NCBI RefSeq assembly: GCF_001179925.1
Contig: NZ_CVSF01000067.1
Span: 1 to 64,000 of the forward strand
Source of the DNA: Candidatus Pelagibacter communis
GTDB lineage: Bacteria > Pseudomonadota > Alphaproteobacteria > Pelagibacterales > Pelagibacteraceae
DNA length: 64,000 nucleotides
Direction: 5' to 3'
Shown: piece after piece, positions 1 to 64,000 of the stretch
Position numbering within the stretch: the stretch's first letter is position 1
How the letters are laid out: each line of letters starts with the position of its first letter
Program-made: the position numbers and the translations under genes
Notes under the pieces: model-generated
The model's database searches: none
What the model saw: the letters and a program-made list of their open reading frames with translations, nothing else
Told to the model about the DNA's origin: nothing

Positions 1-2
1 AT

Positions 3-47
3 ATTAATCGAGCTAGTCTTAGATGGGAGCAACAACTAAATAAATAA
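3..47 (+). CDS. possible 3' end of an unidentified upstream gene
   Basis: An open frame enters from the left edge and ends at a TAA at 45-47. It gives 14 residues ending RWEQQLNK. A stop 15 bases before ftsZ would fit the tight spacing seen elsewhere in the window. A second frame is also open to a stop at 37-39, so the choice of frame is a guess. The fragment is too short to identify. Confidence 0.25.
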   Translation: MNRASLRWEQQLNK

Positions 48-62
48 TGAGGGGATGATAAG

Positions 63-1544
63 ATGACAATTAATTTTAAAGTACCAGAAATAAAAGAATT
101 AAAACCTAGAATATTAGTTCTTGGAGTTGGGGGAGCTGGAGGAAATGCAATTAATGAAATGATTGATGCAGGTGTAGATGGAGTTGAATTTGTAGCTGTT
201 AATACTGATGCTCAAGATTTAAAGACTAGTAAGTCTAAAACAAGAATACAAATTGGTTTAAATTTAACCAAAGGTTTGGGAGCAGGAGCAAAACATGAAA
301 TAGGTCAAGCCGCAGCTGATGAATCTTTAAATGACATTGTGGATATTCTTAAAGGTGCAAATATGGTTTTTATAACTGCTGGTATGGGCGGAGGTACTGG
401 AACTGGAGCGGCCCACGTAATTGCCAGAGCTGCTAAAGAATTAAATATTTTAACAGTGGGTGTTGTGACACTTCCTTTTTTATACGAAGCACCATCAAGA
501 ATGCGAAGAGCACAGCAGGGATTAGAAGAGTTAAGAAAACATGTGGATACTATTATCGTAATACCAAATCAAAATTTGTTTAAAATTGCAAATGAACAAA
601 CAACTTATAAAGAGTCATTTCAATTATCTAATAGTATTTTAAGGCATGGAGTTCAAAGTGTAACTGATTTGATGGTGAAGGATGGATTAGTTAATTTAGA
701 TTTTGCAGATGTTGAAACTGTAATGAGTTCAATGGGTAAAGCGATGATGGGCACGGGTGAAGCTGAAGGAGAAAATAGAGCAGATAAAGCGACAGAATTG
801 GCTTTAAATAATCCTTTGATAGATGATTACTCTCTTAAAGGCGCAAAAGGTTTATTAATAAACATTACAGGCGGAGAAGATTTAAAGCTTTTTGAGGTAG
901 ATGAAATAGTAAATAAGATTAGATCTGAGGTTGATTCAGAAGCAGAAATTATAAATGGATCAATAATTGACCCATCTTTAGATGGAAAAATTCGAGTATC
1001 AATCGTTGCAACTGCTTTAGACGGGCAACAACCTGAGTCAAAATCAGTTATCAATATGGTACATCGAATACAAAATCGTAATCCAGGTTATTCTGATTTT
1101 TCATCTAACGGGACAGGTTCATTTAGTTTTTCAAATACGAATTCAAATCCGATTTCACATGGTGCAAATGCATTAAAATTAGAAAATGAAATAGTTTCTG
1201 AAAATATGAGTCAACAAACTGCGCATGATGACATCAATCAAGTTAATAATGAATATCATAAGGAATTATTAAAAAATCAAGAAGTAGAAAATATTGTAGA
1301 GAATACTTTAAATGATGAAGAAATATCTTTCACTAAAGAAGCTACAAATACAAATGAGCTCTCAGAAAATAACGAAGCTATAAATAATGATTTAAGTGAA
1401 TTTGGAGTAGATACTAAATCTCCAGATTTATTTAGCAATGATAGTGAAATTTCTAATTCTGATGAACTTTTGTTGACTGAAAATGAAGATCAAGATGAGG
1501 ATGATCTTGAAATACCAGCATTTTTAAGAAGACAAAAAAATTAA
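63..1544 (+). CDS. ftsZ: cell division protein FtsZ
   Basis: Tubulin-like GTPase that polymerises into the cytokinetic ring at midcell. The tubulin signature GGGTGTG is at residues 109-115, the N-terminal nucleotide-binding GVGGAGGNA at 21-29, and the T7 loop NLDFADV at 211-217. The globular core ends near residue 330. A long acidic, Asn/Glu-rich linker of about 150 residues follows, and then the conserved C-terminal peptide (EIPAFLRRQ) that binds FtsA and other anchors. A GAGGGG ribosome-binding site at 49-54 supports the ATG at 63. The gene lies 18 bases before rsmH, at the front of the dcw cluster; in most bacteria ftsZ follows ftsA near the end of the cluster. Confidence 0.98.
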
Positions 1545-1562
1545 TGGTCTTCGAAAAAATAA

Positions 1563-2573
1563 ATGGAAGCCACCATAGTACAGGATAATGTAAAACACTA
1601 CCCTGTACTGCTAAAAGAAATTATTAGCGTTATTTCCCCTCAACATGGTGGCACATTTATTGATTGTACCCTTGGTCAAGGAGGGTACACAAAAGAAATC
1701 CTTAAATATCAAAATACTAAAGTAATTGGTATAGATAGAGATATAAACAGTGAGATTATTGGAAAAATAATCCAAGAAAAATTTCCTGATCGTTTTTTGT
1801 TTAAAAATTTAAAATTCAGTATGTTAAATAATCTAAAATTAAAAAATGAAAATATAAAAGGTATTGTTTTCGATTTAGGTTATTCATTTACACAAATAAA
1901 AGATCCTAAAAAAGGTTTATCATTTAACTCACAAGGAGAACTTAATATGATGATGGGCCTCAATGATTTCTCAGCCAAAGAAGCAATAAATAATCTTGAA
2001 GTTAAAGAAATAGAAAAAATATTAAAATATTTTGGTGATGAAAACGATGCTAAAATTATAGCAAAAAATATTGTAAAAGAAAGACAGCTTAAAATAATTG
2101 ATACCCAAGAACTTGTTAGAATCATAGAAAAATCGAAAAGAAAAAAAAACTATAGAGTTCATAGTTCTACAAAAACTTTTCAAGCATTAAGAATTTTTGT
2201 AAACAAAGAAATAAGTGAATTAATTAATGGTTTAATAAATTCTGCTAAAATTTTAAAGAAGGATGGTATTTTAGCTGTAGTTACATTTCATTCATTAGAA
2301 GACAAAATAGTCAAATATTTTTTTAAAAGTTTATCTGAAAATAAAAGTATTTCCAGATACGAGCCAAAAGTTCAGCAAAAAAAAATTTCATTTAAAATGC
2401 CTTTAAAAAAACCAATTGTTCCATCGGATAAAGAATTAAAAGAGAATCTACCCTCAAGGTCTGCTAAATTAAGGTATCTTATAAAACAAGCGGATGAATA
2501 TGAAATTGAAAGCGATATTTTAAATAAATTTTCTGAATTAATTGAGATAGAAAATTTAGGTTTAAAACTATGA
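1563..2573 (+). CDS. rsmH: 16S rRNA (cytosine-1402-N4)-methyltransferase RsmH
   Basis: SAM-dependent methyltransferase (formerly MraW) that makes the N4 methylation of C1402 in the ribosomal P site. The SAM-binding segment [11 protein letters not shown] is at residues 33-43 and the family motif [12 protein letters not shown] lies near residue 205. At 336 residues it is slightly longer than the usual length of about 310. It is the normal first gene of dcw clusters, but no mraZ precedes it here. Its stop overlaps the ftsL start by four bases, which suggests translational coupling. Confidence 0.96.
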
Positions 2574-2887
2574 AAAAATTAATAGTTTTTGCAGTAATAT
2601 TCACCCTAATCATATCTACCTCTTTAATAAAGAATTCCACAAAAGATTTAGATGATCAAATTTATTCTTTAAGAGAAAATATATTATTTTTAGAAAACAG
2701 ATTGAATGACACAAAATTGGAATTTGATTATTTAAGTTCTTCAGAAAAATTATTAGAATATCAAAAATTATATTTTGAAAATTTATTAATTAAGAAATCA
2801 CTAAAAGAATTAAAAACTTTAGAAATTATAGATAAAGAGCTAGTTATCACTAAGTTAAAAATATCAGGAAAAATTAATGAAAAATAA
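2570..2887 (+). CDS. ftsL: cell division protein FtsL-like
   Basis: Small single-pass divisome protein (105 residues). It has an N-terminal hydrophobic segment at about residues 2-20 followed by a heptad-like coiled-coil region rich in Leu, Glu and Lys (about 30-90). Sequence identity to FtsL is weak, as is normal for this family. The call rests on topology, size and position between rsmH and ftsI, the usual ftsL slot. FtsL pairs with FtsB and FtsQ and activates FtsW/FtsI. It overlaps rsmH by four bases and ftsI by eleven. Confidence 0.8.
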
Positions 2888-4559
2888 AGAAAGATTTATT
2901 TTATACGATAACAACAATGAATTTGAATACACAAAAACTAAATCTGACATTAATATAAAATTCAATCGGGTAGCGTTTATTTTTTTTATTTTTTTTATTA
3001 TTTCAATTATATATTCAATTCATTTAGTTCATCTTGGCTCAAGAAATTCTGATGATTTAAATAAAAATCAGATAAAAGTTTTTAGTAAACTTAAACGGGC
3101 AGATATTGTAGATAGAAATGATAATTTTTTGGCAAGAACAGTAAGCTCAATAGATATTGGTATAAATCCAGTTGAAATAATTGATGAAGAAAAATTATTA
3201 TTAAATCTTAGGTATATTTTTCCAAATAAAGATTATGAGTCGATTAAATTAAAATTTAAGAAAAAAAAATTTTTTTGGTTTGAAAAAAAAATTTCCGACG
3301 AAAATTATGAAAAAATAATGATGCTTGGAGACAAATCTATTAAATCTGAGGAAAAACTTACAAGGATTTATCCACAAAAAAACTTATTTAGTCATATTAT
3401 TGGACAAATTGATGATGACAATAATGGTATCTCTGGACTTGAAAAATCTTTAGACAAAGAATTAAAAAAAGATAAAGATAAAATTCATTTAACTGTAGAT
3501 AAAGATATTCAATTTTTAATAAGGGAAGAATTAATCAAATTTAATGAAGTTTTTAAAACTAAAGGAAGCGCAGCAATATTAATCGATGTTAATTCTGGAG
3601 AAATTTTGTCTTTAATATCACTTCCAGATTTTAATCCAAATCAAAGAATTAACATCACCGACGAGAATTATATTAATAGAGTAACAAAGGGTGTTTATGA
3701 ATTTGGCTCTGTTTTTAAGACTTTTACTCTTGCAGCAGGTATTCACGAAAAAGCTGTAGAACCAGAAACACAATTTAAAAATTTAGAAAAAAGCATTCAA
3801 TGTGGAAAAAACACAATTAGTGAATATGATAAAAAAATTCCATCTGATCTAACTGCTGAACAAATACTCATTAGATCAGGTAACATAGGGTCAGTTAGGA
3901 TTGCCCAAGCTATTGGTTTGGAAAAATTTAAAAATTTTTTGGATAAATTAAGTTTAATAAGTGCAATTAAATTTGATATTGAAGAAGTGGGAGTACCTAT
4001 ACCTTTTAGGTGGGGAAAGTGTAAATTAGCAACAACTTCTTACGGTCATGGAATTACAACCACTATTCTTCAATTAGCTAACGCTTATTCAATAATAGTA
4101 AATGGTGGCTATAAGATTAATCCTACTTTAATCAAAAATAAATCTAAGATTAAAAATAAAAAGATACTGAATAACGATGTATCTAAAAAGATTAATCCAA
4201 TTCTAAGAAAAATTGTGACTACTAAAGAAGGTACTGCATCTCTAGCTAATGTTGATGGATATCAAGTTGGAGGAAAAACAGGCACTGCTCAGACAAGTAT
4301 TGTTGGCGGATATTCAAATAAAAAAATCAATACTTTTGCATCAGTTTTTCCATATTCCAATCCAAAATATGTATTTATTGTTATGTTAGATGAACCTAAA
4401 ACTAATAGTGAATATATTTATAATTATAGAGACGGTTCGGGAATTAAATATAAAGGCACACCATTTAATACTGCAGGTTGGACATCAGTAGAAGTTGTTG
4501 GACAAATTATTGAAAAAATTGGGCCTATTTTAGCCACAAAATATAATGAAGTTTATTAA
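2877..4559 (+). CDS. ftsI: septal peptidoglycan transpeptidase FtsI (PBP3)
   Basis: Class B penicillin-binding protein that crosslinks septal peptidoglycan in partnership with FtsW. A short cytoplasmic tail precedes one membrane helix at about residues 32-52, followed by the dimerisation/pedestal domain. The transpeptidase domain shows the three active-site motifs: SVFK at 278-281 (nucleophile S278), SGN at 334-336 and KTG at 467-469. The length of 560 residues is normal. The start lies inside the end of ftsL. The gene is followed two bases later by the murE-murF fusion. Confidence 0.96.
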   Translation: MKNKERFILYDNNNEFEYTKTKSDINIKFNRVAFIFFIFFIISIIYSIHLVHLGSRNSDDLNKNQIKVFSKLKRADIVDRNDNFLARTVSSIDIGINPVEIIDEEKLLLNLRYIFPNKDYESIKLKFKKKKFFWFEKKISDENYEKIMMLGDKSIKSEEKLTRIYPQKNLFSHIIGQIDDDNNGISGLEKSLDKELKKDKDKIHLTVDKDIQFLIREELIKFNEVFKTKGSAAILIDVNSGEILSLISLPDFNPNQRINITDENYINRVTKGVYEFGSVFKTFTLAAGIHEKAVEPETQFKNLEKSIQCGKNTISEYDKKIPSDLTAEQILIRSGNIGSVRIAQAIGLEKFKNFLDKLSLISAIKFDIEEVGVPIPFRWGKCKLATTSYGHGITTTILQLANAYSIIVNGGYKINPTLIKNKSKIKNKKILNNDVSKKINPILRKIVTTKEGTASLANVDGYQVGGKTGTAQTSIVGGYSNKKINTFASVFPYSNPKYVFIVMLDEPKTNSEYIYNYRDGSGIKYKGTPFNTAGWTSVEVVGQIIEKIGPILATKYNEVY

Positions 4560-4561
4560 AA

Positions 4562-7405
4562 ATGCTTCTTGGAAACTTCATAAAAAATATAAATAGAAAA
4601 TATTACAAAACATATTTCTCTGGTGTAGCTTTTAACAGCAAGCAGGTTAAAAAAGATAATATTTTTTTTGCAATTGAAGGCACTAAATTTGATGGAAATA
4701 AATATATTTTCGATGCAATAAATAATGGAGCAAAAATAATAATTTCAAAAAAAAATATTAAATTCAGAGATAAAAATATAATTTTTTTAAGAGAGAATAA
4801 TCCAAGAAAATTATTAGCTGAAATTTCTTTTAAACTGATAAAAAATAAACCAGCTAATCTTATTGCTGTCACTGGAACTAATGGAAAATCATCTATAGCA
4901 GATTTTTATTATCAAATATTAACTTTAAATAATAAGAAAGCTGCAACTATTGGAACTTTAGGAGTTCGTTCCAAAACAGTAAATTTTGATTTATTAAATA
5001 CAACAATCGACCCAATACATTTGGGGCAAATTTTAAAAAAGCTTAAAAATCATAGAATAGAAAATGTGATCATGGAAGCTTCAAGCCACGGTTTAGATCA
5101 AAATAGATTAGATGGATTAAATTTTAATACAGGAATATTTTCAAATTTATCTCAAGATCATCTAGATTATCACAAAAACTTGAAAGATTATTTAGATGCA
5201 AAACTTTATTTATTTAGAAATCTTATAAAAAAAAAGGGAAATATAATAACTGATTCAAAAATACCCGAGTTTGATAAGATTAAAAAAATCGCAAAAAAAA
5301 AATTTTTAAAACTTAATACCTTAGAGGGTAAAAATGAAAAGTTGAAAATTTTAACTCATTCTTTTAACGATGAATCTCAAATTCTTAAAATAAAATATAA
5401 AGGTGTTGTTAAGCTTATAAGGATAAATCTAATTGGAAAAATCCAAATTAAAAATATCTTAATGGCACTTATAGCTGCGGAAAAAAGTGGATTAAATTTA
5501 AACAAAATTTTGAATGTTTTACCAAGTCTCAAACCTATCGAGGGAAGATTTGAAAAAATAGGTATGATTAAAAATAAATCAAAAGTAGTTTTAGATTATG
5601 CACATACTCCTGATGCTTTAAAAACATGCCTTTTGAATTTAAAAGAACAATTCCCAGATAAGAAAATAATTTTATTATTTGGATGTGGTGGAAATAGAGA
5701 CCAGAACAAACGTTCCAAAATGGGAAAAATCGCTGATATCTTTTCAGACGAAATATATCTTACCGATGATAATCCAAGATTTGAGAGTTCACATAAAATT
5801 AGAAAAGATATTAGAACCGGAATAAAAAAAACAAAAGTTATAGAAATTTCAGATAGAGGTAAAGCAATAGCCCGGGCAATTAAAAATTTAACAACTGGAG
5901 AAATTTTGCTTGTTGCTGGAAAAGGCCATGAAAAAGTTCAAGATATTGGCAAACGAAAAATTTTTTTCTCAGATAAAAAAATAATTTTGAAATCGATTAA
6001 AACTAAAAATCATTCTTTATCTAATAATCTTAAATTAAATATCATTAGGGAAGTTTCTGGCAATAAAAAGTTCCCTTTTTCACTTAAATTAAATCAAGCT
6101 AGAATTAATTCTAAAGAGGTTAAAAAAGATGACATTTTTTTTGCAATTAAAGGAAATAAAAATGATGGAAATAAATTTATAAGCCAATCTTTTAAAAATA
6201 AAGCTTCATTAGCAGTAGTAAATAAAATTCAAAAAAAATTAAAAATACATAATCAAATCAAAGTTAAAAATTCATTAAAATTTTTAACAGATATTTCAGG
6301 AATTTTTAGAAAAAATATAAATACTAAAATAATTGCTATAACAGGAAGTTGTGGAAAAACATCACTTAAAGAATTGTTGGGAAATACATTAAAGAAAATT
6401 TCTAAGGTTAGTATATCTCCAAGATCATTTAATAATAAATATGGAGTTCCTTTAAGTCTTTTTAATTTAAATTATGCTGACAATTATGGAGTTTTAGAGG
6501 TAGGTATGGATAAAAAGGGTGAAATAGATAATTTATCTAAAATTATTAAACCAAATGTAAGTGTCATTACTAATATTAATTATGCACATGCAAAAAATTT
6601 TAATAATATAAAAGATATTGCATTAGCCAAGTCAGAAATTATTCATAATACAAGACCAAAGGGTTATATTGTGTTAAATGCAGATGATAGGTTTTTTAAA
6701 TTGCATAAAACGATCGCTTTTAAGAAAAATTTAAAAGTGATTTCATTCGGTATTAATGACCAAAAATCTAATATTTGTTTAAAAAATATAAATAGAAATG
6801 GTAAGAATTTTTTGATTAAAATTAAGCATGATAATCTTAAAAAATATTTTTTAATTTCAAATAATTTTCAAAGTAATATCTACAACATTTTAGGGGCAAT
6901 AGCTGTAATCAGCATTTATTTTGATATTTCTAAATTAAATAAAAATATTTTCTTAAATTTTGAAATACCTAAAGGACGCGGTGATATTTCACGTATCAAG
7001 ATTATGAATAAAAATATCAATTTAGTTGATGAAAGTTACAATTCTAATCCTTTATCTCTTAAGTCTGCTATTCTAAATTTTGAAAAAATTGAATCAAAAA
7101 AATCAAAAAAATATCTTTTAATTGGAGATATGTTAGAACTTGGAAGACACTCAAAAAAACTTCATAAATCTATTGCTCCTATAATTAATAAAACAAAAAT
7201 TAATAAAGTATTTGTTAAAGGAAATAATGTTAAATTAATATTTCAAAAACTTTCTAAATCTAAAAAGGGCAGAGTTTTGCATAACAAGTCTCAAATTATA
7301 GAATTTATAAAAAAAGACTTAAATAATGACGATTATTTAATGATCAAAGCCTCAAATGCGACAGGTTTTAATCAAATAGTAAAAGACATAAAAGGATTTA
7401 AATAA
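4562..7405 (+). CDS. murEF: fused MurE-MurF: UDP-MurNAc-tripeptide synthetase and UDP-MurNAc-pentapeptide ligase
   Basis: A single 947-residue frame carries two complete Mur ligases that are separate genes in most bacteria. Residues 1 to about 480 are MurE: ATP loop TGTNGKS at 104-110, Mur-ligase motif HGLDQNRLDG near 176-185, and DNPR at 403-406, the signature for adding meso-diaminopimelate. Residues from about 490 to the end are MurF, which adds D-Ala-D-Ala, with ATP loop TGSCGKT at 594-600. No stop or frameshift separates the halves. The joint near 475-500 is a short polar linker. The fusion couples two consecutive cytoplasmic steps of peptidoglycan precursor synthesis. The neighbours ftsI and mraY are in the standard order. 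Confidence 0.96.
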   Translation: MLLGNFIKNINRKYYKTYFSGVAFNSKQVKKDNIFFAIEGTKFDGNKYIFDAINNGAKIIISKKNIKFRDKNIIFLRENNPRKLLAEISFKLIKNKPANLIAVTGTNGKSSIADFYYQILTLNNKKAATIGTLGVRSKTVNFDLLNTTIDPIHLGQILKKLKNHRIENVIMEASSHGLDQNRLDGLNFNTGIFSNLSQDHLDYHKNLKDYLDAKLYLFRNLIKKKGNIITDSKIPEFDKIKKIAKKKFLKLNTLEGKNEKLKILTHSFNDESQILKIKYKGVVKLIRINLIGKIQIKNILMALIAAEKSGLNLNKILNVLPSLKPIEGRFEKIGMIKNKSKVVLDYAHTPDALKTCLLNLKEQFPDKKIILLFGCGGNRDQNKRSKMGKIADIFSDEIYLTDDNPRFESSHKIRKDIRTGIKKTKVIEISDRGKAIARAIKNLTTGEILLVAGKGHEKVQDIGKRKIFFSDKKIILKSIKTKNHSLSNNLKLNIIREVSGNKKFPFSLKLNQARINSKEVKKDDIFFAIKGNKNDGNKFISQSFKNKASLAVVNKIQKKLKIHNQIKVKNSLKFLTDISGIFRKNINTKIIAITGSCGKTSLKELLGNTLKKISKVSISPRSFNNKYGVPLSLFNLNYADNYGVLEVGMDKKGEIDNLSKIIKPNVSVITNINYAHAKNFNNIKDIALAKSEIIHNTRPKGYIVLNADDRFFKLHKTIAFKKNLKVISFGINDQKSNICLKNINRNGKNFLIKIKHDNLKKYFLISNNFQSNIYNILGAIAVISIYFDISKLNKNIFLNFEIPKGRGDISRIKIMNKNINLVDESYNSNPLSLKSAILNFEKIESKKSKKYLLIGDMLELGRHSKKLHKSIAPIINKTKINKVFVKGNNVKLIFQKLSKSKKGRVLHNKSQIIEFIKKDLNNDDYLMIKASNATGFNQIVKDIKGFK

Positions 7406-8490
7406 TGCTATATCAATTTTTACTAAACTTTGTTGATACTTTTGGATTTTTAAATGTTTTTAAATATTTAACATTTAGAACTGGTTTATCAGTTTTTACT
7501 TCTTTGATAATTGTTTTAATTATCGGTGGCCCATTTATCAGATTTTTTTCAAACCAAAAAATTTTAAATCCGATACGTGATGATGGTCCAGAAGATCATA
7601 TTATAAAAAAAATTGGAACACCAACAATGGGTGGAGTAATTATCTTACTAGGCTTATTGATATCAGTACTATGTTGGGGTGATTTATCTAATATTAATAT
7701 TCTATTTTGTATATTTATCGCAGTTTCTTTTGGACTGTTAGGAGCCTTTGATGATTATAAAAAAATTAAACATAGTAATTCTTCAGGAATATCATCTAAA
7801 TTGAAAATAATTTTACAAATTATAATATCAATTACGGGAGTATGTTTCTTTGTATATTTTGTAGATTATCAAGAAATCACAAATTTATATTTTCCATTTT
7901 TTAAAAATCTAATCATAAATCTTGGTTGGTTTTTTATTCCTTTTTCAGTATTTGTAATTGTTGGTTCATCTAATGCTGTAAACCTTACAGATGGCCTAGA
8001 TGGTTTAGCTACAGTGCCGGTGATATTAGTTGCAGTTTGTTTTGCTTTTATAAGTTATGTCACAGGAAATGTTGTGTTTTCTGATTATTTGCAAATACCT
8101 TACATAGAAGGCACGGGAGAAGTATCAATTTTTTGTGGAGCAATAATAGGTTCATGCTTAGGTTTTTTATGGTTTAATGCTCCTCCGGCTAAGATTTTTA
8201 TGGGTGATACTGGCTCATTGTCTTTAGGAGGTTCTTTAGGAGCCGTAGGGATAATTACAAAACACGAAATTGTTTTAGCAATTACAGGAGGTCTTTTTGT
8301 TTTGGAAGCAGTTTCTGTAATGGTCCAAGTAATATCATATAAACTTACAGGAAAAAGAATCTTTAAGATGGCACCAATACACCATCATTTTGAAAAGAAA
8401 GGCTGGCCTGAGTCAACAGTTGTGATTAGGTTTTGGATTATTTCAATAATTTTAGCAATGATAGGTTTAGCTACCTTAAAATTAAGATAA
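7405..8490 (+). CDS. mraY: phospho-N-acetylmuramoyl-pentapeptide-transferase MraY
   Basis: Polytopic inner-membrane enzyme that transfers phospho-MurNAc-pentapeptide to undecaprenyl phosphate to make lipid I. It has about ten hydrophobic segments. The paired catalytic aspartates are in FDDYKK (D116-D117), with NLTDGLDGLA at about 193-202 and HHHFEKKG near the C-terminus. The length of 361 residues is typical. The ATG shares its A with the murEF stop codon, and the stop overlaps the murD start. Confidence 0.98.
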   Translation: MLYQFLLNFVDTFGFLNVFKYLTFRTGLSVFTSLIIVLIIGGPFIRFFSNQKILNPIRDDGPEDHIIKKIGTPTMGGVIILLGLLISVLCWGDLSNINILFCIFIAVSFGLLGAFDDYKKIKHSNSSGISSKLKIILQIIISITGVCFFVYFVDYQEITNLYFPFFKNLIINLGWFFIPFSVFVIVGSSNAVNLTDGLDGLATVPVILVAVCFAFISYVTGNVVFSDYLQIPYIEGTGEVSIFCGAIIGSCLGFLWFNAPPAKIFMGDTGSLSLGGSLGAVGIITKHEIVLAITGGLFVLEAVSVMVQVISYKLTGKRIFKMAPIHHHFEKKGWPESTVVIRFWIISIILAMIGLATLKLR

Positions 8491-9800
8491 TGAATGAAAA
8501 TTCAAATATTTTTATCAATAAAAAAATTCTAATTTATGGTCTTGGTAAAAGTGGTATTTCATCTTTTAAATTTTTAAAAAAAAGAAATCAGGTTTTTTTA
8601 TTTGATGATAATAATAAGATAAAATTAAATAGTTACACCAAAAAAAATCTAATTTCATTAAGCCTTATTAAAAAAATCAAATTTGATTTGATTGTAATAA
8701 GTCCGGGCATAAATAATAAAAAATGTAAATTAAATAAATTTTTAAAAAAAAATTCAAAAATCATTTATACAGATTTAGACATATTTTATTCTTTTTATAA
8801 AAATCTGTGTATTACTATTACAGGAACAAACGGTAAATCTACTACCTGCCAGTTATTACATCAGGTACTAAAACAACAGAAATATGACGCTAGATTGGCT
8901 GGTAATATTGGTTATCCAATTTTATCTATCAAAAAAATTAAAGAAGACACTATTTTTGTTATTGAAGCTTCATCTTATCAATTAGAATATAGCAAATTAT
9001 TTAAATCTAAATATGCTGCAATACTTAATATCTCTCCAGACCATTTAGAGAGACATGGAACAATAAACAATTATATTTTAGCAAAATTTAAACTTATCAA
9101 AAATCAAAATAAAAACTCAATAGTATTAATAAATAAATTCGATAAATATATTCAAAATAGAATTAAAAAAATTAAATACAAAAGTAAAATTATCGAAGTT
9201 GATACAAAACTTAAAAAAAAATTTATTAATATGTTTCATAATGAATATTTCTTATCAGCATCAAATATTGAAAATCTGTCGTTCGTAATTGAATTAGCAA
9301 AAAAATTTAATGTTAAAAAAAGCAATTTGATTAAAGCAGTTAAAAAATTTAAGGGTTTGAATTATCGTCAGCAGATAATTTTTAAAAATAAAAAAATTTC
9401 AATTATCAACGATTCAAAATCTACCAGTTATTCATCTTCAATTGAAATGCTGAAAAGAAAGAATAATATTTATTGGTTAATAGGGGGTATACCAAAAATA
9501 GGTGATAAATTTAATTTATCGAAAAATTATTGCAGGAAAGTTCAAGGTTATATTTTTGGAGTTAATCAAAAAAAATTCTCTATAGATCTAAAAAAAAAAA
9601 TTAAAATTAAAAAATTTTTTAATTTATCAAAAGCATTAAATGAATTGTTTAAAGATGTTAAAAAAGATAATTCTTCTAATAAAACTATTCTTTTTAGTCC
9701 TGCCGCAGCATCTTTTGATAATTTTAAAAATTTTGAAGATAGAGGAAAATATTTTAGTAAATTAATAAAAAAGAATATTCATGCTAGAAAAATTTTTTAA
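8490..9800 (+). CDS. murD: UDP-N-acetylmuramoylalanine--D-glutamate ligase MurD
   Basis: Cytoplasmic Mur ligase that adds D-glutamate to UDP-MurNAc-L-Ala. The ATP-binding TGTNGKST lies at about 111-118 when counted from the ATG at 8490. That start (MNENSNIF) overlaps the mraY stop by one base. An in-frame ATG at 8433 lies well inside mraY and would add 19 residues unlike the family, so 8490 is preferred. The protein is very Lys/Asn/Ile-rich, and an A11 run lies at 9590-9600 inside the gene. The 3' end overlaps ftsW by 20 bases. Confidence 0.93.
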   Translation: MNENSNIFINKKILIYGLGKSGISSFKFLKKRNQVFLFDDNNKIKLNSYTKKNLISLSLIKKIKFDLIVISPGINNKKCKLNKFLKKNSKIIYTDLDIFYSFYKNLCITITGTNGKSTTCQLLHQVLKQQKYDARLAGNIGYPILSIKKIKEDTIFVIEASSYQLEYSKLFKSKYAAILNISPDHLERHGTINNYILAKFKLIKNQNKNSIVLINKFDKYIQNRIKKIKYKSKIIEVDTKLKKKFINMFHNEYFLSASNIENLSFVIELAKKFNVKKSNLIKAVKKFKGLNYRQQIIFKNKKISIINDSKSTSYSSSIEMLKRKNNIYWLIGGIPKIGDKFNLSKNYCRKVQGYIFGVNQKKFSIDLKKKIKIKKFFNLSKALNELFKDVKKDNSSNKTILFSPAAASFDNFKNFEDRGKYFSKLIKKNIHARKIF

Positions 9801-10914
9801 TTACTTTTCTTATTATCAGTGGTGGAAAAATTTAGATAAATTTATTCTTAGTTTAATAATTGCTTTATTTTTAACTGGTTTATTTTTCTCGCTAGTATCA
9901 ACCTCTCTAATTGCATCTGATAAACTTGAAACAAACAGTTATTTTTTCTTCTTTAAACATCTAGTTTTCGTTTTAATAGGGTTGTTTATTATTTTTATAT
10001 TTTCTTATATTGAGCAAAAAACATTATATAAAATTTCAGTTTATATCTTTTTATTTTCTTTGATTTTACTACTTTTAGTCCCATTTATTGGGATTGAAGT
10101 GAAAGGATCAACAAGATGGTTAGATTTATTTTTTTTACCAAGATTACAACCTGTTGAATTAGTAAAACCTTTTTTTATAATAATTTTGGCTTTAATTATT
10201 TCAAATAACAGCTTTGCTAATTTTACTATAAAATTTTCAATATCTTTTTTATTAACAGCATTAATCATACTTTTGTTAATTTTACAGCCTGACTTAGGTC
10301 AGACTTTATTAATTGGACTTAGTTGGTTAATATTAATTTTTGTTTCAGGAATTAATTTATTTTTTCTTTTTTCAATATCTTTAGTTGGTATAATTTTGCT
10401 TTTATATATAGTTTTTTATATTCCAAAATTTGAATATATAAAAAATAGATTGTTATCTTTTTTTGATACAGAAACAGGTACTCATAATTTTCAATCTGAT
10501 AAAGCACTGGACTCAATCATAAGTGGAGGTTTTTTTGGTAAAGGCATTGGAGAAGGAACATTGAAAAATAGAGTACCAGAGGCACACACGGATTATATTA
10601 TTTCAGTTATATCTGAAGAATTTGGTGTAATTGTAATAATGTTAATATTGTTTTTATTTTTAGTGTTTATTTTCTCAATTTTAAAAAAAGTAGATAAAGA
10701 AGCAAATAACACTGCAAGATTAATCTTAGTAGGTTCAGCTAGTTTAATATTATTACAAGCAATGATACATATTGGAGTTAACATTAGATTATTTCCCACA
10801 ACTGGTATGACTTTACCATTTTTAAGTTATGGAGGATCATCAATAATTAGTGTCTCAATATTATCTGGTATAATCTTAAATTTGACAAAAAGAAAAGTTT
10901 TATTTTCAAAGTGA
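9781..10914 (+). CDS. ftsW: septal peptidoglycan glycosyltransferase FtsW (SEDS family)
   Basis: Multi-pass SEDS protein that polymerises lipid II into glycan strands at the septum together with FtsI. It shows about ten membrane helices. Family motifs include KGSTRWLDL near residue 108, the PEAHTDYIISVISEEFG segment near 270, and the C-terminal PTTGMTLPFLSYGGSS. The length of 377 residues is normal. The start lies within the end of murD, and its TGA overlaps the GTG start of murG. Confidence 0.96.
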   Translation: MLEKFFNYFSYYQWWKNLDKFILSLIIALFLTGLFFSLVSTSLIASDKLETNSYFFFFKHLVFVLIGLFIIFIFSYIEQKTLYKISVYIFLFSLILLLLVPFIGIEVKGSTRWLDLFFLPRLQPVELVKPFFIIILALIISNNSFANFTIKFSISFLLTALIILLLILQPDLGQTLLIGLSWLILIFVSGINLFFLFSISLVGIILLLYIVFYIPKFEYIKNRLLSFFDTETGTHNFQSDKALDSIISGGFFGKGIGEGTLKNRVPEAHTDYIISVISEEFGVIVIMLILFLFLVFIFSILKKVDKEANNTARLILVGSASLILLQAMIHIGVNIRLFPTTGMTLPFLSYGGSSIISVSILSGIILNLTKRKVLFSK

Positions 10915-11975
10915 AAAAAATATTAATCACCACAGGTGGAACTGGAGGGCATGTAATACCTGCAAAAATTATTAAAGAACATTTAAAAAATAATTTTGAA
11001 ATTTTTTATTCCTCAGATATCAGGGGATTAAAATATTTTTCTTCAGAAACTAATAAAATTTTTATAATTGATACTCCGAGCTTGACTTTAAGTCTCTATT
11101 TTCCATTTAGATTAGTGAAATTAATTTATTTAATATTTAAAGTAATTTTTTTTTTAAAAAAAAAAAAAATAGAAAAAGTAATTTCTATAGGTGGATATAT
11201 GTCATTTCCTGTGATTATTGCTGCCAAGATTCTTGGTACCACAATTTTATTGGTAGAGCCCAATCTAGTGTTAGGCAGAGGTAATAAATTTTTTCTAAAT
11301 TTTTCTAAAAAAATAATTTGTTATTCAAACAAATTATCTAATTTTCCTAAAAGACATATTCATAAAATGGAATTGATAAAACCTTTAGTTTCTAAAGTTT
11401 TTTATGGATTAGAAAAAAATGAGAATTTAGATAAAAAGTTTTGTTTTTTAATATTTGGTGGAAGTCAGGGAGCCCAAGTTTTTGATGAATTGATAAAAGA
11501 AACAATATTTGATATTTCAAAAAATTTTTCAATAAAAGTATTTCAGCAAACAAGAAAAGACAATATTCAAAAATTAAAAGATTTTTATGATTCAAAAAAT
11601 ATTGAAAATAAGATTTTTAGCTTTGAGAATAAATTTCATGATTTAATTAATAAGTCTGATTTTTGTATTACTAGAGCTGGAGCTTCTTCATTAGCAGAAA
11701 TTACATTCTTAAAAAAGCCCTTCTTAGCGATTCCTCTCCCAACTGCCAAAGATAATCATCAAATGAAAAATGCACAATTCTATGAAGAATTGGGTTGTTG
11801 CTGGGTTTTAGAGCAAAAAAATCTTAACAAAGAAAAACTCTTGAATATTTTATTTGATATATTGAAAGAAAACTCTGATTTGAAAATGAAAAAATTAAAT
11901 CTTGAGAAACTGAGATATGAAAACTCATGGAGTGAAATGAATAAGAAATTACAAAGAATAATAAATGAAAATTAA
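10911..11975 (+). CDS. murG: UDP-GlcNAc:lipid I N-acetylglucosamine transferase MurG
   Basis: GT28 enzyme on the cytoplasmic membrane face that converts lipid I to lipid II. The N-terminal glycine-rich loop TGGTGGHV is at residues 8-15. A second GGSQGAQVFDELI loop lies near 184, and the sugar-donor site RAGASSLAEI lies in the C-terminal domain. The start is GTG in a GTGA overlap with the ftsW stop. The coding sequence contains a T10 run followed directly by an A14 run (11146-11169), encoding a poly-lysine stretch. The frame stays open across it. Confidence 0.96.
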   Translation: MKKILITTGGTGGHVIPAKIIKEHLKNNFEIFYSSDIRGLKYFSSETNKIFIIDTPSLTLSLYFPFRLVKLIYLIFKVIFFLKKKKIEKVISIGGYMSFPVIIAAKILGTTILLVEPNLVLGRGNKFFLNFSKKIICYSNKLSNFPKRHIHKMELIKPLVSKVFYGLEKNENLDKKFCFLIFGGSQGAQVFDELIKETIFDISKNFSIKVFQQTRKDNIQKLKDFYDSKNIENKIFSFENKFHDLINKSDFCITRAGASSLAEITFLKKPFLAIPLPTAKDNHQMKNAQFYEELGCCWVLEQKNLNKEKLLNILFDILKENSDLKMKKLNLEKLRYENSWSEMNKKLQRIINEN

Positions 11976-13359
11976 ATTAGCAAAAAAAGAAATTATTCAT
12001 TTTATCGGAATAGGTGGAATAGGTATGAGTGGTCTTTCGTTAATAATGAAAGGTCAAGGATTTAAAGTTCAAGGAAGTGATATTAGTAATAATAAAAATA
12101 TAGAGAGATTAAAAAAAGAAAAAATTAAAATTTATTCTGGTCATTCAAAAAAAAACCTAAAAGATGCTACAATCGTAGTTATTTCTTCAGCAATTAAAAA
12201 TAATAATCTTGAATTGATTGAAGCAAAAAGAAAAAAGATCCCAATAATTAGAAGAGGCAAAATGTTAGCTAGTATAGTGTCCTTGATGAAAAATATAGTG
12301 GTTGTTGGTTCGCATGGAAAAACTACAACTACCTCTTTAATTGCTTCGATATTTCAAGAGACAAAAATTGATCCAACAATAATTAATGGTGGTGTGATTA
12401 ATTCAATTAAAAACACTGCTAAATTAGGTAAGAGCGATTGGTCAATTTTAGAAGCTGATGAGTCAGATGGAAGTTTTGTACATATTTCTCCAACTTATTC
12501 AATAATAACAAATATCGATAGAGAACATATGGATTTTTATAAATCTATGAATGATCTCAAGAAATATTTTATTGAATTTATTAATAAAGTACCTTCATTT
12601 GGTAAATCATTTATATGCATAGATGATAAAATTAATCGTCAGCTATTGAAGTCAATTAAAAGCAAAAATTTTTATACTTATGGTCAAAAAGATAATGCAA
12701 ATTTAATTATTAAAAATGTTAAACAGTACAAATCTTTCTCTAAATTTGATCTTCAAGTAAAATTACCCAATAAAGATGTTTTAAATATCAAAGATATTAC
12801 AATACCACTGCTAGGCATCCATAATATAAGAAATGCAGTTGGTGCCATAGGTGTTGCTTTAACAGTTGGAATTCCAATTCAAAAAATAAAAATAGGGTTA
12901 AAAAACTTTAAAGGTGTGCAAAGAAGATTTAATAAAATATTTACATACAATAAAATTGATTTTTATGATGATTATGCTCATCACCCAACAGAAATTAAAG
13001 TTGTTTTACAGGGTGTTAAACAAGTTTTTAATGAATATGAAAAAGTATGTATTTTTCAACCCCATCGAATTTCAAGATTGAAGGATTTGAAAAAAGATTT
13101 TACATATGCTTTTAAGGATGCAGATATAGTTGTTCTTTGCCCAATTTATTCAGCTGGAGAAAAAATAAAATTAGGATTTAGTTATGAGGACTTTGCAAGG
13201 AGTATAATAAAAAATTCCAGCGTTAAATTATTTATGGTTGAGAATAATCATCAATTAGCAAATTATTTAAAACAAAATATGTATGGTAAAAAGATAGTTG
13301 TAGGCATGGGAGCTGGATCTATATCTAATTGGATTAAAGAACTTCCAGATTTATTATAA
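11965..13359 (+). CDS. murC: UDP-N-acetylmuramate--L-alanine ligase MurC
   Basis: First Mur ligase of the pathway, adding L-alanine to UDP-MurNAc in the cytoplasm. The dinucleotide-like GIGGIGMSG is at residues 15-23, the ATP loop GSHGKTTTT at 115-123, and the catalytic DDYAHHPTEI in the C-terminal half. The length of 464 residues is normal. It overlaps murG by eleven bases, and its stop codon shares one base with the murB start. Confidence 0.97.
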   Translation: MKIKLAKKEIIHFIGIGGIGMSGLSLIMKGQGFKVQGSDISNNKNIERLKKEKIKIYSGHSKKNLKDATIVVISSAIKNNNLELIEAKRKKIPIIRRGKMLASIVSLMKNIVVVGSHGKTTTTSLIASIFQETKIDPTIINGGVINSIKNTAKLGKSDWSILEADESDGSFVHISPTYSIITNIDREHMDFYKSMNDLKKYFIEFINKVPSFGKSFICIDDKINRQLLKSIKSKNFYTYGQKDNANLIIKNVKQYKSFSKFDLQVKLPNKDVLNIKDITIPLLGIHNIRNAVGAIGVALTVGIPIQKIKIGLKNFKGVQRRFNKIFTYNKIDFYDDYAHHPTEIKVVLQGVKQVFNEYEKVCIFQPHRISRLKDLKKDFTYAFKDADIVVLCPIYSAGEKIKLGFSYEDFARSIIKNSSVKLFMVENNHQLANYLKQNMYGKKIVVGMGAGSISNWIKELPDLL

Positions 13360-14270
13360 TGAAAACAAATGAATTAAAAAAATTAATTAAAAATTTTGAT
13401 ACAAATATTGTCTATAACGCTGATTTAAAAAAAAAAAATTGGTTTAATATTGGTGGTAAAGCAAAAGTTTTTTTTAAAGCTAATGAATTAAAAGATTTGA
13501 TAGAATTTTTAAAAATTTTAGATAATAAAGAAAAAATCCATATAATTGGAGCTGGCTCAAACACGCTAATTACTGACGAAATTTATGATGGGGTAGTAAT
13601 TAAACTTGGAAAAAATTTTAGTAGATTATCTGTCTTAAATTCAAATATAATTATATCAGGTGCAGCTGTTTTAGATAAAAAATTGGCAGAATTTGCTGCA
13701 AATAATTCTTTAGGTGGTTTTGAGTTTTTGGCTTGTATACCTGGGACTATAGGTGGGGGTATTAGAATGAATGCCGGATGTTTTGATAGAGAAATAAAAG
13801 ATATTTTAGTTTCTATTCAAGCAATAGATAAAAAAGGAAATGTATTAACTATTCCAGCAAAAGAAATAAATTTTGATTACAGAAATAACAATTTATCTGA
13901 AGATTTGATTTTTTTAAGTGCATCATTTAAAGGTGAAAAACAAGATACAAGAAAAATCATCGAAACAATGACAGAATTAAAAGAAAAAAAAGAAAATAAT
14001 CAACCATCTAAAATTAAGACTGGTGGTAGCACATTCAAAAATCCAACTAAGAAGACTACAAAAAAAGCTTGGGAATTAATTGAAGAGTCTGTGCCTGCTA
14101 ATACAAAATTTGGTGATGCTTGTATTTCAGAAAAACATTCAAATTTTTTTGTCAATAAAGGAAATGCAACATTTAATGATATGAAAAGACTGATTAATTT
14201 TGTAGAGGAAAGCGTTTTTAAAAAAACAGGTGTTAATATAGAAAAAGAAATAAAGATTTTAGAAAATTGA
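13359..14270 (+). CDS. murB: UDP-N-acetylenolpyruvoylglucosamine reductase MurB
   Basis: FAD- and NADPH-dependent reductase that makes UDP-MurNAc. The FAD-binding region includes GAGSNTLITD near residue 66 and CIPGTIGGGIRMNAG near 127. The C-terminal KTGGSTFKNP carries the catalytic serine region. The length of 303 residues fits the type II enzymes usual in alphaproteobacterial dcw clusters, where murB sits between murC and ddl as it does here. An A12 run lies at 13427-13438. The last codon overlaps the TTG start of ddl. Confidence 0.96.
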   Translation: MKTNELKKLIKNFDTNIVYNADLKKKNWFNIGGKAKVFFKANELKDLIEFLKILDNKEKIHIIGAGSNTLITDEIYDGVVIKLGKNFSRLSVLNSNIIISGAAVLDKKLAEFAANNSLGGFEFLACIPGTIGGGIRMNAGCFDREIKDILVSIQAIDKKGNVLTIPAKEINFDYRNNNLSEDLIFLSASFKGEKQDTRKIIETMTELKEKKENNQPSKIKTGGSTFKNPTKKTTKKAWELIEESVPANTKFGDACISEKHSNFFVNKGNATFNDMKRLINFVEESVFKKTGVNIEKEIKILEN

Positions 14271-15181
14271 AAAAAAAAATTTTAATAATTTCAGGTGGTA
14301 TATCGAAAGAGCGAGAAATTAGTCTCCAAACTGGTAGTCAAGTTGCGAAAGAATTAAAAAAAAATGGATATAAAATAAAAACTTGTGAACCAGATTATGA
14401 GTTATTTAACATAACAAAAAAATATAAGCCGAATTTGATATTTAATGCATTGCATGGGCAATACGGTGAGGATGGATATATTCAGTCAATCCTAGAAAAT
14501 ATTGGTATTCCATATACTCATTCAGGAGTTATTTCTTCTGCAAAAGCAATGGATAAAGAAATTTCTAAAAAAATATTTATAGAAAATAAAATTTTGACAC
14601 CAAAATTCATTAAGTTTTCTTACGATAGATCTTATTCAGAATTAAATTTGAATATTAAAAAAAAATTTGGCTTTCCAGTAGTTATTAAACCAATAAATGA
14701 AGGATCAAGTGTAAATGTATATATATGCAATAAATCTAATTTAAAAAGAAGATTGAAAAAACTTAAATTTTACAAAGAAATTTTAATAGAGCAATTTATC
14801 CCTGGTCGTGAAATTCAAGCGGCAATTTTAGGCAATATCAAATTAGGTGCTATTGAATTAATACCTAAAAGAAAGTTTTATGATTATGAAGCTAAATACA
14901 ATTCTAAAGCAAAAACCAAACATATTATCCCAGTAGATTTGACAAAAAAAAAATTTAAGGAATTAATGAATATTTCATTAAAAGTACATAAACTGCTTGG
15001 GTGCAGAGGTGTGACAAGATCAGATTTTAAATATTATAAGAATAATTTTTATCTTTTAGAAACAAACACTCAACCAGGAATGACTAAACTCTCATTAGTT
15101 CCAGAAATTTGCTCATATAGAGGAATAAGTTTTATTAAATTGATTAGATTATTATTAGATGATGCATCAACGAATAAGTAA
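14267..15181 (+). CDS. ddl: D-alanine--D-alanine ligase
   Basis: ATP-grasp enzyme that makes the D-Ala-D-Ala dipeptide used by the MurF half of murEF. Motifs are NALHGQYGEDG near residue 62, the ATP-grasp VIKPINEGSS near 144, TRSDFKYY, and ETNTQPGMT near the C-terminus. It has 304 residues. The start is TTG, overlapping the murB TGA in a TTGA junction. The 3' end overlaps ftsQ by 23 bases. Confidence 0.96.
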   Translation: MKKKILIISGGISKEREISLQTGSQVAKELKKNGYKIKTCEPDYELFNITKKYKPNLIFNALHGQYGEDGYIQSILENIGIPYTHSGVISSAKAMDKEISKKIFIENKILTPKFIKFSYDRSYSELNLNIKKKFGFPVVIKPINEGSSVNVYICNKSNLKRRLKKLKFYKEILIEQFIPGREIQAAILGNIKLGAIELIPKRKFYDYEAKYNSKAKTKHIIPVDLTKKKFKELMNISLKVHKLLGCRGVTRSDFKYYKNNFYLLETNTQPGMTKLSLVPEICSYRGISFIKLIRLLLDDASTNK

Positions 15182-15830
15182 AAAAATTTTTATCTACTTA
15201 TTTATTTTTTTTTTCACTGTAACTATAAGTAATAATAAATTATCCAATGACTTTTATAAGATTAAGGAACTAAATATTATTGGATTAAATAAATTAGAAA
15301 CAAAGAATCTTTATGAAGATATAAAAATTTTAATAGATAATAATATTTTTTTATTTAATAAAAAGGATATTTCAAAAATAATTAATTCAAATAAGACTGT
15401 ACAAGAATTTAATATTACAAAGATTTATCCTTCCAAATTAAAAATTGAAATAAAAAAAACGAATTTTTTGGCTTTAACAAAAAAAAGCGGTATTAATTAT
15501 ATTGTTTTAGAAAATGGAAATTTACTAGAAAAAAAACATTCTAGTCTAGAATTACCATTTATTTTTGGAGATATAAATGTAAAAAATTTTTTATTTTTTA
15601 AAAATTTAGTTGATGCTTCAAATTTTGATTTTAAAAAGATAAAAAATTTATATTATTTTAAATCAAATCGATGGGATATTTTAACTAAAGATGGAATAAT
15701 CATAAAGATGCCTTTTAATTTAACTTTAGAAAATTTAAATCAAATATTTGAAATTATTAAAGAAGATAAGTTTGAAAATGCCAAAATAATTGATTTTAGA
15801 CAAAATAATTTGATGATAACTAATGAATGA
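15159..15830 (+). CDS. ftsQ: cell division protein FtsQ
   Basis: Bitopic inner-membrane divisome protein. A short cytoplasmic tail precedes a membrane helix at about residues 9-24. A POTRA-like segment starts near KIKELNIIGLNKLET, and a beta-rich periplasmic domain follows. At 223 residues it is shorter than the usual 260-300 and sequence conservation is low. The identification draws on topology, the POTRA pattern and position after ddl. FtsQ recruits FtsL/FtsB. It overlaps both ddl and the FtsA-like gene. Confidence 0.88.
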   Translation: MMHQRISKKIFIYLFIFFFTVTISNNKLSNDFYKIKELNIIGLNKLETKNLYEDIKILIDNNIFLFNKKDISKIINSNKTVQEFNITKIYPSKLKIEIKKTNFLALTKKSGINYIVLENGNLLEKKHSSLELPFIFGDINVKNFLFFKNLVDASNFDFKKIKNLYYFKSNRWDILTKDGIIIKMPFNLTLENLNQIFEIIKEDKFENAKIIDFRQNNLMITNE

Positions 15831-16524
15831 TATTTATTACAATCGATATTTCATATTAATTAAGAAAAATAAAATATTGTTTCAAGCTCTAGATATGGAA
15901 AACAAAGTAATCTTAACTAAAGAAAATTTTATACAAGAAAATGCTTCTAAAGATAATTTTGTTTCAATAAGGAGTTTTTTAGAAAAGAATATTTTTGAAT
16001 TAGAGAAACATTTGAATGATCATATCAAAGAAATTTGTGTTATATTAGAAAGTGATCTTTTTTTTGTTGTTGCAAATTCAATCAAATATAATTCTCAAAA
16101 AAATAATATAAAATTTACTGATATAAATGACACATTGGTTGAAATAAAAAATCAATTTAAAAAATATTCATCCAGTAATGAAATAATTCATATGATTTTT
16201 GATAAATATATTGCAAGTGAAGATGATAATTTTGTTAATCTAAAAAATATGAAAAATGAAAATTTAGTAATTCAAGTAAAATTTATTTGTTTAAAAGATC
16301 AAATCGTTAACGACTTGAAAGAAATATTTTTCAAATATCAGATTTCAGTAAAAAAAATTCTTAGTTATGATTATTTAAAGCAATTAAACGATTACGACGG
16401 AAAGAATATTTTCAAATTAGCCGATTATAGCTTAAATGGACTTAACAAAAACGAGGTCCTCATAACTAATAATTCACCAAAAACCCTAGGTTTTTTTGAA
16501 AAATTTTTCAATTTTTTCAGATAA
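15823..16524 (+). CDS. truncated FtsA-like protein (1A/1C region plus amphipathic helix, no ATPase half)
   Basis: This 233-residue protein occupies the ftsA position between ftsQ and lpxC. By eye, residues 60-185 follow the E. coli FtsA pattern of helix, beta strands and 1C domain. In particular VIQVKFICLKDQIVNDLKEI (149-168) resembles the FtsA 1C segment that ends in a surface helix. The C-terminal TLGFFEKFFNFFR (221-233) looks like FtsA's membrane-targeting amphipathic helix. The FtsA phosphate-1 loop near the N-terminus and the whole 2A/2B half with the DIGGGT motif are missing, so ATP binding and the known FtsZ-binding face are not expected. FtsA normally has about 420 residues. The frame is intact and overlaps ftsQ by eight bases, which argues against a dead remnant. 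The identification is inference from position and pattern. Confidence 0.6.
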   Translation: MNDIYYNRYFILIKKNKILFQALDMENKVILTKENFIQENASKDNFVSIRSFLEKNIFELEKHLNDHIKEICVILESDLFFVVANSIKYNSQKNNIKFTDINDTLVEIKNQFKKYSSSNEIIHMIFDKYIASEDDNFVNLKNMKNENLVIQVKFICLKDQIVNDLKEIFFKYQISVKKILSYDYLKQLNDYDGKNIFKLADYSLNGLNKNEVLITNNSPKTLGFFEKFFNFFR

Positions 16525-16587
16525 TTTGTATTTTACAGTAATATTTGTTGTTTTCTTTAAATGGAAAACTAAGAGTAAAAATTCCAT

Positions 16588-17508
16588 GTGAGTTTACTAA
16601 ATCAAAAAACACTTAAAAATTCAGTTGAGTTTGAGGGCATCGGTCTTCATAGTGGTAAATTAGTTAAACTTTCAATTAAACCTTCAGAGCCAGACACAGG
16701 TATAGTCTTCAAGAGAATTGATTTAAAAAATAATAATTTAGTTTATCCTAACTATCTTAATGTAAGTAATACATCTTTGAATACAACTATTTCAAATGAT
16801 TTTGGAGTTAAAGTCTCTACAATAGAACATTTAATGTGCGCATTGTTTAGCTTAGGTATAGACAATGCTTTAATTGAAATAGATAATGAGGAAGTACCAA
16901 TATTAGATGGCTCAGCTAAAGAGTTTATAGAAAAAATTTTAATTGCTGATTTTACTATCAGCAACAAACCAATTAAAATTATAAAGATAAATAAAAAAGT
17001 TGAGTTTAAAAATGGTGAAAAATTTATATCAATAGAACCATCAAAATTAAGTTTAGATATTGAATTTGAACTTAAATATAAAAATAAAATAATAGGTAAT
17101 CAAAAAAATAAAATAAATGTTTATAATGACGAATTAAAAGATATTCTTAATTCAAGAACTTTCTGTCTTTATGAAGATATTGAAATGATTAAAAAAAATG
17201 GATTGGCCAAAGGCGGCAGTTTAGATAATGCTATAGTTGTAAAAGATGAAAACATATTAAATGAAGATGGTCTTAGAAATTCAAAAGAATTTGTTAATCA
17301 TAAAATTTTAGATTGTATTGGTGATCTTTTTACTACTGGTTATAGAATCATAGGACATGTAAAATGTTCTCAAGGTGGGCATTATTTGACTAATCAAATG
17401 TTGAGAAAGGTATTTAAAAATACGGATAACTTTTCTATTATTGAAATTCAAGAAAGAAATTTACCTCATACTATTATCAATAGAAGTATATTAAGATCTA
17501 TAGCATAA
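16588..17508 (+). CDS. lpxC: UDP-3-O-acyl-N-acetylglucosamine deacetylase LpxC
   Basis: Zinc enzyme that catalyses the committed step of lipid A synthesis, which implies an outer membrane with lipopolysaccharide. Visible motifs are EFEGIGLHSGK near the N-terminus, STIEHLMCALF, DGSAKEF, and the zinc/catalytic NHKILDCIGD near residue 233. The length of 306 residues is normal. The start is GTG at 16588; the overlapping ATG at 16586 is out of frame. It is the classic gene after ftsA/ftsZ in dcw clusters, and only the FtsA-like gene precedes it here. Confidence 0.96.
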   Translation: MSLLNQKTLKNSVEFEGIGLHSGKLVKLSIKPSEPDTGIVFKRIDLKNNNLVYPNYLNVSNTSLNTTISNDFGVKVSTIEHLMCALFSLGIDNALIEIDNEEVPILDGSAKEFIEKILIADFTISNKPIKIIKINKKVEFKNGEKFISIEPSKLSLDIEFELKYKNKIIGNQKNKINVYNDELKDILNSRTFCLYEDIEMIKKNGLAKGGSLDNAIVVKDENILNEDGLRNSKEFVNHKILDCIGDLFTTGYRIIGHVKCSQGGHYLTNQMLRKVFKNTDNFSIIEIQERNLPHTIINRSILRSIA

Positions 17509-17552
17509 TATTTTTTTATCTTTATAATTATAACTGACTAAATTCTAAAATT

Positions 17553-18389
17553 ATGAATAAATTTAGATTATTTATATTTTCTTTTTTATTAATTTTAACT
17601 GCGTGTTCCAAAGATAAAAATAATATTTCAGTTATTAAAGAAAACAGACAAGATTTAGAAATGGTTTCAGCTTATAAAGAAGCTTACATTGCATTGAATG
17701 AAGGAGACCCTTACTTCGCTGCAAAAAAATTTTTAGAGGCTGAACTTTTATTTCCACAATCGGAATGGGCACCAAGATCAGCATTAATGGCATCTTACTC
17801 GTATTACTTACAAAACTATTACACAGAAGCTTTGGCAAATTTAGAAAGATTCTTGATTACATATCCAAATTCAAAAGACATAGTTTATGCAGAATATCTG
17901 ATTGCTATGTGTTTCTATGAAACAATCGAGGATGAAAAAAGAGACTCTGGTCCTATTTTTAAAGCTAAAGAAAAATTTAGTTTGATAGTAAAAAATTATC
18001 CAAATACTGATTTCGCATTAGATGCCGAATTTAAACTTGAACTGATAGAAGATATCTTAGCTGCTAAAGAAATGTATTTAGGAAGACATTATCTAAAAAA
18101 AGAAAAATGGATAGCTTCAATAAATAGATTTAAAAATGTGGTGGAAAACTATGATCAAACTATTTTTATAGAAGAGGCCCTACACAGGTTAGTTGAAATT
18201 AATTATAGATTAGGTCTTGATGAGGAAGCGCAGAAATATGCGAGTATTTTAGGTTATAATTATTTATCTAGTGATTGGTATGAAAAGTCATATAAGGTTT
18301 TTAATAAAGATTATTCTGCTCAAGTTCCAAAAAAAATTAAAAAAGATAAAAGAGGAGTTTTAGATAAATTCAAAAAACTTTTCGATTAA
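17553..18389 (+). CDS. bamD: outer membrane assembly lipoprotein BamD
   Basis: Lipoprotein component of the BAM complex that folds outer-membrane beta-barrels. A signal peptide ends in the lipobox LTAC with the lipidated cysteine at residue 18. Tetratricopeptide-like helical repeats follow (for example YKEAYIALNEGDPYFAAKKF and YYTEALANLERFL). The length of 278 residues is typical. It sits between lpxC and ligA. In many alphaproteobacteria recN lies between bamD and ligA, but here ligA follows after one base. Confidence 0.95.
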   Translation: MNKFRLFIFSFLLILTACSKDKNNISVIKENRQDLEMVSAYKEAYIALNEGDPYFAAKKFLEAELLFPQSEWAPRSALMASYSYYLQNYYTEALANLERFLITYPNSKDIVYAEYLIAMCFYETIEDEKRDSGPIFKAKEKFSLIVKNYPNTDFALDAEFKLELIEDILAAKEMYLGRHYLKKEKWIASINRFKNVVENYDQTIFIEEALHRLVEINYRLGLDEEAQKYASILGYNYLSSDWYEKSYKVFNKDYSAQVPKKIKKDKRGVLDKFKKLFD

Positions 18390-18390
18390 T

Positions 18391-20421
18391 ATGGACAAAA
18401 ATTTAATCCAAAAAGAATATAAAGAAAAAGTTAAATCATTAAAATATTATAACCAAAGATATTATAATGATAATACTTCTGAAATCTCAGACTCAGAGTA
18501 CGATGATTTAAAAAAAAATATAATAGAGCTTGAGAAAAAGTATAAATTTTTAAAATCAACAAATTCACCCTCAATAACAATTGGTTACAAACCTTCAAAA
18601 AATTTCAAAAAAATTTCACATAAAGTTCCAATGCTTTCACTTGCAAATGCATTCACTAAAGAAGATCTTGTTAATTTTGAAAAAAAAATACTTAATTTTC
18701 TCTCAAAAAGTAAAAATACAACAATTTCATATACTGCCGAACCCAAAATTGATGGTATTTCAGCTTCCTTAACTTATTTGAATGGGAAATTAGTTTATGG
18801 ATTATCAAGAGGTGACGGTAAGGAAGGGGAAGATATAACTGCGAACCTTTCCACTATAAAAGATATTCCAAAAATAATTTTAACAAAAGATTTTCCTGAA
18901 GAAATTGATGTAAGAGGAGAAGTGTTTATACAAAATTCTGACTTTAAAGCTTTAAAAGATAATTTTGCTAATCCAAGGAATGCGGCATCAGGATCATTAA
19001 GACAAAAAAATCCAGAGGATACAAAAAAGATACCTTTAAAATTTATTGCATACACTTTTGGTTTTGTGAAAGGTCTTAAGGTAAATAATCAATATGATTT
19101 TCTAAATAAGTTAACTGAATGGGGATTTAAAACTAACCCATTAAATAGACTGATAAGTGGGATAGATAATCTATTTATAAATTATAATGAAATTGAAAAA
19201 AAAAGAGCAGATCTAAATTTTGATATTGATGGCATTGTTTATAAAGTAAATGACTTTGCCTTACAAAATAGATTAGGATTTGTTGCGAATGCTCCTAGGT
19301 GGGCAATTGCACATAAATTTTCCTCTAATAAGGGGATTTCAAAAATTTTAGATATTGATATTCAAATTGGAAGGACAGGTGCTTTAACACCAGTAGCAAA
19401 AATAAAACCTATTAATATTGGTGGAGTATTAGTTTCTAATGCTACATTACATAATGAAGATGAAATAAATCGAAAAGATATCAGAATAGGGGACACAGTA
19501 ACTGTGGAAAGAGCTGGGGATGTCATTCCACATATTCTTTCAGTAGATTTTAAAAAAAGAGCAAAAACCTACAAAAAATTTATTTTTCCAAATAAATGTC
19601 CATCATGTGGATCAAAAACAATTAAAGAATTTAATTTAATTACAAAAAAAAAGGATGCAGTTAGAAGGTGTTCAAGTGAAGGTTACGATTGTGAAAAAAT
19701 TGCTATTGAAAAATTGAAACATTTTGTATCTAAGGAAGCATTCAATATTGATGGATTTGGAAAAAAAATTGTAGAAAATTTTTGGAAATTAAATTTAATT
19801 AAATTTCCACAAGATATTTTTAGTTTAGATTATAATAAAATTGAAAAATTAGATGGTTGGGGCAGATTATCTGTTCAAAATTTAAGATTTTCTATTACAG
19901 TTAAAAAGAAAATTTCTTTAGAAAGATTTATTTATGCACTGGGTATAAGACATATAGGATTTGAAAATGCTAAATTATTATCTAAGTATTTTGGATCATT
20001 TGCAAAATTTAAAGATTTATCAAATAATAATAAATATAATGATTTGATAAATATTGATGGAATAGGAGAAACTCAAGTAAGTTCAATTAAAAATTTTTTT
20101 TTGAATAGGGCAAATTTAAAAATTTTACATGAATTGGGAAAAATTTTATCAATAAGTAATGCAGTATCTATAAAAAAAGATGGATTATTAATAAACAAAA
20201 CTTTTTTAGTAACCGGAAAACTAAATGGGATTAGTAGAGCTGAAATTAAATCCTTAATTGAGGAGAATTCTGGAACAACAGTAAGTAGTGTTTCCAAAAA
20301 ATTAGACTATCTAATCATTGGAGATAATCCAACAAAAAAAAAAGTTTTAAATGCAAAAGAACTTAAAATAAAGATAATAAATCATGATCAATTCTTAAAG
20401 ATGCTAAATAAAACTAGCTAG
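18391..20421 (+). CDS. ligA: NAD-dependent DNA ligase LigA
   Basis: Seals nicks during replication and repair using NAD. The adenylation motif EPKIDG places the nucleophilic lysine at residue 119. The OB fold, the four-cysteine zinc finger (CPSCGSK, then RRCSSEGYDC), helix-hairpin-helix repeats and a C-terminal BRCT domain (from about residue 600) are all present. The length of 676 residues is normal. Its 3' end overlaps the convergent aminopeptidase gene by 18 bases. Confidence 0.97.
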   Translation: MDKNLIQKEYKEKVKSLKYYNQRYYNDNTSEISDSEYDDLKKNIIELEKKYKFLKSTNSPSITIGYKPSKNFKKISHKVPMLSLANAFTKEDLVNFEKKILNFLSKSKNTTISYTAEPKIDGISASLTYLNGKLVYGLSRGDGKEGEDITANLSTIKDIPKIILTKDFPEEIDVRGEVFIQNSDFKALKDNFANPRNAASGSLRQKNPEDTKKIPLKFIAYTFGFVKGLKVNNQYDFLNKLTEWGFKTNPLNRLISGIDNLFINYNEIEKKRADLNFDIDGIVYKVNDFALQNRLGFVANAPRWAIAHKFSSNKGISKILDIDIQIGRTGALTPVAKIKPINIGGVLVSNATLHNEDEINRKDIRIGDTVTVERAGDVIPHILSVDFKKRAKTYKKFIFPNKCPSCGSKTIKEFNLITKKKDAVRRCSSEGYDCEKIAIEKLKHFVSKEAFNIDGFGKKIVENFWKLNLIKFPQDIFSLDYNKIEKLDGWGRLSVQNLRFSITVKKKISLERFIYALGIRHIGFENAKLLSKYFGSFAKFKDLSNNNKYNDLINIDGIGETQVSSIKNFFLNRANLKILHELGKILSISNAVSIKKDGLLINKTFLVTGKLNGISRAEIKSLIEENSGTTVSSVSKKLDYLIIGDNPTKKKVLNAKELKIKIINHDQFLKMLNKTS

Positions 20422-22098
20422 CCATTTTTTTTCTTTAAGATTCAAATATTTTGAAATATTTGTGTAAACGTTTAGATGGTATTTAAATAGGTAATTTTTT
20501 TCCGATGAATTTAAGAGTTCAAAATTTATTAAATCTTTTTCTATAGGTGCCTGAGTTAAATTTTCAAAAAAAATTTTATTTTTAATTTTTTTCACATAAA
20601 CTAAGTTTTCAATTCTTATTCCAAATTTACCTTTTTTATAATACCCGGGTTCGTTGCTTAAAATCATACCCTCTTTGATTTTTATCTTGTTAAATTTTGA
20701 AATAGATTGTGGTCCCTCATGAACATTTAAAAAAAAACCAACTCCATGACCAGTTCCATGCGCGTAATCTAAATTATTTTTTTTTAAATAATTTCTTGCT
20801 CTCTGGTCAATTTTTTTTCCAAAAGAGTCTTTTTTAAGATTTGTTGTAGCTACTGCAATATGACCTTTCAAAACATAAGTAAAAATTTTTTTTATAAATA
20901 AATCTGGCTTAGAAAAACAAATTGTTCTAGTAACATCAGTTGTTCCATATTTATACTGACCACCAGAGTCACATAAAAAAATATCTTTGTTTTTTATGAT
21001 TTTACAATTTTTCTTATTAGCACGGTAATGAACTATTGCACCATTTTTTCCTGAGCCAGCAATCGTATCAAAACTAGGATAAAGAAAATTTTTGTTCATT
21101 TTTCTAAATTTTTCTAGTTTATTTTGAGCATCTACTTCAGTAATTTTTTTTTTATTTATATTTTTTATCCAATAGATAAATTTTGTTAAAGCAACTCCAT
21201 CATATATATGAGCTTTTTTCATATTATTAATTTCAATTTTATTTTTAATGGATTTGTAAAAGTAAGTTGGATCTTCTCTCTTTATAATTTCGAATTTAGA
21301 CTTAATCATATCTTCAAAAAAAATTGAACAAGAATTACCATCAATAATAAAATTTTTACCTTTTAATCTCATAAGTTTATCGGGAAATTTTTTTGTATCT
21401 ACTAATTGATTTAAATTCAAAATTTTATCTTTTAATAATTTTTTACATTTTTTTATATCACTTATTAATAGTATTTTTTTTGTTTTACTTATAATTAATC
21501 TAGAATTAGGTATTGGGCTATTCGGCACATCACTTCCTCTTATATTTAACAACCATGCAACATTTTCAGGAGCACTGATAAAAATAAAATCTGATTTATT
21601 TTGTTTGAGATAATTTGAAATTTTATTTATCTTTGACTTTGAACTTTCTCCAACAATGTTTTTATTTAATGAGAAGAAAGGATATGTATTTTTAAATTTT
21701 TGTTTTTCGATTTGATCAATTAGATTATTTTGAATGAATTCAATCTTGTTATGTTTAAAAAAAAATTTTTTAATTTGTTGATACGTAAAGAGTTTTGGGT
21801 CTAAACCTAACTTAAGTCCTTTGAATAAATCACAATTTATCAATTTTTCTGCATTAATAATTTTAAAATTTTTACCAGACTCAATTTGACTTTGGATTGT
21901 ATATCTACCATCTGTGAATAAATAGTTTTTCTTTTTTAAAATTACAGCAAGTCCTGCTGAACCACTAAATTTAGATATGATTTTTAGTCGGTTAATTTTT
22001 GAGTATTCTGTAAAATAATCGTCATTCTTAGGAATGATATATCCATCAATATTATATTTTTTAAATTTACTTCTTAAAATATTAATTTTTACACTCAC
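20404..22098 (-). CDS. M24B metallopeptidase, Xaa-Pro aminopeptidase family
   Basis: Cytoplasmic metallopeptidase expected to release N-terminal residues before proline. Two creatinase-like N-terminal domains precede a pita-bread catalytic domain. Its metal ligands are visible in DSGGQYKYGTTDVTRT, HGTGHGVGFFLNVHEGP and NEPGYYKKGKFGIRIEN. The length of 564 residues matches the three-domain AMPP form. It lies one base after uvrD on the same strand, so the two are likely co-transcribed. The substrate is not determinable from sequence. Confidence 0.92.
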   Translation of the reverse strand: MSVKINILRSKFKKYNIDGYIIPKNDDYFTEYSKINRLKIISKFSGSAGLAVILKKKNYLFTDGRYTIQSQIESGKNFKIINAEKLINCDLFKGLKLGLDPKLFTYQQIKKFFFKHNKIEFIQNNLIDQIEKQKFKNTYPFFSLNKNIVGESSKSKINKISNYLKQNKSDFIFISAPENVAWLLNIRGSDVPNSPIPNSRLIISKTKKILLISDIKKCKKLLKDKILNLNQLVDTKKFPDKLMRLKGKNFIIDGNSCSIFFEDMIKSKFEIIKREDPTYFYKSIKNKIEINNMKKAHIYDGVALTKFIYWIKNINKKKITEVDAQNKLEKFRKMNKNFLYPSFDTIAGSGKNGAIVHYRANKKNCKIIKNKDIFLCDSGGQYKYGTTDVTRTICFSKPDLFIKKIFTYVLKGHIAVATTNLKKDSFGKKIDQRARNYLKKNNLDYAHGTGHGVGFFLNVHEGPQSISKFNKIKIKEGMILSNEPGYYKKGKFGIRIENLVYVKKIKNKIFFENLTQAPIEKDLINFELLNSSEKNYLFKYHLNVYTNISKYLNLKEKKWLASFI

Positions 22099-22099
22099 T

Positions 22100-24133
22100 T
22101 TATTTTAATCTCTTTTTATATCTTATCCAACCAGGGCTTCTAGTTTGATCCTCAACTTCAAAGTCTTGATTAAATTCAAAATCATCAATTACATTTTTAT
22201 CCTCATCAAAAAAAGAATTTTTTTCTATATTTTGATTTGGCAGTTCATCAATAAATCTAGATGCTATACTATCAATCCAGTCCCCTTGATAAAATCTGCT
22301 CATTGAGAAAGAAATTATTCCTCTTTTTTTTGCTCTAGTAATCCCAACATATGCTAATCTTCTTTCTTCTTCTAAACCATTTTGACCTTTTTCTTCAATT
22401 GATTTTTGATGAGGAAAAAGTCCTTCCTCCCAACCAGGTAAAAATACAACATCAAATTCTAAACCTTTTGCAGCATGCATTGTCATCATATTTACTTTTT
22501 TTCCGTCCCAATCTTGATCAATAGACGTTGCTAAAGATACATGTTCTAAAAAACTTTCAAGATTATCAAATTCTTTCATAGCACTTAATAATTCTTTTAT
22601 ATTTTCTAACCTGTTTTCGTTATCTATATCTTTTTTATTTTTCAACATTGACGAATATCCAGACTCATCCAATATATTTTGCAACAATTTAACGTGATTT
22701 ATTTTTTTTATATTTAAATCATTCCTCCATTTAGAGAGAGAATTTAAAAATATTGATAAACCTTGTTTGGTTTTTGGTTTAATCAAGTTTTCATCAATCA
22801 TTTTTCTAGATGCAAACTCCAAACTAACCAACTTTTTTTTTGCAAAATCGTGTATTTGTTTTAATGTGCCATCCCCAATAGAACGCTTTGGATTATTCAC
22901 AATTCTTTCAAATGCTAGATCATCTTTATTTTGGTATACTATTCTTAGATAAGCTACACAATCTTTTATTTCTGCTCTTTCATAAAATTTTGTACCACCA
23001 ATTATTCTATAGGGTAAGCCAATTTTTAAAAATCTTTCTTCGAACTCTCTTGTTTGAAAAATTGCTCTTACAAGAATAGCAATGTTATTTAACGAAAATT
23101 TTTTTTCAATCTTTTCAATTTCATCAGAAATACCGATTGCTTCATCTTTTCCATTTTTAAAGCAATTTAATGCCACTAACTCCCCCTCTTCCATTGTAGT
23201 CTTTAATGTTTTACCAACTCTATTTTGATTATTTGTAATCAGTTGAGATGCAACAGATAAAATGTTTTGTGTTGATCTGTAATTTTGTTCTAATCTTATG
23301 ACTTTAGTATTTTGATATATTTGGTCAAACTCCAAAAAATTTTTAATTTCAGCCCCTCGCCAACTATAAATCGACTGATCATCATCACCAACACAACAAA
23401 GATTTTTATTTTTTTGAGCTAGTAAATTTAACCACCGGCTTTGAATAAAATTAGTATCTTGATATTCATCAACTAAAATATATTTAAAATTTTTTGAATA
23501 TATTTCTCTTATATCATCATTATTTTCTAAAATTTTTACAACATGTAAAATTAAGTCACCAAAGTCACATGCGTTTAAATCAAAAAGCTTTTGTTGATAA
23601 ATCTTATAAACAGGCAAGATTGTTTTTTCGTATATGTCTTTATTATTAATAATTACTTCATTTGGATATTGACCTTTATTTTTCCACTTGTCTATGATTG
23701 CAAGAACAAATCTTGGAGCTAGCTGCTTAACATCTATATTTTCTGCTTTGCAAATATTTTTAATTAGCCTTATCTGATCATCAGTGTCTATGATTGTAAA
23801 GTTTGAGTTTAATTTTACTGCTGTAGCGTGTTTTCTAAGTAGTTTTGCACAAATTGAATGAAAAGTTCCTAACCAAGACAAACTTGTGGCTGTTGCTCCA
23901 AGTATCTTGCTCACCCTAGATTGCATTTCTTTCGCAGCTTTATTTGTAAATGTTACAGCTAAAATTTGATTAGGATATGCTTTTTTTTCTTTAATTATGT
24001 GAGCAATTCTACTGGTTAAAACTTTAGTTTTTCCAGAACCCGCTCCAGCAACAATTAAAAGGGGCCCTTCTAAATGGGTTACTGCCTGTTTTTGGGCTTC
24101 ATTTAGATTTTTTAAATATTCTAAGTTTACCAT
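22100..24133 (-). CDS. uvrD: ATP-dependent DNA helicase UvrD/PcrA family
   Basis: Superfamily 1A 3'-5' helicase for nucleotide excision and mismatch repair. Walker A AGAGSGKT is at residues 29-36. DEYQDTN (motif II), GDDDQSIYSWRGA (motif III), QNYRSTQNI (motif IV), MTMHAAKGLEFDVVFLPG (motif V) and VGITRAKK (motif VI) are all present. At 677 residues it is a little shorter than E. coli UvrD. It is divergent from the AsmA-like gene, with only 29 bases between them. Confidence 0.95.
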   Translation of the reverse strand: MVNLEYLKNLNEAQKQAVTHLEGPLLIVAGAGSGKTKVLTSRIAHIIKEKKAYPNQILAVTFTNKAAKEMQSRVSKILGATATSLSWLGTFHSICAKLLRKHATAVKLNSNFTIIDTDDQIRLIKNICKAENIDVKQLAPRFVLAIIDKWKNKGQYPNEVIINNKDIYEKTILPVYKIYQQKLFDLNACDFGDLILHVVKILENNDDIREIYSKNFKYILVDEYQDTNFIQSRWLNLLAQKNKNLCCVGDDDQSIYSWRGAEIKNFLEFDQIYQNTKVIRLEQNYRSTQNILSVASQLITNNQNRVGKTLKTTMEEGELVALNCFKNGKDEAIGISDEIEKIEKKFSLNNIAILVRAIFQTREFEERFLKIGLPYRIIGGTKFYERAEIKDCVAYLRIVYQNKDDLAFERIVNNPKRSIGDGTLKQIHDFAKKKLVSLEFASRKMIDENLIKPKTKQGLSIFLNSLSKWRNDLNIKKINHVKLLQNILDESGYSSMLKNKKDIDNENRLENIKELLSAMKEFDNLESFLEHVSLATSIDQDWDGKKVNMMTMHAAKGLEFDVVFLPGWEEGLFPHQKSIEEKGQNGLEEERRLAYVGITRAKKRGIISFSMSRFYQGDWIDSIASRFIDELPNQNIEKNSFFDEDKNVIDDFEFNQDFEVEDQTRSPGWIRYKKRLK

Positions 24134-24162
24134 TTTAATTATTTATTTATAAGTTTTCCTCA

Positions 24163-25650
24163 ATGCAAAAAAAAAATATTTTTAAAAAAAAAATTAATAA
24201 ATCAGTATTATCAATTACTAAGAGAATAGAAAGTTTTTTTAACTTTTTTAGAGAAATTTTCTTTAAAAAGAAAAAAAAATTTTCAGAGAATTTTCAACAT
24301 ATTGATAAAAGAATATTTATTTCTATAGCAGCTATAGTTATTACAACAATTAGTTATTTTTTAGTACCAGCTTTTTATGATAAAAGTAAAATTAAACTTC
24401 AATTCGAAAACCAAATATTAGATCAATACAATTTAAAAGTTAAATTTGATAAAAACTTAAAATACGGTCTATTGCCAAAACCTCATTTTGTATCCGAGAA
24501 TGCGACAATTGAGTATGATACTAATGATATAGCTCAGACAAAAAATCTCAAAATTTTTATAACTTTGAATAATTTCATTTCATTAGACAAAATCAAGATT
24601 AAAAATTTACTATTTAGAAAAACAGAATTTCGAGTTAAAAAATCTAATTTTAAATTTTTCATTGATCTATTAAATATCAATAAAAGTGATAAGGATATTA
24701 ATTTTATAAATAGTAAATTTTTCTATTTAGATAGAAATGATGATGTTGTTTTTCTTACAAATTTAAAAAGATTGAATTATTTATATCAAGATAATCTTTT
24801 AAAAAAATTGAATTCTAAATTAGATATATTTAATATTCCAATAAGTTTATATGTAGAGCATGATATAAAAAATAAAAAATTTTTTTCCGAAATGAAATCA
24901 TTTTCATTAAGATTAAATTTAAAAAATAATTCCAAATATAATGAAAGAAAATTATCTGGAGAATTAGATATCGATATAATAAATAAGAATAAAAGAATAA
25001 ATTATAGTTTAGCTAATAACCATCTAAAATTTAATACGAGTGATAATAAATTTGATGCTGATATAAGCATAAAACCTTTTTATTTATTATCAAATTTGAA
25101 ATTTTATCAAATAAATTTAAAGGATGTTTTTAAAGTGAATTCAATATTGGTAAATGTAATAAAATCTGAAGTGTTAAATAATCAAAATTTAAATGGAAGA
25201 ATAAATGTTAATGCAAATAATTTTAAAGGGATAAATTTTCTTGACCAAATTAAGTTCGAAGTTCTTCTTGAAGAAGGTAATATATATATACAAAATTTTA
25301 TTACTTCTTTTAAAGACTCTGTAAATATTAATATAGGTGATGTACAATTAATTGTTGATGATAATAAGTTAAAATTTGCTGGTTATATAACTTTAGAATT
25401 CGTAGATGTTAGTGAATTTTTTCGACATTACCAAATTGATAGAATAGATAGGAAAAATTTAAAAAAAATTAGTTTTGGATTCCTTCTTAATCTGGATGAT
25501 AAACTCGTTGAAATAGATAATTTAAAAGTAGATGGAAATACTAATCAAAATTTAGAGAGATTTCTAGATAACTTTAATTCCGAAAAGAAAGATATTTTTA
25601 ATAAAATCGTAAGAAGAAATCTTGTAAAAGATTTTTTTAAAAATTTCTAA
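24163..25650 (+). CDS. AsmA-like membrane-anchored protein
   Basis: This 495-residue protein has a basic N-terminal cytoplasmic segment of about 50 residues and one membrane helix at about 52-69. A long region rich in short beta strands follows (for example FDKNLKYGLLPKPHFVSENA near the start of the periplasmic part). This layout resembles AsmA/TamB-type proteins, which form hydrophobic grooves thought to move phospholipids to the outer membrane. The family call is by pattern only. The basic N-terminal extension is longer than usual for AsmA. The stop codon overlaps the convergent fumC stop. Confidence 0.6.
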   Translation: MQKKNIFKKKINKSVLSITKRIESFFNFFREIFFKKKKKFSENFQHIDKRIFISIAAIVITTISYFLVPAFYDKSKIKLQFENQILDQYNLKVKFDKNLKYGLLPKPHFVSENATIEYDTNDIAQTKNLKIFITLNNFISLDKIKIKNLLFRKTEFRVKKSNFKFFIDLLNINKSDKDINFINSKFFYLDRNDDVVFLTNLKRLNYLYQDNLLKKLNSKLDIFNIPISLYVEHDIKNKKFFSEMKSFSLRLNLKNNSKYNERKLSGELDIDIINKNKRINYSLANNHLKFNTSDNKFDADISIKPFYLLSNLKFYQINLKDVFKVNSILVNVIKSEVLNNQNLNGRINVNANNFKGINFLDQIKFEVLLEEGNIYIQNFITSFKDSVNINIGDVQLIVDDNKLKFAGYITLEFVDVSEFFRHYQIDRIDRKNLKKISFGFLLNLDDKLVEIDNLKVDGNTNQNLERFLDNFNSEKKDIFNKIVRRNLVKDFFKNF

Positions 25651-27035
25651 CTCGGGTTAATCATTTTTTTTGGATCTACAATTTTATTATATTCCTTTTC
25701 AGTTATTAAACCTGTTTTTAAAGCTTCTTCTTTTAAAGTAGTATTATTTTTTAAAGCTAATTTGGCTATCTTTGCTGAATTGTCGTAACCAATATGCGGT
25801 GCAAGTGCTGTTACTAACATTAAAGAATTATTTAAATATTGCTTAATTTTAATTTTGTCTGCCTTTAGTCCTTTAATACAATATAATCCAAAATTTTTAG
25901 AGCTGTCTGCTAACAAATCAATAGATTGTAAAATATTGTGGGCAATTAAAGGTTTAAAAACATTGAGCTCAAAATGTCCATGAGATCCTGCCATAGTTAT
26001 ACCATTATGATTTCCAATAACTTTTACACAAACCATTGTGACGGCCTCTGATTGTGTAGGATTTATTTTACCAGGCATGATTGAAGATCCAGGCTCATTA
26101 GCAGGTAAAATAAGTTCGCCATAACCTGCTCTTGGTCCAGATCCTAAAAATCTTATATCGTTGGCAATTTTCATTAAACAAACAGCGGTGGTGTTTAGCG
26201 TGCCAGAAAAATTGACAATTTCATCATGAGCTGCCAATGAAGCAAATTTATTTTTCGAAGGTTTGAATGGAAGTTTTGTAATTTTTTTAATTTCTTTTAT
26301 AATTTTTTTATCAAAACCTTTCTTGCTATTAATTCCAGTTCCTACTGCTGTACCACCTTGCGCTAAAAAATATATCTCATTTAATGCGTTTTTTATTCTT
26401 ATAATACAGTCTTGTAATTGAGATTGATAACCTGAAAATTCTTGACCTAATGATAAAGGAGTTGCATCTTGCAAATGAGTTCTACCAACTTTTATTACTT
26501 TTCTAAATTTTGAGACTTTTTTCTTTAATTCTTTATTAAGTAATTCAAGTGCGGGTAATAATTTATTTTTTGTTTCAATAGAAATCGCTATATGCATAGC
26601 AGTTGGAAATACATCATTTGTTGATTGTGACTTATTTACATGATCATTTGGATGAACAGGTTTTTTAGCGCCTTTTTTCCCACCTAAAATTTCAATAGCT
26701 CTATTTGCTATTACCTCATTTACATTCATATTTGTTTGAGTGCCCGAACCTGTCTGCCAAACTTTTAAAGGGAAGTGAGAATTGAGTTTACCAGAAATTA
26801 CTTCATTAGATGCTTTAATAATAGCTTTGGAAGTTTGTGGTAAAATTTGTTTTTCTTTTCTATGAACAATGGCAGCAGCTTTTTTAATAATTGCAATAGA
26901 TTTGATTAATACAGGCCTTACTAGAAATTCACCAATATCAAAATATTTTTTTGATCTTTGAGTAGAAGCACCCCAGTATTTATCATTAGGAACATTAATT
27001 TTTCCAATGCTATCAAATTCTTTTCTAAATTTCAT
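25647..27035 (-). CDS. fumC: fumarate hydratase class II FumC
   Basis: Interconverts fumarate and malate in the TCA cycle. The class II signature GSSIMPGKINPTQSE is in the C-terminal half, and the active-site GRTHLQDATPLSLGQE is near residue 186. The length of 462 residues is typical of the oxygen-stable, iron-free enzyme. It is divergent from the MazG-like gene and convergent with the AsmA-like gene, with which it shares a four-base stop overlap. Confidence 0.97.
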   Translation of the reverse strand: MKFRKEFDSIGKINVPNDKYWGASTQRSKKYFDIGEFLVRPVLIKSIAIIKKAAAIVHRKEKQILPQTSKAIIKASNEVISGKLNSHFPLKVWQTGSGTQTNMNVNEVIANRAIEILGGKKGAKKPVHPNDHVNKSQSTNDVFPTAMHIAISIETKNKLLPALELLNKELKKKVSKFRKVIKVGRTHLQDATPLSLGQEFSGYQSQLQDCIIRIKNALNEIYFLAQGGTAVGTGINSKKGFDKKIIKEIKKITKLPFKPSKNKFASLAAHDEIVNFSGTLNTTAVCLMKIANDIRFLGSGPRAGYGELILPANEPGSSIMPGKINPTQSEAVTMVCVKVIGNHNGITMAGSHGHFELNVFKPLIAHNILQSIDLLADSSKNFGLYCIKGLKADKIKIKQYLNNSLMLVTALAPHIGYDNSAKIAKLALKNNTTLKEEALKTGLITEKEYNKIVDPKKMINPS

Positions 27036-27101
27036 GAATATTGTTTCCTTAAGTATTTACAATAGATATATATGAATTTTATTCAAACTTACAGGAGCAA
27101 A

Positions 27102-27473
27102 ATGACAAATTTTGATAAAGTAGGAACTTTCATGAAAACTTTTGGCCAAGAGGTTAAAACAAAAGCTTCATTTAGCACAGATAAAATCAATAAACTTAGA
27201 TTAAATCTAATTAGAGAGGAGTTAGATGAACTTACTGAAGCAATCAAAAATAATGATTTAATAGAAGTTGCTGATGCACTTACAGACATTCTTTATGTTA
27301 CGTATGGTGCAGGACATGCATTTGGAATTAATTTAGATAAGTGTTTTGAGGAAGTACAAAACTCAAACATGAGTAAATTAGATAAAGATGGTAAACCAAT
27401 ATATAATGAGGCTGGAAAGGTAATGAAAGGACCAAATTATTTTAAACCTGATCTTTCAAAATTTTTAAATTAA
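27102..27473 (+). CDS. MazG-like nucleoside triphosphate pyrophosphohydrolase
   Basis: Small all-alpha NTP pyrophosphohydrolase expected to hydrolyse (d)NTPs to monophosphates. The metal-binding pattern REELDELTEAIKN followed by EVADALTDILYVTYG is clear. An AGGAG ribosome-binding site at 27093-27097 points to the ATG at 27102 (123 residues, MTNFDKVG). An in-frame ATG at 27072 would give 133 residues but has no such site. The substrate is unknown. The stop TAA overlaps the nadC stop in a shared TTAA. Confidence 0.82.
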   Translation: MTNFDKVGTFMKTFGQEVKTKASFSTDKINKLRLNLIREELDELTEAIKNNDLIEVADALTDILYVTYGAGHAFGINLDKCFEEVQNSNMSKLDKDGKPIYNEAGKVMKGPNYFKPDLSKFLN

Positions 27474-28303
27474 ATTTCTAATTTAAAATCTACAGCTGGA
27501 GCGCTATGTGTAATACTTCCGACTGAAATTCTATCAACTCCAGTTGATGCGATAGATTTAACTGTTTTAAGGCTTACATTTCCTGATGCCTCAGTTTGAT
27601 AATATTTTTTAGCAATTTTTACTCCTATTTTTAAATCTTTTATACTCATGTTATCAAACAATACTCGATTAAATTTCAAACCTACGATTTCTTTAAGTTG
27701 TTTTAAATTATCAATTTCAACAGTAATTTTTTTTTCTTTCTTATTTTTAATCGCCAACAAAACTATTTGTTTGATATTTGCCGTAGCAATATGATTGTCT
27801 TTAATTAAATATTCATCACTGAGATTAAATCTATGATTAGAACCTCCGCCTAATTTAACTGCATATTTTTGAATTACTCTTAAATTGGGAATAGTTTTAC
27901 GAGTACAACAAATTTTACATTTTTTACCTGCTAATTTAACAAATTGATTTGTTTTAGTGGCTATTCCTGATATGTGAGATAAAAAATTTAATGCAACTCT
28001 TTCTGCTATTAATATATTTTGAGCTTTTCCTTTAATGATACAAATTAATGACCCCTTTTTTACTTTTGAACCATCTTTTTTTTTCAAAATAAATTTGATT
28101 TTATTATCAATTAATGAAAATGCTTCTTTTACAAATGATATACCACCAATTATAGCATTCTGATTAGATAATAATTTTGCTGTAACAATTTTATTATTTT
28201 GAACCAAATTTGAAGTTATATCTCCTAATGGATATAAATCCTCAGCTAGAGCGAGTTTGACAGTGTTTCTTATAAATTTTTCACTCAGTTTTATTTTTGA
28301 CAC
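27470..28303 (-). CDS. nadC: quinolinate phosphoribosyltransferase (nicotinate-nucleotide diphosphorylase) NadC
   Basis: Converts quinolinate and PRPP to nicotinate mononucleotide in de novo NAD synthesis. Recognisable motifs are AERVALNFLSHISGIAT, CCTRKTIPNLR, and the substrate-binding KLGGGSNHRFNLSD followed by KDNHI. The length of 277 residues is normal. It lies six bases downstream of nadA on the same strand. The usual third gene, nadB (L-aspartate oxidase), is not in the window. Confidence 0.97.
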   Translation of the reverse strand: MSKIKLSEKFIRNTVKLALAEDLYPLGDITSNLVQNNKIVTAKLLSNQNAIIGGISFVKEAFSLIDNKIKFILKKKDGSKVKKGSLICIIKGKAQNILIAERVALNFLSHISGIATKTNQFVKLAGKKCKICCTRKTIPNLRVIQKYAVKLGGGSNHRFNLSDEYLIKDNHIATANIKQIVLLAIKNKKEKKITVEIDNLKQLKEIVGLKFNRVLFDNMSIKDLKIGVKIAKKYYQTEASGNVSLKTVKSIASTGVDRISVGSITHSAPAVDFKLEI

Positions 28304-28309
28304 AGAAAG

Positions 28310-29314
28310 TTATCTACCGATAGCAACCATTTTTTCTACAGACAATCTTGCTTTATCAATTGTCTTTTGATCCATAAGAATTTCACCAGTTTCATTTTCT
28401 AAACAATTCAAAATTTTTGGCAAAGTTATTTTTTTCATATGGGGACACATATTGCATGGTCTTATAAACTCTACATTTGGATTTTCTACTTGTATATTAT
28501 CACTCATTGAACACTCAGTAACCATCATTACTTTTTTAGGTTGATTATCCTTAACATATTTAATCATGCCGGAAGTTGAGCCCGCAAAGTCACTTGCTTT
28601 TATCACTTCAGGTGGACATTCCGGATGTGCTATTATTTTAATTCCAGGATTATTTTTTCGTATATTTTTAATTTCATTTTCATTAAATTGATCATGAACA
28701 ATACAAATCCCTTTCCATGAAATAATTTCAACATCTACTTGTGAAGCAACATATTTTGCGAGGTAATCATCTGGTAAAAAAATTACTCTTTTAGCTCCTA
28801 ATGATTTTACAATCTTAACTGCATTTGCAGATGTACAGCATACATCTGTTTCAGCTTTTACATCAGCTGAGGTATTAACATAAGAAACTACAGGTACGCC
28901 TGGATATTTTTCTTTAAGCAGTCTAACATCTTTTCCTGTTACAGAGGAGGATAAAGAGCAACCTGCATTCATATCTGGTAATAAAACTTTTTTATTTGGA
29001 CTCATTAATTTTGCAGTCTCTGCCATAAAGTGCACACCTGCCATTACAATTATATCAGCAGAAGTTTTTGATGCCTCAACAGCTAATGCTAAAGAGTCAG
29101 CTGAAAAATCAGCAATACCATGATAAATTTCTGGAGTTTGATAATTATGTGCAAGAATAACAGCATTCTTCTCTTTTTTTAATTGATTAATTTTATGAAT
29201 ATATGGCGCGTGAACTGACCATTCAATTTCAGGCATAACCTTTGAAATTTTTTTATATATTGGATCTGTTGCTTTTTTTACTTCTTGACTAAATTCCATG
29301 GTGAAATCTATCAA
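28310..29314 (-). CDS. nadA: quinolinate synthase NadA
   Basis: [4Fe-4S] enzyme that condenses iminoaspartate with dihydroxyacetone phosphate to give quinolinate. Conserved cysteines lie in PDMNAGCSLSSS, TDVCCTSANAV and the C-terminal CNMCPHMK. The early AHNYQTPEIYHGIADFSADS is characteristic. The length of 334 residues is normal. It heads the nadA-nadC operon and is transcribed away from tRNA-Leu. Confidence 0.97.
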   Translation of the reverse strand: MIDFTMEFSQEVKKATDPIYKKISKVMPEIEWSVHAPYIHKINQLKKEKNAVILAHNYQTPEIYHGIADFSADSLALAVEASKTSADIIVMAGVHFMAETAKLMSPNKKVLLPDMNAGCSLSSSVTGKDVRLLKEKYPGVPVVSYVNTSADVKAETDVCCTSANAVKIVKSLGAKRVIFLPDDYLAKYVASQVDVEIISWKGICIVHDQFNENEIKNIRKNNPGIKIIAHPECPPEVIKASDFAGSTSGMIKYVKDNQPKKVMMVTECSMSDNIQVENPNVEFIRPCNMCPHMKKITLPKILNCLENETGEILMDQKTIDKARLSVEKMVAIGR

Positions 29315-29355
29315 TTTGAAACCTGCTTGTCATTGATTTAATGTGGGTCATATTT

Positions 29356-29441
29356 GCGGTCATGCTGAAATTGGTAGACAGGCACGGTTGAGGGCCGTGT
29401 GGACCTAGTCCATGAGAGTTCGAGTCTCTCTGGCCGCACCA
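29356..29441 (+). tRNA. tRNA-Leu(GAG)
   Basis: The 86-base cloverleaf has a seven-pair acceptor stem (GCGGTCA with TGGCCGC), and CCA is encoded at 29439-29441. The anticodon stem CACGG/CCGTG (29383-29387 with 29395-29399) closes a seven-base loop with anticodon GAG at 29390-29392. A long variable arm (TGGACCTAGTCCA) is the class II feature expected for leucine. The T-arm contains GTTCGAGTC. It reads CUC/CUU codons. Confidence 0.96.
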
Positions 29442-29499
29442 GATTTATCAATTAAACATACTCTTGTTAGACACTTTATTAACCATCTGTTAAATTAAA

Positions 29500-29901
29500 A
29501 TGATTATGAAAAAAAGAATCTTAGTTGATTTGTCAGCCACAATTTTACATCACGGACATATTCGTTTACTAAAAAAAGCTAGTAAGTTTGGAGAAGTTTG
29601 GGTTGCTTTGACAAGTGATAAAGAAATAAAAAAAATAAAAGGTTACAAACCAGAATTAAATTTTAATCAAAGAAAAGAGATTTTAGAGTCTATAAAGTTT
29701 GTTAATAAAGTCATAAAGTCAAAATGGTTGATTGACGAAAAATTTTTAAAAAAGAATAAAATTTTTAAACTTGTACATGGTAATGACAATTCAAATTCGA
29801 TTGATAAACAAAGACTTATAATTTTTAATAGAACCAAAGGAATTAGCAGTACAACAATAAGAAAAAGAAGTAGAAAAATTCTAAGAAAAATAAATAAATA
29901 G
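29500..29901 (+). CDS. cytidylyltransferase-like nucleotidyltransferase
   Basis: This 133-residue protein is of the HxGH nucleotidyltransferase superfamily. HHGHIRLLKKA near residue 19 is the nucleotide-binding HxGH motif, and ISSTTIRKR near the C-terminus matches the ISSTxI/R motif of glycerol-3-phosphate and RfaE-type cytidylyltransferases. It would couple a small phosphorylated substrate to CTP or ATP; the substrate cannot be read from sequence. The start may be the ATG at 29500 or the one two codons later (29506). It stands alone between tRNA-Leu and convergent ygfZ. Confidence 0.82.
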   Translation: MIMKKRILVDLSATILHHGHIRLLKKASKFGEVWVALTSDKEIKKIKGYKPELNFNQRKEILESIKFVNKVIKSKWLIDEKFLKKNKIFKLVHGNDNSNSIDKQRLIIFNRTKGISSTTIRKRSRKILRKINK

Positions 29902-29908
29902 GTGTATT

Positions 29909-30799
29909 CTATTTATTGATCCAATCAGGTTTTATAATATTTAATGAGGCTTCCTTAGTTTGAAAATTCTTTTTTTCATCAAAATTTTTGTCTAAATATT
30001 TTATAAGAGCAAAAGGATATTCAGAGTCAATAAGCACTTTTCCTATTTCAATTTTATTGATAAAAATACTTTCGTCTTTATATAATTTCCCTTTTATAAT
30101 TTTAATTGGAAATAATCTTTTTGAAAGTTTATTTTTTAATTTTATTCTTGCTGTATTTTCCTGTCCAACATAACAACCTTTTTTAAAATCTATGGCGTTT
30201 AGTTCTTCGTAATTACACTCTATTCCAAAAAGCTTATTTTGTAATTTATTTAAATCTTTAGGAACTATTCCATGTCTATGACTAAACGTATAGTACTCTT
30301 TTATGTTTGCATCATTTAAATTTAATTTTTTTAAAGATAAATAAAGTTTTTCTAAATTAATAATTAATCTTGCACCCAACTCTTTTTTTCTTGGATCAAG
30401 AAAAACAGGATCTTCTCCATATTTCAAAGTAAAACCTTCAATACCATTTGCATTTTCTAAACTTAAAAATTTAGTATAACTAAATGTAGCTACTACAAAC
30501 TCATTACTTAAATCTAAAATTTCTACTTTAGATCGTAGCTTGTACATATTAAGCTGCTTAAATAATTGATCAGCTTGAGCTTTCTCACAATCAAGAAAAT
30601 AACCAGACTTATGTTTAATTATGATAAATTCGTATAAAAACTTTCCTTGTGGAGATAATAAAGAGCTAAAACAACTATTTTTTTCGGTAACTTTATTGAT
30701 ATCCTTACTTATTAGGTTCTGTAAAAAATCTTTAGTATCTTGACCGCTCACATAAAGAATAGCTCTATCATCTAAAATGTAAACATTTTTAATATTCAT
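29909..30799 (-). CDS. ygfZ: folate-binding protein YgfZ
   Basis: GcvT-like tetrahydrofolate-dependent protein that helps assemble or repair certain Fe-S clusters. The family signature KGCYVGQENTARIKLKNK is present near residue 205; its Gly-Cys-Tyr-x-Gly-Gln-Glu core defines YgfZ. The length of 296 residues is typical. A role in Fe-S maintenance would fit nearby Fe-S users such as nadA, but no operon link is seen. It is divergent from the dihydroorotase gene. Confidence 0.93.
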   Translation of the reverse strand: MNIKNVYILDDRAILYVSGQDTKDFLQNLISKDINKVTEKNSCFSSLLSPQGKFLYEFIIIKHKSGYFLDCEKAQADQLFKQLNMYKLRSKVEILDLSNEFVVATFSYTKFLSLENANGIEGFTLKYGEDPVFLDPRKKELGARLIINLEKLYLSLKKLNLNDANIKEYYTFSHRHGIVPKDLNKLQNKLFGIECNYEELNAIDFKKGCYVGQENTARIKLKNKLSKRLFPIKIIKGKLYKDESIFINKIEIGKVLIDSEYPFALIKYLDKNFDEKKNFQTKEASLNIIKPDWINK

Positions 30800-30842
30800 A
30801 TTTGATTGATTGTATTTTTTAATATAATTACTTTTTTCACAA

Positions 30843-32153
30843 ATGTTAGATCTTATAATTAAAAATGGACAATGTCATATCGATGGTGAATTAATAAATA
30901 TAGATATTGCAGTTAAAGATGGGAAAATTCACAAACTTAGTGATATTTCTGAAGATGCAAAAGAGGTAATTGATGCTAAGGAATTAATAGTTTTACCAGG
31001 ATGTATCGATACGCAAACTCACTTTAGAGAACCAGGCTCAACAGATACTGAGGATCTTAATTCTGGAAGCAGAGCAGCTGTAGCGGGTGGAATAACAGCT
31101 GTGTTTGAAATGCCAAATACCAATCCTCCAACATCTACGAAAAAAGAATTTCAAAAAAAATTAGATCTAGCAAAAAACAGAATGTATTGTAATTACGCTT
31201 TTTATTTTGGTGCTACTGCTGATAATGCCAATGAATTAGCTGATTTAAAAAATTTAGAGGGTTGTTGTGGAATAAAACTTTTTGCAGGGTCCTCCACAGG
31301 AAACCTTTTAGTTGCAGATGAAAAAGATATTGATACAGTTTTTAAAAATAGCTCAAAAGTGGTTGCAGTTCACTCTGAAGATGAACAAATTTTAAATACA
31401 AATAAAAAATTAATTAAAAAAGGCGATGTACATTCCCATCCAATTTGGAGAAGTGAAGAATGTGCAATGTCTTCAACGAGAAGAATAGTGAGAATTGCTG
31501 AACGTTATAATAAAAAAGCTCATGTTCTTCATATTACGACTAAACAAGAAATAGATTTTTTGTCTCAACACAAAGGCAATATTACTTTCGAGATCACTCC
31601 TCAACATTTAACAATTTACTCACCTGATTGCTACAATAAACTTGGAACGTATGCTCAAATGAACCCACCTATTAGAGATAAATCTCACTATGATAGATTG
31701 TGGTACGCAGTTAAAAATAATTTGAATGATACGATAGGCTCAGATCATGCACCACATTTAAAGGAGAATAAAAATAAAGAATATCCAAATTCACCTTCTG
31801 GAATGCCAGGCGTTCAGACTCTTATGCCAGTTATGCTTGATCATGTTAATAATGGAAAATTAACACTTAACCAGTTGATTAGTCTTGTTTGCGAAAATCC
31901 AGTTAGAATTTTTGGAATTAAAAACAAAGGGTTTATTAAAGAGGGCTTTGATGCAGATTTTACAATTGTAGATATGAATAAAAATATTAAAATTCAAAAT
32001 AAAAATATAGAGAGCAAATGTGGATGGTCCCCATTTAATGGTTACACATTTAAAGGAACTCCTGTATCAACAATTATAGCTGGAAAAGTAAAAATGCAAG
32101 ATGGTAAAATTTTGGGAGATCCTGAAGGCACTCCTTTAAAATTTGATGTATGA
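30843..32153 (+). CDS. pyrC: dihydroorotase-family amidohydrolase with altered HxH motif
   Basis: Cyclic amidohydrolase, most like the dihydroorotase that closes the pyrimidine ring. The family motif reads DTQTHFREPG (56-65), so Q58 replaces the first histidine of the usual metal-binding HxH. The other ligands seem present: carboxylated lysine K145 in GIKLFAGS, H177 in VHSEDE, H230 in HVLHITTK, and D301 in GSDHAPH. EMPNTNPPT is also typical. I recall a similar variant in other alphaproteobacterial dihydroorotases, so activity is likely, but metal content may differ. The four-base overlap with the next glycosyltransferase gene suggests coupling. Confidence 0.88.
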   Translation: MLDLIIKNGQCHIDGELINIDIAVKDGKIHKLSDISEDAKEVIDAKELIVLPGCIDTQTHFREPGSTDTEDLNSGSRAAVAGGITAVFEMPNTNPPTSTKKEFQKKLDLAKNRMYCNYAFYFGATADNANELADLKNLEGCCGIKLFAGSSTGNLLVADEKDIDTVFKNSSKVVAVHSEDEQILNTNKKLIKKGDVHSHPIWRSEECAMSSTRRIVRIAERYNKKAHVLHITTKQEIDFLSQHKGNITFEITPQHLTIYSPDCYNKLGTYAQMNPPIRDKSHYDRLWYAVKNNLNDTIGSDHAPHLKENKNKEYPNSPSGMPGVQTLMPVMLDHVNNGKLTLNQLISLVCENPVRIFGIKNKGFIKEGFDADFTIVDMNKNIKIQNKNIESKCGWSPFNGYTFKGTPVSTIIAGKVKMQDGKILGDPEGTPLKFDV

Positions 32154-32962
32154 GATATCAACCTTTAGTTTCAATACTAATCAATAATTATAATAAACAA
32201 AAATATTGCGTACAAGCTTTAAGATCTGCAAGTTTTCAAAGTTATAAAAAAGTTGAAATAATTTTTTTTGATGATTGTTCTGATGATGAATCATTAAAAA
32301 GAATTGAAAATTTAAATAAAAAATTAAGAAAAAAGATTAAAATTATAAAAAATAAAGTACGGGGCAACATTTACTCATTTAATCAAATGGCTGGTATCAA
32401 AAAGTCCATTGAAAAAAGCAAAGGAAAAATTATTTGTTTAATGGACTCAGATGATTTTTTTAAGAAGAACAAAGTCAAAGAGATAGTAAATTTTTTCTCC
32501 AACAATCCAAGACAAGAAATTTTATTTGATTGCCCTTTTATTTATAAAAATAAAAATGACAAAAAACCAAGTTTAGAGAATTATTTTTTTAGAGAAAATA
32601 AATGGCCCAAGTTTCCTCCCACTAGCTGTATAAGTGTAAGAAAAAACAGCTTAAAAAAAGCTACAAAAAAGATATTTGTAAAAAAATTTGATGAATTATG
32701 GTTAGATTTTCGATTAGCTACTTATTTTGCAATAAATAAAAATCAATTTAATTTGTTAAAGACGAATTTGACCTTTTATAGAAATTACCAAGATAGCTAT
32801 GATAAAAGATTTAAAAAATATCTTAATTTGCAATGGTGGAATAGAAGAAGCCAAGCTTTTGATTTCATATTATTTTTAAATTCTAAGAAATTCAAAAAAA
32901 ATAAATATTCATTCGATTTTTTACTAACAAAACTAATTGATAAATTAAATTTTATTTTTTAA
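32150..32962 (+). CDS. glycosyltransferase family 2
   Basis: GT-A fold sugar transferase of 270 residues. The N-terminal SILINNYNKQKYCVQALRSA and FFDDCSDDES are the nucleotide-sugar binding strand and loop of family 2. MDSDDF near residue 96 supplies the metal-binding DxD-type motif. There is no membrane segment. It likely builds a surface glycan, possibly with the convergent GalE-like enzyme whose gene overlaps its end by 18 bases. Donor and acceptor are unknown. Confidence 0.88.
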   Translation: MRYQPLVSILINNYNKQKYCVQALRSASFQSYKKVEIIFFDDCSDDESLKRIENLNKKLRKKIKIIKNKVRGNIYSFNQMAGIKKSIEKSKGKIICLMDSDDFFKKNKVKEIVNFFSNNPRQEILFDCPFIYKNKNDKKPSLENYFFRENKWPKFPPTSCISVRKNSLKKATKKIFVKKFDELWLDFRLATYFAINKNQFNLLKTNLTFYRNYQDSYDKRFKKYLNLQWWNRRSQAFDFILFLNSKKFKKNKYSFDFLLTKLIDKLNFIF

Positions 32963-33928
32963 TTTATATTTTTCCCATAAAATCATATTAGATATAGAAT
33001 TTTTGATATTAACTTTTGGTTTCCAACCTAATATTTTAATTGCTAATTTACTACTAGCCATCAGCTTATCAGGTTCCCCTTTTAATTTCTTAGTAAAGAT
33101 TATCTTAATGTTTTTAATTTTGATTTTCTTTTGAATAATTCTTAAAATTTCTTTAACACTTAAATATTTTTTTGATCCAAGATTTAATGCTAAAAAATTT
33201 TTTTTGGTTTTTACTATTTTTTTCAAACATAAATAGTGAGCTTTAGCCATATCATTTACATCAATATAATCTCTTACCCCGGTTTTATCTTTTGTATTAA
33301 AGTTTGATCTTATATTTATAGGTTTTCCAAGAATAATATTTTTTATTAGAATTGGAATAAGATGAATTGGTGGATTATGTATTTCTCCAATTTTATTTTT
33401 AAAATTTGAACCAACTACATTAAAATATCTTAAACATATTGATTTGAAAAATTTTTTTGAACATTCTTTTTTTATCAATCTTTCAGATATTAGTTTTGTT
33501 TTTCCGTAATAAGAAATAGGTCTTAAGGATGAACTTTCATTAATTGGGAAAGATCTTTTATTGCCATAAACTGATGCTGAGCTAGAAAAAATTAAATATC
33601 TGATTTTATATTTTTTTGTTAATTCAATAATATTTTTTGTGCCTTGAATATTATTTTTTTGATATAAAGCTTTTTTTTTAAAAGACTCTGTAAGTTTACT
33701 TAAACCAGCTAAATGGTAAATCGCAAAAATCTTGTATTTTTGGAAAATTTTTTCTAATTTATTTTTATTTGTAATGTTAATTTTAAAAAATTTATTTCCT
33801 TTAAATAATTTTTTTTTACCAATAATTAGACTATCAATAACAATAACATTATATTTTTTTTTTTTTAAGAATAAGGAGAGATGGGAACCAATAAAACCAC
33901 ATCCACCAGTAACCAAAATTGTTTTCAT
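32945..33928 (-). CDS. galE: NAD-dependent sugar epimerase, UDP-glucose 4-epimerase-like
   Basis: Extended short-chain dehydrogenase of 327 residues acting on nucleotide sugars. The Rossmann motif GGCGFIGSH is at residues 7-15. The catalytic YYGKTKLISE gives the Tyr-x3-Lys pair, with SSSASVYG before it. The overall layout is that of UDP-glucose 4-epimerase, which supplies UDP-galactose, but related UDP-sugar epimerases cannot be excluded. It lies three bases after the SMR transporter gene on the same strand. Confidence 0.85.
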   Translation of the reverse strand: MKTILVTGGCGFIGSHLSLFLKKKKYNVIVIDSLIIGKKKLFKGNKFFKINITNKNKLEKIFQKYKIFAIYHLAGLSKLTESFKKKALYQKNNIQGTKNIIELTKKYKIRYLIFSSSASVYGNKRSFPINESSSLRPISYYGKTKLISERLIKKECSKKFFKSICLRYFNVVGSNFKNKIGEIHNPPIHLIPILIKNIILGKPINIRSNFNTKDKTGVRDYIDVNDMAKAHYLCLKKIVKTKKNFLALNLGSKKYLSVKEILRIIQKKIKIKNIKIIFTKKLKGEPDKLMASSKLAIKILGWKPKVNIKNSISNMILWEKYKLKNKI

Positions 33929-33931
33929 TCC

Positions 33932-34261
33932 TTAGAGTTTTGCACTATAAATATTTACTAGGATTACTCCTAAAACGATTAAAAATAAACCTACAATAGC
34001 TTGCCATTGTAGAGTCTGTTTAAAAAATATATATCCTAAAATAGCTATAGTAAATATTCCAAGTCCACTCCAACTTGCGTAAACAATTGCTATAGGAAGT
34101 TTATTAACTACAAAAGTGAGCAAGTAAAAAGCACTTAAATAAAAAATTGCTAAAAAAGTTGTCGGAATTATTTTAGTAAAATTTTGTGACACTGGAAGAA
34201 GCATTGTACCAGCAACTTCACAAAAAATTGCCCCTATTAGAAATAAATAAGTCTTAAGCAC
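33932..34261 (-). CDS. small multidrug resistance (SMR) family transporter
   Basis: A 109-residue protein with four hydrophobic helices typical of EmrE/SugE-type proton-coupled exporters. The first helix carries a conserved membrane glutamate in FCEVAGT. A characteristic AIVYASWSGLGI segment is in helix 3. Substrates may be cationic compounds or guanidinium-like metabolites. It overlaps the prpE stop by eight bases, suggesting one transcript with prpE. Confidence 0.93.
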   Translation of the reverse strand: MLKTYLFLIGAIFCEVAGTMLLPVSQNFTKIIPTTFLAIFYLSAFYLLTFVVNKLPIAIVYASWSGLGIFTIAILGYIFFKQTLQWQAIVGLFLIVLGVILVNIYSAKL

Positions 34262-36155
34262 TTTTTAGAATATTGTTTTTTATTAAATCATCTTTAATTT
34301 CATCTAAAATTGCAGGATCATCAATAGTAGGAGGCATTTTATATTCAACATTATCTGCTATTTTTCTAATTGTTCCTCTTAATATTTTACCTGATCTTGT
34401 TTTAGGAAGCCTTTTAATTACAATAGCTACTTTGAACGCTGCAACTGGACCAATTTTATCTCTTACCATTTGAATACACTCTTTAGAAATTGTTTCATTA
34501 TCTTTATCCACACCTGCTTTAAGCACAATCAAACCTATAGGCAATTGGCCTTTTAATTTATCTGCAATTCCAAGAACAGCACATTCCGCTACTGATTGAT
34601 GTTCTGATAAAACTTCTTCAATAGCACCTGTGGAGAGTCTATGACCTGCTACATTTATAATGTCATCAGTCCTTGACATAATCCAGATATATCCATCCTC
34701 ATCTATATGTCCTGCATCATAGGTTTGATAATACCCTTCATAATTTGACATATAATTTTCTTTATATCTTTGATCTGCATTCCAAAGAGTTGGAAAAGTT
34801 CCTGGGGGCAAAGGGAGTTTTACAACTATATCTCCCATTTCATTAGGTTTTGCTAAAGTTTGATCTGCCTTAATAATTTTTACATCATATCCAGGAACAG
34901 CTTTACATGCTGAGCCATATTTAGTTTTCATCATTTCAATACCTGTGCAATTTGAGCTGATTGCCCAACTTGTTTCTGTTTGCCACCAGTGGTCTATAAC
35001 TGGAACTTTTAAAAGATTTTCTGCCCATTTAATAGTATCTGGATCAGCTCTTTCCCCAGCAAGAAATAGACTTTCAAATTTACTCAAATCATACTTTGAA
35101 AAGAATTTTCCTTCAGGATCTTCTTTTTTTATAGCTCTAAAAGCTGTAGGTGCTGTGAATAAAGATTTAACTTTATAATCAGAAATAATTTTCCAAAAAG
35201 CTCCGGCATCAGGTGTCCCAATTGGTTTTCCTTCAAAAAGTACAGTCGTACATCCTTTAAAAAGTGGAGCGTATACAATGTACGAATGACCAACTATCCA
35301 ACCAATGTCACTTGCTGACCACCAAATATCATTTTCATTGATGTTATAAATATTTTTCATTGTCCATTTTAATGCAACAATGTGTCCTCCAATGTCTCTT
35401 ACAATACCTTTTGGAGTTCCAGTGGTTCCAGATGTGTAAAGTATATAAGCAAACTCATTTGATTTCATTTCAACACAATCTGTGTTATTAGCATTTGCAT
35501 ACGCTTCATCCCAACTTATCTCCTTTGGAGCATTTAATTTAACTTCATGACCTTTTCTTTGGAATAAGATCATTTTACTAATTTTATGCTTAGCCTGTTT
35601 AATTGCTTCGTCTACTAATGGTTTATACTCAACAGTTCTTCCAGGTTCAAAACCACAAGAGGCAGTGACTAATATTTTTGCTTTACTGTCATCTATTCTA
35701 CTTGCTAGTTCATTAGAAGCAAATCCACCAAAAACAACTGAGTGTATTGCTCCAATTCTTGCACATGCAAGCATCGCTATTACCGCTTCTGGTATCATAG
35801 GCATGTAGATGATAATCCTATCTCCTTTTTCTGCACCTTGATCTTTAAGTGCACCTGCAAATTTTGATACTTTTAATTTTAATTCCTTATAAGTGAACTT
35901 ACTTTTTTCTCCAGTAATAGGACTATCATAAATTAAAGCAGTTTTATCTCCTTTACCTTGATCTATGTGGAAATCTAAAGCGTTATAGCAAGTATTTGTT
36001 ATGCCATCTTCAAACCATTTATAGAATGGAGGGTTAGATTTATTTAAAATTTTAGTCGGTTTTTTATACCAAAATATATCATTAGATGCCTCTTGCCAAA
36101 ATTTCTCAGGTTTTTGTATTGATTGTTCATAAATCTTCTTAAATTTATCAGGCAT
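34254..36155 (-). CDS. prpE: propionyl-CoA synthetase PrpE (acyl-CoA synthetase)
   Basis: AMP-forming ligase that activates propionate, or another short acid, with CoA. The ATP-binding YILYTSGTTGTPKGI, the GGFASNELASRIDDSK segment and the C-terminal catalytic lysine in TRSGKILRG are present. The sequence SCGFEPGR and overall layout match PrpE more closely than Acs. The length is 633 residues. Methylcitrate or methylmalonyl pathway genes are not in the window. It is transcribed away from proteorhodopsin across a 214-base intergenic region. Confidence 0.88.
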   Translation of the reverse strand: MPDKFKKIYEQSIQKPEKFWQEASNDIFWYKKPTKILNKSNPPFYKWFEDGITNTCYNALDFHIDQGKGDKTALIYDSPITGEKSKFTYKELKLKVSKFAGALKDQGAEKGDRIIIYMPMIPEAVIAMLACARIGAIHSVVFGGFASNELASRIDDSKAKILVTASCGFEPGRTVEYKPLVDEAIKQAKHKISKMILFQRKGHEVKLNAPKEISWDEAYANANNTDCVEMKSNEFAYILYTSGTTGTPKGIVRDIGGHIVALKWTMKNIYNINENDIWWSASDIGWIVGHSYIVYAPLFKGCTTVLFEGKPIGTPDAGAFWKIISDYKVKSLFTAPTAFRAIKKEDPEGKFFSKYDLSKFESLFLAGERADPDTIKWAENLLKVPVIDHWWQTETSWAISSNCTGIEMMKTKYGSACKAVPGYDVKIIKADQTLAKPNEMGDIVVKLPLPPGTFPTLWNADQRYKENYMSNYEGYYQTYDAGHIDEDGYIWIMSRTDDIINVAGHRLSTGAIEEVLSEHQSVAECAVLGIADKLKGQLPIGLIVLKAGVDKDNETISKECIQMVRDKIGPVAAFKVAIVIKRLPKTRSGKILRGTIRKIADNVEYKMPPTIDDPAILDEIKDDLIKNNILKSA

Positions 36156-36369
36156 ACTTTTTTGATTCGTAGTTTAAATTTAATGTGGTTTTTAAATCAC
36201 AAATTGTATTTAATTTTAAAAAATAAGTAAAATCAATGCAAATTAATGACAATTTTGTCTTCTATTATCTAGCTATATTTGGTATTTAACCCCAACTTTG
36301 GCTTAGGGAAGCTTAAGCCTAGTTTATATAAACTAAAAAAGTAAAAACTAACTAAAGAGGGAGTTTTTT
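36156..36369. promoter_or_regulatory. prpE-proteorhodopsin intergenic region and structured proteorhodopsin leader
   Basis: The largest non-coding gap in the window. It holds a 12-base palindrome GACAATTTTGTC at 36248-36259. A hairpin GGCTTA/TAAGCC with an eight-base loop lies at 36300-36319, and a perfect 14-base palindrome AGTTTATATAAACT at 36321-36334. A strong ribosome-binding site GAGGGAG follows at 36357-36363, six bases before the ATG. It must contain promoters for both divergent genes, but I could not assign a clear -35/-10 pair. Confidence 0.55.
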
Positions 36370-37140
36370 ATGAAAAAACTTAAATTGTTTGCTCTTACAA
36401 TTGTAGCCCTAACGGGTATTACAACTGTGGCAAACGCTGCGACCACAATGTTAGCACAGGATGACTTTGTTGGAATTTCCTTTTGGGTAATTTCAATGGG
36501 TATGTTGGCTGCTACAGCGTTCTTTTTTATGGAGAGAAACACTGTTGCTCCTGGCTGGAAAACGTCAGTAACTGTTGCTGGTCTAGTAACTGGTATTGCA
36601 TTCATCCATTACATGTACATGAGAGATGTATGGGTGACTACAGGCGATTCACCAACAGTATATAGATATATTGACTGGTTAATTACTGTGCCACTACAGA
36701 TGATAGAATTCTACTTAATTCTAGTAGCTGTAAGAAAAGCAAACTCAGGAATTTTCTGGAGATTGCTAATTGGTTCATTAGTAATGTTAATCGGTGGATA
36801 TTTAGGAGAAGCTGGATACATCAACGCTACACTTGGTTTTGTAATCGGTATGGCAGGTTGGGTATACATTCTTTATGAAATATTCTCAGGTGAAGCTGGA
36901 AAAGCTGCTGCTAAGAGCGGTAATAAAGCATTAGTAACTGCGTTCGGTGCAATGAGAATGATTGTAACTGTAGGTTGGGCAATTTACCCATTAGGTTATG
37001 TATTTGGTTACTTAACTGGTGGCGTAGATGCAAATACATTAAACGTAGTTTACAACTTAGCTGACTTTATTAATAAGATTGCATTCGGTCTAGTAATCTG
37101 GGCTGCTGCTGTAAGTTCAGCTGGTGCAAGAAGCAGATAA
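36370..37140 (+). CDS. proteorhodopsin, blue-absorbing type
   Basis: Seven-helix retinal protein that pumps protons outward in light and so energises the inner membrane. After a cleavable signal-like N-terminus (1-23), the key residues are H80, proton acceptor D102 in RYIDWL, proton donor E113, and retinal lysine K236 in ADFINKIAFG. They correspond to H75, D97, E108 and K231 of the reference green protein. The spectral-tuning position is Q110 (VPLQM), equivalent to residue 105, which indicates blue absorption as in open-ocean forms. Codon use is more GC-balanced than in its neighbours. It has its own terminator, so is probably transcribed mainly alone. Retinal synthesis genes are not in the window. 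Confidence 0.98.
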   Translation: MKKLKLFALTIVALTGITTVANAATTMLAQDDFVGISFWVISMGMLAATAFFFMERNTVAPGWKTSVTVAGLVTGIAFIHYMYMRDVWVTTGDSPTVYRYIDWLITVPLQMIEFYLILVAVRKANSGIFWRLLIGSLVMLIGGYLGEAGYINATLGFVIGMAGWVYILYEIFSGEAGKAAAKSGNKALVTAFGAMRMIVTVGWAIYPLGYVFGYLTGGVDANTLNVVYNLADFINKIAFGLVIWAAAVSSAGARSR

Positions 37141-37161
37141 TTACTGTTTAAAATAAATTTT

Positions 37162-37199
37162 AGGGCGAGTATGTTTTTACATACTTGCCCTATTTTTTT
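37162..37199 (+). terminator. rho-independent terminator after proteorhodopsin
   Basis: A 13-pair stem (37162-37174 with 37179-37191, one G-T pair) with a TTTT loop is followed by a run of T at 37193-37199. It lies 21 bases after the proteorhodopsin stop and before ferredoxin, so it should end most rhodopsin transcripts. Confidence 0.93.
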
Positions 37200-37218
37200 A
37201 TAAGCTTATATATATTTC

Positions 37219-37539
37219 ATGGCTAAAATTACTTACATAACGCACGATAATCAAAATCACACATTAAATGTGCAAAATGGATTAACAGTTATGGAAGGAG
37301 CTATTCAAAATGATGTTCCTGGAATTGACGCTGATTGTGGTGGGGGCATGGCATGTGCGACTTGCCATGTTTACGTCAAAGAAGAATGGTTAGATAAACT
37401 TCCAAAAAAAGAAGATGGTGAAGAAGATATGTTAGATATGGCATTTGAACCAAAAAAAAATAGTAGATTAAGTTGCCAACTTATTGTCTCAGATGATTTA
37501 GATGGTTTAATTGTAAATATACCATCGAAACAAGGTTAA
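37219..37539 (+). CDS. 2Fe-2S ferredoxin, adrenodoxin type
   Basis: Small electron carrier of 106 residues. The cluster ligands are C40, C46 and C49 in [11 protein letters not shown] and C86 in RLSCQL, the spacing of the adrenodoxin/bacterial class. The acidic character suits docking to a reductase. The next gene, starting right after its stop, is a ferredoxin-NADP reductase, so the two probably form an NADPH-to-acceptor chain. This pair follows proteorhodopsin in SAR11 genomes. The final electron acceptor is not evident. Confidence 0.95.
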
Positions 37540-38559
37540 ATGAATAAAACAGATGCATTAATCATAGGAGCTGGTCCTACAGGATTATTTACAGCTCACC
37601 AATTAAAATTGATTGGGTTAGATTGTGAGATCGTAGATAATTTAGATAAAATTGGTGGACAATGTATTGAACTTTATCCTGATAAACCCATTTACGATAT
37701 TCCTGCAGTACCAGAATGTACAGGAGAAGAATTAACAAATAACTTAATCAATCAGCTAAAGCCTTTTGATATTAAATTTCATTTAAATGAAAGAGTAGAT
37801 GAAGTAAAAAAAGATAATAGTAATTGGATAGTAAAAACAAATAATGGCAAATCTTTTTCAACCCCTAATGTTATTATTGCTGGAGGGGTAGGTTCATTTG
37901 AACCAAGAAAATTTGCCCCAAAAGAATGTGAAAAATTTGAAAATAAATCAATATTTTATTCAGTAAAGGACAAAAATATATTTAAAGGAAAAAATGTTAC
38001 TATTTTTGGAGGAGGAGATAGTGCTTTAGACTGGGCAGTCGAATTATCAAAAAATTCGACTGTAAATTTGGTTCATAGAAGAGATGAGTTTAGAGCTGCT
38101 CAGGCAACTGTAGATAAGGTTCATGAGCTTAAAAAGACTGGTAAAATAAATTTATTTACCAAATATCAAATGGCCGGAGTAAAAGGAAATGGAAAACTTG
38201 AGGGCATAGATATTAAACATGATAATGAAGAAATTAAAAATATAAAAACTGATTACGTTTTAGGATTTTTTGGTTTGATTATGCAGCTTGGCCCAATAGC
38301 AAAATGGGGCTTAAATATTAATAAAAAAACTATTGAGGTAGATACTGAAAAATTTGAAACAAATCAAAAAGGAATTTACGCTGTAGGAGACATTTGCACT
38401 TATCCTGGAAAATTAAAACTTATTTTATCTGGTTTTCACGAGGGTGCTTTGGCCGCAAGAGCATGCTTTAAGTTAGCAAGACCAAATGAAAAATATAGAT
38501 TTGAATTTACAACCTCATCTAAGACCATCAAAGATCGACTTGGTGTAAAAAGTGATTGA
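37540..38559 (+). CDS. ferredoxin--NADP reductase, thioredoxin reductase-like type
   Basis: FAD/NADPH flavoenzyme of 339 residues. The N-terminal FAD motif GAGPTGLFTAHQL starts near residue 10, followed by GGQCIELYP. The NADPH motif GGGDSALDWAVEL lies near 157, and YAVGDICTYPGK near 281. It lacks the CxxC redox pair of true thioredoxin reductases, which matches the YumC-type ferredoxin/flavodoxin reductases. It is directly downstream of the ferredoxin gene and overlaps the GST gene by eight bases. Confidence 0.92.
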   Translation: MNKTDALIIGAGPTGLFTAHQLKLIGLDCEIVDNLDKIGGQCIELYPDKPIYDIPAVPECTGEELTNNLINQLKPFDIKFHLNERVDEVKKDNSNWIVKTNNGKSFSTPNVIIAGGVGSFEPRKFAPKECEKFENKSIFYSVKDKNIFKGKNVTIFGGGDSALDWAVELSKNSTVNLVHRRDEFRAAQATVDKVHELKKTGKINLFTKYQMAGVKGNGKLEGIDIKHDNEEIKNIKTDYVLGFFGLIMQLGPIAKWGLNINKKTIEVDTEKFETNQKGIYAVGDICTYPGKLKLILSGFHEGALAARACFKLARPNEKYRFEFTTSSKTIKDRLGVKSD

Positions 38560-39178
38560 ACTATTTTCTGCTGACACACCCAATGGTAAAAAAATTAGTA
38601 TTATGCTTGAGGAAATTAGTTATGAATATAAATTAACTAAAATTGATATTTCGAGTGGAGAACAATTTAAACCTGAATTTATTAAGATTAGTCCTTTTAG
38701 TAAAATTCCAGTTATAAAAGATCATGACGTAAATGAAACTGTTTTTGAGTCAGGTGCAATTTTAATATACCTAGCAGAAAAAAGTAAAAAATTTTACGAT
38801 AAAGAAGATCGATTAAAAATTAATCAATGGCTAATGGCTCAAATAGGATATATAGGGCCCATGATTGGTCAGCACCATCAATTTCATCATTATAATCCTG
38901 GTAAGAGTAATTTTGGTGAGGAAAGATACTTTAAAATTACAAAAAAAATTTACCAAGATCTTGATGATCGATTAGCAAATTCTAAATATTTAGCAGGAAA
39001 GAAGTATTCAATAGCAGATATTGCAACTTGGCCATGGATAGCACGACATGAATGGCATGACATAGGACTAAAAAAATATAAAAATTTATCTAGGTGGTAT
39101 TTAGATATTGCTAATCGTGAAGCTGTTATTAAAGGTTATGACTTTTTTAAAAAGGGTTTAGTTATTCCAAAACCTTAA
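38552..39178 (+). CDS. glutathione S-transferase family protein
   Basis: A 208-residue protein with a thioredoxin-like N-terminal domain (SPFSKIPVIKDHD carries the cis-proline; ESGAILIYLAEK binds glutathione) and an all-helical C-terminal domain (SIADIATWPWIARHEW). It resembles the YfcG/Nu-class bacterial enzymes with disulfide-bond reductase activity. The start is GTG, overlapping the ferredoxin reductase stop, so it is probably co-translated with that gene. The substrate is unknown. Confidence 0.9.
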   Translation: MIELFSADTPNGKKISIMLEEISYEYKLTKIDISSGEQFKPEFIKISPFSKIPVIKDHDVNETVFESGAILIYLAEKSKKFYDKEDRLKINQWLMAQIGYIGPMIGQHHQFHHYNPGKSNFGEERYFKITKKIYQDLDDRLANSKYLAGKKYSIADIATWPWIARHEWHDIGLKKYKNLSRWYLDIANREAVIKGYDFFKKGLVIPKP

Positions 39179-40006
39179 TTAGAACTTACCTTTTTTATCA
39201 GAACCTTTATAAAAAATTTCTTGAAGATTATTATTTTCTTTTTTTTTTAATTTAATATCATTCTCATCTAATAGTTTTTTTGGTCGTCCAATTTTTTCAT
39301 GATAATTAAATTCATCTACTCCTCTTGCTAGTTGGACACTGTTTTTACCTAGAACTTGTTTGACATTTGTTCCTATATAACTTTGAATTACAAAACCTAT
39401 TCTTCGATCATTACTTATATTAAGTTCCGAACCATGAACAATAGTGGGATGATGCAGGGACATTTGTCCAGCCTCTAAAATTAAAGGAGTAGTTTCAAGC
39501 TTTGGTACATTTTTAACTGTTTGACCTCTAGTTAACAAGTTACCTTCATTAAATTTTTCTTCATGTTCCTTTAAATTATCTTTATGTGAGCCTGACCACA
39601 TTCTCATACAGCCATTTTTTTCATTTGAATCTGTTATAGCAACCCAAGCTGTAACCCAATTATGTGGTTCTAAACCAATATATTTTGCATCTTGATGATA
39701 GCTAACAAATCCTTTCTCATTGGGATTTTTAATAAATAAAGTAGTCCCACAAACAAGAATATTTTCGCCAATTAAACTTTGGACAGCATCTAAAATTTTT
39801 GAATTATGTGTAACTTCGTCTAATAAAGGTGATATCAAATGAGCATTATATCTCCCAGAATTTTCTAATTCTTCAGGCATATTGTTTTCTATCAATTCAA
39901 TTTCATTTCTTATTTCTTTAGCTTTATCTTTTGAAAAAATATTTATTGGAGATATGAATCCTTCATCCTCGTACTGTTTGAGTTGATTTGAAGAAAGATA
40001 AGACAT
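39179..40006 (-). CDS. phytanoyl-CoA dioxygenase (PhyH) family protein
   Basis: Non-haem Fe(II)/2-oxoglutarate oxygenase fold of 275 residues. The iron ligands are visible as the HxD in SYHQDAKYIG and the distal histidine in HPTIVHGSELN. A conserved arginine in NDRRIGFVIQ would bind 2-oxoglutarate. Family members hydroxylate varied small molecules, and the substrate cannot be inferred here. It is divergent from the MOSC gene and starts one base after the GST gene ends on the opposite strand. Confidence 0.88.
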   Translation of the reverse strand: MSYLSSNQLKQYEDEGFISPINIFSKDKAKEIRNEIELIENNMPEELENSGRYNAHLISPLLDEVTHNSKILDAVQSLIGENILVCGTTLFIKNPNEKGFVSYHQDAKYIGLEPHNWVTAWVAITDSNEKNGCMRMWSGSHKDNLKEHEEKFNEGNLLTRGQTVKNVPKLETTPLILEAGQMSLHHPTIVHGSELNISNDRRIGFVIQSYIGTNVKQVLGKNSVQLARGVDEFNYHEKIGRPKKLLDENDIKLKKKENNNLQEIFYKGSDKKGKF

Positions 40007-40022
40007 ATTATTAAAAGATTAT

Positions 40023-40811
40023 ATGAGCATATCTATTTCTTCAATAAATTATTGCCCAGTCAAATCTATTTCATTTCAAACTATTAAAAGCTGTGAAATT
40101 AGAAATAACATTGGAATTGTTGGAGATAGAATTTTTGCATTTTCTAAAGGTTTAGATTTTAATCAAGCGCAGCTATTTGAAAAAAATCTTGATGAGAGAA
40201 GAGGTAAATGGAATAAGATTTTAACTCTTAAAAATTCACCTTGTTTAAACAAATATAATTTTATACTTAATAATAATAAATTGACACTAACTCAAAGAGA
40301 CAATGAAATTATAACAATAAATAGTGATGAAATAAGTGAATACGAGCTACTTTCAAATAAAATTTTAGAATTAGAAAAATCTCTTCAAAAACCATTATTT
40401 TTGTTGAAAAACAAAGACACTCCTTTTTTTGATACATCAATATCAAACAAAACTGTCTTAACTCATTCGATATCTTTTCTAAATAATAAAAGTATTGAAG
40501 ATTTTGAAAAAAAAACCAATCATAGAATAGAACCTCAAAGATTTAGGGGTAATATTCATGTCGACGGTATGGAAGCATGGGAAGAAAGAAACTGGATTGG
40601 AAAAATTGTTAAAATAAACAATATTTCATTTAAGGTTGAAAAAAATATACCAAGGTGTGTGGCAATTAATTTAAAACCTAATAGTGATGATAATAGTTTA
40701 AATTTACTTCAATCTTTAAAAAAAAATTATAATCATTTTGATATGGGACTTTATCTAACCGCACTCGATAATGGACAAGTAAATATTAGAGATAATGTTT
40801 CTATAAAATAA
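40023..40811 (+). CDS. MOSC domain protein
   Basis: A 262-residue protein with an N-terminal beta-barrel segment (SSINYCPVKSISFQ) and a C-terminal MOSC domain. It contains FRGNIHVDGMEAWEERNWIG and the conserved cysteine region NIPRCVAINLKP. MOSC proteins relate to the molybdenum-cofactor sulfurase C-terminus and to the YcbX/YiiM type that reduce N-hydroxylated compounds. The redox partner might be the ferredoxin system about 1.5 kb upstream, but that is speculation. Confidence 0.88.
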   Translation: MSISISSINYCPVKSISFQTIKSCEIRNNIGIVGDRIFAFSKGLDFNQAQLFEKNLDERRGKWNKILTLKNSPCLNKYNFILNNNKLTLTQRDNEIITINSDEISEYELLSNKILELEKSLQKPLFLLKNKDTPFFDTSISNKTVLTHSISFLNNKSIEDFEKKTNHRIEPQRFRGNIHVDGMEAWEERNWIGKIVKINNISFKVEKNIPRCVAINLKPNSDDNSLNLLQSLKKNYNHFDMGLYLTALDNGQVNIRDNVSIK

Positions 40812-40822
40812 TTTTTATCAAC

Positions 40823-40849
40823 TTGAGATTGTAATTTTTCAACTATACT
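40823..40849 (+). promoter_or_regulatory. candidate promoter of ehuB
   Basis: A TTGAGA -35-like element (40823-40828) and a TATACT -10 element (40844-40849) are separated by 15 bases, a little short. They lie 57 bases before the ehuB ATG. A GAGGAG ribosome-binding site at 40894-40899 follows. Confidence 0.4.
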
Positions 40850-40905
40850 TTTTAAATCTTTTTTGATTTACTTATTTCTTAATTAAAAATAATGAGGAGA
40901 TAAAT

Positions 40906-41751
40906 ATGAGTAAAATATTTAAGTCATTAACAGTTTTACTTGTGCTTCTTTTTTCAATTTCTACAGTAAGTGCGAAAACTCTTACTGAAAGACTTGCGGA
41001 TGGACACAAATTAAGACTAGGTTTTGGAACAGCAGTGCCATGGGCTTACGCTGGAGATGGTGGTGAGGCCTTAGGATTTGTTAATATGATAGCATTAACA
41101 GTTCTAGAAGAGATGGGTATCACTGAACATGAAACAAAAGTTTTTGAATGGTCAGGATTAATCCCAGGATTAAATGCAGACCGTGCAGATATGATTACTG
41201 GCGGAATGTATATTTTAAAAAGTAGATGTGCAAACATGGACTTTTCAGATCCTATAGGAGTATTTGGTGATGCAATGCTAGTACCAAAAGGAAATCCAAA
41301 AAACATTAACAATTATGCAGATGTTATTAAAACTGGAGCTAAATTAGTTACAGGAACTGGATTTAATACTGTAGAGGCAGCTAAAAAATATGGTGTGCCA
41401 GACAGTCAAATGCTTTTAGTTGAAGGTGAAGTTGGTATTTTAGCAGCAATGAAAGCTGGAAGAGCAGATGTTGCAGTACAAACATTCTTTGGTGCAAAAG
41501 AGCATGAAAAGAAAACTAATGGTAAGTTTGAAGTAACTGATCCAAAATTAATGCCAAAAGAAACTTTAAACGTTGTAGGAATTGGATTTAGAAAAACTGA
41601 TGACAAGTTTAGAGAGGCATTTAATGCAGCTCTAGCTAAAGTTATGGCTAACCCGGCAACTATGTTGAAAAGAGCTGGAGAGTATGGGTATGATAAAGCT
41701 CAACTTCCTCCACCAGACATGACTACCGAGTGGGCTTGCTCAACTAAATAA
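40906..41751 (+). CDS. ehuB: periplasmic substrate-binding protein, EhuB-like (ectoine/polar amino acid type)
   Basis: Family 3 solute-binding protein of 281 residues that captures its ligand in the periplasm for the permease below. A cleavable signal peptide covers about residues 1-23 (FSISTVSA). The segments WSGLIPGLNADRADMITGGM, DFSDPIGVFGDAMLVPKGNP and AGRADVAVQT align by eye with EhuB of the ectoine/hydroxyectoine system. The ligand could also be another polar amino acid or osmolyte. A strong GAGGAG site and richer codon use suggest high expression. A hairpin separates it from the permease genes. Confidence 0.85.
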   Translation: MSKIFKSLTVLLVLLFSISTVSAKTLTERLADGHKLRLGFGTAVPWAYAGDGGEALGFVNMIALTVLEEMGITEHETKVFEWSGLIPGLNADRADMITGGMYILKSRCANMDFSDPIGVFGDAMLVPKGNPKNINNYADVIKTGAKLVTGTGFNTVEAAKKYGVPDSQMLLVEGEVGILAAMKAGRADVAVQTFFGAKEHEKKTNGKFEVTDPKLMPKETLNVVGIGFRKTDDKFREAFNAALAKVMANPATMLKRAGEYGYDKAQLPPPDMTTEWACSTK

Positions 41752-41773
41752 TTTAATAAGAAGTTATTAAAAT

Positions 41774-41805
41774 AAACCAGGCAACTTAATTGTTGCCTGG
41801 TTTTT
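41774..41805 (+). terminator. hairpin terminator/attenuator between ehuB and ehuC
   Basis: A 12-pair stem with no mismatch (41774-41785 with 41792-41803), a six-base TTAATT loop and a T run ending at 41805. Since ehuC begins 20 bases later on the same strand with no clear promoter, partial read-through would give more binding protein than permease. Confidence 0.88.
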
Positions 41806-41824
41806 GAAATTTAAAGGTATTTGA

Positions 41825-42496
41825 TTGACTTATTTTGAATTTTTAAATGAACATGGAATAACTCTTTTACTTGGGACAGTTACAACTGTGAAGGTGCTTG
41901 TTTGTTCAATGATTCTTTATGTAATTATTTCTATGATATTTGGCCTAATGAGGCTTTCCAAAAATCCGGTAATACAAGGCACAGCTACTGTATATATAGA
42001 ATTTTTTAGAGGGACGTCTCTTTTAGTGCAATTATTTTGGGCGTACTATGTTTTACCTTTTTTTGGAATATCTCTAGAAGCTTTTACTGCAGGTGTTGTA
42101 GCTTTGGGTTTGAATTTTGGAGCTTATGGTGCAGAAATAGTTAGAGCTGGAATATTAGCAGTACCTAAAGGGCAATGGGAGGCAGCTCATTCATTAAATT
42201 TTACTCCAGCGAAAAGAATTAAAAGAATTATTATTCCTCAAATATTCCCAATAATATTACCACCTGCTGCAAATTTAACTGTAGAGTTATTAAAAGCCAC
42301 TGCATTGGTAGCATTAGTTACTGTGGTTGATCTTACTTTTGAAGCAAAACAAATTAACTCTATAACATGGTTATCTGCACAATGTTTTGGAACAGCATTA
42401 CTTATTTATTACATAATGGCTAGATTTGCATTGGTCCCATTTTTAAGATGGTTGGAAGTTTTAGCAGCTAGAAAAGTTGGAAAGGAGAAAATTTAA
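41825..42496 (+). CDS. ehuC: ABC transporter permease, EhuC-like
   Basis: Inner-membrane permease of the histidine/glutamine/arginine type (223 residues, about five helices). The family motifs EFFRGTSLLVQLFWAYY and GAYGAEIVRAGILAVPKGQWEAA (coupling-helix EAA region) are present. The start is TTG at 41825. It pairs with the next permease, and both are served by the EhuA ATPase. It follows the attenuator after ehuB. Confidence 0.9.
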   Translation: MTYFEFLNEHGITLLLGTVTTVKVLVCSMILYVIISMIFGLMRLSKNPVIQGTATVYIEFFRGTSLLVQLFWAYYVLPFFGISLEAFTAGVVALGLNFGAYGAEIVRAGILAVPKGQWEAAHSLNFTPAKRIKRIIIPQIFPIILPPAANLTVELLKATALVALVTVVDLTFEAKQINSITWLSAQCFGTALLIYYIMARFALVPFLRWLEVLAARKVGKEKI

Positions 42497-42499
42497 ATC

Positions 42500-43177
42500 A
42501 TGGAAATGGGTTGGAGATGGGATTTTACTTATGAAATATTGCCTCAAATGGCAATTGCAACACTTAATACTATTCTTGCAGCTGGTGTAGGTTATGCAAT
42601 CGCCTTGATTGTTGGATTATTTTTTTTATTAGCACAAAGAACACCTTCAAAAATATTTAATTGGGTTAATAGAGAAATAGTTGAATTTATAAGATCGACT
42701 CCATTATTAATTCAATTATTTTTTGTATATTTTGTATTACCGCAGTTCGGTATTACTTTATCTGCCTGGGTATGTGGAATGATTACTATTGGTCTTCACT
42801 TTGGAACATATATGTCAGAGGTATATCGAGGAGCACTTGAAGGAGTTTCAAAGACTCAATGGGAAGCTTGTAGGGCTTTAAATTTTTCTACAATTTATAC
42901 GTATAGAAGGATAGTCCTTCCTCAAGCATTTCCTATAGCCATACCTGGAATGGGAAATTATTTGGTTGGAATATTTAAAGATACACCTCTTTTATCAACA
43001 ATTGGTGTAGCGGAATTATTCCATGCAGCCACAGCAGTTGGTGGTTATAATTATAGATATTTAGAACCTTATACTTTAGTAGGTATTATATTTTTAACGT
43101 TATCGATACCTGCAGCTATGTGGGTTAGAAAACTTGAAAGAGATGTTAATATATCTCAAGGAAAAATTAAGAAATAG
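42500..43177 (+). CDS. ehuD: ABC transporter permease, EhuD-like
   Basis: Second permease of the same His/Glu/Gln family (225 residues, about five helices). It shows EFIRSTPLLIQLFFVYF and an EAA-type loop in GALEGVSKTQWEACRALNF. It lies three bases after ehuC and three before ehuA, so the three genes form one unit. With EhuC it forms the heterodimeric channel. Confidence 0.9.
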   Translation: MEMGWRWDFTYEILPQMAIATLNTILAAGVGYAIALIVGLFFLLAQRTPSKIFNWVNREIVEFIRSTPLLIQLFFVYFVLPQFGITLSAWVCGMITIGLHFGTYMSEVYRGALEGVSKTQWEACRALNFSTIYTYRRIVLPQAFPIAIPGMGNYLVGIFKDTPLLSTIGVAELFHAATAVGGYNYRYLEPYTLVGIIFLTLSIPAAMWVRKLERDVNISQGKIKK

Positions 43178-43180
43178 GTT

Positions 43181-43972
43181 ATGGCAAAAAATAATACAGA
43201 TGAAATTATAGTTAAGTTTGATGATGTAACCAAACAATACGGTGATCTAGTTGTATTAGATAAACTTAATCTTGAAATTAAAAAAAACGAAATGGTTTCA
43301 ATTATAGGCCCATCTGGTTCAGGAAAAACAACAGTGTTAAGAGTTTTAATGACCTTGGAAAAGATAAATGGTGGGGTAATCCATTTAGACGGAGAACCTT
43401 TAACACACATGAATTCAAATGGAAACATAGTTGAGGCAAATGAAAAATACTTAAGAGAGAGAAGGTCAAAAATAGGTATGGTGTTTCAACAATTTAATTT
43501 GTTTCCACATATGACAGCTTTACAAAACTGCATTGAAGCTCCAGTTGAGGTATTGGGCATGAAGAAAGAAGAGGCAAAAGAAAGAGCTTTAGAATTATTA
43601 GAACTTGTTGGTTTGACAGATAAGAAAGATCAACACCCAAGTAGATTGTCAGGTGGTCAACAGCAAAGAGTAGCCATTGCAAGAGCACTTGCTATGAGAC
43701 CCAAGGTAATGCTTTTAGACGAAATTACCTCAGCGTTGGATCCAGAAGTTGTTGGAGAAGTTTTGAATGTTATTAGGTCTTTAAATAAAGAACATAATTT
43801 AACTATGATAATGGTTACGCACCAAATGGGATTTGCTAGAGAGATTTCCGATAGAGTTTGCTTTTTTAATGAAGGAAAAATTTTTGAGCAGGGACCCCCC
43901 GAAGAATTATTTGGAAATCCTCAAAATGAAAGGACAAAACAATTTCTACATGCTGTTCTTGATGCAAATTAA
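43181..43972 (+). CDS. ehuA: ABC transporter ATP-binding protein, EhuA-like
   Basis: Cytoplasmic ATPase of the polar amino acid/ectoine importer (263 residues). Walker A GPSGSGKT is at residues 43-50. The Q-loop lies in MVFQQFNLFPHMTALQN, the signature is LSGGQQQRVAIARALA, Walker B is VMLLDEITSALDPE, and the H-loop is in MVTHQMGFA. The phrase FNLFPHMTALQN is typical of this transporter class. It is the last gene of ehuBCDA and ends two bases from the 3' end of the opposing microprotein ORF. Confidence 0.95.
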   Translation: MAKNNTDEIIVKFDDVTKQYGDLVVLDKLNLEIKKNEMVSIIGPSGSGKTTVLRVLMTLEKINGGVIHLDGEPLTHMNSNGNIVEANEKYLRERRSKIGMVFQQFNLFPHMTALQNCIEAPVEVLGMKKEEAKERALELLELVGLTDKKDQHPSRLSGGQQQRVAIARALAMRPKVMLLDEITSALDPEVVGEVLNVIRSLNKEHNLTMIMVTHQMGFAREISDRVCFFNEGKIFEQGPPEELFGNPQNERTKQFLHAVLDAN

Positions 43973-43974
43973 TT

Positions 43975-44073
43975 CTATGGATTAATTAATCTGAGAAATG
44001 AACTTAAAATTCCATAACCTGATAGTTCAATAGCAAGAACTATAATGATTATAAGAAGAATTTGTTTATTCAT
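43975..44073 (-). CDS. putative 32-residue single-span membrane microprotein
   Basis: This short frame starts with MNKQILLIIIIVLAIELSGY and ends LRLINP. It is nearly one hydrophobic helix with a glutamate inside. Its ATG overlaps the stop of the upstream 42-residue ORF in an ATGA junction, which suggests translational coupling. It has no recognised family. It follows dksA and the 42-residue ORF on the same strand and nearly meets ehuA. Confidence 0.5.
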   Translation of the reverse strand: MNKQILLIIIIVLAIELSGYGILSSFLRLINP

Positions 44074-44198
44074 TTAACAAACACAAATATTAATAACAAT
44101 ATCCAAAAAAAAGCATAATAATAATAAATATATTTTTTTGTGAAATTATATGTAATTGGATTTCCAACTCGAGTATTTTTTTTTCTTTTTTTAGTCAT
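44070..44198 (-). CDS. putative 42-residue basic membrane microprotein
   Basis: This small frame begins MTKKRKKNTRVGNPITYNF and ends in a hydrophobic segment AFFWILLLIFVFVK, giving a strongly basic cytoplasmic head and one membrane helix. Its ATG lies within the last codons of dksA (ATGACTAA overlap of eight bases). Its TGA overlaps the start of the 32-residue ORF. A longer version read from 44258 exists but would lie wholly over dksA, so the short start is preferred. Function is unknown. Confidence 0.55.
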   Translation of the reverse strand: MTKKRKKNTRVGNPITYNFTKKYIYYYYAFFWILLLIFVFVK

Positions 44199-44691
44199 CG
44201 GCATGAACTTTCTCATTTTTTTCATGTTTTTCTTGAGCAGCAATTGTATATTTAGCAATAGGTCTTGCCATTAATCTTTTCAAACCTATTGGTTCAGCAG
44301 TATCCAGACAATATCCATAAGTATCGTCCTTGATTCTCATAAGAGCTTTATCAATTTCAGAAATTAATTTGATTTGTCTATTAATTGCTTTCATTTCTAC
44401 ATTTTTGTCAGTATATGAGCTAGCTTGGTCAACAATATCTGCTGAGATACTGTTATCATCCATACTTCCATTATATAAAGCTTCATTGTTAGCCTTGACC
44501 AATTCTTTTCTCCATTCTTGTAATTTTATTCTAAAATATATTTTATGTTTTTCTGACATATATTTTTCAGTATCTTTGGGAATATAAGTTTTAGAAATTT
44601 TTAATGGTCCTTTTTTGATTTCTTTAGATTTAGTTGATTTTTTTGGTTTTGTTTTAACAACTTTTTTTTTTACTTTTGATGTTTTAGGCAT
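44191..44691 (-). CDS. dksA: DksA/TraR-family transcription regulator
   Basis: RNA polymerase secondary-channel protein that works with ppGpp in the stringent response. It has a basic Lys-rich N-terminal tail, then a coiled-coil region. The C-terminal motif YGYCLDTAEPIGLKRLMARP carries one cysteine where the classical zinc finger has four, as is common in alphaproteobacterial DksA. The ATG at 44691 (166 residues, MPKTSKV) is preferred. The longer frame begins at a TTG that falls inside a good promoter. Two microprotein ORFs follow, coupled by overlaps. Confidence 0.9.
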   Translation of the reverse strand: MPKTSKVKKKVVKTKPKKSTKSKEIKKGPLKISKTYIPKDTEKYMSEKHKIYFRIKLQEWRKELVKANNEALYNGSMDDNSISADIVDQASSYTDKNVEMKAINRQIKLISEIDKALMRIKDDTYGYCLDTAEPIGLKRLMARPIAKYTIAAQEKHEKNEKVHADD

Positions 44692-44713
44692 GGTAATAAA
44701 ATAACAGCGGCGG

Positions 44714-44741
44714 AGTATATTCAGCAAAATTATGGTGTCAA
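44714..44741 (-). promoter_or_regulatory. sigma70-type promoter of dksA
   Basis: On the minus strand, consensus TTGACA (44741-44736) is followed after 16 bases by TATACT (44719-44714). Transcription should begin near 44707, giving a 5' leader of about 15 bases before the ATG at 44691. Confidence 0.78.
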
Positions 44742-44770
44742 GTAAGGTGAATTAATGTAAATGTTAAATT

Positions 44771-46159
44771 ATGGATGGTTTTAAAAGAAATATTAATAAT
44801 ATTTTTTTAATTTTTATCTTTTCTCATTTAATTATTTGGACATCTGTTCCATCACTCACAAATAATAACTTACCCTTGGATTTAATTGAGGCTTTAGCGT
44901 GGGGGAGTAATCTTGATTGGGGTTTTAATAAACATCCACCGGGAAGTGCCTTCTTTACAGAAATGTTTTATCGAATATTTGGTCCACAAGATTGGGCTTA
45001 TTATTTATTAAGCCAGATATTTGTAATAATAGCATTTTTTTATGTGTTTAAATTATCAAATGAAATTTTTAAAAATTCATTATTAAGTTTGATGTCGGTT
45101 CTTTTGTTAGAGTCAATTTATTTTTATAATTTCACAACTCCTGAATTTAACGTGAATGTTTGTCAATTACCATTTTGGGCAATGGTAGTTTATTATTCTT
45201 GGAAAATTTATAATAAAAATCATATTAGCGTTTTAGATTGTATTTTTTTGGGACTTTTTGGTGCAATTGGATTTTTATCAAAGTATTTATTTTTATATTT
45301 ATTACTATCTGTTTTTTTCTTATTCATTTATTTAATTTTTAAAAAGATTAAAAAATTTGACTTTAAGTATCTAATAATATTTGAAATTTTTATTGTAATT
45401 TTAATCCCACATTTGATTTGGTTGAATAATAATGATTATGTGACCATATCATATGGATTAAAAAGAACTGGACTTGAACAGTCCACCTTTATTGATCACA
45501 TTAAATATCCTTTATTATTTATTATAAAACAAATCGGTTTATTGATTCCTTTTTTTGTTTTAGTTTTTTTACTTGTTAAAAAAATAAGATTTAAATTTAA
45601 TATTAAAGATAAAAAATTAATTTTTCTTACTTTTGTAAATTTCATGCCCATCATTTTAATGTTAATTACTTCGGTGATAACTGGTTCTAGAATTAGAACT
45701 ATGTGGATGACACCATTTTATTTATTTTTTGGTTTATTTGCTGTTTATGTTTTTCAATCAAAAATTAACTTAAAGAAAATTAAAAATTTTTTATATGGAT
45801 TTATTTTTTTATTTTTTTTATCACCAGCATTATATGCATATATTTCAATTAAAGAGACTAATAAGAGAACTGACTATTTTGGAAAAGAAATATCAGAGCT
45901 TGTTGAAAGAAGATGGAATAAGAATTTTTCAAATGAAATTATGTATGTCGTAGGAGATGAATGGTATGCTGGAAATTTATCATATCACTTACCTTCAAGG
46001 CCTAAATGGTTTTTAGATCTTAAAGATAATATAAATAAGTTAAATCCCAAAGGAGGAATTATTTATGTAGGTAATTCAGAAATATTAAAAGAGATATGTC
46101 TAGGCGATTTTGGTAAAATAGATAGACTAGGTTATTGCATGATTGGTTCAAAATATTAA
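44771..46159 (+). CDS. membrane glycosyltransferase family 39 (ArnT/PMT-like)
   Basis: Polytopic protein of 462 residues with about ten hydrophobic segments. The early loop WGSNLDWGFNKHPPG resembles the acidic, lipid-sugar binding loop of ArnT- and PMT-type enzymes, which transfer sugars from polyprenyl phosphate carriers on the periplasmic side. The next gene is a dolichol-phosphate-mannose-synthase-like GT2 that could make such a donor. Acceptor and sugar are unknown. Confidence 0.85.
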   Translation: MDGFKRNINNIFLIFIFSHLIIWTSVPSLTNNNLPLDLIEALAWGSNLDWGFNKHPPGSAFFTEMFYRIFGPQDWAYYLLSQIFVIIAFFYVFKLSNEIFKNSLLSLMSVLLLESIYFYNFTTPEFNVNVCQLPFWAMVVYYSWKIYNKNHISVLDCIFLGLFGAIGFLSKYLFLYLLLSVFFLFIYLIFKKIKKFDFKYLIIFEIFIVILIPHLIWLNNNDYVTISYGLKRTGLEQSTFIDHIKYPLLFIIKQIGLLIPFFVLVFLLVKKIRFKFNIKDKKLIFLTFVNFMPIILMLITSVITGSRIRTMWMTPFYLFFGLFAVYVFQSKINLKKIKNFLYGFIFLFFLSPALYAYISIKETNKRTDYFGKEISELVERRWNKNFSNEIMYVVGDEWYAGNLSYHLPSRPKWFLDLKDNINKLNPKGGIIYVGNSEILKEICLGDFGKIDRLGYCMIGSKY

Positions 46160-46162
46160 GTT

Positions 46163-47032
46163 ATGATAATTAAGATATTAATTCCTATTTATAATGACTG
46201 GCAATCGGTATTAAAACTTCTTGATGAAATAAATTATAATTTATCGAATTTAGATCATGAAATCTCAATCATTATTATTAATGATGCCTCAAATCATGAT
46301 CGAAATAATGAAAATAATGATTATGCAAATATTCATTCGATAAAGATTTTGAATATGAAGATTAATCAAGGCCATGCAAGATGTATTGCAACAGGACTAA
46401 AATATGTTTTTGAAAAAGAGGATTTTGATTATGTTATTCCTATGGATGGAGATGGAGAGGACAGACCTGAGGAAATAAAAGAATTTATTAAACAAATTAA
46501 AAACTGTGATAATAATCCAATTGTTGGAGAAAGAGTTAAAAGGTCAGAAAATTTTATTTTTAAACTTTGTTACCAATTTCATAAATTACTAACATTAACT
46601 TTCACAGGTAAATCAATTAAATTTGGTAATTTTACTTGTTTACCAAAATCAACTGTAGAAAAGTTAGTCAATGATAAAGCAACCTGGAATAGTTTTTCAG
46701 GTTCTTTAAGAAAAATTGAAAATAATTTGAAAACTATTCCATCTATAAGAGGAACTAGATATTTTGGCCCATCAAAAATGAGCTTCTTGAATTTATTGAA
46801 ACACTCTTTATCAATTATGAGTGTATTTAGAACAGTTTTTTTAATTCGTTCATCAATATTTATTGTTCTATATATTTTATTTATAAAAAGTAACGCCTCA
46901 ATTATTACCGCAATACCATTGATACTGTTATTAATAGCAGTTTATTTTATTTCAAATTTAGCATTAAGAGAAAATATGGAAGAATTTGATAAATCACTAT
47001 CAAACATTACTGATGTTGAAAAAATAAAATGA
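46163..47032 (+). CDS. polyprenyl-phosphate glycosyltransferase, family 2 (DPM1-like)
   Basis: A 289-residue protein with a GT-A domain (ILIPIYNDWQSVLKLLDEI at the start; PMDGDGEDRPEEI holding the DxD motif) and two C-terminal membrane helices. This layout fits synthases that load a sugar onto a polyprenyl phosphate. It is three bases after the GT39-type gene, so the pair likely forms a donor-maker and a periplasmic transferase. It overlaps ppc by four bases. Confidence 0.87.
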   Translation: MIIKILIPIYNDWQSVLKLLDEINYNLSNLDHEISIIIINDASNHDRNNENNDYANIHSIKILNMKINQGHARCIATGLKYVFEKEDFDYVIPMDGDGEDRPEEIKEFIKQIKNCDNNPIVGERVKRSENFIFKLCYQFHKLLTLTFTGKSIKFGNFTCLPKSTVEKLVNDKATWNSFSGSLRKIENNLKTIPSIRGTRYFGPSKMSFLNLLKHSLSIMSVFRTVFLIRSSIFIVLYILFIKSNASIITAIPLILLLIAVYFISNLALRENMEEFDKSLSNITDVEKIK

Positions 47033-49716
47033 AAAAGAGAGATCTTTATTATGAGAGAATCCCAACAAGATTCCTTAGAGAAAATGTTCAATATTTGGGA
47101 AATATTTATGGAAAAGTAATCAAACAGCAAGAAGGAAAAAAGTTTTTTCAATTAGTTGAAAAAGTAAGGAAATTATCAAAAGCAAATAAAATTAAATCAT
47201 ATCATGTTCAAACAAACAAAAAAGTTATTAGATCTATAAAAAATCTGAGCCCAAAAAAGATATTTAAATTAGCTAGAGCATTTTCTCATTTCATGAATTT
47301 TATTAATTTAGCTGAAATAATTGATACCTCTAGAAGTTTAAATGAATATGAAAATAGTAAAAAAAAGATTTCTAATAATAATTTATTTATAGAAGAAATT
47401 TTTGAAGATTTATTTAATAATAAAGATATTTCTAAAAATAAGATTTACAATACGGCAAAAAATCTAAGAATAGGAATAGTTTTAACTGCACATCCAACAG
47501 AAGTAAAAAGAAGAACTTTAATTCAAAAGTATCACAATATTATTGAAATTCTTGAACAAAGAGATCTTTTGAAAATTTATCCATCAAAACTAAAAATTCT
47601 TGATAAAAAACTTTTTGATGAGCTTACTATAATCTGGAACACTGATGATTTAAAAAGATTTAAACCTTCACCGTTTGATGAAGCTAGATGGGGACTTGCA
47701 ATAATAGAAGATAGTTTATGGGACACTGTACCTAAAGTTTATCGAAGGTTAAATTCAATATTTGTTCATAATATGAATAAAGGGTTACCTAAAAATTTTA
47801 ATCCAATTGAATTTGGTTCTTGGATGGGAGGGGATCGAGACGGTAATCCAAATGTTACAGCTAAAGTAACAAGAGAAGTAATATTACTGTCAAGATGGGA
47901 AGCTGCAAAACTATATGAAAAGGCTTTAACAAAAATAATTAGATCTTATTCAATGGAAAAATGTTCCAAAAAAATTCAAAAACAAGTTGGACAATCTTTT
48001 GAACCTTATAGAGTTTTTTTGAGACCTTTAAGAGATAAGATGAGAGTAACACACAGATCAATTGAACAGCATCTAGTTAACAAAAAACCGTTAAATCAAA
48101 AAAAATTACTTAGTTCTAGAGAGGAAATATTAAAACCTTTAAGGATTGTGAGAGAGTCATTAGAGCAAAATAATAATGAAAATATTGCTAGTGGGGAACT
48201 ATTAGATTTGATGAGAAGAGCTAAGTGTTTTGGTATTAATTTAGCTAGGCTTGATATCAGACAAGAGTCATCTAGGCACAGTCAATTAATTAATGAATTT
48301 TACAGGAAAAAATATAATAAAGACTATTTAAATTTAGATGAAAAAGACAAAGTAGAATTTCTAAAAAATCAAATTACATCAAAAAAAAATAAACTTAAAA
48401 ATTTTAAATTTATAAATAAAGAAAATAAAGAAGTTTGGTCGACTTTTAATACACTTGCAAAGGAACCACCAGAGTGTTTGGGTGCATATGTTATTTCAAT
48501 GACTACTTCTGCATCCGATATCTTGTCAGTATCTTTTTTGCAAAAAGAAGCGAATATTAGAAATAAATTGAGAGTAGTTCCATTATTTGAAACTTTAGAA
48601 GATTTAATAAATGCAAAAAAGATTATGAGTACCTTATTTTCTCAAAGATGGTATCGTAAAATGATAAATAATAACCAAGAGGTTATGATTGGGTATTCAG
48701 ACTCAAGTAAAGATGCTGGTAAAATTTGTGCTAATTGGCATCAATATAAAGCTCAAGAAGAAATTGTAAAACTTAGTAAAAGATTCAAAATTAATGTATC
48801 ATTTTTTCATGGGCGAGGTGGATCTGCAGGAAGAGGAGGTGGGCCAATACAAGCTACATTGCGATCACAACCACCTCAATCAGTTAATGGAAAAATTAGA
48901 ATAACAGACCAAGGTGAAGTAATACAACAGAAATATGGTTATGAACCATTAGCAAAATATAATTTATGTAGTTACATCGGATCAGTAACCGAAGCTATAT
49001 TAAATCCACCGCCCCCACCAAAAAAAAATTGGAGATCATTAATAGAAAAAATGTCCGAAATATCAAAAAATTCATACAGGAAAAATATTAATCAAAATTC
49101 AGATTTTATAAGATATTTCAAAACAGTAACGCCACATAAAGCTCTTGGAAAATTATTTATTGGCTCTAGACCATCTAAAAGAAAAAATGTTGATAATATT
49201 AAGAGCCTAAGAGCGATACCATGGGTTTTTGCATGGACACAAATTAGGCTTATGCTGCCAGCATGGCTAGGAAGTGCTGAGGCTTTGAGATATTCTTATA
49301 TTAAAGAATTTAGAAAAACTCTCTATGAAATGGAAAAAAACTGGCCTTTCTTTAATTCAATGTTGGATATTTTAGATATGGTTATTTCAAAAGCAGACCC
49401 AGAAATCTCAAAAATTTATGAGGAATATTTAGCAGATGATAATTTAAAACGTGTTGGAAAAAAATTGAGATTTCAATTCGATGTTATCAAAAAACTAAAT
49501 AGAAAAATTACTCCTATTGAAATAACGAAATTAAGAAAAGAATTTAGAAAATCCGTTATCGTGAGAAGTATTTACTCTGAGGTTTTAAATATAATTCAAC
49601 CTATAGTGATTGATAGATTAAAAAAAAATGGTAATTACAAAGATAAAAAGTATTTAGAAGATGCTTTATTAACTTCCATTGCGGGAATTTCTGCAGCTAT
49701 GAAAAATACAGGATAA
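47029..49716 (+). CDS. ppc: phosphoenolpyruvate carboxylase
   Basis: Anaplerotic enzyme that carboxylates PEP to oxaloacetate with bicarbonate. The catalytic histidine is in TAHPTEVKRRT near residue 155. The glycine-rich FHGRGGSAGRGGGP lies near 595 and binds the substrates. The length of 895 residues is normal. It may support TCA intermediates when light drives ATP supply through proteorhodopsin; that link is inference. The start overlaps the GT2 gene, and its stop shares one base with the start of the next secreted protein. Confidence 0.96.
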   Translation: MKKRDLYYERIPTRFLRENVQYLGNIYGKVIKQQEGKKFFQLVEKVRKLSKANKIKSYHVQTNKKVIRSIKNLSPKKIFKLARAFSHFMNFINLAEIIDTSRSLNEYENSKKKISNNNLFIEEIFEDLFNNKDISKNKIYNTAKNLRIGIVLTAHPTEVKRRTLIQKYHNIIEILEQRDLLKIYPSKLKILDKKLFDELTIIWNTDDLKRFKPSPFDEARWGLAIIEDSLWDTVPKVYRRLNSIFVHNMNKGLPKNFNPIEFGSWMGGDRDGNPNVTAKVTREVILLSRWEAAKLYEKALTKIIRSYSMEKCSKKIQKQVGQSFEPYRVFLRPLRDKMRVTHRSIEQHLVNKKPLNQKKLLSSREEILKPLRIVRESLEQNNNENIASGELLDLMRRAKCFGINLARLDIRQESSRHSQLINEFYRKKYNKDYLNLDEKDKVEFLKNQITSKKNKLKNFKFINKENKEVWSTFNTLAKEPPECLGAYVISMTTSASDILSVSFLQKEANIRNKLRVVPLFETLEDLINAKKIMSTLFSQRWYRKMINNNQEVMIGYSDSSKDAGKICANWHQYKAQEEIVKLSKRFKINVSFFHGRGGSAGRGGGPIQATLRSQPPQSVNGKIRITDQGEVIQQKYGYEPLAKYNLCSYIGSVTEAILNPPPPPKKNWRSLIEKMSEISKNSYRKNINQNSDFIRYFKTVTPHKALGKLFIGSRPSKRKNVDNIKSLRAIPWVFAWTQIRLMLPAWLGSAEALRYSYIKEFRKTLYEMEKNWPFFNSMLDILDMVISKADPEISKIYEEYLADDNLKRVGKKLRFQFDVIKKLNRKITPIEITKLRKEFRKSVIVRSIYSEVLNIIQPIVIDRLKKNGNYKDKKYLEDALLTSIAGISAAMKNTG

Positions 49717-50558
49717 TGTTTAAAAAATTTTTAAGTTTTATTATTTTAATATTTTTTTTATTTTCTGGAACAGTATTTTCAGATAATCATAAAACTTTTT
49801 TTAAAGATATAAAAGGATACAAAGAACAATTTCTTTCAATGTCAGAAAAAAAAGTGAATAGAATAAAAGAGGTTAAAGCTTCAGATGGTTTTCCTGTTTA
49901 TGAAGGAAAAACAAGTATCCAAGTTACCGTAAATAGAGATGACGCAGGATGTGGTAAAGGTAAAGCACAAACAACACAAATCCAATGTGATGGCAAAGGC
50001 AATAGAAGCAGACAAGAAATTCACCTTGGTGATATGAGATTGAAAAATAGAGAACATATCTTTGAGTACGCTGTTTACTTTGATGAAACTTATGAACCTT
50101 TAGAGAAAGGAGCAGTGGTTATAATTGGCCAAATGCATACTGATAACAAAGCTAAAGGATGTCATAGCTGCTGTCATTTTTGGGCTCAAGATTTTAAATA
50201 TAAAGGAGATCATTATTATAGTTGGGCAAGTAAAGCAGCTTATGCGTCAGAGCCTGTTATTATTGGAAAAATTGAGGACTTAAAAGGTAAGTGGACACAT
50301 TTAAAATTTCATGTTCTTTGGAAACTTGATGAGACTGGAAGATTCAAGATTTATAGAAATAATGAAGTTATAGCTGATCTTAAAAATATAAAAACTTTAG
50401 CTGACACTTGTACAGGTGGTTATATGAAATTCGGAATTTACAGACATCGTACTATTGGTTATTGGAACTCTGATTGGGAAAGTTTACCAGATCAAAGAGT
50501 TTATCTGGATAGCATCATATTTAGAAAACCAAAAAAAGAAGAAAAATTTAAGAATTAG
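49716..50558 (+). CDS. secreted protein with polysaccharide-lyase-like (heparin lyase I type) fold
   Basis: A 280-residue protein with a signal peptide (about 1-22, FSGTVFS). It looks like a concanavalin-type jellyroll: GDMRLKNREHIFEYAVYFDE, a Cys/His-rich CHSCCHFWAQDF, the KFGIYRHRT strand, and a final VYLDSIIFRKP. The pattern matches the broad Polysacc_lyase family by eye. Catalytic activity is uncertain. A second protein of the same general layout lies beyond umuDC at 52368. The stop overlaps the convergent umuC stop. Confidence 0.65.
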   Translation: MFKKFLSFIILIFFLFSGTVFSDNHKTFFKDIKGYKEQFLSMSEKKVNRIKEVKASDGFPVYEGKTSIQVTVNRDDAGCGKGKAQTTQIQCDGKGNRSRQEIHLGDMRLKNREHIFEYAVYFDETYEPLEKGAVVIIGQMHTDNKAKGCHSCCHFWAQDFKYKGDHYYSWASKAAYASEPVIIGKIEDLKGKWTHLKFHVLWKLDETGRFKIYRNNEVIADLKNIKTLADTCTGGYMKFGIYRHRTIGYWNSDWESLPDQRVYLDSIIFRKPKKEEKFKN

Positions 50559-51835
50559 ACAGCTCTTATAGTTGGTAGACAATAAAAATCAGCAGTATCT
50601 ATTTTAGAAGAGTACTGTCTTCTCATGTTCCACTTTTTATGAACGCCAGCACTTGCAAGACTTAATGTTGATCTTCCATATCTGTAATTAGTATTATCAA
50701 TTGATTGCATTAAACTTTTTATTTTTTCATCTTTTTTTGATGAAAATAAATTTTTTCTTCCATCATCATTACGTAATCCTGTCAACATAACACCTGCTTT
50801 CTGGTACCGATATCCATTTTTGAAAATACTTTCTAAAATTGAAACTGCGGTTTTAACAGTTTCAATACTATTGTTCGTTGCAATTGGAAAATCAATCGTC
50901 TTTGCATTTGAATAATAACCATAGTCTCTTTGAAAAGGACTAGTTCTGACAAAAACTGTAATTGCTTTTGCAACTAAAGACTCTGATCTAATTTTTTCAG
51001 ATGCATTCAAACAATAGTTTGCAACTGCTTCTTTTAATTCTTGAAAACTTTCAATTCTTTTTCCAAATGATCTTGAAACAACGCAACTCTTTCTTTTTGT
51101 TTGTGTAGTTTCTAAATTGATACAGGGAATACCTCTAAGCTCCATTGCAGTTCTTGAACTTAAAACATTTGAACATTTTTTAATCCATGTGTTAGATTTA
51201 TTCTTAAGTTGTTTAGCATTATAAATTCCATTTTTTTGATAAAACTTTGTAAGCTGTCTGCCAACACCCCATACATCATTAATTTTGACTTTTTCTAAAA
51301 TTGGATCTAAGTTTTCAACGCCAATTAAACTGGTAACACCTGATTGTTTTTTCTTTGCAATATGATTTGCAACTTTACTTAAAGTTTTAGTTTTAGCAAT
51401 ACCAATACTTGTTGGAATACCAGTCCATTGCAAAACTGTTTCTCTGATTTCTCTTCCAACTTTTTCAATTTCAGAGTCTGGAAAATTAGATAAATCTATA
51501 AATGCTTCATCAATTGAATAAACTTCTATTTCTGTATTAAATCTTTTCAGTGTTCTCATTACTCTTCTAGATAAATCTCCGTATAAAGAATAATTTGAAG
51601 AAAAAACCTCAACATTATTTTTGATGATAATATCCTTTCCCTTAAAGTAAGGCTCACCCATTTTAATTCCTAGGGCTTTTGCTTCATTGGATCTAGAAAT
51701 AATACAACCATCATTATTAGATAAAACCACAACAGGTTTTTTTCTTATTCTTGGATTAAACAATCTTTCACAAGAAACATAAAAAGAATTACAATCAACT
51801 AAAGCTAGTTTTTTAGTACGTTGAATGGATGACAT
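50555..51835 (-). CDS. umuC: DNA polymerase V catalytic subunit UmuC
   Basis: Y-family translesion polymerase of 426 residues. The N-terminal DCNSFYVSCERLFNP carries the first catalytic aspartate, and YSIDEAFIDLSNF the second acidic pair. The little-finger domain and UmuC-type C-terminus follow. It overlaps umuD by 23 bases, giving a coupled umuD-umuC operon under SOS control. It acts with processed UmuD to replicate past damage, for instance from sunlight. Confidence 0.96.
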   Translation of the reverse strand: MSSIQRTKKLALVDCNSFYVSCERLFNPRIRKKPVVVLSNNDGCIISRSNEAKALGIKMGEPYFKGKDIIIKNNVEVFSSNYSLYGDLSRRVMRTLKRFNTEIEVYSIDEAFIDLSNFPDSEIEKVGREIRETVLQWTGIPTSIGIAKTKTLSKVANHIAKKKQSGVTSLIGVENLDPILEKVKINDVWGVGRQLTKFYQKNGIYNAKQLKNKSNTWIKKCSNVLSSRTAMELRGIPCINLETTQTKRKSCVVSRSFGKRIESFQELKEAVANYCLNASEKIRSESLVAKAITVFVRTSPFQRDYGYYSNAKTIDFPIATNNSIETVKTAVSILESIFKNGYRYQKAGVMLTGLRNDDGRKNLFSSKKDEKIKSLMQSIDNTNYRYGRSTLSLASAGVHKKWNMRRQYSSKIDTADFYCLPTIRAV

Positions 51836-52208
51836 AAGTTACAACTCCCCAAATAAAAATATCTTCTTCTTCGTTAATTAAAATTCTATTAGAAAAATCT
51901 TTGGATCCAGATGTTAGAAATTTTTTATCTCTTTCTTGAACCAATGTTTTAACCACAAGTTCATCATGAACATTTGCAATAACTGTCGAAAAATTTTTTG
52001 GTTTTAAACTTTTATCAACAACCAATAAATCTCCATCATTAATACCAACATCGACCATCGACTTTCCCTGAACTCGGATGATGAAAGTGGCTGGAACATT
52101 TTTGATCAAATGCATGTTTAGATCGATGTCTTCTTCGATATAATCAGTGGCAGGTGATGGGAAACCAGCACCAGCTTTATGTAAATAGTAAGGGATAGTT
52201 AGTTTCAT
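51813..52208 (-). CDS. umuD: UmuD, SOS mutagenesis protein and LexA-like autoprotease
   Basis: RecA-stimulated self-cleaving partner of UmuC. The cleavage site is Ala14-Gly15 in AGAGFPSP. The Ser-Lys dyad is S50 in GKSMVD and K87 in LVVKTL. The start at 52208 (131 residues, MKLTIPYYL) is preferred over an upstream in-frame ATG at 52238, because the promoter -10 element and the LexA-type box lie between them. The transcript leader would then be only about 12 bases. Confidence 0.93.
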   Translation of the reverse strand: MKLTIPYYLHKAGAGFPSPATDYIEEDIDLNMHLIKNVPATFIIRVQGKSMVDVGINDGDLLVVDKSLKPKNFSTVIANVHDELVVKTLVQERDKKFLTSGSKDFSNRILINEEEDIFIWGVVTYVIHSTY

Positions 52209-52223
52209 GTTCTTATTTTGTTC
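52209..52223 (-). promoter_or_regulatory. SOS box (LexA operator) of umuDC
   Basis: On the minus strand the site reads GAACAAAATAAGAAC. This is a perfect match to the alphaproteobacterial SOS consensus, two half-sites (GAAC, or GTTC on the other strand) seven bases apart. It covers the expected transcription start and ends at the base before the umuD ATG. Confidence 0.85.
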
Positions 52224-52226
52224 TCT

Positions 52227-52255
52227 TTTATAGTCCATTTATACAATGCACGCAA
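52227..52255 (-). promoter_or_regulatory. promoter of umuDC
   Basis: On the minus strand TTGCGT (52255-52250) and TATAAA (52232-52227) are separated by exactly 17 bases. The predicted start is near 52220, inside the SOS box. Confidence 0.75.
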
Positions 52256-52280
52256 GAGGTTGTATTTTGAGTCCGTAATT

Positions 52281-52314
52281 GAATCAAAAGTGAATCAAAA
52301 CGTGAACATCAAAA
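52281..52314 (+). repeat. short direct repeats between umuD and the secreted protein gene
   Basis: GAATCAAAA occurs at 52281-52289 and again at 52292-52300, an 11-base period. A looser third copy (GAACATCAAAA) starts at 52304. The rest of the 129-base gap before 52368 shows no clear promoter for the + strand gene. Confidence 0.5.
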
Positions 52315-52367
52315 CTACATTTTGTATGCTTGTGGATAACTTCAACCAGAGATAGTTTGTTGAACTA

Positions 52368-53117
52368 ATGAAAAAATTTTTATTAATAATCTTTTTTATA
52401 TTTTTCGGGTCTTTGCATGTAATTGCAGACGAATGGAAAATTCAAAATAAGTGGAAAATATCTTGCGGACTAGTAGATAAGGAAGCTTTAGCTGTAAATG
52501 GAAAACCAAAAAAAAGTTTTAATAAAAGAGAATTTAAAGTTGATAGTGTCGTATTCAAGCTTGATAAAGGAGAAGTTGGTAAATGTAAGACAGATAAAAA
52601 ACCAACAGGCGGCTACAAATATTCTGGTAGACAAGAAATTACTCATAGGTTGCCAACGGGTAATACAGTTTTTGAAACAATGATACTTACTTCAGGTGCT
52701 CCTCAATATCGTTCACACTTTTTTCAAATACACGATGGTAGATCATCAGGAAAACCACCTTCTATGGTTCAAGTTACTAAAGATTGGGCAGTTAGAAATC
52801 AACATAGCACTGAATGTTTTAAACCAAAATGCAAACAAATTAGCTATGATGCATATTTGAAACCAGGTGAAAAAAAAAAATTTAAAGCAGAAATTAAATA
52901 CGATCAAAAAGCAAAAAGAATATCATCTAAATATTATCTAAATGACGTATTGATTATTCAGCATTTGGACGTGCCTATAGCAAAAAAACAGACTGATGGA
53001 CCTTATGGACCTAATAAACCGTATATTAAAATTGGAATTTATAGAATAGGGGATACAGGAACTACAACATTTTCTTATGAAAATATTGTTCTAAAAAATA
53101 AAAAAGGTAATTTGTAA
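52368..53117 (+). CDS. secreted jellyroll protein, polysaccharide-lyase-like
   Basis: A 249-residue protein with a signal peptide (about 1-20, HVIADEW). It is beta-rich: YSGRQEITHRLPTGNTVFET, HFFQIHDGRSSGKPPSMVQV, and the strand IKIGIYRIGD near the end. The QIHD and GIYR elements parallel those in the protein at 49716, suggesting a shared heparin-lyase-I-like fold and perhaps common ancestry. Substrate and activity are unknown. It is divergent from umuDC and followed nine bases later by the GFA protein gene. Confidence 0.62.
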   Translation: MKKFLLIIFFIFFGSLHVIADEWKIQNKWKISCGLVDKEALAVNGKPKKSFNKREFKVDSVVFKLDKGEVGKCKTDKKPTGGYKYSGRQEITHRLPTGNTVFETMILTSGAPQYRSHFFQIHDGRSSGKPPSMVQVTKDWAVRNQHSTECFKPKCKQISYDAYLKPGEKKKFKAEIKYDQKAKRISSKYYLNDVLIIQHLDVPIAKKQTDGPYGPNKPYIKIGIYRIGDTGTTTFSYENIVLKNKKGNL

Positions 53118-53125
53118 TTACGAAT

Positions 53126-53488
53126 ATGAAAAAATTAATATGCCATTGTGGTGCAATAGAAGCAGAAATTAATTTGGATGGGGATTTGGCTAAAGTAATA
53201 AAATGCAATTGTTCTATTTGCAAAAGAAAAGGAGCAATCATGTCGATGGTAAAAAATGAAGATTTTAAAATTGTAAAAGGGGAAGATAAATTAAAACTTT
53301 ATCAATTTCATTCCAAAGTTGCTAAACATTATTTTTGTTCTGAGTGTGGAATTTATACTCATCACAATCCAAGAATAAATCCAGCCATGACAGGATTTAA
53401 TATTGGATGTATAGATGAAATAAATACTTTTGATATCAAAGATGTTCCAGTAAACGATGGCCAAAATCACCCATTAGATAAAAAATAA
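53126..53488 (+). CDS. GFA-family (CENP-V/glutathione-dependent formaldehyde-activating enzyme-like) protein
   Basis: A 120-residue zinc protein. Cysteines are at C6 and C8 (CHC), C27, C29 and C32 (CNCSIC), and C71 and C74 (CSEC), the layout of the GFA fold with two zinc sites. Family members are often annotated as formaldehyde-activating, but most have no proven activity. It lies in a tight row with its neighbours on the same strand. Confidence 0.92.
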   Translation: MKKLICHCGAIEAEINLDGDLAKVIKCNCSICKRKGAIMSMVKNEDFKIVKGEDKLKLYQFHSKVAKHYFCSECGIYTHHNPRINPAMTGFNIGCIDEINTFDIKDVPVNDGQNHPLDKK

Positions 53489-53493
53489 TTTTC

Positions 53494-54420
53494 ATGCAAC
53501 AATTCAGCTTATGCTTTGATAAGGTAAAAAAAGACTGTTTAAAGTTCATTAAGTCTCAAGAAACAAAAGCTGATAAATTTAAAAATAAAGAAAGAATGAT
53601 TAAATCTTTTTTAATTCCTTTATGTTTTTGGATTAGTAAAAAAGCCTATAAAAACAAACCATATTTTGTAGGTTTGGCGGGTGGTCAAGGAACAGGCAAA
53701 ACAACAATTAGTTCTTTGTTAAAAATAATTTTAATAAAATACTTTAAATTAAAGGTTTTTAGGATTTCCATAGATGATTTTTATAAAACAAAAAAAGAAA
53801 GAATAGGTTTATCAAAAAAAATTCATCCTATGCTTTTGGTTAGAGGCGTCCCTGGAACTCATGATATTAATATGATGCTGAATTTTTTTAAAAAAGTGAA
53901 AAGTAAAAAATTTAAAAGATTAAAATTACCAACATTTAATAAAGCTGTTGACGACAGATTTAATAAAAAAAATTGGTATAATTTAGAAAAAAAACCTGAC
54001 GTAATTATTTTTGAAGGTTGGTGTGTTGGTGCAAAATCAGAAAAAAACATGACTTTGAAGAAAACAATAAATTCAATGGAAAAAACAAGAGATCAAAAAC
54101 AGATATGGAGAAAATATGTTAACCATCAATTGCAATCAAAATACAAAAACTTATATTCTCAGTTAAATTGTTTGATTTATCTTAAAGCAAAAAATTTTAG
54201 CTTGTTACAAAGATGGAGATTAAAACAAGAAAGAAAACTTCGGGCTAAAAGTAAAATGAAATTAAATTTAAAAATAATGAGCAGGGGAGAAGTGTTAAAT
54301 TTTATGCAAACTTATCAAAGAATAACTCAAAATATGTTTAGATATATGCCTAAATATGCCTCAATTACTTTTAATTTAAATGCTAATCATCAAATCAAAA
54401 GTGCAGTATATAAAAAATAA
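53494..54420 (+). CDS. glycerate kinase-like P-loop kinase (GLYK type)
   Basis: A 308-residue kinase of the uridine kinase/phosphoribulokinase superfamily. Walker A GGQGTGKT is at residues 63-70. SIDDFYKT, RGVPGTHD and IIFEGWCVGA are the segments found in plant D-glycerate 3-kinase and its bacterial homologues. A role in glycerate or glycolate use is plausible, but substrate assignment is by homology pattern only. It ends right at the tolC start. Confidence 0.82.
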   Translation: MQQFSLCFDKVKKDCLKFIKSQETKADKFKNKERMIKSFLIPLCFWISKKAYKNKPYFVGLAGGQGTGKTTISSLLKIILIKYFKLKVFRISIDDFYKTKKERIGLSKKIHPMLLVRGVPGTHDINMMLNFFKKVKSKKFKRLKLPTFNKAVDDRFNKKNWYNLEKKPDVIIFEGWCVGAKSEKNMTLKKTINSMEKTRDQKQIWRKYVNHQLQSKYKNLYSQLNCLIYLKAKNFSLLQRWRLKQERKLRAKSKMKLNLKIMSRGEVLNFMQTYQRITQNMFRYMPKYASITFNLNANHQIKSAVYKK

Positions 54421-55716
54421 ATGAAAAAATTTTTAATAATATTATTTGGATCTTTACTAATTATCTCAAATGCAAATTCAGAGAGCTTTATGGAAGCTTT
54501 GATGAAAGCATATAAAAATAACTCAGAACTTAATGCTGAAAGGGAAAATATATTTGTTTCAGAAGAAGAATTAAAAATTTCTCAAGGAAATTATTTACCT
54601 ACATTAACTTTATCAGGTACTAAAACTAAGGAAGATACAAAAAAACTTACAAATCAATCAGGTGGTGATGCTTCGATTGACGATGTTAACCCGCTTACTA
54701 AATCAATTTCAATTTCACAAACTTTAATCGATTTTGGAAGAGGTGCAGAGCTCTCAAAAAGTAAAATAGGTTTAGATTTAGCTAAAGCTAGATTATTAAA
54801 AAAAGAACAAGATATTTTATACAAGACTTCAGAAGCTTATACAGGTCTAATTTTAGCAAATGAAAACTTAAAAATTAATACAGATAATGTTGAACTTTTG
54901 AGCAGACAAGTAGAGACTGATCAAATTAGACTTGAAAGAGGACAAATAACTTTATCTGATGTGTCTCAGTCTGAATCTTCACTAGCAGAAGCACAAGCAA
55001 AACTAATACAAGCTGAAAATGAATTATTAACAAGCAAATTAAATTATGAGAATATAATCGGTAAATTAAGTAACCCAAATTCTTTAGATAAAAACTCTAT
55101 TAATGATTACCCTTTACCTGATAGCCTCAACACAGCAATAGAACTTTCTAAAAAAAATAATCCTAATTTGAAAATTGCCGAATTAGAATTTAATCAAGCA
55201 CAAAAAGACAAAACTATTGCAAAATCAGATCTTGCACCAACTGCAAATTTATCTTTAGAAAAATCTTATACAGATGATTTTAGTGCAACATATGATGAGA
55301 AGGAAAAAGAAACTTTAAAAGCAACAGTCACTTGGCCATTTTATTCAGGGGGTAAAAACTTAGCTTCATTAAACAAAAGTTCGAGTTTAGAGACTAGATC
55401 TCGATTAATTTTAGAAAGTGTTTCTAAACAGAACGAGACTAATGTTGCAAGTGCTTGGTCTAGTTATTTATCTAGCAGAAGTTTATTGAACTCTGTTCAA
55501 GCTCAAGTTAGAGCTGCCGAAATTGCCAATGAAGGAATTACTGCCGAATATAACAGTGGAGCAGGCAGAACTACTCTAGAAGTAATTCAATCAAACTCAC
55601 TTCTTCTCAATGCTCAAATTTCACTTGCAAATTCAGAGAGAAATTTCATTCTTTCAAAGTTCAATTTGCTCAAATCTATCGGTTTGCTTCATAGCGATTA
55701 CTTAAAAATAAAGTAA
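54421..55716 (+). CDS. tolC: TolC-family outer membrane efflux protein
   Basis: Trimeric outer-membrane channel subunit of 431 residues, the exit duct for type I secretion or RND/MFS pumps. A signal peptide (about 1-20, SNANSESF) is followed by two internally similar halves. Each has long helices (SESSLAEAQAKLIQAENELL; TLEVIQSNSLLLNAQISLAN) and strands such as PTLTLSGTKT and PTANLSLEKS. No inner-membrane partner is adjacent. It starts right after the kinase stop with no gap. Confidence 0.93.
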   Translation: MKKFLIILFGSLLIISNANSESFMEALMKAYKNNSELNAERENIFVSEEELKISQGNYLPTLTLSGTKTKEDTKKLTNQSGGDASIDDVNPLTKSISISQTLIDFGRGAELSKSKIGLDLAKARLLKKEQDILYKTSEAYTGLILANENLKINTDNVELLSRQVETDQIRLERGQITLSDVSQSESSLAEAQAKLIQAENELLTSKLNYENIIGKLSNPNSLDKNSINDYPLPDSLNTAIELSKKNNPNLKIAELEFNQAQKDKTIAKSDLAPTANLSLEKSYTDDFSATYDEKEKETLKATVTWPFYSGGKNLASLNKSSSLETRSRLILESVSKQNETNVASAWSSYLSSRSLLNSVQAQVRAAEIANEGITAEYNSGAGRTTLEVIQSNSLLLNAQISLANSERNFILSKFNLLKSIGLLHSDYLKIK

Positions 55717-55759
55717 ATATTATCTATTTTAAGGCTAATAAATTAAATCTTGATAATGA

Positions 55760-55774
55760 GAACAAAATGTGTAC
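55760..55774 (+). promoter_or_regulatory. candidate LexA operator upstream of recA
   Basis: The site reads GAACAAAATGTGTAC. Its first nine bases equal those of the umuDC box and the spacing is seven, but the second half-site is GTAC instead of GAAC. It lies 37 bases before the recA ATG at 55812 and right after a GATAAT -10-like element (55752-55757). Confidence 0.5.
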
Positions 55775-55811
55775 ATTTAGATAATGATTCGAGTGATAAA
55801 AAAAGCAAGAA

Positions 55812-56972
55812 ATGAGGCAAAAAATGACAAAAAATAACTTAAAAGTAGTTAAATCTACAAAAGATCAAGAATTGGAAAATAAAGAAAAGAATAAAGCTTT
55901 AGAAGCAGCAATTAGTCAAATTACAGATAATTTTGGAAAAGGCTCTGTAATGAAACTAGGTCAGAAAAGAGCGATGGATATTGAGTCTGTATCTACTGGA
56001 TCTTTAAGTCTAGATTTAGCTTTAGGAATTGGCGGATTACCAAAAGGGAGAATTATAGAAGTTTATGGACCTGAATCTTCTGGTAAAACGACATTAGCAT
56101 TACAAGTAGTTGCTGAAGCACAAAAAGCTGGCGGAATCTGTGCATTTGTAGATGCCGAACATGCTTTAGATCCGGTTTATGCTAAAAAATTAGGTGTAAA
56201 CACAGAAGAGCTTTTAATTTCGCAACCAGACGCTGGTGAACAAGCTTTAGAAATCGCCGATACGTTAGTAAAATCAGGCTCTATTTCAGTAATTGTTATT
56301 GACTCAGTTGCAGCTTTAACTCCAAAAGCAGAAATTGAAGGAGAGATGGGCGATCATCATGTTGGTCTTCAATCAAGATTAATGAGCCAGGCTTTAAGAA
56401 AATTGACAAGTTCAATTTCAAACACAAACACAATGATGATTTTCATTAATCAAATTAGAATGAAAATTGGAGTTATGTTTGGAAGTCCTGAAACAACATC
56501 AGGTGGAAATGCACTTAAGTTTTATTCATCAGTTAGAATGGACATCAGAAGAATTGGTGCCATTAAAGATAAAGATGAAATTATTGGAAACACTACAAGA
56601 GTTAAAGTAGTTAAGAATAAAGTTGCACCACCATTCAAAGTAGTTGAATTTGATTTGATGTATGGAAGAGGTATTAGCAAAATGGGTGAACTAGTTGATC
56701 TAGGTGCCAAGGCTGATATTATTGAAAAATCAGGAGCATGGTATGCTTATAAAGGTGAGAAAATTGGACAAGGTAGAGAAAATGCGAAAACTTATCTTGC
56801 TCAAAACCCTAAAGTTGCTGCAGAAATAGAAATGGCAATTAGAGAAAAAGCTGGTGTGATTTCAAAAAAAATTGAAGGAAATCCATTAGATCCTGAAAAG
56901 ATTGAAAAAGAGAAAAAAGTAGCTGAAAAAGAAGAAGCTGTTAAAGAAGCTACTCCTCCTAAAAAGAATTAA
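55812..56972 (+). CDS. recA: recombinase RecA
   Basis: ATP-dependent strand-exchange protein and the co-protease that triggers LexA and UmuD cleavage. Walker A GPESSGKT is at residues 86-93. Walker B region [11 protein letters not shown], loop 1 [12 protein letters not shown] and [18 protein letters not shown] are present. The C-terminal tail is rich in Lys and Glu. It has 386 residues from the ATG at 55812; an in-frame ATG at 55824 would remove four and is also possible. A strong terminator follows. Confidence 0.97.
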
Positions 56973-56997
56973 GTATTAAAGGTCATCTTTAAATTAT

Positions 56998-57024
56998 AAA
57001 AGGCGCTTATTATAAGCGCCTTTT
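56998..57024 (+). terminator. rho-independent terminator after recA
   Basis: A 12-pair stem (AAAAGGCGCTTA with its complement, 56998-57009 and 57013-57024) closes a three-base loop. The downstream arm ends in TTTT, followed by CCCTTT. It separates recA from alaS. Confidence 0.85.
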
Positions 57025-57073
57025 CCCTTTATCGCTATCTAGACATAGAACAAAAAAGCTGTATTTTAAAAAT

Positions 57074-59740
57074 ATGGCTCAAAAATCATTAAATCAAATA
57101 AGAGAGACGTTCTTAAAATATTTTGAGAAAAATGATCATAAGATTGTAGAGTCTAGCAATTTAGTTCCAAATAATGACCCAACATTAATGTTTGCTAATT
57201 CTGGAATGGTTCAGTTTAAAAATGTGTTTACTGGTTTAGAGAAAAGAGACTATCAAAGAGCAACAACATCACAAAAATGTGTCAGAGCTGGTGGAAAACA
57301 TAATGATTTAGAAAATGTTGGTTACACCCCAAGACACCATACATTTTTTGAAATGTTAGGTAATTTTTCGTTTGGAGACTATTTTAAAGAAAAAGCCATT
57401 CACTATGCGTGGGATTTAATTACTAAAGATTTTGGATTAGATAAAAATAAACTTTATGTAACAGTTTTTCATGAAGATGATGAAGCCTTTAATTTTTGGA
57501 AGAAAATAGCTGGTTTTAATGATCATAAAATTATAAGAATTTCAACCTCAGACAACTTCTGGTCAATGGGTGAAACAGGTCCGTGCGGACCATGCTCAGA
57601 AATTTTTTATGATCACGGAGACCATCTAAAAGGAGGTTTGCCTGGTAGTAAAGATGAAGATGGAGATAGATTTATTGAAATTTGGAATTTGGTTTTTATG
57701 CAATACGAACAAGTTTCTAAAGATAAAAGAATTAACTTACCCAAACCATCAGTTGATACTGGAATGGGATTAGAGAGAATTGCAGCTCTATTGCAAGGAA
57801 CTCATGATAATTATGAAACAGATCATTTTAAAAAATTAATTCAGTCAACTTCAGAAATTGTTAAAAAAAAACCGGACAAAGACAATCTTTCAAGTTTTAG
57901 AGTTATCGCAGATCATTTAAGAGCTAGTTCATTTTTAATCGCGGAAGGCGTTCTGCCATCAAATGAGGGCAGAGGATACGTTCTAAGACGAATCATGAGA
58001 AGAGGAATGAGACACTCTCATTTATTAGGATCGAAGGAACCAGTTTTTTATAATTTGTTTGAAACTCTTAAAATTGAAATGTCAGGTAATTATCCAGAAT
58101 TAAAAAGAGCGGAGTCATTAATAAAAGAAACTCTTAAAATGGAGGAAGAAAAATTCTTAGTTTTATTAGATCGAGGAATTAAAATATTAAATGATGAAAT
58201 ATTAAAAATTGATAAAGTTCTTCCTGGTGATGTTGCTTTTAAATTATATGATACTTATGGATTTCCATTAGATCTTACTGAAGATATTTTAAGAAATAAA
58301 TCTCTTTCAATTGATACAAAAAAATTTCAATCATTAATGAAAGAAAGTAGAGAGCTCGCCAAGAAAAATTGGAAAGGATCTGGAGATGCTGCAGTAGAGG
58401 ATATTTGGTTTGGAATTAGAGACAAGTTAGGTGCTACAGAATTTTTAGGTTATGAAACAAATCAAGCCGAAGGAGTAATTTTATCGTTATTAAAAGATAA
58501 CAAAGAAGTTAAAGAATTAAAATCAGGTGACGAGGGAATGATTATTACTAACCAAACACCTTTTTATGGAGAGTCAGGTGGTCAAGTAGGAGATATCGGA
58601 GGATTTAAGAATGGTGAATTTAGATTTATGGTAACAGATGTACAAAAAAAATTAGGTGATCTTTTTGTTCATTACGGAAAAGTCTTAAATGGGTCTGTAA
58701 AACTTGGCGATAATATTGAAATGAAAATAGATAAAATTAGACGAAACAATACAAGAGCTTATCATTCAGCAACACACCTACTTCATGAATCTCTCAGAAG
58801 AGTTTTAGGAACACATGTTACCCAAAAAGGTTCATTAGTAGAACCTAGTCGTTTAAGATTTGATTTTAGTCATATGAAACCAATTTCTGAGGATGAGATT
58901 AAAAAAATTGAAACATTTGTGAATTCAATGGTGACAAAAAAAACAGATGTAAGAACAAGATTAATGACACCAGATGAGGCTGTAGAAAATGGAGCGTTAG
59001 CACTTTTTGGAGAAAAATATGGTGACGAAGTAAGAGTGCTTTCAATGGGAGATGATAATGGGAAGTATTTTTCAACAGAATTATGTGGCGGGACACATGT
59101 TAAAAACACAGGCGATATTGGTAAATTTAAAATTATAAACCAATCCTCTATAGCTGCAGGAGTAAGAAGAATAGAAGCTTTAAGAGACAAGCAATTAGAA
59201 GATTATTTAAATAATAAAGAAAAACAATTAAATTTATCCTCAAAAAAAAATGAGGAGATAATAAAGGACCTTACAAAACAGATAATAAGTTTGGGAGGAA
59301 AGCCAAATATCAATCAATCAGATCAAAAATTATTGATAAAAGATTTAACAAAACAACTAGATACTTTATCAGTTAAATATATTCTTAATGATAAAAAAAA
59401 AAATGAAATAAAAGATGAAGAAATCAAAGGTATTAAAATAAGATTTCAAAATGTTGATGGTTTGCCGCCAAAAGAATTAAGAAAACTTGTAGATAATGGC
59501 AAAAAAGATTTAGGTGAGGGAATTGTAGTAGTTTTTGCGAGCAAAGATGACAAAGTTGGTGTTGCTGTTGGTATAACAGATAAATTAACTAATAAATTTG
59601 ATGCTGTTAAATTTGTAAAATTAAGTTCTGAGATTATTGGTGGTCAAGGAGGTGGTGGTAGAAAAGATTTTGCTCAAGCAGGAGGCCAAGACTCAAGTAA
59701 GATTAGTGAAGCTTTTGCAAAAATAAAGTCTCTAATTTAA
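57074..59740 (+). CDS. alaS: alanyl-tRNA synthetase
   Basis: Class II synthetase that charges tRNA-Ala. The catalytic core opens with motif 1 region [13 protein letters not shown] and [17 protein letters not shown]. The editing domain has the zinc motif [12 protein letters not shown] and CGGTHV. A C-Ala domain ends in [16 protein letters not shown]. The length of 888 residues is normal. Its 3' end overlaps the convergent icd gene by nine bases. Confidence 0.98.
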
Positions 59741-60946
59741 TTTCTTTTTTAATCTTCCATCAATCTCATCTAACAATCGGTTAGTAGTTAGATATTTACT
59801 TGAAGGTCCAATTAAAACTGCTAAATCTTTTGTCATAAAACCACTTTCAACACATTCTATGCAGACATTCTCAATTATATTCGCAAATTTGATTAATTCA
59901 TTATTTTCGTCTAACTTTCCCCTGTGAGCTAATCCTCTAGTCCATGCGAAAATTGAGGCAATAGGATTTGTAGAAGTTTCTTTACCTTGTTGATGTAATC
60001 TAAAGTGTCTGGTTACTGTACCGTGCGCAGCCTCCGCCTCCATAACTTTTCCATCTGGAGTTAACAATGTACTTGTCATCAATCCTAATGAGCCATAACC
60101 CTGAGCCATTGTATCTGATTGTACATCGCCATCATAATTTTTACATGCCCAAATATATTTTCCACTCCACTTCATTGCACATGCTACCATGTCATCGATC
60201 AACCTGTGTTCATAAGTTATTTTTGCTTCTTCAAACTTTTTTTTAAATTCTTTATCAAAAACTTGTTCAAATATATCTTTAAATCTTCCGTCATACTTTT
60301 TTAAAATAGTATTTTTTGTCGAAAGATAAACAGGCCACTTTTTTATCAATCCATAACTAAAACAAGATCTTGCAAAATCTTCAATTGATTTATCTAAATT
60401 ATACATTGAAAGTGCAACTCCAGGTCCTGTAAAGTTGAAAACCTCATGTTTAATTTCTTCTTTTCCATTTTCAGATGTCCATTTCACTTCTAATTTTCCT
60501 TTTCCAGGAACTTTAAAATCTGTCGCTCTGTATTGATCGCCAAATGCGTGTCTTCCAATAATTACTGGATCTTTCCATGAAGGAACTAACTTTGGAATAT
60601 TTTTACAAATTATAGGCTCTCTGAATACTGTGCCTCCAATAATATTTCTTATTGTACCATTTGGAGATCTCCACATTTTTTTTAGTTTAAATTCCTCAAC
60701 CCTTGTTTCGTCAGGAGTTATTGTTGCGCATTTAATTCCAACCCCTATTTTTTTTATTGCGTTAGCAGAGTCTATAGTTATTTGATCATCGGTTTGATCC
60801 CTGCTTTTCATTCCTAAATCATAGTATTCAATTCCAAGATCTAGATAAGGCAAAATTAGTTTATTTTTAATGAACTCCCAGATAATTCTGGTCATTTCAT
60901 CTCCATCTAGCTCTACAACTTGATTTTTTACTTTGATTTTACTCAT
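59732..60946 (-). CDS. icd: NADP-dependent isocitrate dehydrogenase
   Basis: TCA-cycle enzyme making 2-oxoglutarate and NADPH. The N-terminal [18 protein letters not shown] and the active-site [20 protein letters not shown] are diagnostic of the dimeric, eukaryote-like subfamily II, and [20 protein letters not shown] binds the cofactor. The length of 404 residues matches that subfamily; the E. coli type is longer and different in sequence. It is divergent from psd with a 75-base gap. Confidence 0.97.
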
Positions 60947-60981
60947 TTAAATGAAACATCTTATTAATTGAATTTCGTAGT

Positions 60982-61011
60982 TTTATATACATATTAATCA
61001 AAAATTATCAA
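60982..61011 (-). promoter_or_regulatory. candidate promoter of icd
   Basis: On the minus strand TTGATA (61011-61006) and TATAAA (60987-60982) are separated by 18 bases. The region is very AT-rich, so chance similarity is possible. Confidence 0.38.
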
Positions 61012-61021
61012 ATATAAGAAC

Positions 61022-61669
61022 ATGTTTAGTAAAATCTTTCCAAAACTTCACTCTGAGGGTTATAAATTTATTGTAATTGCAGTTATATTAACAATTATTT
61101 TTTATAGCTTTAGTAACTTTTTAGGTTTAATCGGTCTTGTACTCTCAATTTGGGTTTATTATTTTTTCAGAGACCCCGAAAGAGTAATTATTAATGATGA
61201 TAATTATTTGGTAAGCCCAGCGGATGGTGAGATAATTAAAGTTGAAGAAGTTGATGGTCCAAAAGAGTTGGGATTAGAAAATAGGAAATTTAAAAAGATT
61301 AGTATCTTTATGAATGTTTTTGATTGTCATGTGAACAGGACACCATGCAAAGGACAAATAGAAGAAATATTATATAAACCAGGAAAATTTTTTAATGCAT
61401 CATTAGACAAAGCTAGTGAAGATAACGAAAGAAATTATTATAAGATAAATGATATACATGGAGATGAAATCGTAGTAGTTCAAATTGCAGGTTTGATTGC
61501 TAGGAGAATTGTTTGCGAAACAAATAAAAATCAAAATTTATCTCAAGGTGAAAGAATAGGAATGATTAGATTTGGAAGCAGAGCAGATGTTTATTATGAG
61601 AATTACCAACCTTTAGTTAAAATTGGACAAAGAGCTATTTCCGGTGAAACTTTGTTAGCAAAAAAATAG
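61022..61669 (+). CDS. psd: phosphatidylserine decarboxylase, short archaeal/alphaproteobacterial type
   Basis: Membrane-associated enzyme that makes phosphatidylethanolamine. Two N-terminal membrane helices (about 16-33 and 35-49) precede the core with SPADGEI and MNVFDCHVNRTP. Self-cleavage within FGSR (184-187) would turn S186 into the pyruvoyl group. The length of 215 residues fits the short Psd class. pssA follows after three bases, so the two consecutive steps are co-transcribed. Confidence 0.96.
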   Translation: MFSKIFPKLHSEGYKFIVIAVILTIIFYSFSNFLGLIGLVLSIWVYYFFRDPERVIINDDNYLVSPADGEIIKVEEVDGPKELGLENRKFKKISIFMNVFDCHVNRTPCKGQIEEILYKPGKFFNASLDKASEDNERNYYKINDIHGDEIVVVQIAGLIARRIVCETNKNQNLSQGERIGMIRFGSRADVYYENYQPLVKIGQRAISGETLLAKK

Positions 61670-61672
61670 CTT

Positions 61673-62476
61673 ATGGAACAACAAAAAAATAAATTTAAAA
61701 TTGTCTCTGATAAAAAAACAAGATTAATTTTACCCAATGCAATTACCTTAATAGGTGTTTGTATAGGCTTAACATCAATTAAATTCGCGATTGATGGAAA
61801 GTTTGCAATAGCTATTATTGCAATTTTATTTGCAAGTTTGATGGATGCATTAGATGGCCGAATAGCTAGATTAATTAAAGGTACTTCAAAAATGGGTAAA
61901 GAATTAGATTCGCTTGGAGATGTTATAAGTTTTGGAGTTGCACCAGCGCTAATAATGTATTTCTGGAACTTACAATATTTAGAAAGATTAGGCTGGTTTG
62001 TTTGTTTAACTTATGTAGTTTGTGTTGCTTTAAGATTAGCAAGATTTAATATTAACACAGAAGAAGATCCTTCTTGGAGAGATAACTTTTTTGAAGGTGT
62101 ACCTTCGCCAGCTGGAGGTATATTGGTTTTAATGCCTTTAATTCTGAGTTTTAGTGGTTTAGAAAAATTTTTATTTAAAATTGATTATGATTTGTTAGTA
62201 CCAATTTTTTTCATTATAGTTTCAATATTATTAATTAGTACTATTCCAACATATTCATTCAAAAAAATAGTTATACCAAGAACAATGACAAAATTTTTAT
62301 TATTTGGAATAGTTTTATTTTTTGGTGCATTATTAGTTTATACTTTTAAAATTTTAGCTGTTAGTTGTTTAATCTATATTTGTTTAATTCCTATAAGTTA
62401 TTTTCACTATAAAAAGATAAAAAAAGAAAAAAATATTACCTCAGATAAAGAAGAAGGATTAGAAGACGTTTTGTAG
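61673..62476 (+). CDS. pssA: CDP-diacylglycerol--serine O-phosphatidyltransferase
   Basis: Integral-membrane CDP-alcohol phosphotransferase that makes phosphatidylserine for Psd. The catalytic motif is complete: D58, D61-G62, A65-R66, G75, D79 and D83. About six to eight membrane helices follow the pattern of the family. It has 267 residues. It is one base from the next glycosyltransferase gene. Confidence 0.96.
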   Translation: MEQQKNKFKIVSDKKTRLILPNAITLIGVCIGLTSIKFAIDGKFAIAIIAILFASLMDALDGRIARLIKGTSKMGKELDSLGDVISFGVAPALIMYFWNLQYLERLGWFVCLTYVVCVALRLARFNINTEEDPSWRDNFFEGVPSPAGGILVLMPLILSFSGLEKFLFKIDYDLLVPIFFIIVSILLISTIPTYSFKKIVIPRTMTKFLLFGIVLFFGALLVYTFKILAVSCLIYICLIPISYFHYKKIKKEKNITSDKEEGLEDVL

Positions 62477-63388
62477 ATGAAAAAAAATGCAATTGTTTCT
62501 TTAGCAGATGCTAACTATTATCCACTTCTAGAGGAACTAATAGAATCTATTAGGCGTTTCAAACAAAGCAAGGATATTGCAATTTGTATTTTGGATGCAG
62601 GTTTAGAAATAAAACAAAAAGAGTCACTTCTTAAAAAAGTTGATGAATTGAAGTCTGCTGAATGGGATATTGAAGTTCCAAATTATAAAGTAAAGAATAA
62701 AGAATGGCTTAAAAGCCAAGTATCAAGAGCTTTTTTGCCAAAGTACTTTCCAAATTATAAAAAATACTTATGGATAGATTGTGATGCATGGGTAAATGAT
62801 TGGCAATCTGTTGAACTATATTTTAAGGCTTGTGAAAATGGAAAACTTGGAATTACACAAACTATTGGCCCTGGGTACAAGATTACTTCTAAAGTTAATT
62901 GGTTATTTGGCAAGCTCGCAATCATAAAATCTCAAAATTTTAAACATGCAGTTAAATCCAAAATTGGATATTCAAAAGCTCGAAAACTTGCTTTTGCACC
63001 TCATATTAACATTGGTGTTTTTTCAATGGAGGAAGATTCACCTGGATGGGACTCTTGGCAAAAAAATTTATTTCAAACTCTTAAGGCTGGTAATGTATTT
63101 GGATCTGAGGGGTTAGCCATAAATATGTCAGTTTATATTGATGAAATAGAAACAGAGTTTTTGCCATTAAATTGTAATTGGATAACGAGTAATTTATTAC
63201 CTAAATTTGATGAAATGAATTCTACTTTTGTAGAACCTTTTTTACCAAATAATAAAATTGGGATAATGCATCTTGCTGCAGGTATTTGGAAAGATGGTAA
63301 AGATATGAGAGTTGATAAAAATATAAAAATACAAATAGAAAATCTTGAAGGAAAGTTTTTAGAAAAAAGTCTAAGATTTAGTAATTAA
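62477..63388 (+). CDS. GT8-like glycosyltransferase
   Basis: A 303-residue soluble protein that looks like a GT-A transferase of the family 8 type. It starts with NAIVSLADANYYPLLEELIE, has a DxD metal motif in KYLWIDCDAWVND (near residue 100), and HINIGVFSM and GIMHLAAGIWK near the C-terminus. The family call is by motif pattern; donor and acceptor are unknown. It sits directly between pssA and rlmE with no gaps, so it may be translated with the phospholipid genes. Confidence 0.7.
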   Translation: MKKNAIVSLADANYYPLLEELIESIRRFKQSKDIAICILDAGLEIKQKESLLKKVDELKSAEWDIEVPNYKVKNKEWLKSQVSRAFLPKYFPNYKKYLWIDCDAWVNDWQSVELYFKACENGKLGITQTIGPGYKITSKVNWLFGKLAIIKSQNFKHAVKSKIGYSKARKLAFAPHINIGVFSMEEDSPGWDSWQKNLFQTLKAGNVFGSEGLAINMSVYIDEIETEFLPLNCNWITSNLLPKFDEMNSTFVEPFLPNNKIGIMHLAAGIWKDGKDMRVDKNIKIQIENLEGKFLEKSLRFSN

Positions 63389-64000
63389 TTGAAGAAAAAT
63401 AAAATTTCAAAAAATTGGATCAACAAACAATCAAGAGATGCTTATGTACGACAATCTAAAATTGACGGTTATAGGGCTAGATCTGCATATAAATTAATTG
63501 AGATAGATCAAAAATATAAAATTTTTAAAACAGGATTGACCGTAATTGATATTGGTGCAGCACCTGGTAGTTGGTCTCAATATGCTTCAAAAGTTGTCAA
63601 AAAAGGAAAAATAATTTCTATCGACTTAAAAGAAATGGAAATAATATTAAACACACTTCAGATTAAAGGAGATTTTACTTTAAAAGAAACTCAAGAAAAA
63701 ATTAAAAAATTATTAACTAAAAAATCTAATGTTGTTATGTCTGACATGGCTGTTAATACGACTGGTATAAAAGACCTTGACTCAATCCAAACAGGAGAAT
63801 TGTGTAAAGAAGCCATGTTGTTCTCAAAAGATATTTTAATTGAAAAAGGGTATTTTATATCAAAAATATTCATGGGTAGTACTTTTAATGAAATTGTCGC
63901 ACTAGGAAAAAAAATCTTTAAAGAAGTTAAGGTTTTTAAACCAAAATCAAGTCGTAAAGATTCCAAAGAAAGTTTTATAATTTGTAAAAATTTAAGATAG
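63389..64000 (+). CDS. rlmE: 23S rRNA (uridine-2552-2'-O)-methyltransferase RlmE
   Basis: SAM-dependent methyltransferase (FtsJ/RrmJ) that modifies U2552 in the A loop of 23S rRNA. RARSAYKLIEID near residue 29 contains the catalytic lysine. VIDIGAAPGSWSQYA binds SAM and MSDMAVNTTG carries the catalytic aspartate. The start is TTG directly after the upstream stop. The length of 203 residues is normal, and the gene is complete, ending at the last base of the window. Confidence 0.96.
   Translation: MKKNKISKNWINKQSRDAYVRQSKIDGYRARSAYKLIEIDQKYKIFKTGLTVIDIGAAPGSWSQYASKVVKKGKIISIDLKEMEIILNTLQIKGDFTLKETQEKIKKLLTKKSNVVMSDMAVNTTGIKDLDSIQTGELCKEAMLFSKDILIEKGYFISKIFMGSTFNEIVALGKKIFKEVKVFKPKSSRKDSKESFIICKNLR

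Follow-up and report, generated by a model that had tools for sequence, protein, structure and literature searches.

CydX, KdpF and AcrZ are small accessory subunits, each binding a defined complex, and DPM2 and DPM3 are small partners of dolichol-phosphate-mannose synthase. The canonical DksA protein carries four zinc-binding cysteines. Few cells on Earth are as numerous as those of SAR11, which are also heavily streamlined. For HIMB5, an intergenic survey reports SAR11 sORFs, at least three besides uORFs, in unannotated sequence (PMC6429828). Here, we analyzed a stretch of 64,000 nucleotides (hereafter the window) from the genome of a member of the Pelagibacteraceae (SAR11), in which dksA is followed by two very short ORFs.

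On its minus strand, the window carries dksA (44194-44691; 166 sense codons, with the stop codon TAA at 44191-44193), ORF1 (44070-44198 including the stop; 42 aa, MTKKRKKNTRVGNPITYNFTKKYIYYYYAFFWILLLIFVFVK) and ORF2 (43975-44073 including the stop; 32 aa, MNKQILLIIIIVLAIELSGYGILSSFLRLINP). The start of ORF1 overlaps the stop of dksA by 8 nt (ATGACTAA) and that of ORF2 overlaps the stop of ORF1 by 4 nt (ATGA), in agreement with the first-pass annotation of this DNA. Two bases separate the end of ORF2 from the stop of a convergent gene (43181-43972), which we read from its sequence as encoding an ABC-transporter ATPase. Divergently oriented from dksA, on the plus strand, are found genes encoding a PMT_2 (ArnT-like) glycosyltransferase of 462 aa (44771-46159; Pfam PMT_2, E 2.4e-26) and a GT2 (ArnC/DPM1-like) glycosyltransferase of 289 aa (46163-47032; Pfam Glycos_transf_2, E 1e-13). 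The segment from GST to dksA (39179-43972) is a variable block: by our reading it contains PhyH-like and MOSC-like genes and an amino-acid-type ABC transporter set, the same block is carried by loci L210-L212, and elsewhere dksA and GST are convergent neighbours.

Each ORF contains one hydrophobic stretch, with best 19-residue Kyte-Doolittle means of 2.05 (ORF1) and 2.64 (ORF2), bearing out the single helix apiece that had been proposed. In ORF1, a basic N-terminus (+8 in the N-terminal part) precedes an aromatic-rich hydrophobic helix, while the helix of ORF2 carries a conserved I-E-x-S-G-x-G. By length (below ~50 aa) and hydropathy, both products are predicted to be membrane proteins with a single transmembrane helix. 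A light-harvesting alpha/beta pair was considered and dropped, as the position preceding G21 is occupied by H, Y, N, F or M and no histidine is conserved. Searches of Pfam, NCBIfam, PHROGs and PDB sequences returned no convincing relative of ORF1 or ORF2, in line with the earlier remark that annotation usually misses genes this short. When 18 and 12 alignment members were scanned against Pfam, only weak, uninformative matches resulted (YobH, E 0.02 at best; Renin_r, E 0.008 at best), sequences of solved structures in the PDB yielded nothing meaningful for either ORF, and in the open-licence literature we found no publication on either microprotein, nor a structure, proteomics or phenotype.

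Conservation of both frames was evaluated in 80 named dksA loci (records named Pelagibacteraceae, Pelagibacter or Pelagibacterales, with up to 95% identity over DksA), a set leaning to close kin, as the best DksA relatives were kept. Both ORFs are intact at the dksA tail in 73 of these loci, so that the proposal of two real genes survives the comparison with relatives. In two further loci a contig end cuts after the ORF1 start (L020, L074), in two the pair lies about half a kilobase farther on (L059, L080), and in three it is missing (L004, L012, L073), with no credible remnant in these three (best domain E 0.41). The codon-level check that had been suggested likewise favours coding function: averaged across the window and the 73 loci, pN/pS is about 0.25 for both ORFs (0.254 for ORF1, 0.247 for ORF2) and 0.130 for dksA, and among close pairs the values are 0.314, 0.118 and 0.073, respectively. 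The 8-nt dksA/ORF1 overlap is present in 67 of the 73 loci and the ATGA overlap in 52. At the protein level, the ORF1 motif F-x-[KR]-K-x-I-x-x-Y-Y-x-x-x-W is kept in 12/12 selected sequences and the ORF2 residues I15, E16, S18, G19, G21 and R28 in 18/18, R28 being replaced by K in some other sequences (e.g., L003 and L138). As judged from these sequence comparisons, ORF1 and ORF2 are genuine protein-coding genes under purifying selection.

A sigma-70-type promoter, TTGACA-N16-TATACT (11/12 consensus), precedes dksA on the minus strand (44714-44741), confirming the element noticed at first pass and placing it just beyond the interval then assigned to the locus. The exact string is found at this place in 80/80 named loci and at no second place in the 612,620 bp that they cover, and it occurs once in 1.01 Mb of the window's genome; with both boxes and the 16-nt spacing invariant in these loci, and a spacer sequence that is nearly fixed, the promoter is unusually rigid. 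Between 43700 and 45000, promoter-like sites are not enriched as a class (11 vs 8.0 ± 2.6 in shuffles), only the dksA promoter standing out, and no terminator-like sites were found in this interval. Elsewhere, the promoter is present in L202-L204 (three second-genus loci holding dksA), L130-L135, L208-L212, L236, L238 and L241, and its exact form is missing from L123-L129, L136, L230, L233-L235, L237, L239 and L240. Because it is kept exactly in 10 of the 11 loci scored without ORF2 (all but L230), conservation identifies the promoter as dksA's own and not one made for the microproteins, whose transcription in the window probably starts there. A C-rich stretch (CCGCCGC in the window) follows the −10 box, within about 10 nt downstream of the promoter; we take such a C-rich discriminator to be of the sort associated with ppGpp/DksA control, and autoregulation of dksA is possible.

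The DksA protein itself matches Pfam DksA_N (E 2.7e-13) and zf-dskA_traR (E 3.4e-8), both above the gathering score, and reaches 104.1 bits against NCBIfam TIGR02420, below the cut-off of 115.5. At the four cysteine places it has C, T, T and A, and one or two of the four cysteines are found in all 124 DksA proteins examined (the window and 123 loci). Genomes with a DksA match at E ≤ 1e-15 have a single one. Lacking the four-cysteine zinc site, the Pelagibacter protein is like the zinc-free DksA2 of Pseudomonas (PMC9213440) and is classed here as a zinc-free DksA; SAR11 may run its DksA without zinc.

Of 101 genus genomes, 54 gave a match to ORF1 and 67 to ORF2 in single-sequence queries (E ≤ 0.01); small-alignment queries detected ORF2 in 149 and ORF1 in 123 of 247 order genomes, 12 of these 123 being weak (E 7e-5 and above) and omitted from later counts. 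In a family draw, ORF2 was found in 100/140 near-complete genomes and in 2/8 genera; in a class draw its only occurrence among 190 genomes was in the window's own. In 148 of the 149 order genomes ORF2 yields a single match; G319 has a second, weak one, as has G236 in the family draw. In the second genus, ORF2 occurs in 18 genomes and ORF1 appears as partial matches only, in three genomes (E 0.002-0.004). The absence of ORF2 from 40/140 near-complete family genomes argues against an indispensable subunit.

The genomic position of ORF2 varies considerably. Of the 149 order genomes, 77 have it immediately after dksA and 35 after PMT_2; the other 37 comprise 8 genomes in which it is found across the divergent dksA at PMT_2 distance, 18 of the second genus and 11 others. 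Those 8 were assigned by geometry, PMT_2 not being among the rows listed for them; G037 was confirmed. Further sites, whose genes are named from our own reading of the sequences, are behind carB with a MOSC-domain gene, behind carB, behind Mrp, in the vicinity of a thioesterase gene, next to GST (behind PhyH or a different gene), behind the 243-aa gene that comes after dksA, and beside a tRNA-like end. In the second genus, ORF2 is seen beside an apparent tRNA end (L202, G203) and behind an Mrp-like ATPase gene (L205, G294). ORF1, in turn, occurs without adjacent ORF2 before a speB-like gene (L137, L142, L218, L219), behind a short-chain-dehydrogenase-like gene (L215, L217, L220, L221) and elsewhere (L141). 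At the speB-like sites the ORF1 homologue overlaps the start of the ureohydrolase gene, and an aldehyde-dehydrogenase-like gene comes next. No single partner gene recurs at all the sites read. Linkage to dksA is not constant, and on positional evidence neither ORF1 nor ORF2 is tied to it.

For the history of the dksA-tail position, a tree of DksA and PMT_2 from 122 of 127 chosen loci was constructed by a quick method (LG+G4); it is unrooted and has several long branches. In this tree, all 75 dksA-tail rows fall inside one starred group of 96 rows, and the state requires at least 8 changes vs 34.6 on average with shuffled labels. Sixteen PMT_2-GT2 rows lie outside the 96-row group, and all four states together amount to 17 changes. 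Given this confinement to one group with few changes, the dksA tail appears to be an ancient location, passed on mostly by descent and later lost or left several times. dksA is intact in the 11 loci scored without ORF2 (L222-L232); the best domain in a six-frame scan of these loci for a remnant had E 0.039 and was not counted.

Pairing of the two genes was assessed in 149 genus genomes with a listed dksA row, which are not the same set as the 149 order genomes holding ORF2. Both genes are present in 106, ORF2 only in 25, ORF1 only in 5 and neither in 13 (Fisher p 1e-5, shared descent being ignored), and ORF2 directly follows ORF1 in 85 of the 106. When genomes with the adjacent pair are excluded, the association is not significant (21 both, 25 ORF2 only, 5 ORF1 only, 13 neither; Fisher p 0.26). 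In nine genomes the adjacent pair does not lie directly behind dksA; in two of these (G062, G292) it is still within 1 kb of dksA on the same strand. The off-dksA pairs that were read are located in the carB region (L206, L207, L213), at PhyH/GST (L210-L212), at GST (L208), and behind the 243-aa gene next after dksA (L209). It is thus adjacency, and not unlinked co-occurrence, that supports ORF1 and ORF2 as a functional pair.

Taken together, we favour, at a probability of roughly 55%, a reading in which ORF1 and ORF2 encode conserved inner-membrane microproteins of Pelagibacteraceae, each with a single helix, which in this clade form the tail of the dksA operon and act as a helix pair accessory to a larger membrane complex. 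The dksA promoter would drive one transcript carrying dksA, ORF1 and, at its tail, ORF2, and ribosomes would pass from dksA onto ORF1 and then onto ORF2 by stop-start coupling. Both products would insert as single inner-membrane helices, ORF1 presumably N-in/C-out, given its +8 basic N-terminus and the positive-inside rule. The helices may pack via the small-residue face S18-G21-S25 of ORF2, leaving E16 available for a polar contact, to form a small hetero-oligomeric ORF1-ORF2 pair. Such a pair would most likely assist or stabilise some larger membrane complex as accessory subunits, as CydX, KdpF and AcrZ do. dksA would supply a conserved promoter and a place, the microproteins not being components of the DksA mechanism. 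Against this reading count the occurrence of ORF2 without a credible ORF1 in the second genus and the lack of a partner complex among the sites read.

More tentatively, and at less than even odds, the two genes could constitute a wandering cassette of ~225 bp, kept in single copy, that has repeatedly settled behind unrelated housekeeping genes in Pelagibacter and borrows their promoters by stop-start overlap, its products forming an obligatory helix pair for one constant membrane complex. If so, that constant complex would be served in a bacterium that ranks among Earth's most abundant.

Among the alternatives, the one with the most concrete gene neighbourhood assigns ORF2, and perhaps ORF1, to the PMT_2/GT2 lipid-linked sugar pathway as a small subunit similar to DPM2/DPM3, the same enzymes being served across the divergent promoter when it sits at the dksA tail. 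In 14 of 17 ORF2-centred loci (L123-L136, L138-L140), ORF2 is located directly behind PMT_2, whereas L139 has it at the dksA tail, L138 in convergent orientation to a GST gene and L140 next to a transporter-like gene. GT2 follows it directly in 13 of the 14 (overlap of 1-4 nt in 7, gap of 2-4 nt in 6), L136 differing downstream. By position, 35 of the 149 ORF2 genomes share this linkage, or 43 with the 8 assigned by geometry, and in the window the PMT_2 and GT2 genes lie next to dksA in divergent orientation. Of the 131 ORF2-bearing genus genomes (among the 149 with a listed dksA row), 130 have PMT_2, but so do 18/18 in which ORF2 was not found, indicating that the enzymes do not need ORF2 and that finding PMT_2 says nothing about a link. 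Moreover, in 14 of the 18 second-genus genomes (those with both genes listed on one contig) ORF2 lies ~8-16 kb from PMT_2; of the other four, two have the genes on different contigs and two have no listed PMT_2 row. Elsewhere ORF2 stands beside other genes altogether. Failing the test of co-occurrence despite its neighbourhood, this explanation appears unlikely to us.

Less probable still is the idea put forward in the first-pass annotation, that the microproteins report the state of the membrane to the stringent response, through or together with DksA. It draws on the shared strand, the overlapping frames and the confinement of the dksA-tail rows to one clade, a position long kept. A specific link of this kind is, however, not supported: barely half of the ORF2 genomes (77/149) have ORF2 directly behind dksA, the adjacent pair is attached to other genes as well, and dksA persists in the loci scored without ORF2, nearly all of which retain the exact promoter. 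The accompanying suggestion that the microproteins are made together with DksA fares better within the dksA-tail clade, where a shared dksA transcript and translational coupling are very probable in view of the two conserved overlaps; for that clade, the link to DksA is at best a statement about co-expression.

That the two genes encode small hydrophobic toxins, holins or two-peptide bacteriocins seems very improbable: the products are short and single-helix, one is strongly basic and the genes are adjacent, but in most cases they lie on the same strand as an ordinary cellular gene and overlap it, the best PHROG match (E 0.0067, for an ORF1 homologue) is to a family of unknown function, and the 13 and 341 pattern matches of the two families in viral contigs included none that passed tblastn, so that neither ORF has a confirmed viral or toxin relative in these collections. 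Chance open frames, short ORFs being common in this AT-rich genome (52 of at least 25 aa overlap 41000-48000), are refuted by the 73/80 intact loci and the pN/pS values, along with the conserved overlaps and the fact that both proteins stay conserved where their genes occupy unrelated sites.

With ORF1 and ORF2, two new families are added to a known kind of protein, the microproteins; their operon homes are unusually varied, and both families are missing from the curated family libraries searched. Since SAR11 genomes are streamlined, two tiny genes maintained under selection in several homes are probably useful to the cell. The mixed sites and absences provide natural comparisons for finding the partner complex; among genomes in one or a few contigs, G103, G113, G115 and G123 carry the pair, and in G012, G081, G105 and G111 ORF2 was not found. 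They also call for caution when function is derived from operon neighbours, as dksA looks like a landlord of these genes and not a partner.

Like CydX, KdpF and AcrZ, ORF1 and ORF2 fall in the range of ~30-50 aa with a single transmembrane helix, and belong to a kind of gene often unannotated or annotated late; they differ in that the former bind a defined complex, whereas ORF1 and ORF2 match nothing convincingly in Pfam, NCBIfam or PDB sequences and have neighbours that vary greatly between species. The resemblance to DPM2 and DPM3 lies in the position of ORF2 homologues between PMT_2 and GT2 genes in one set of species, but ORF2 is much shorter and PMT_2 is retained where ORF2 was not found. 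Within SAR11 itself, the sORFs of HIMB5 offer a further parallel, being like ORF1 and ORF2 short conserved peptide genes in unannotated sequence (PMC6429828).
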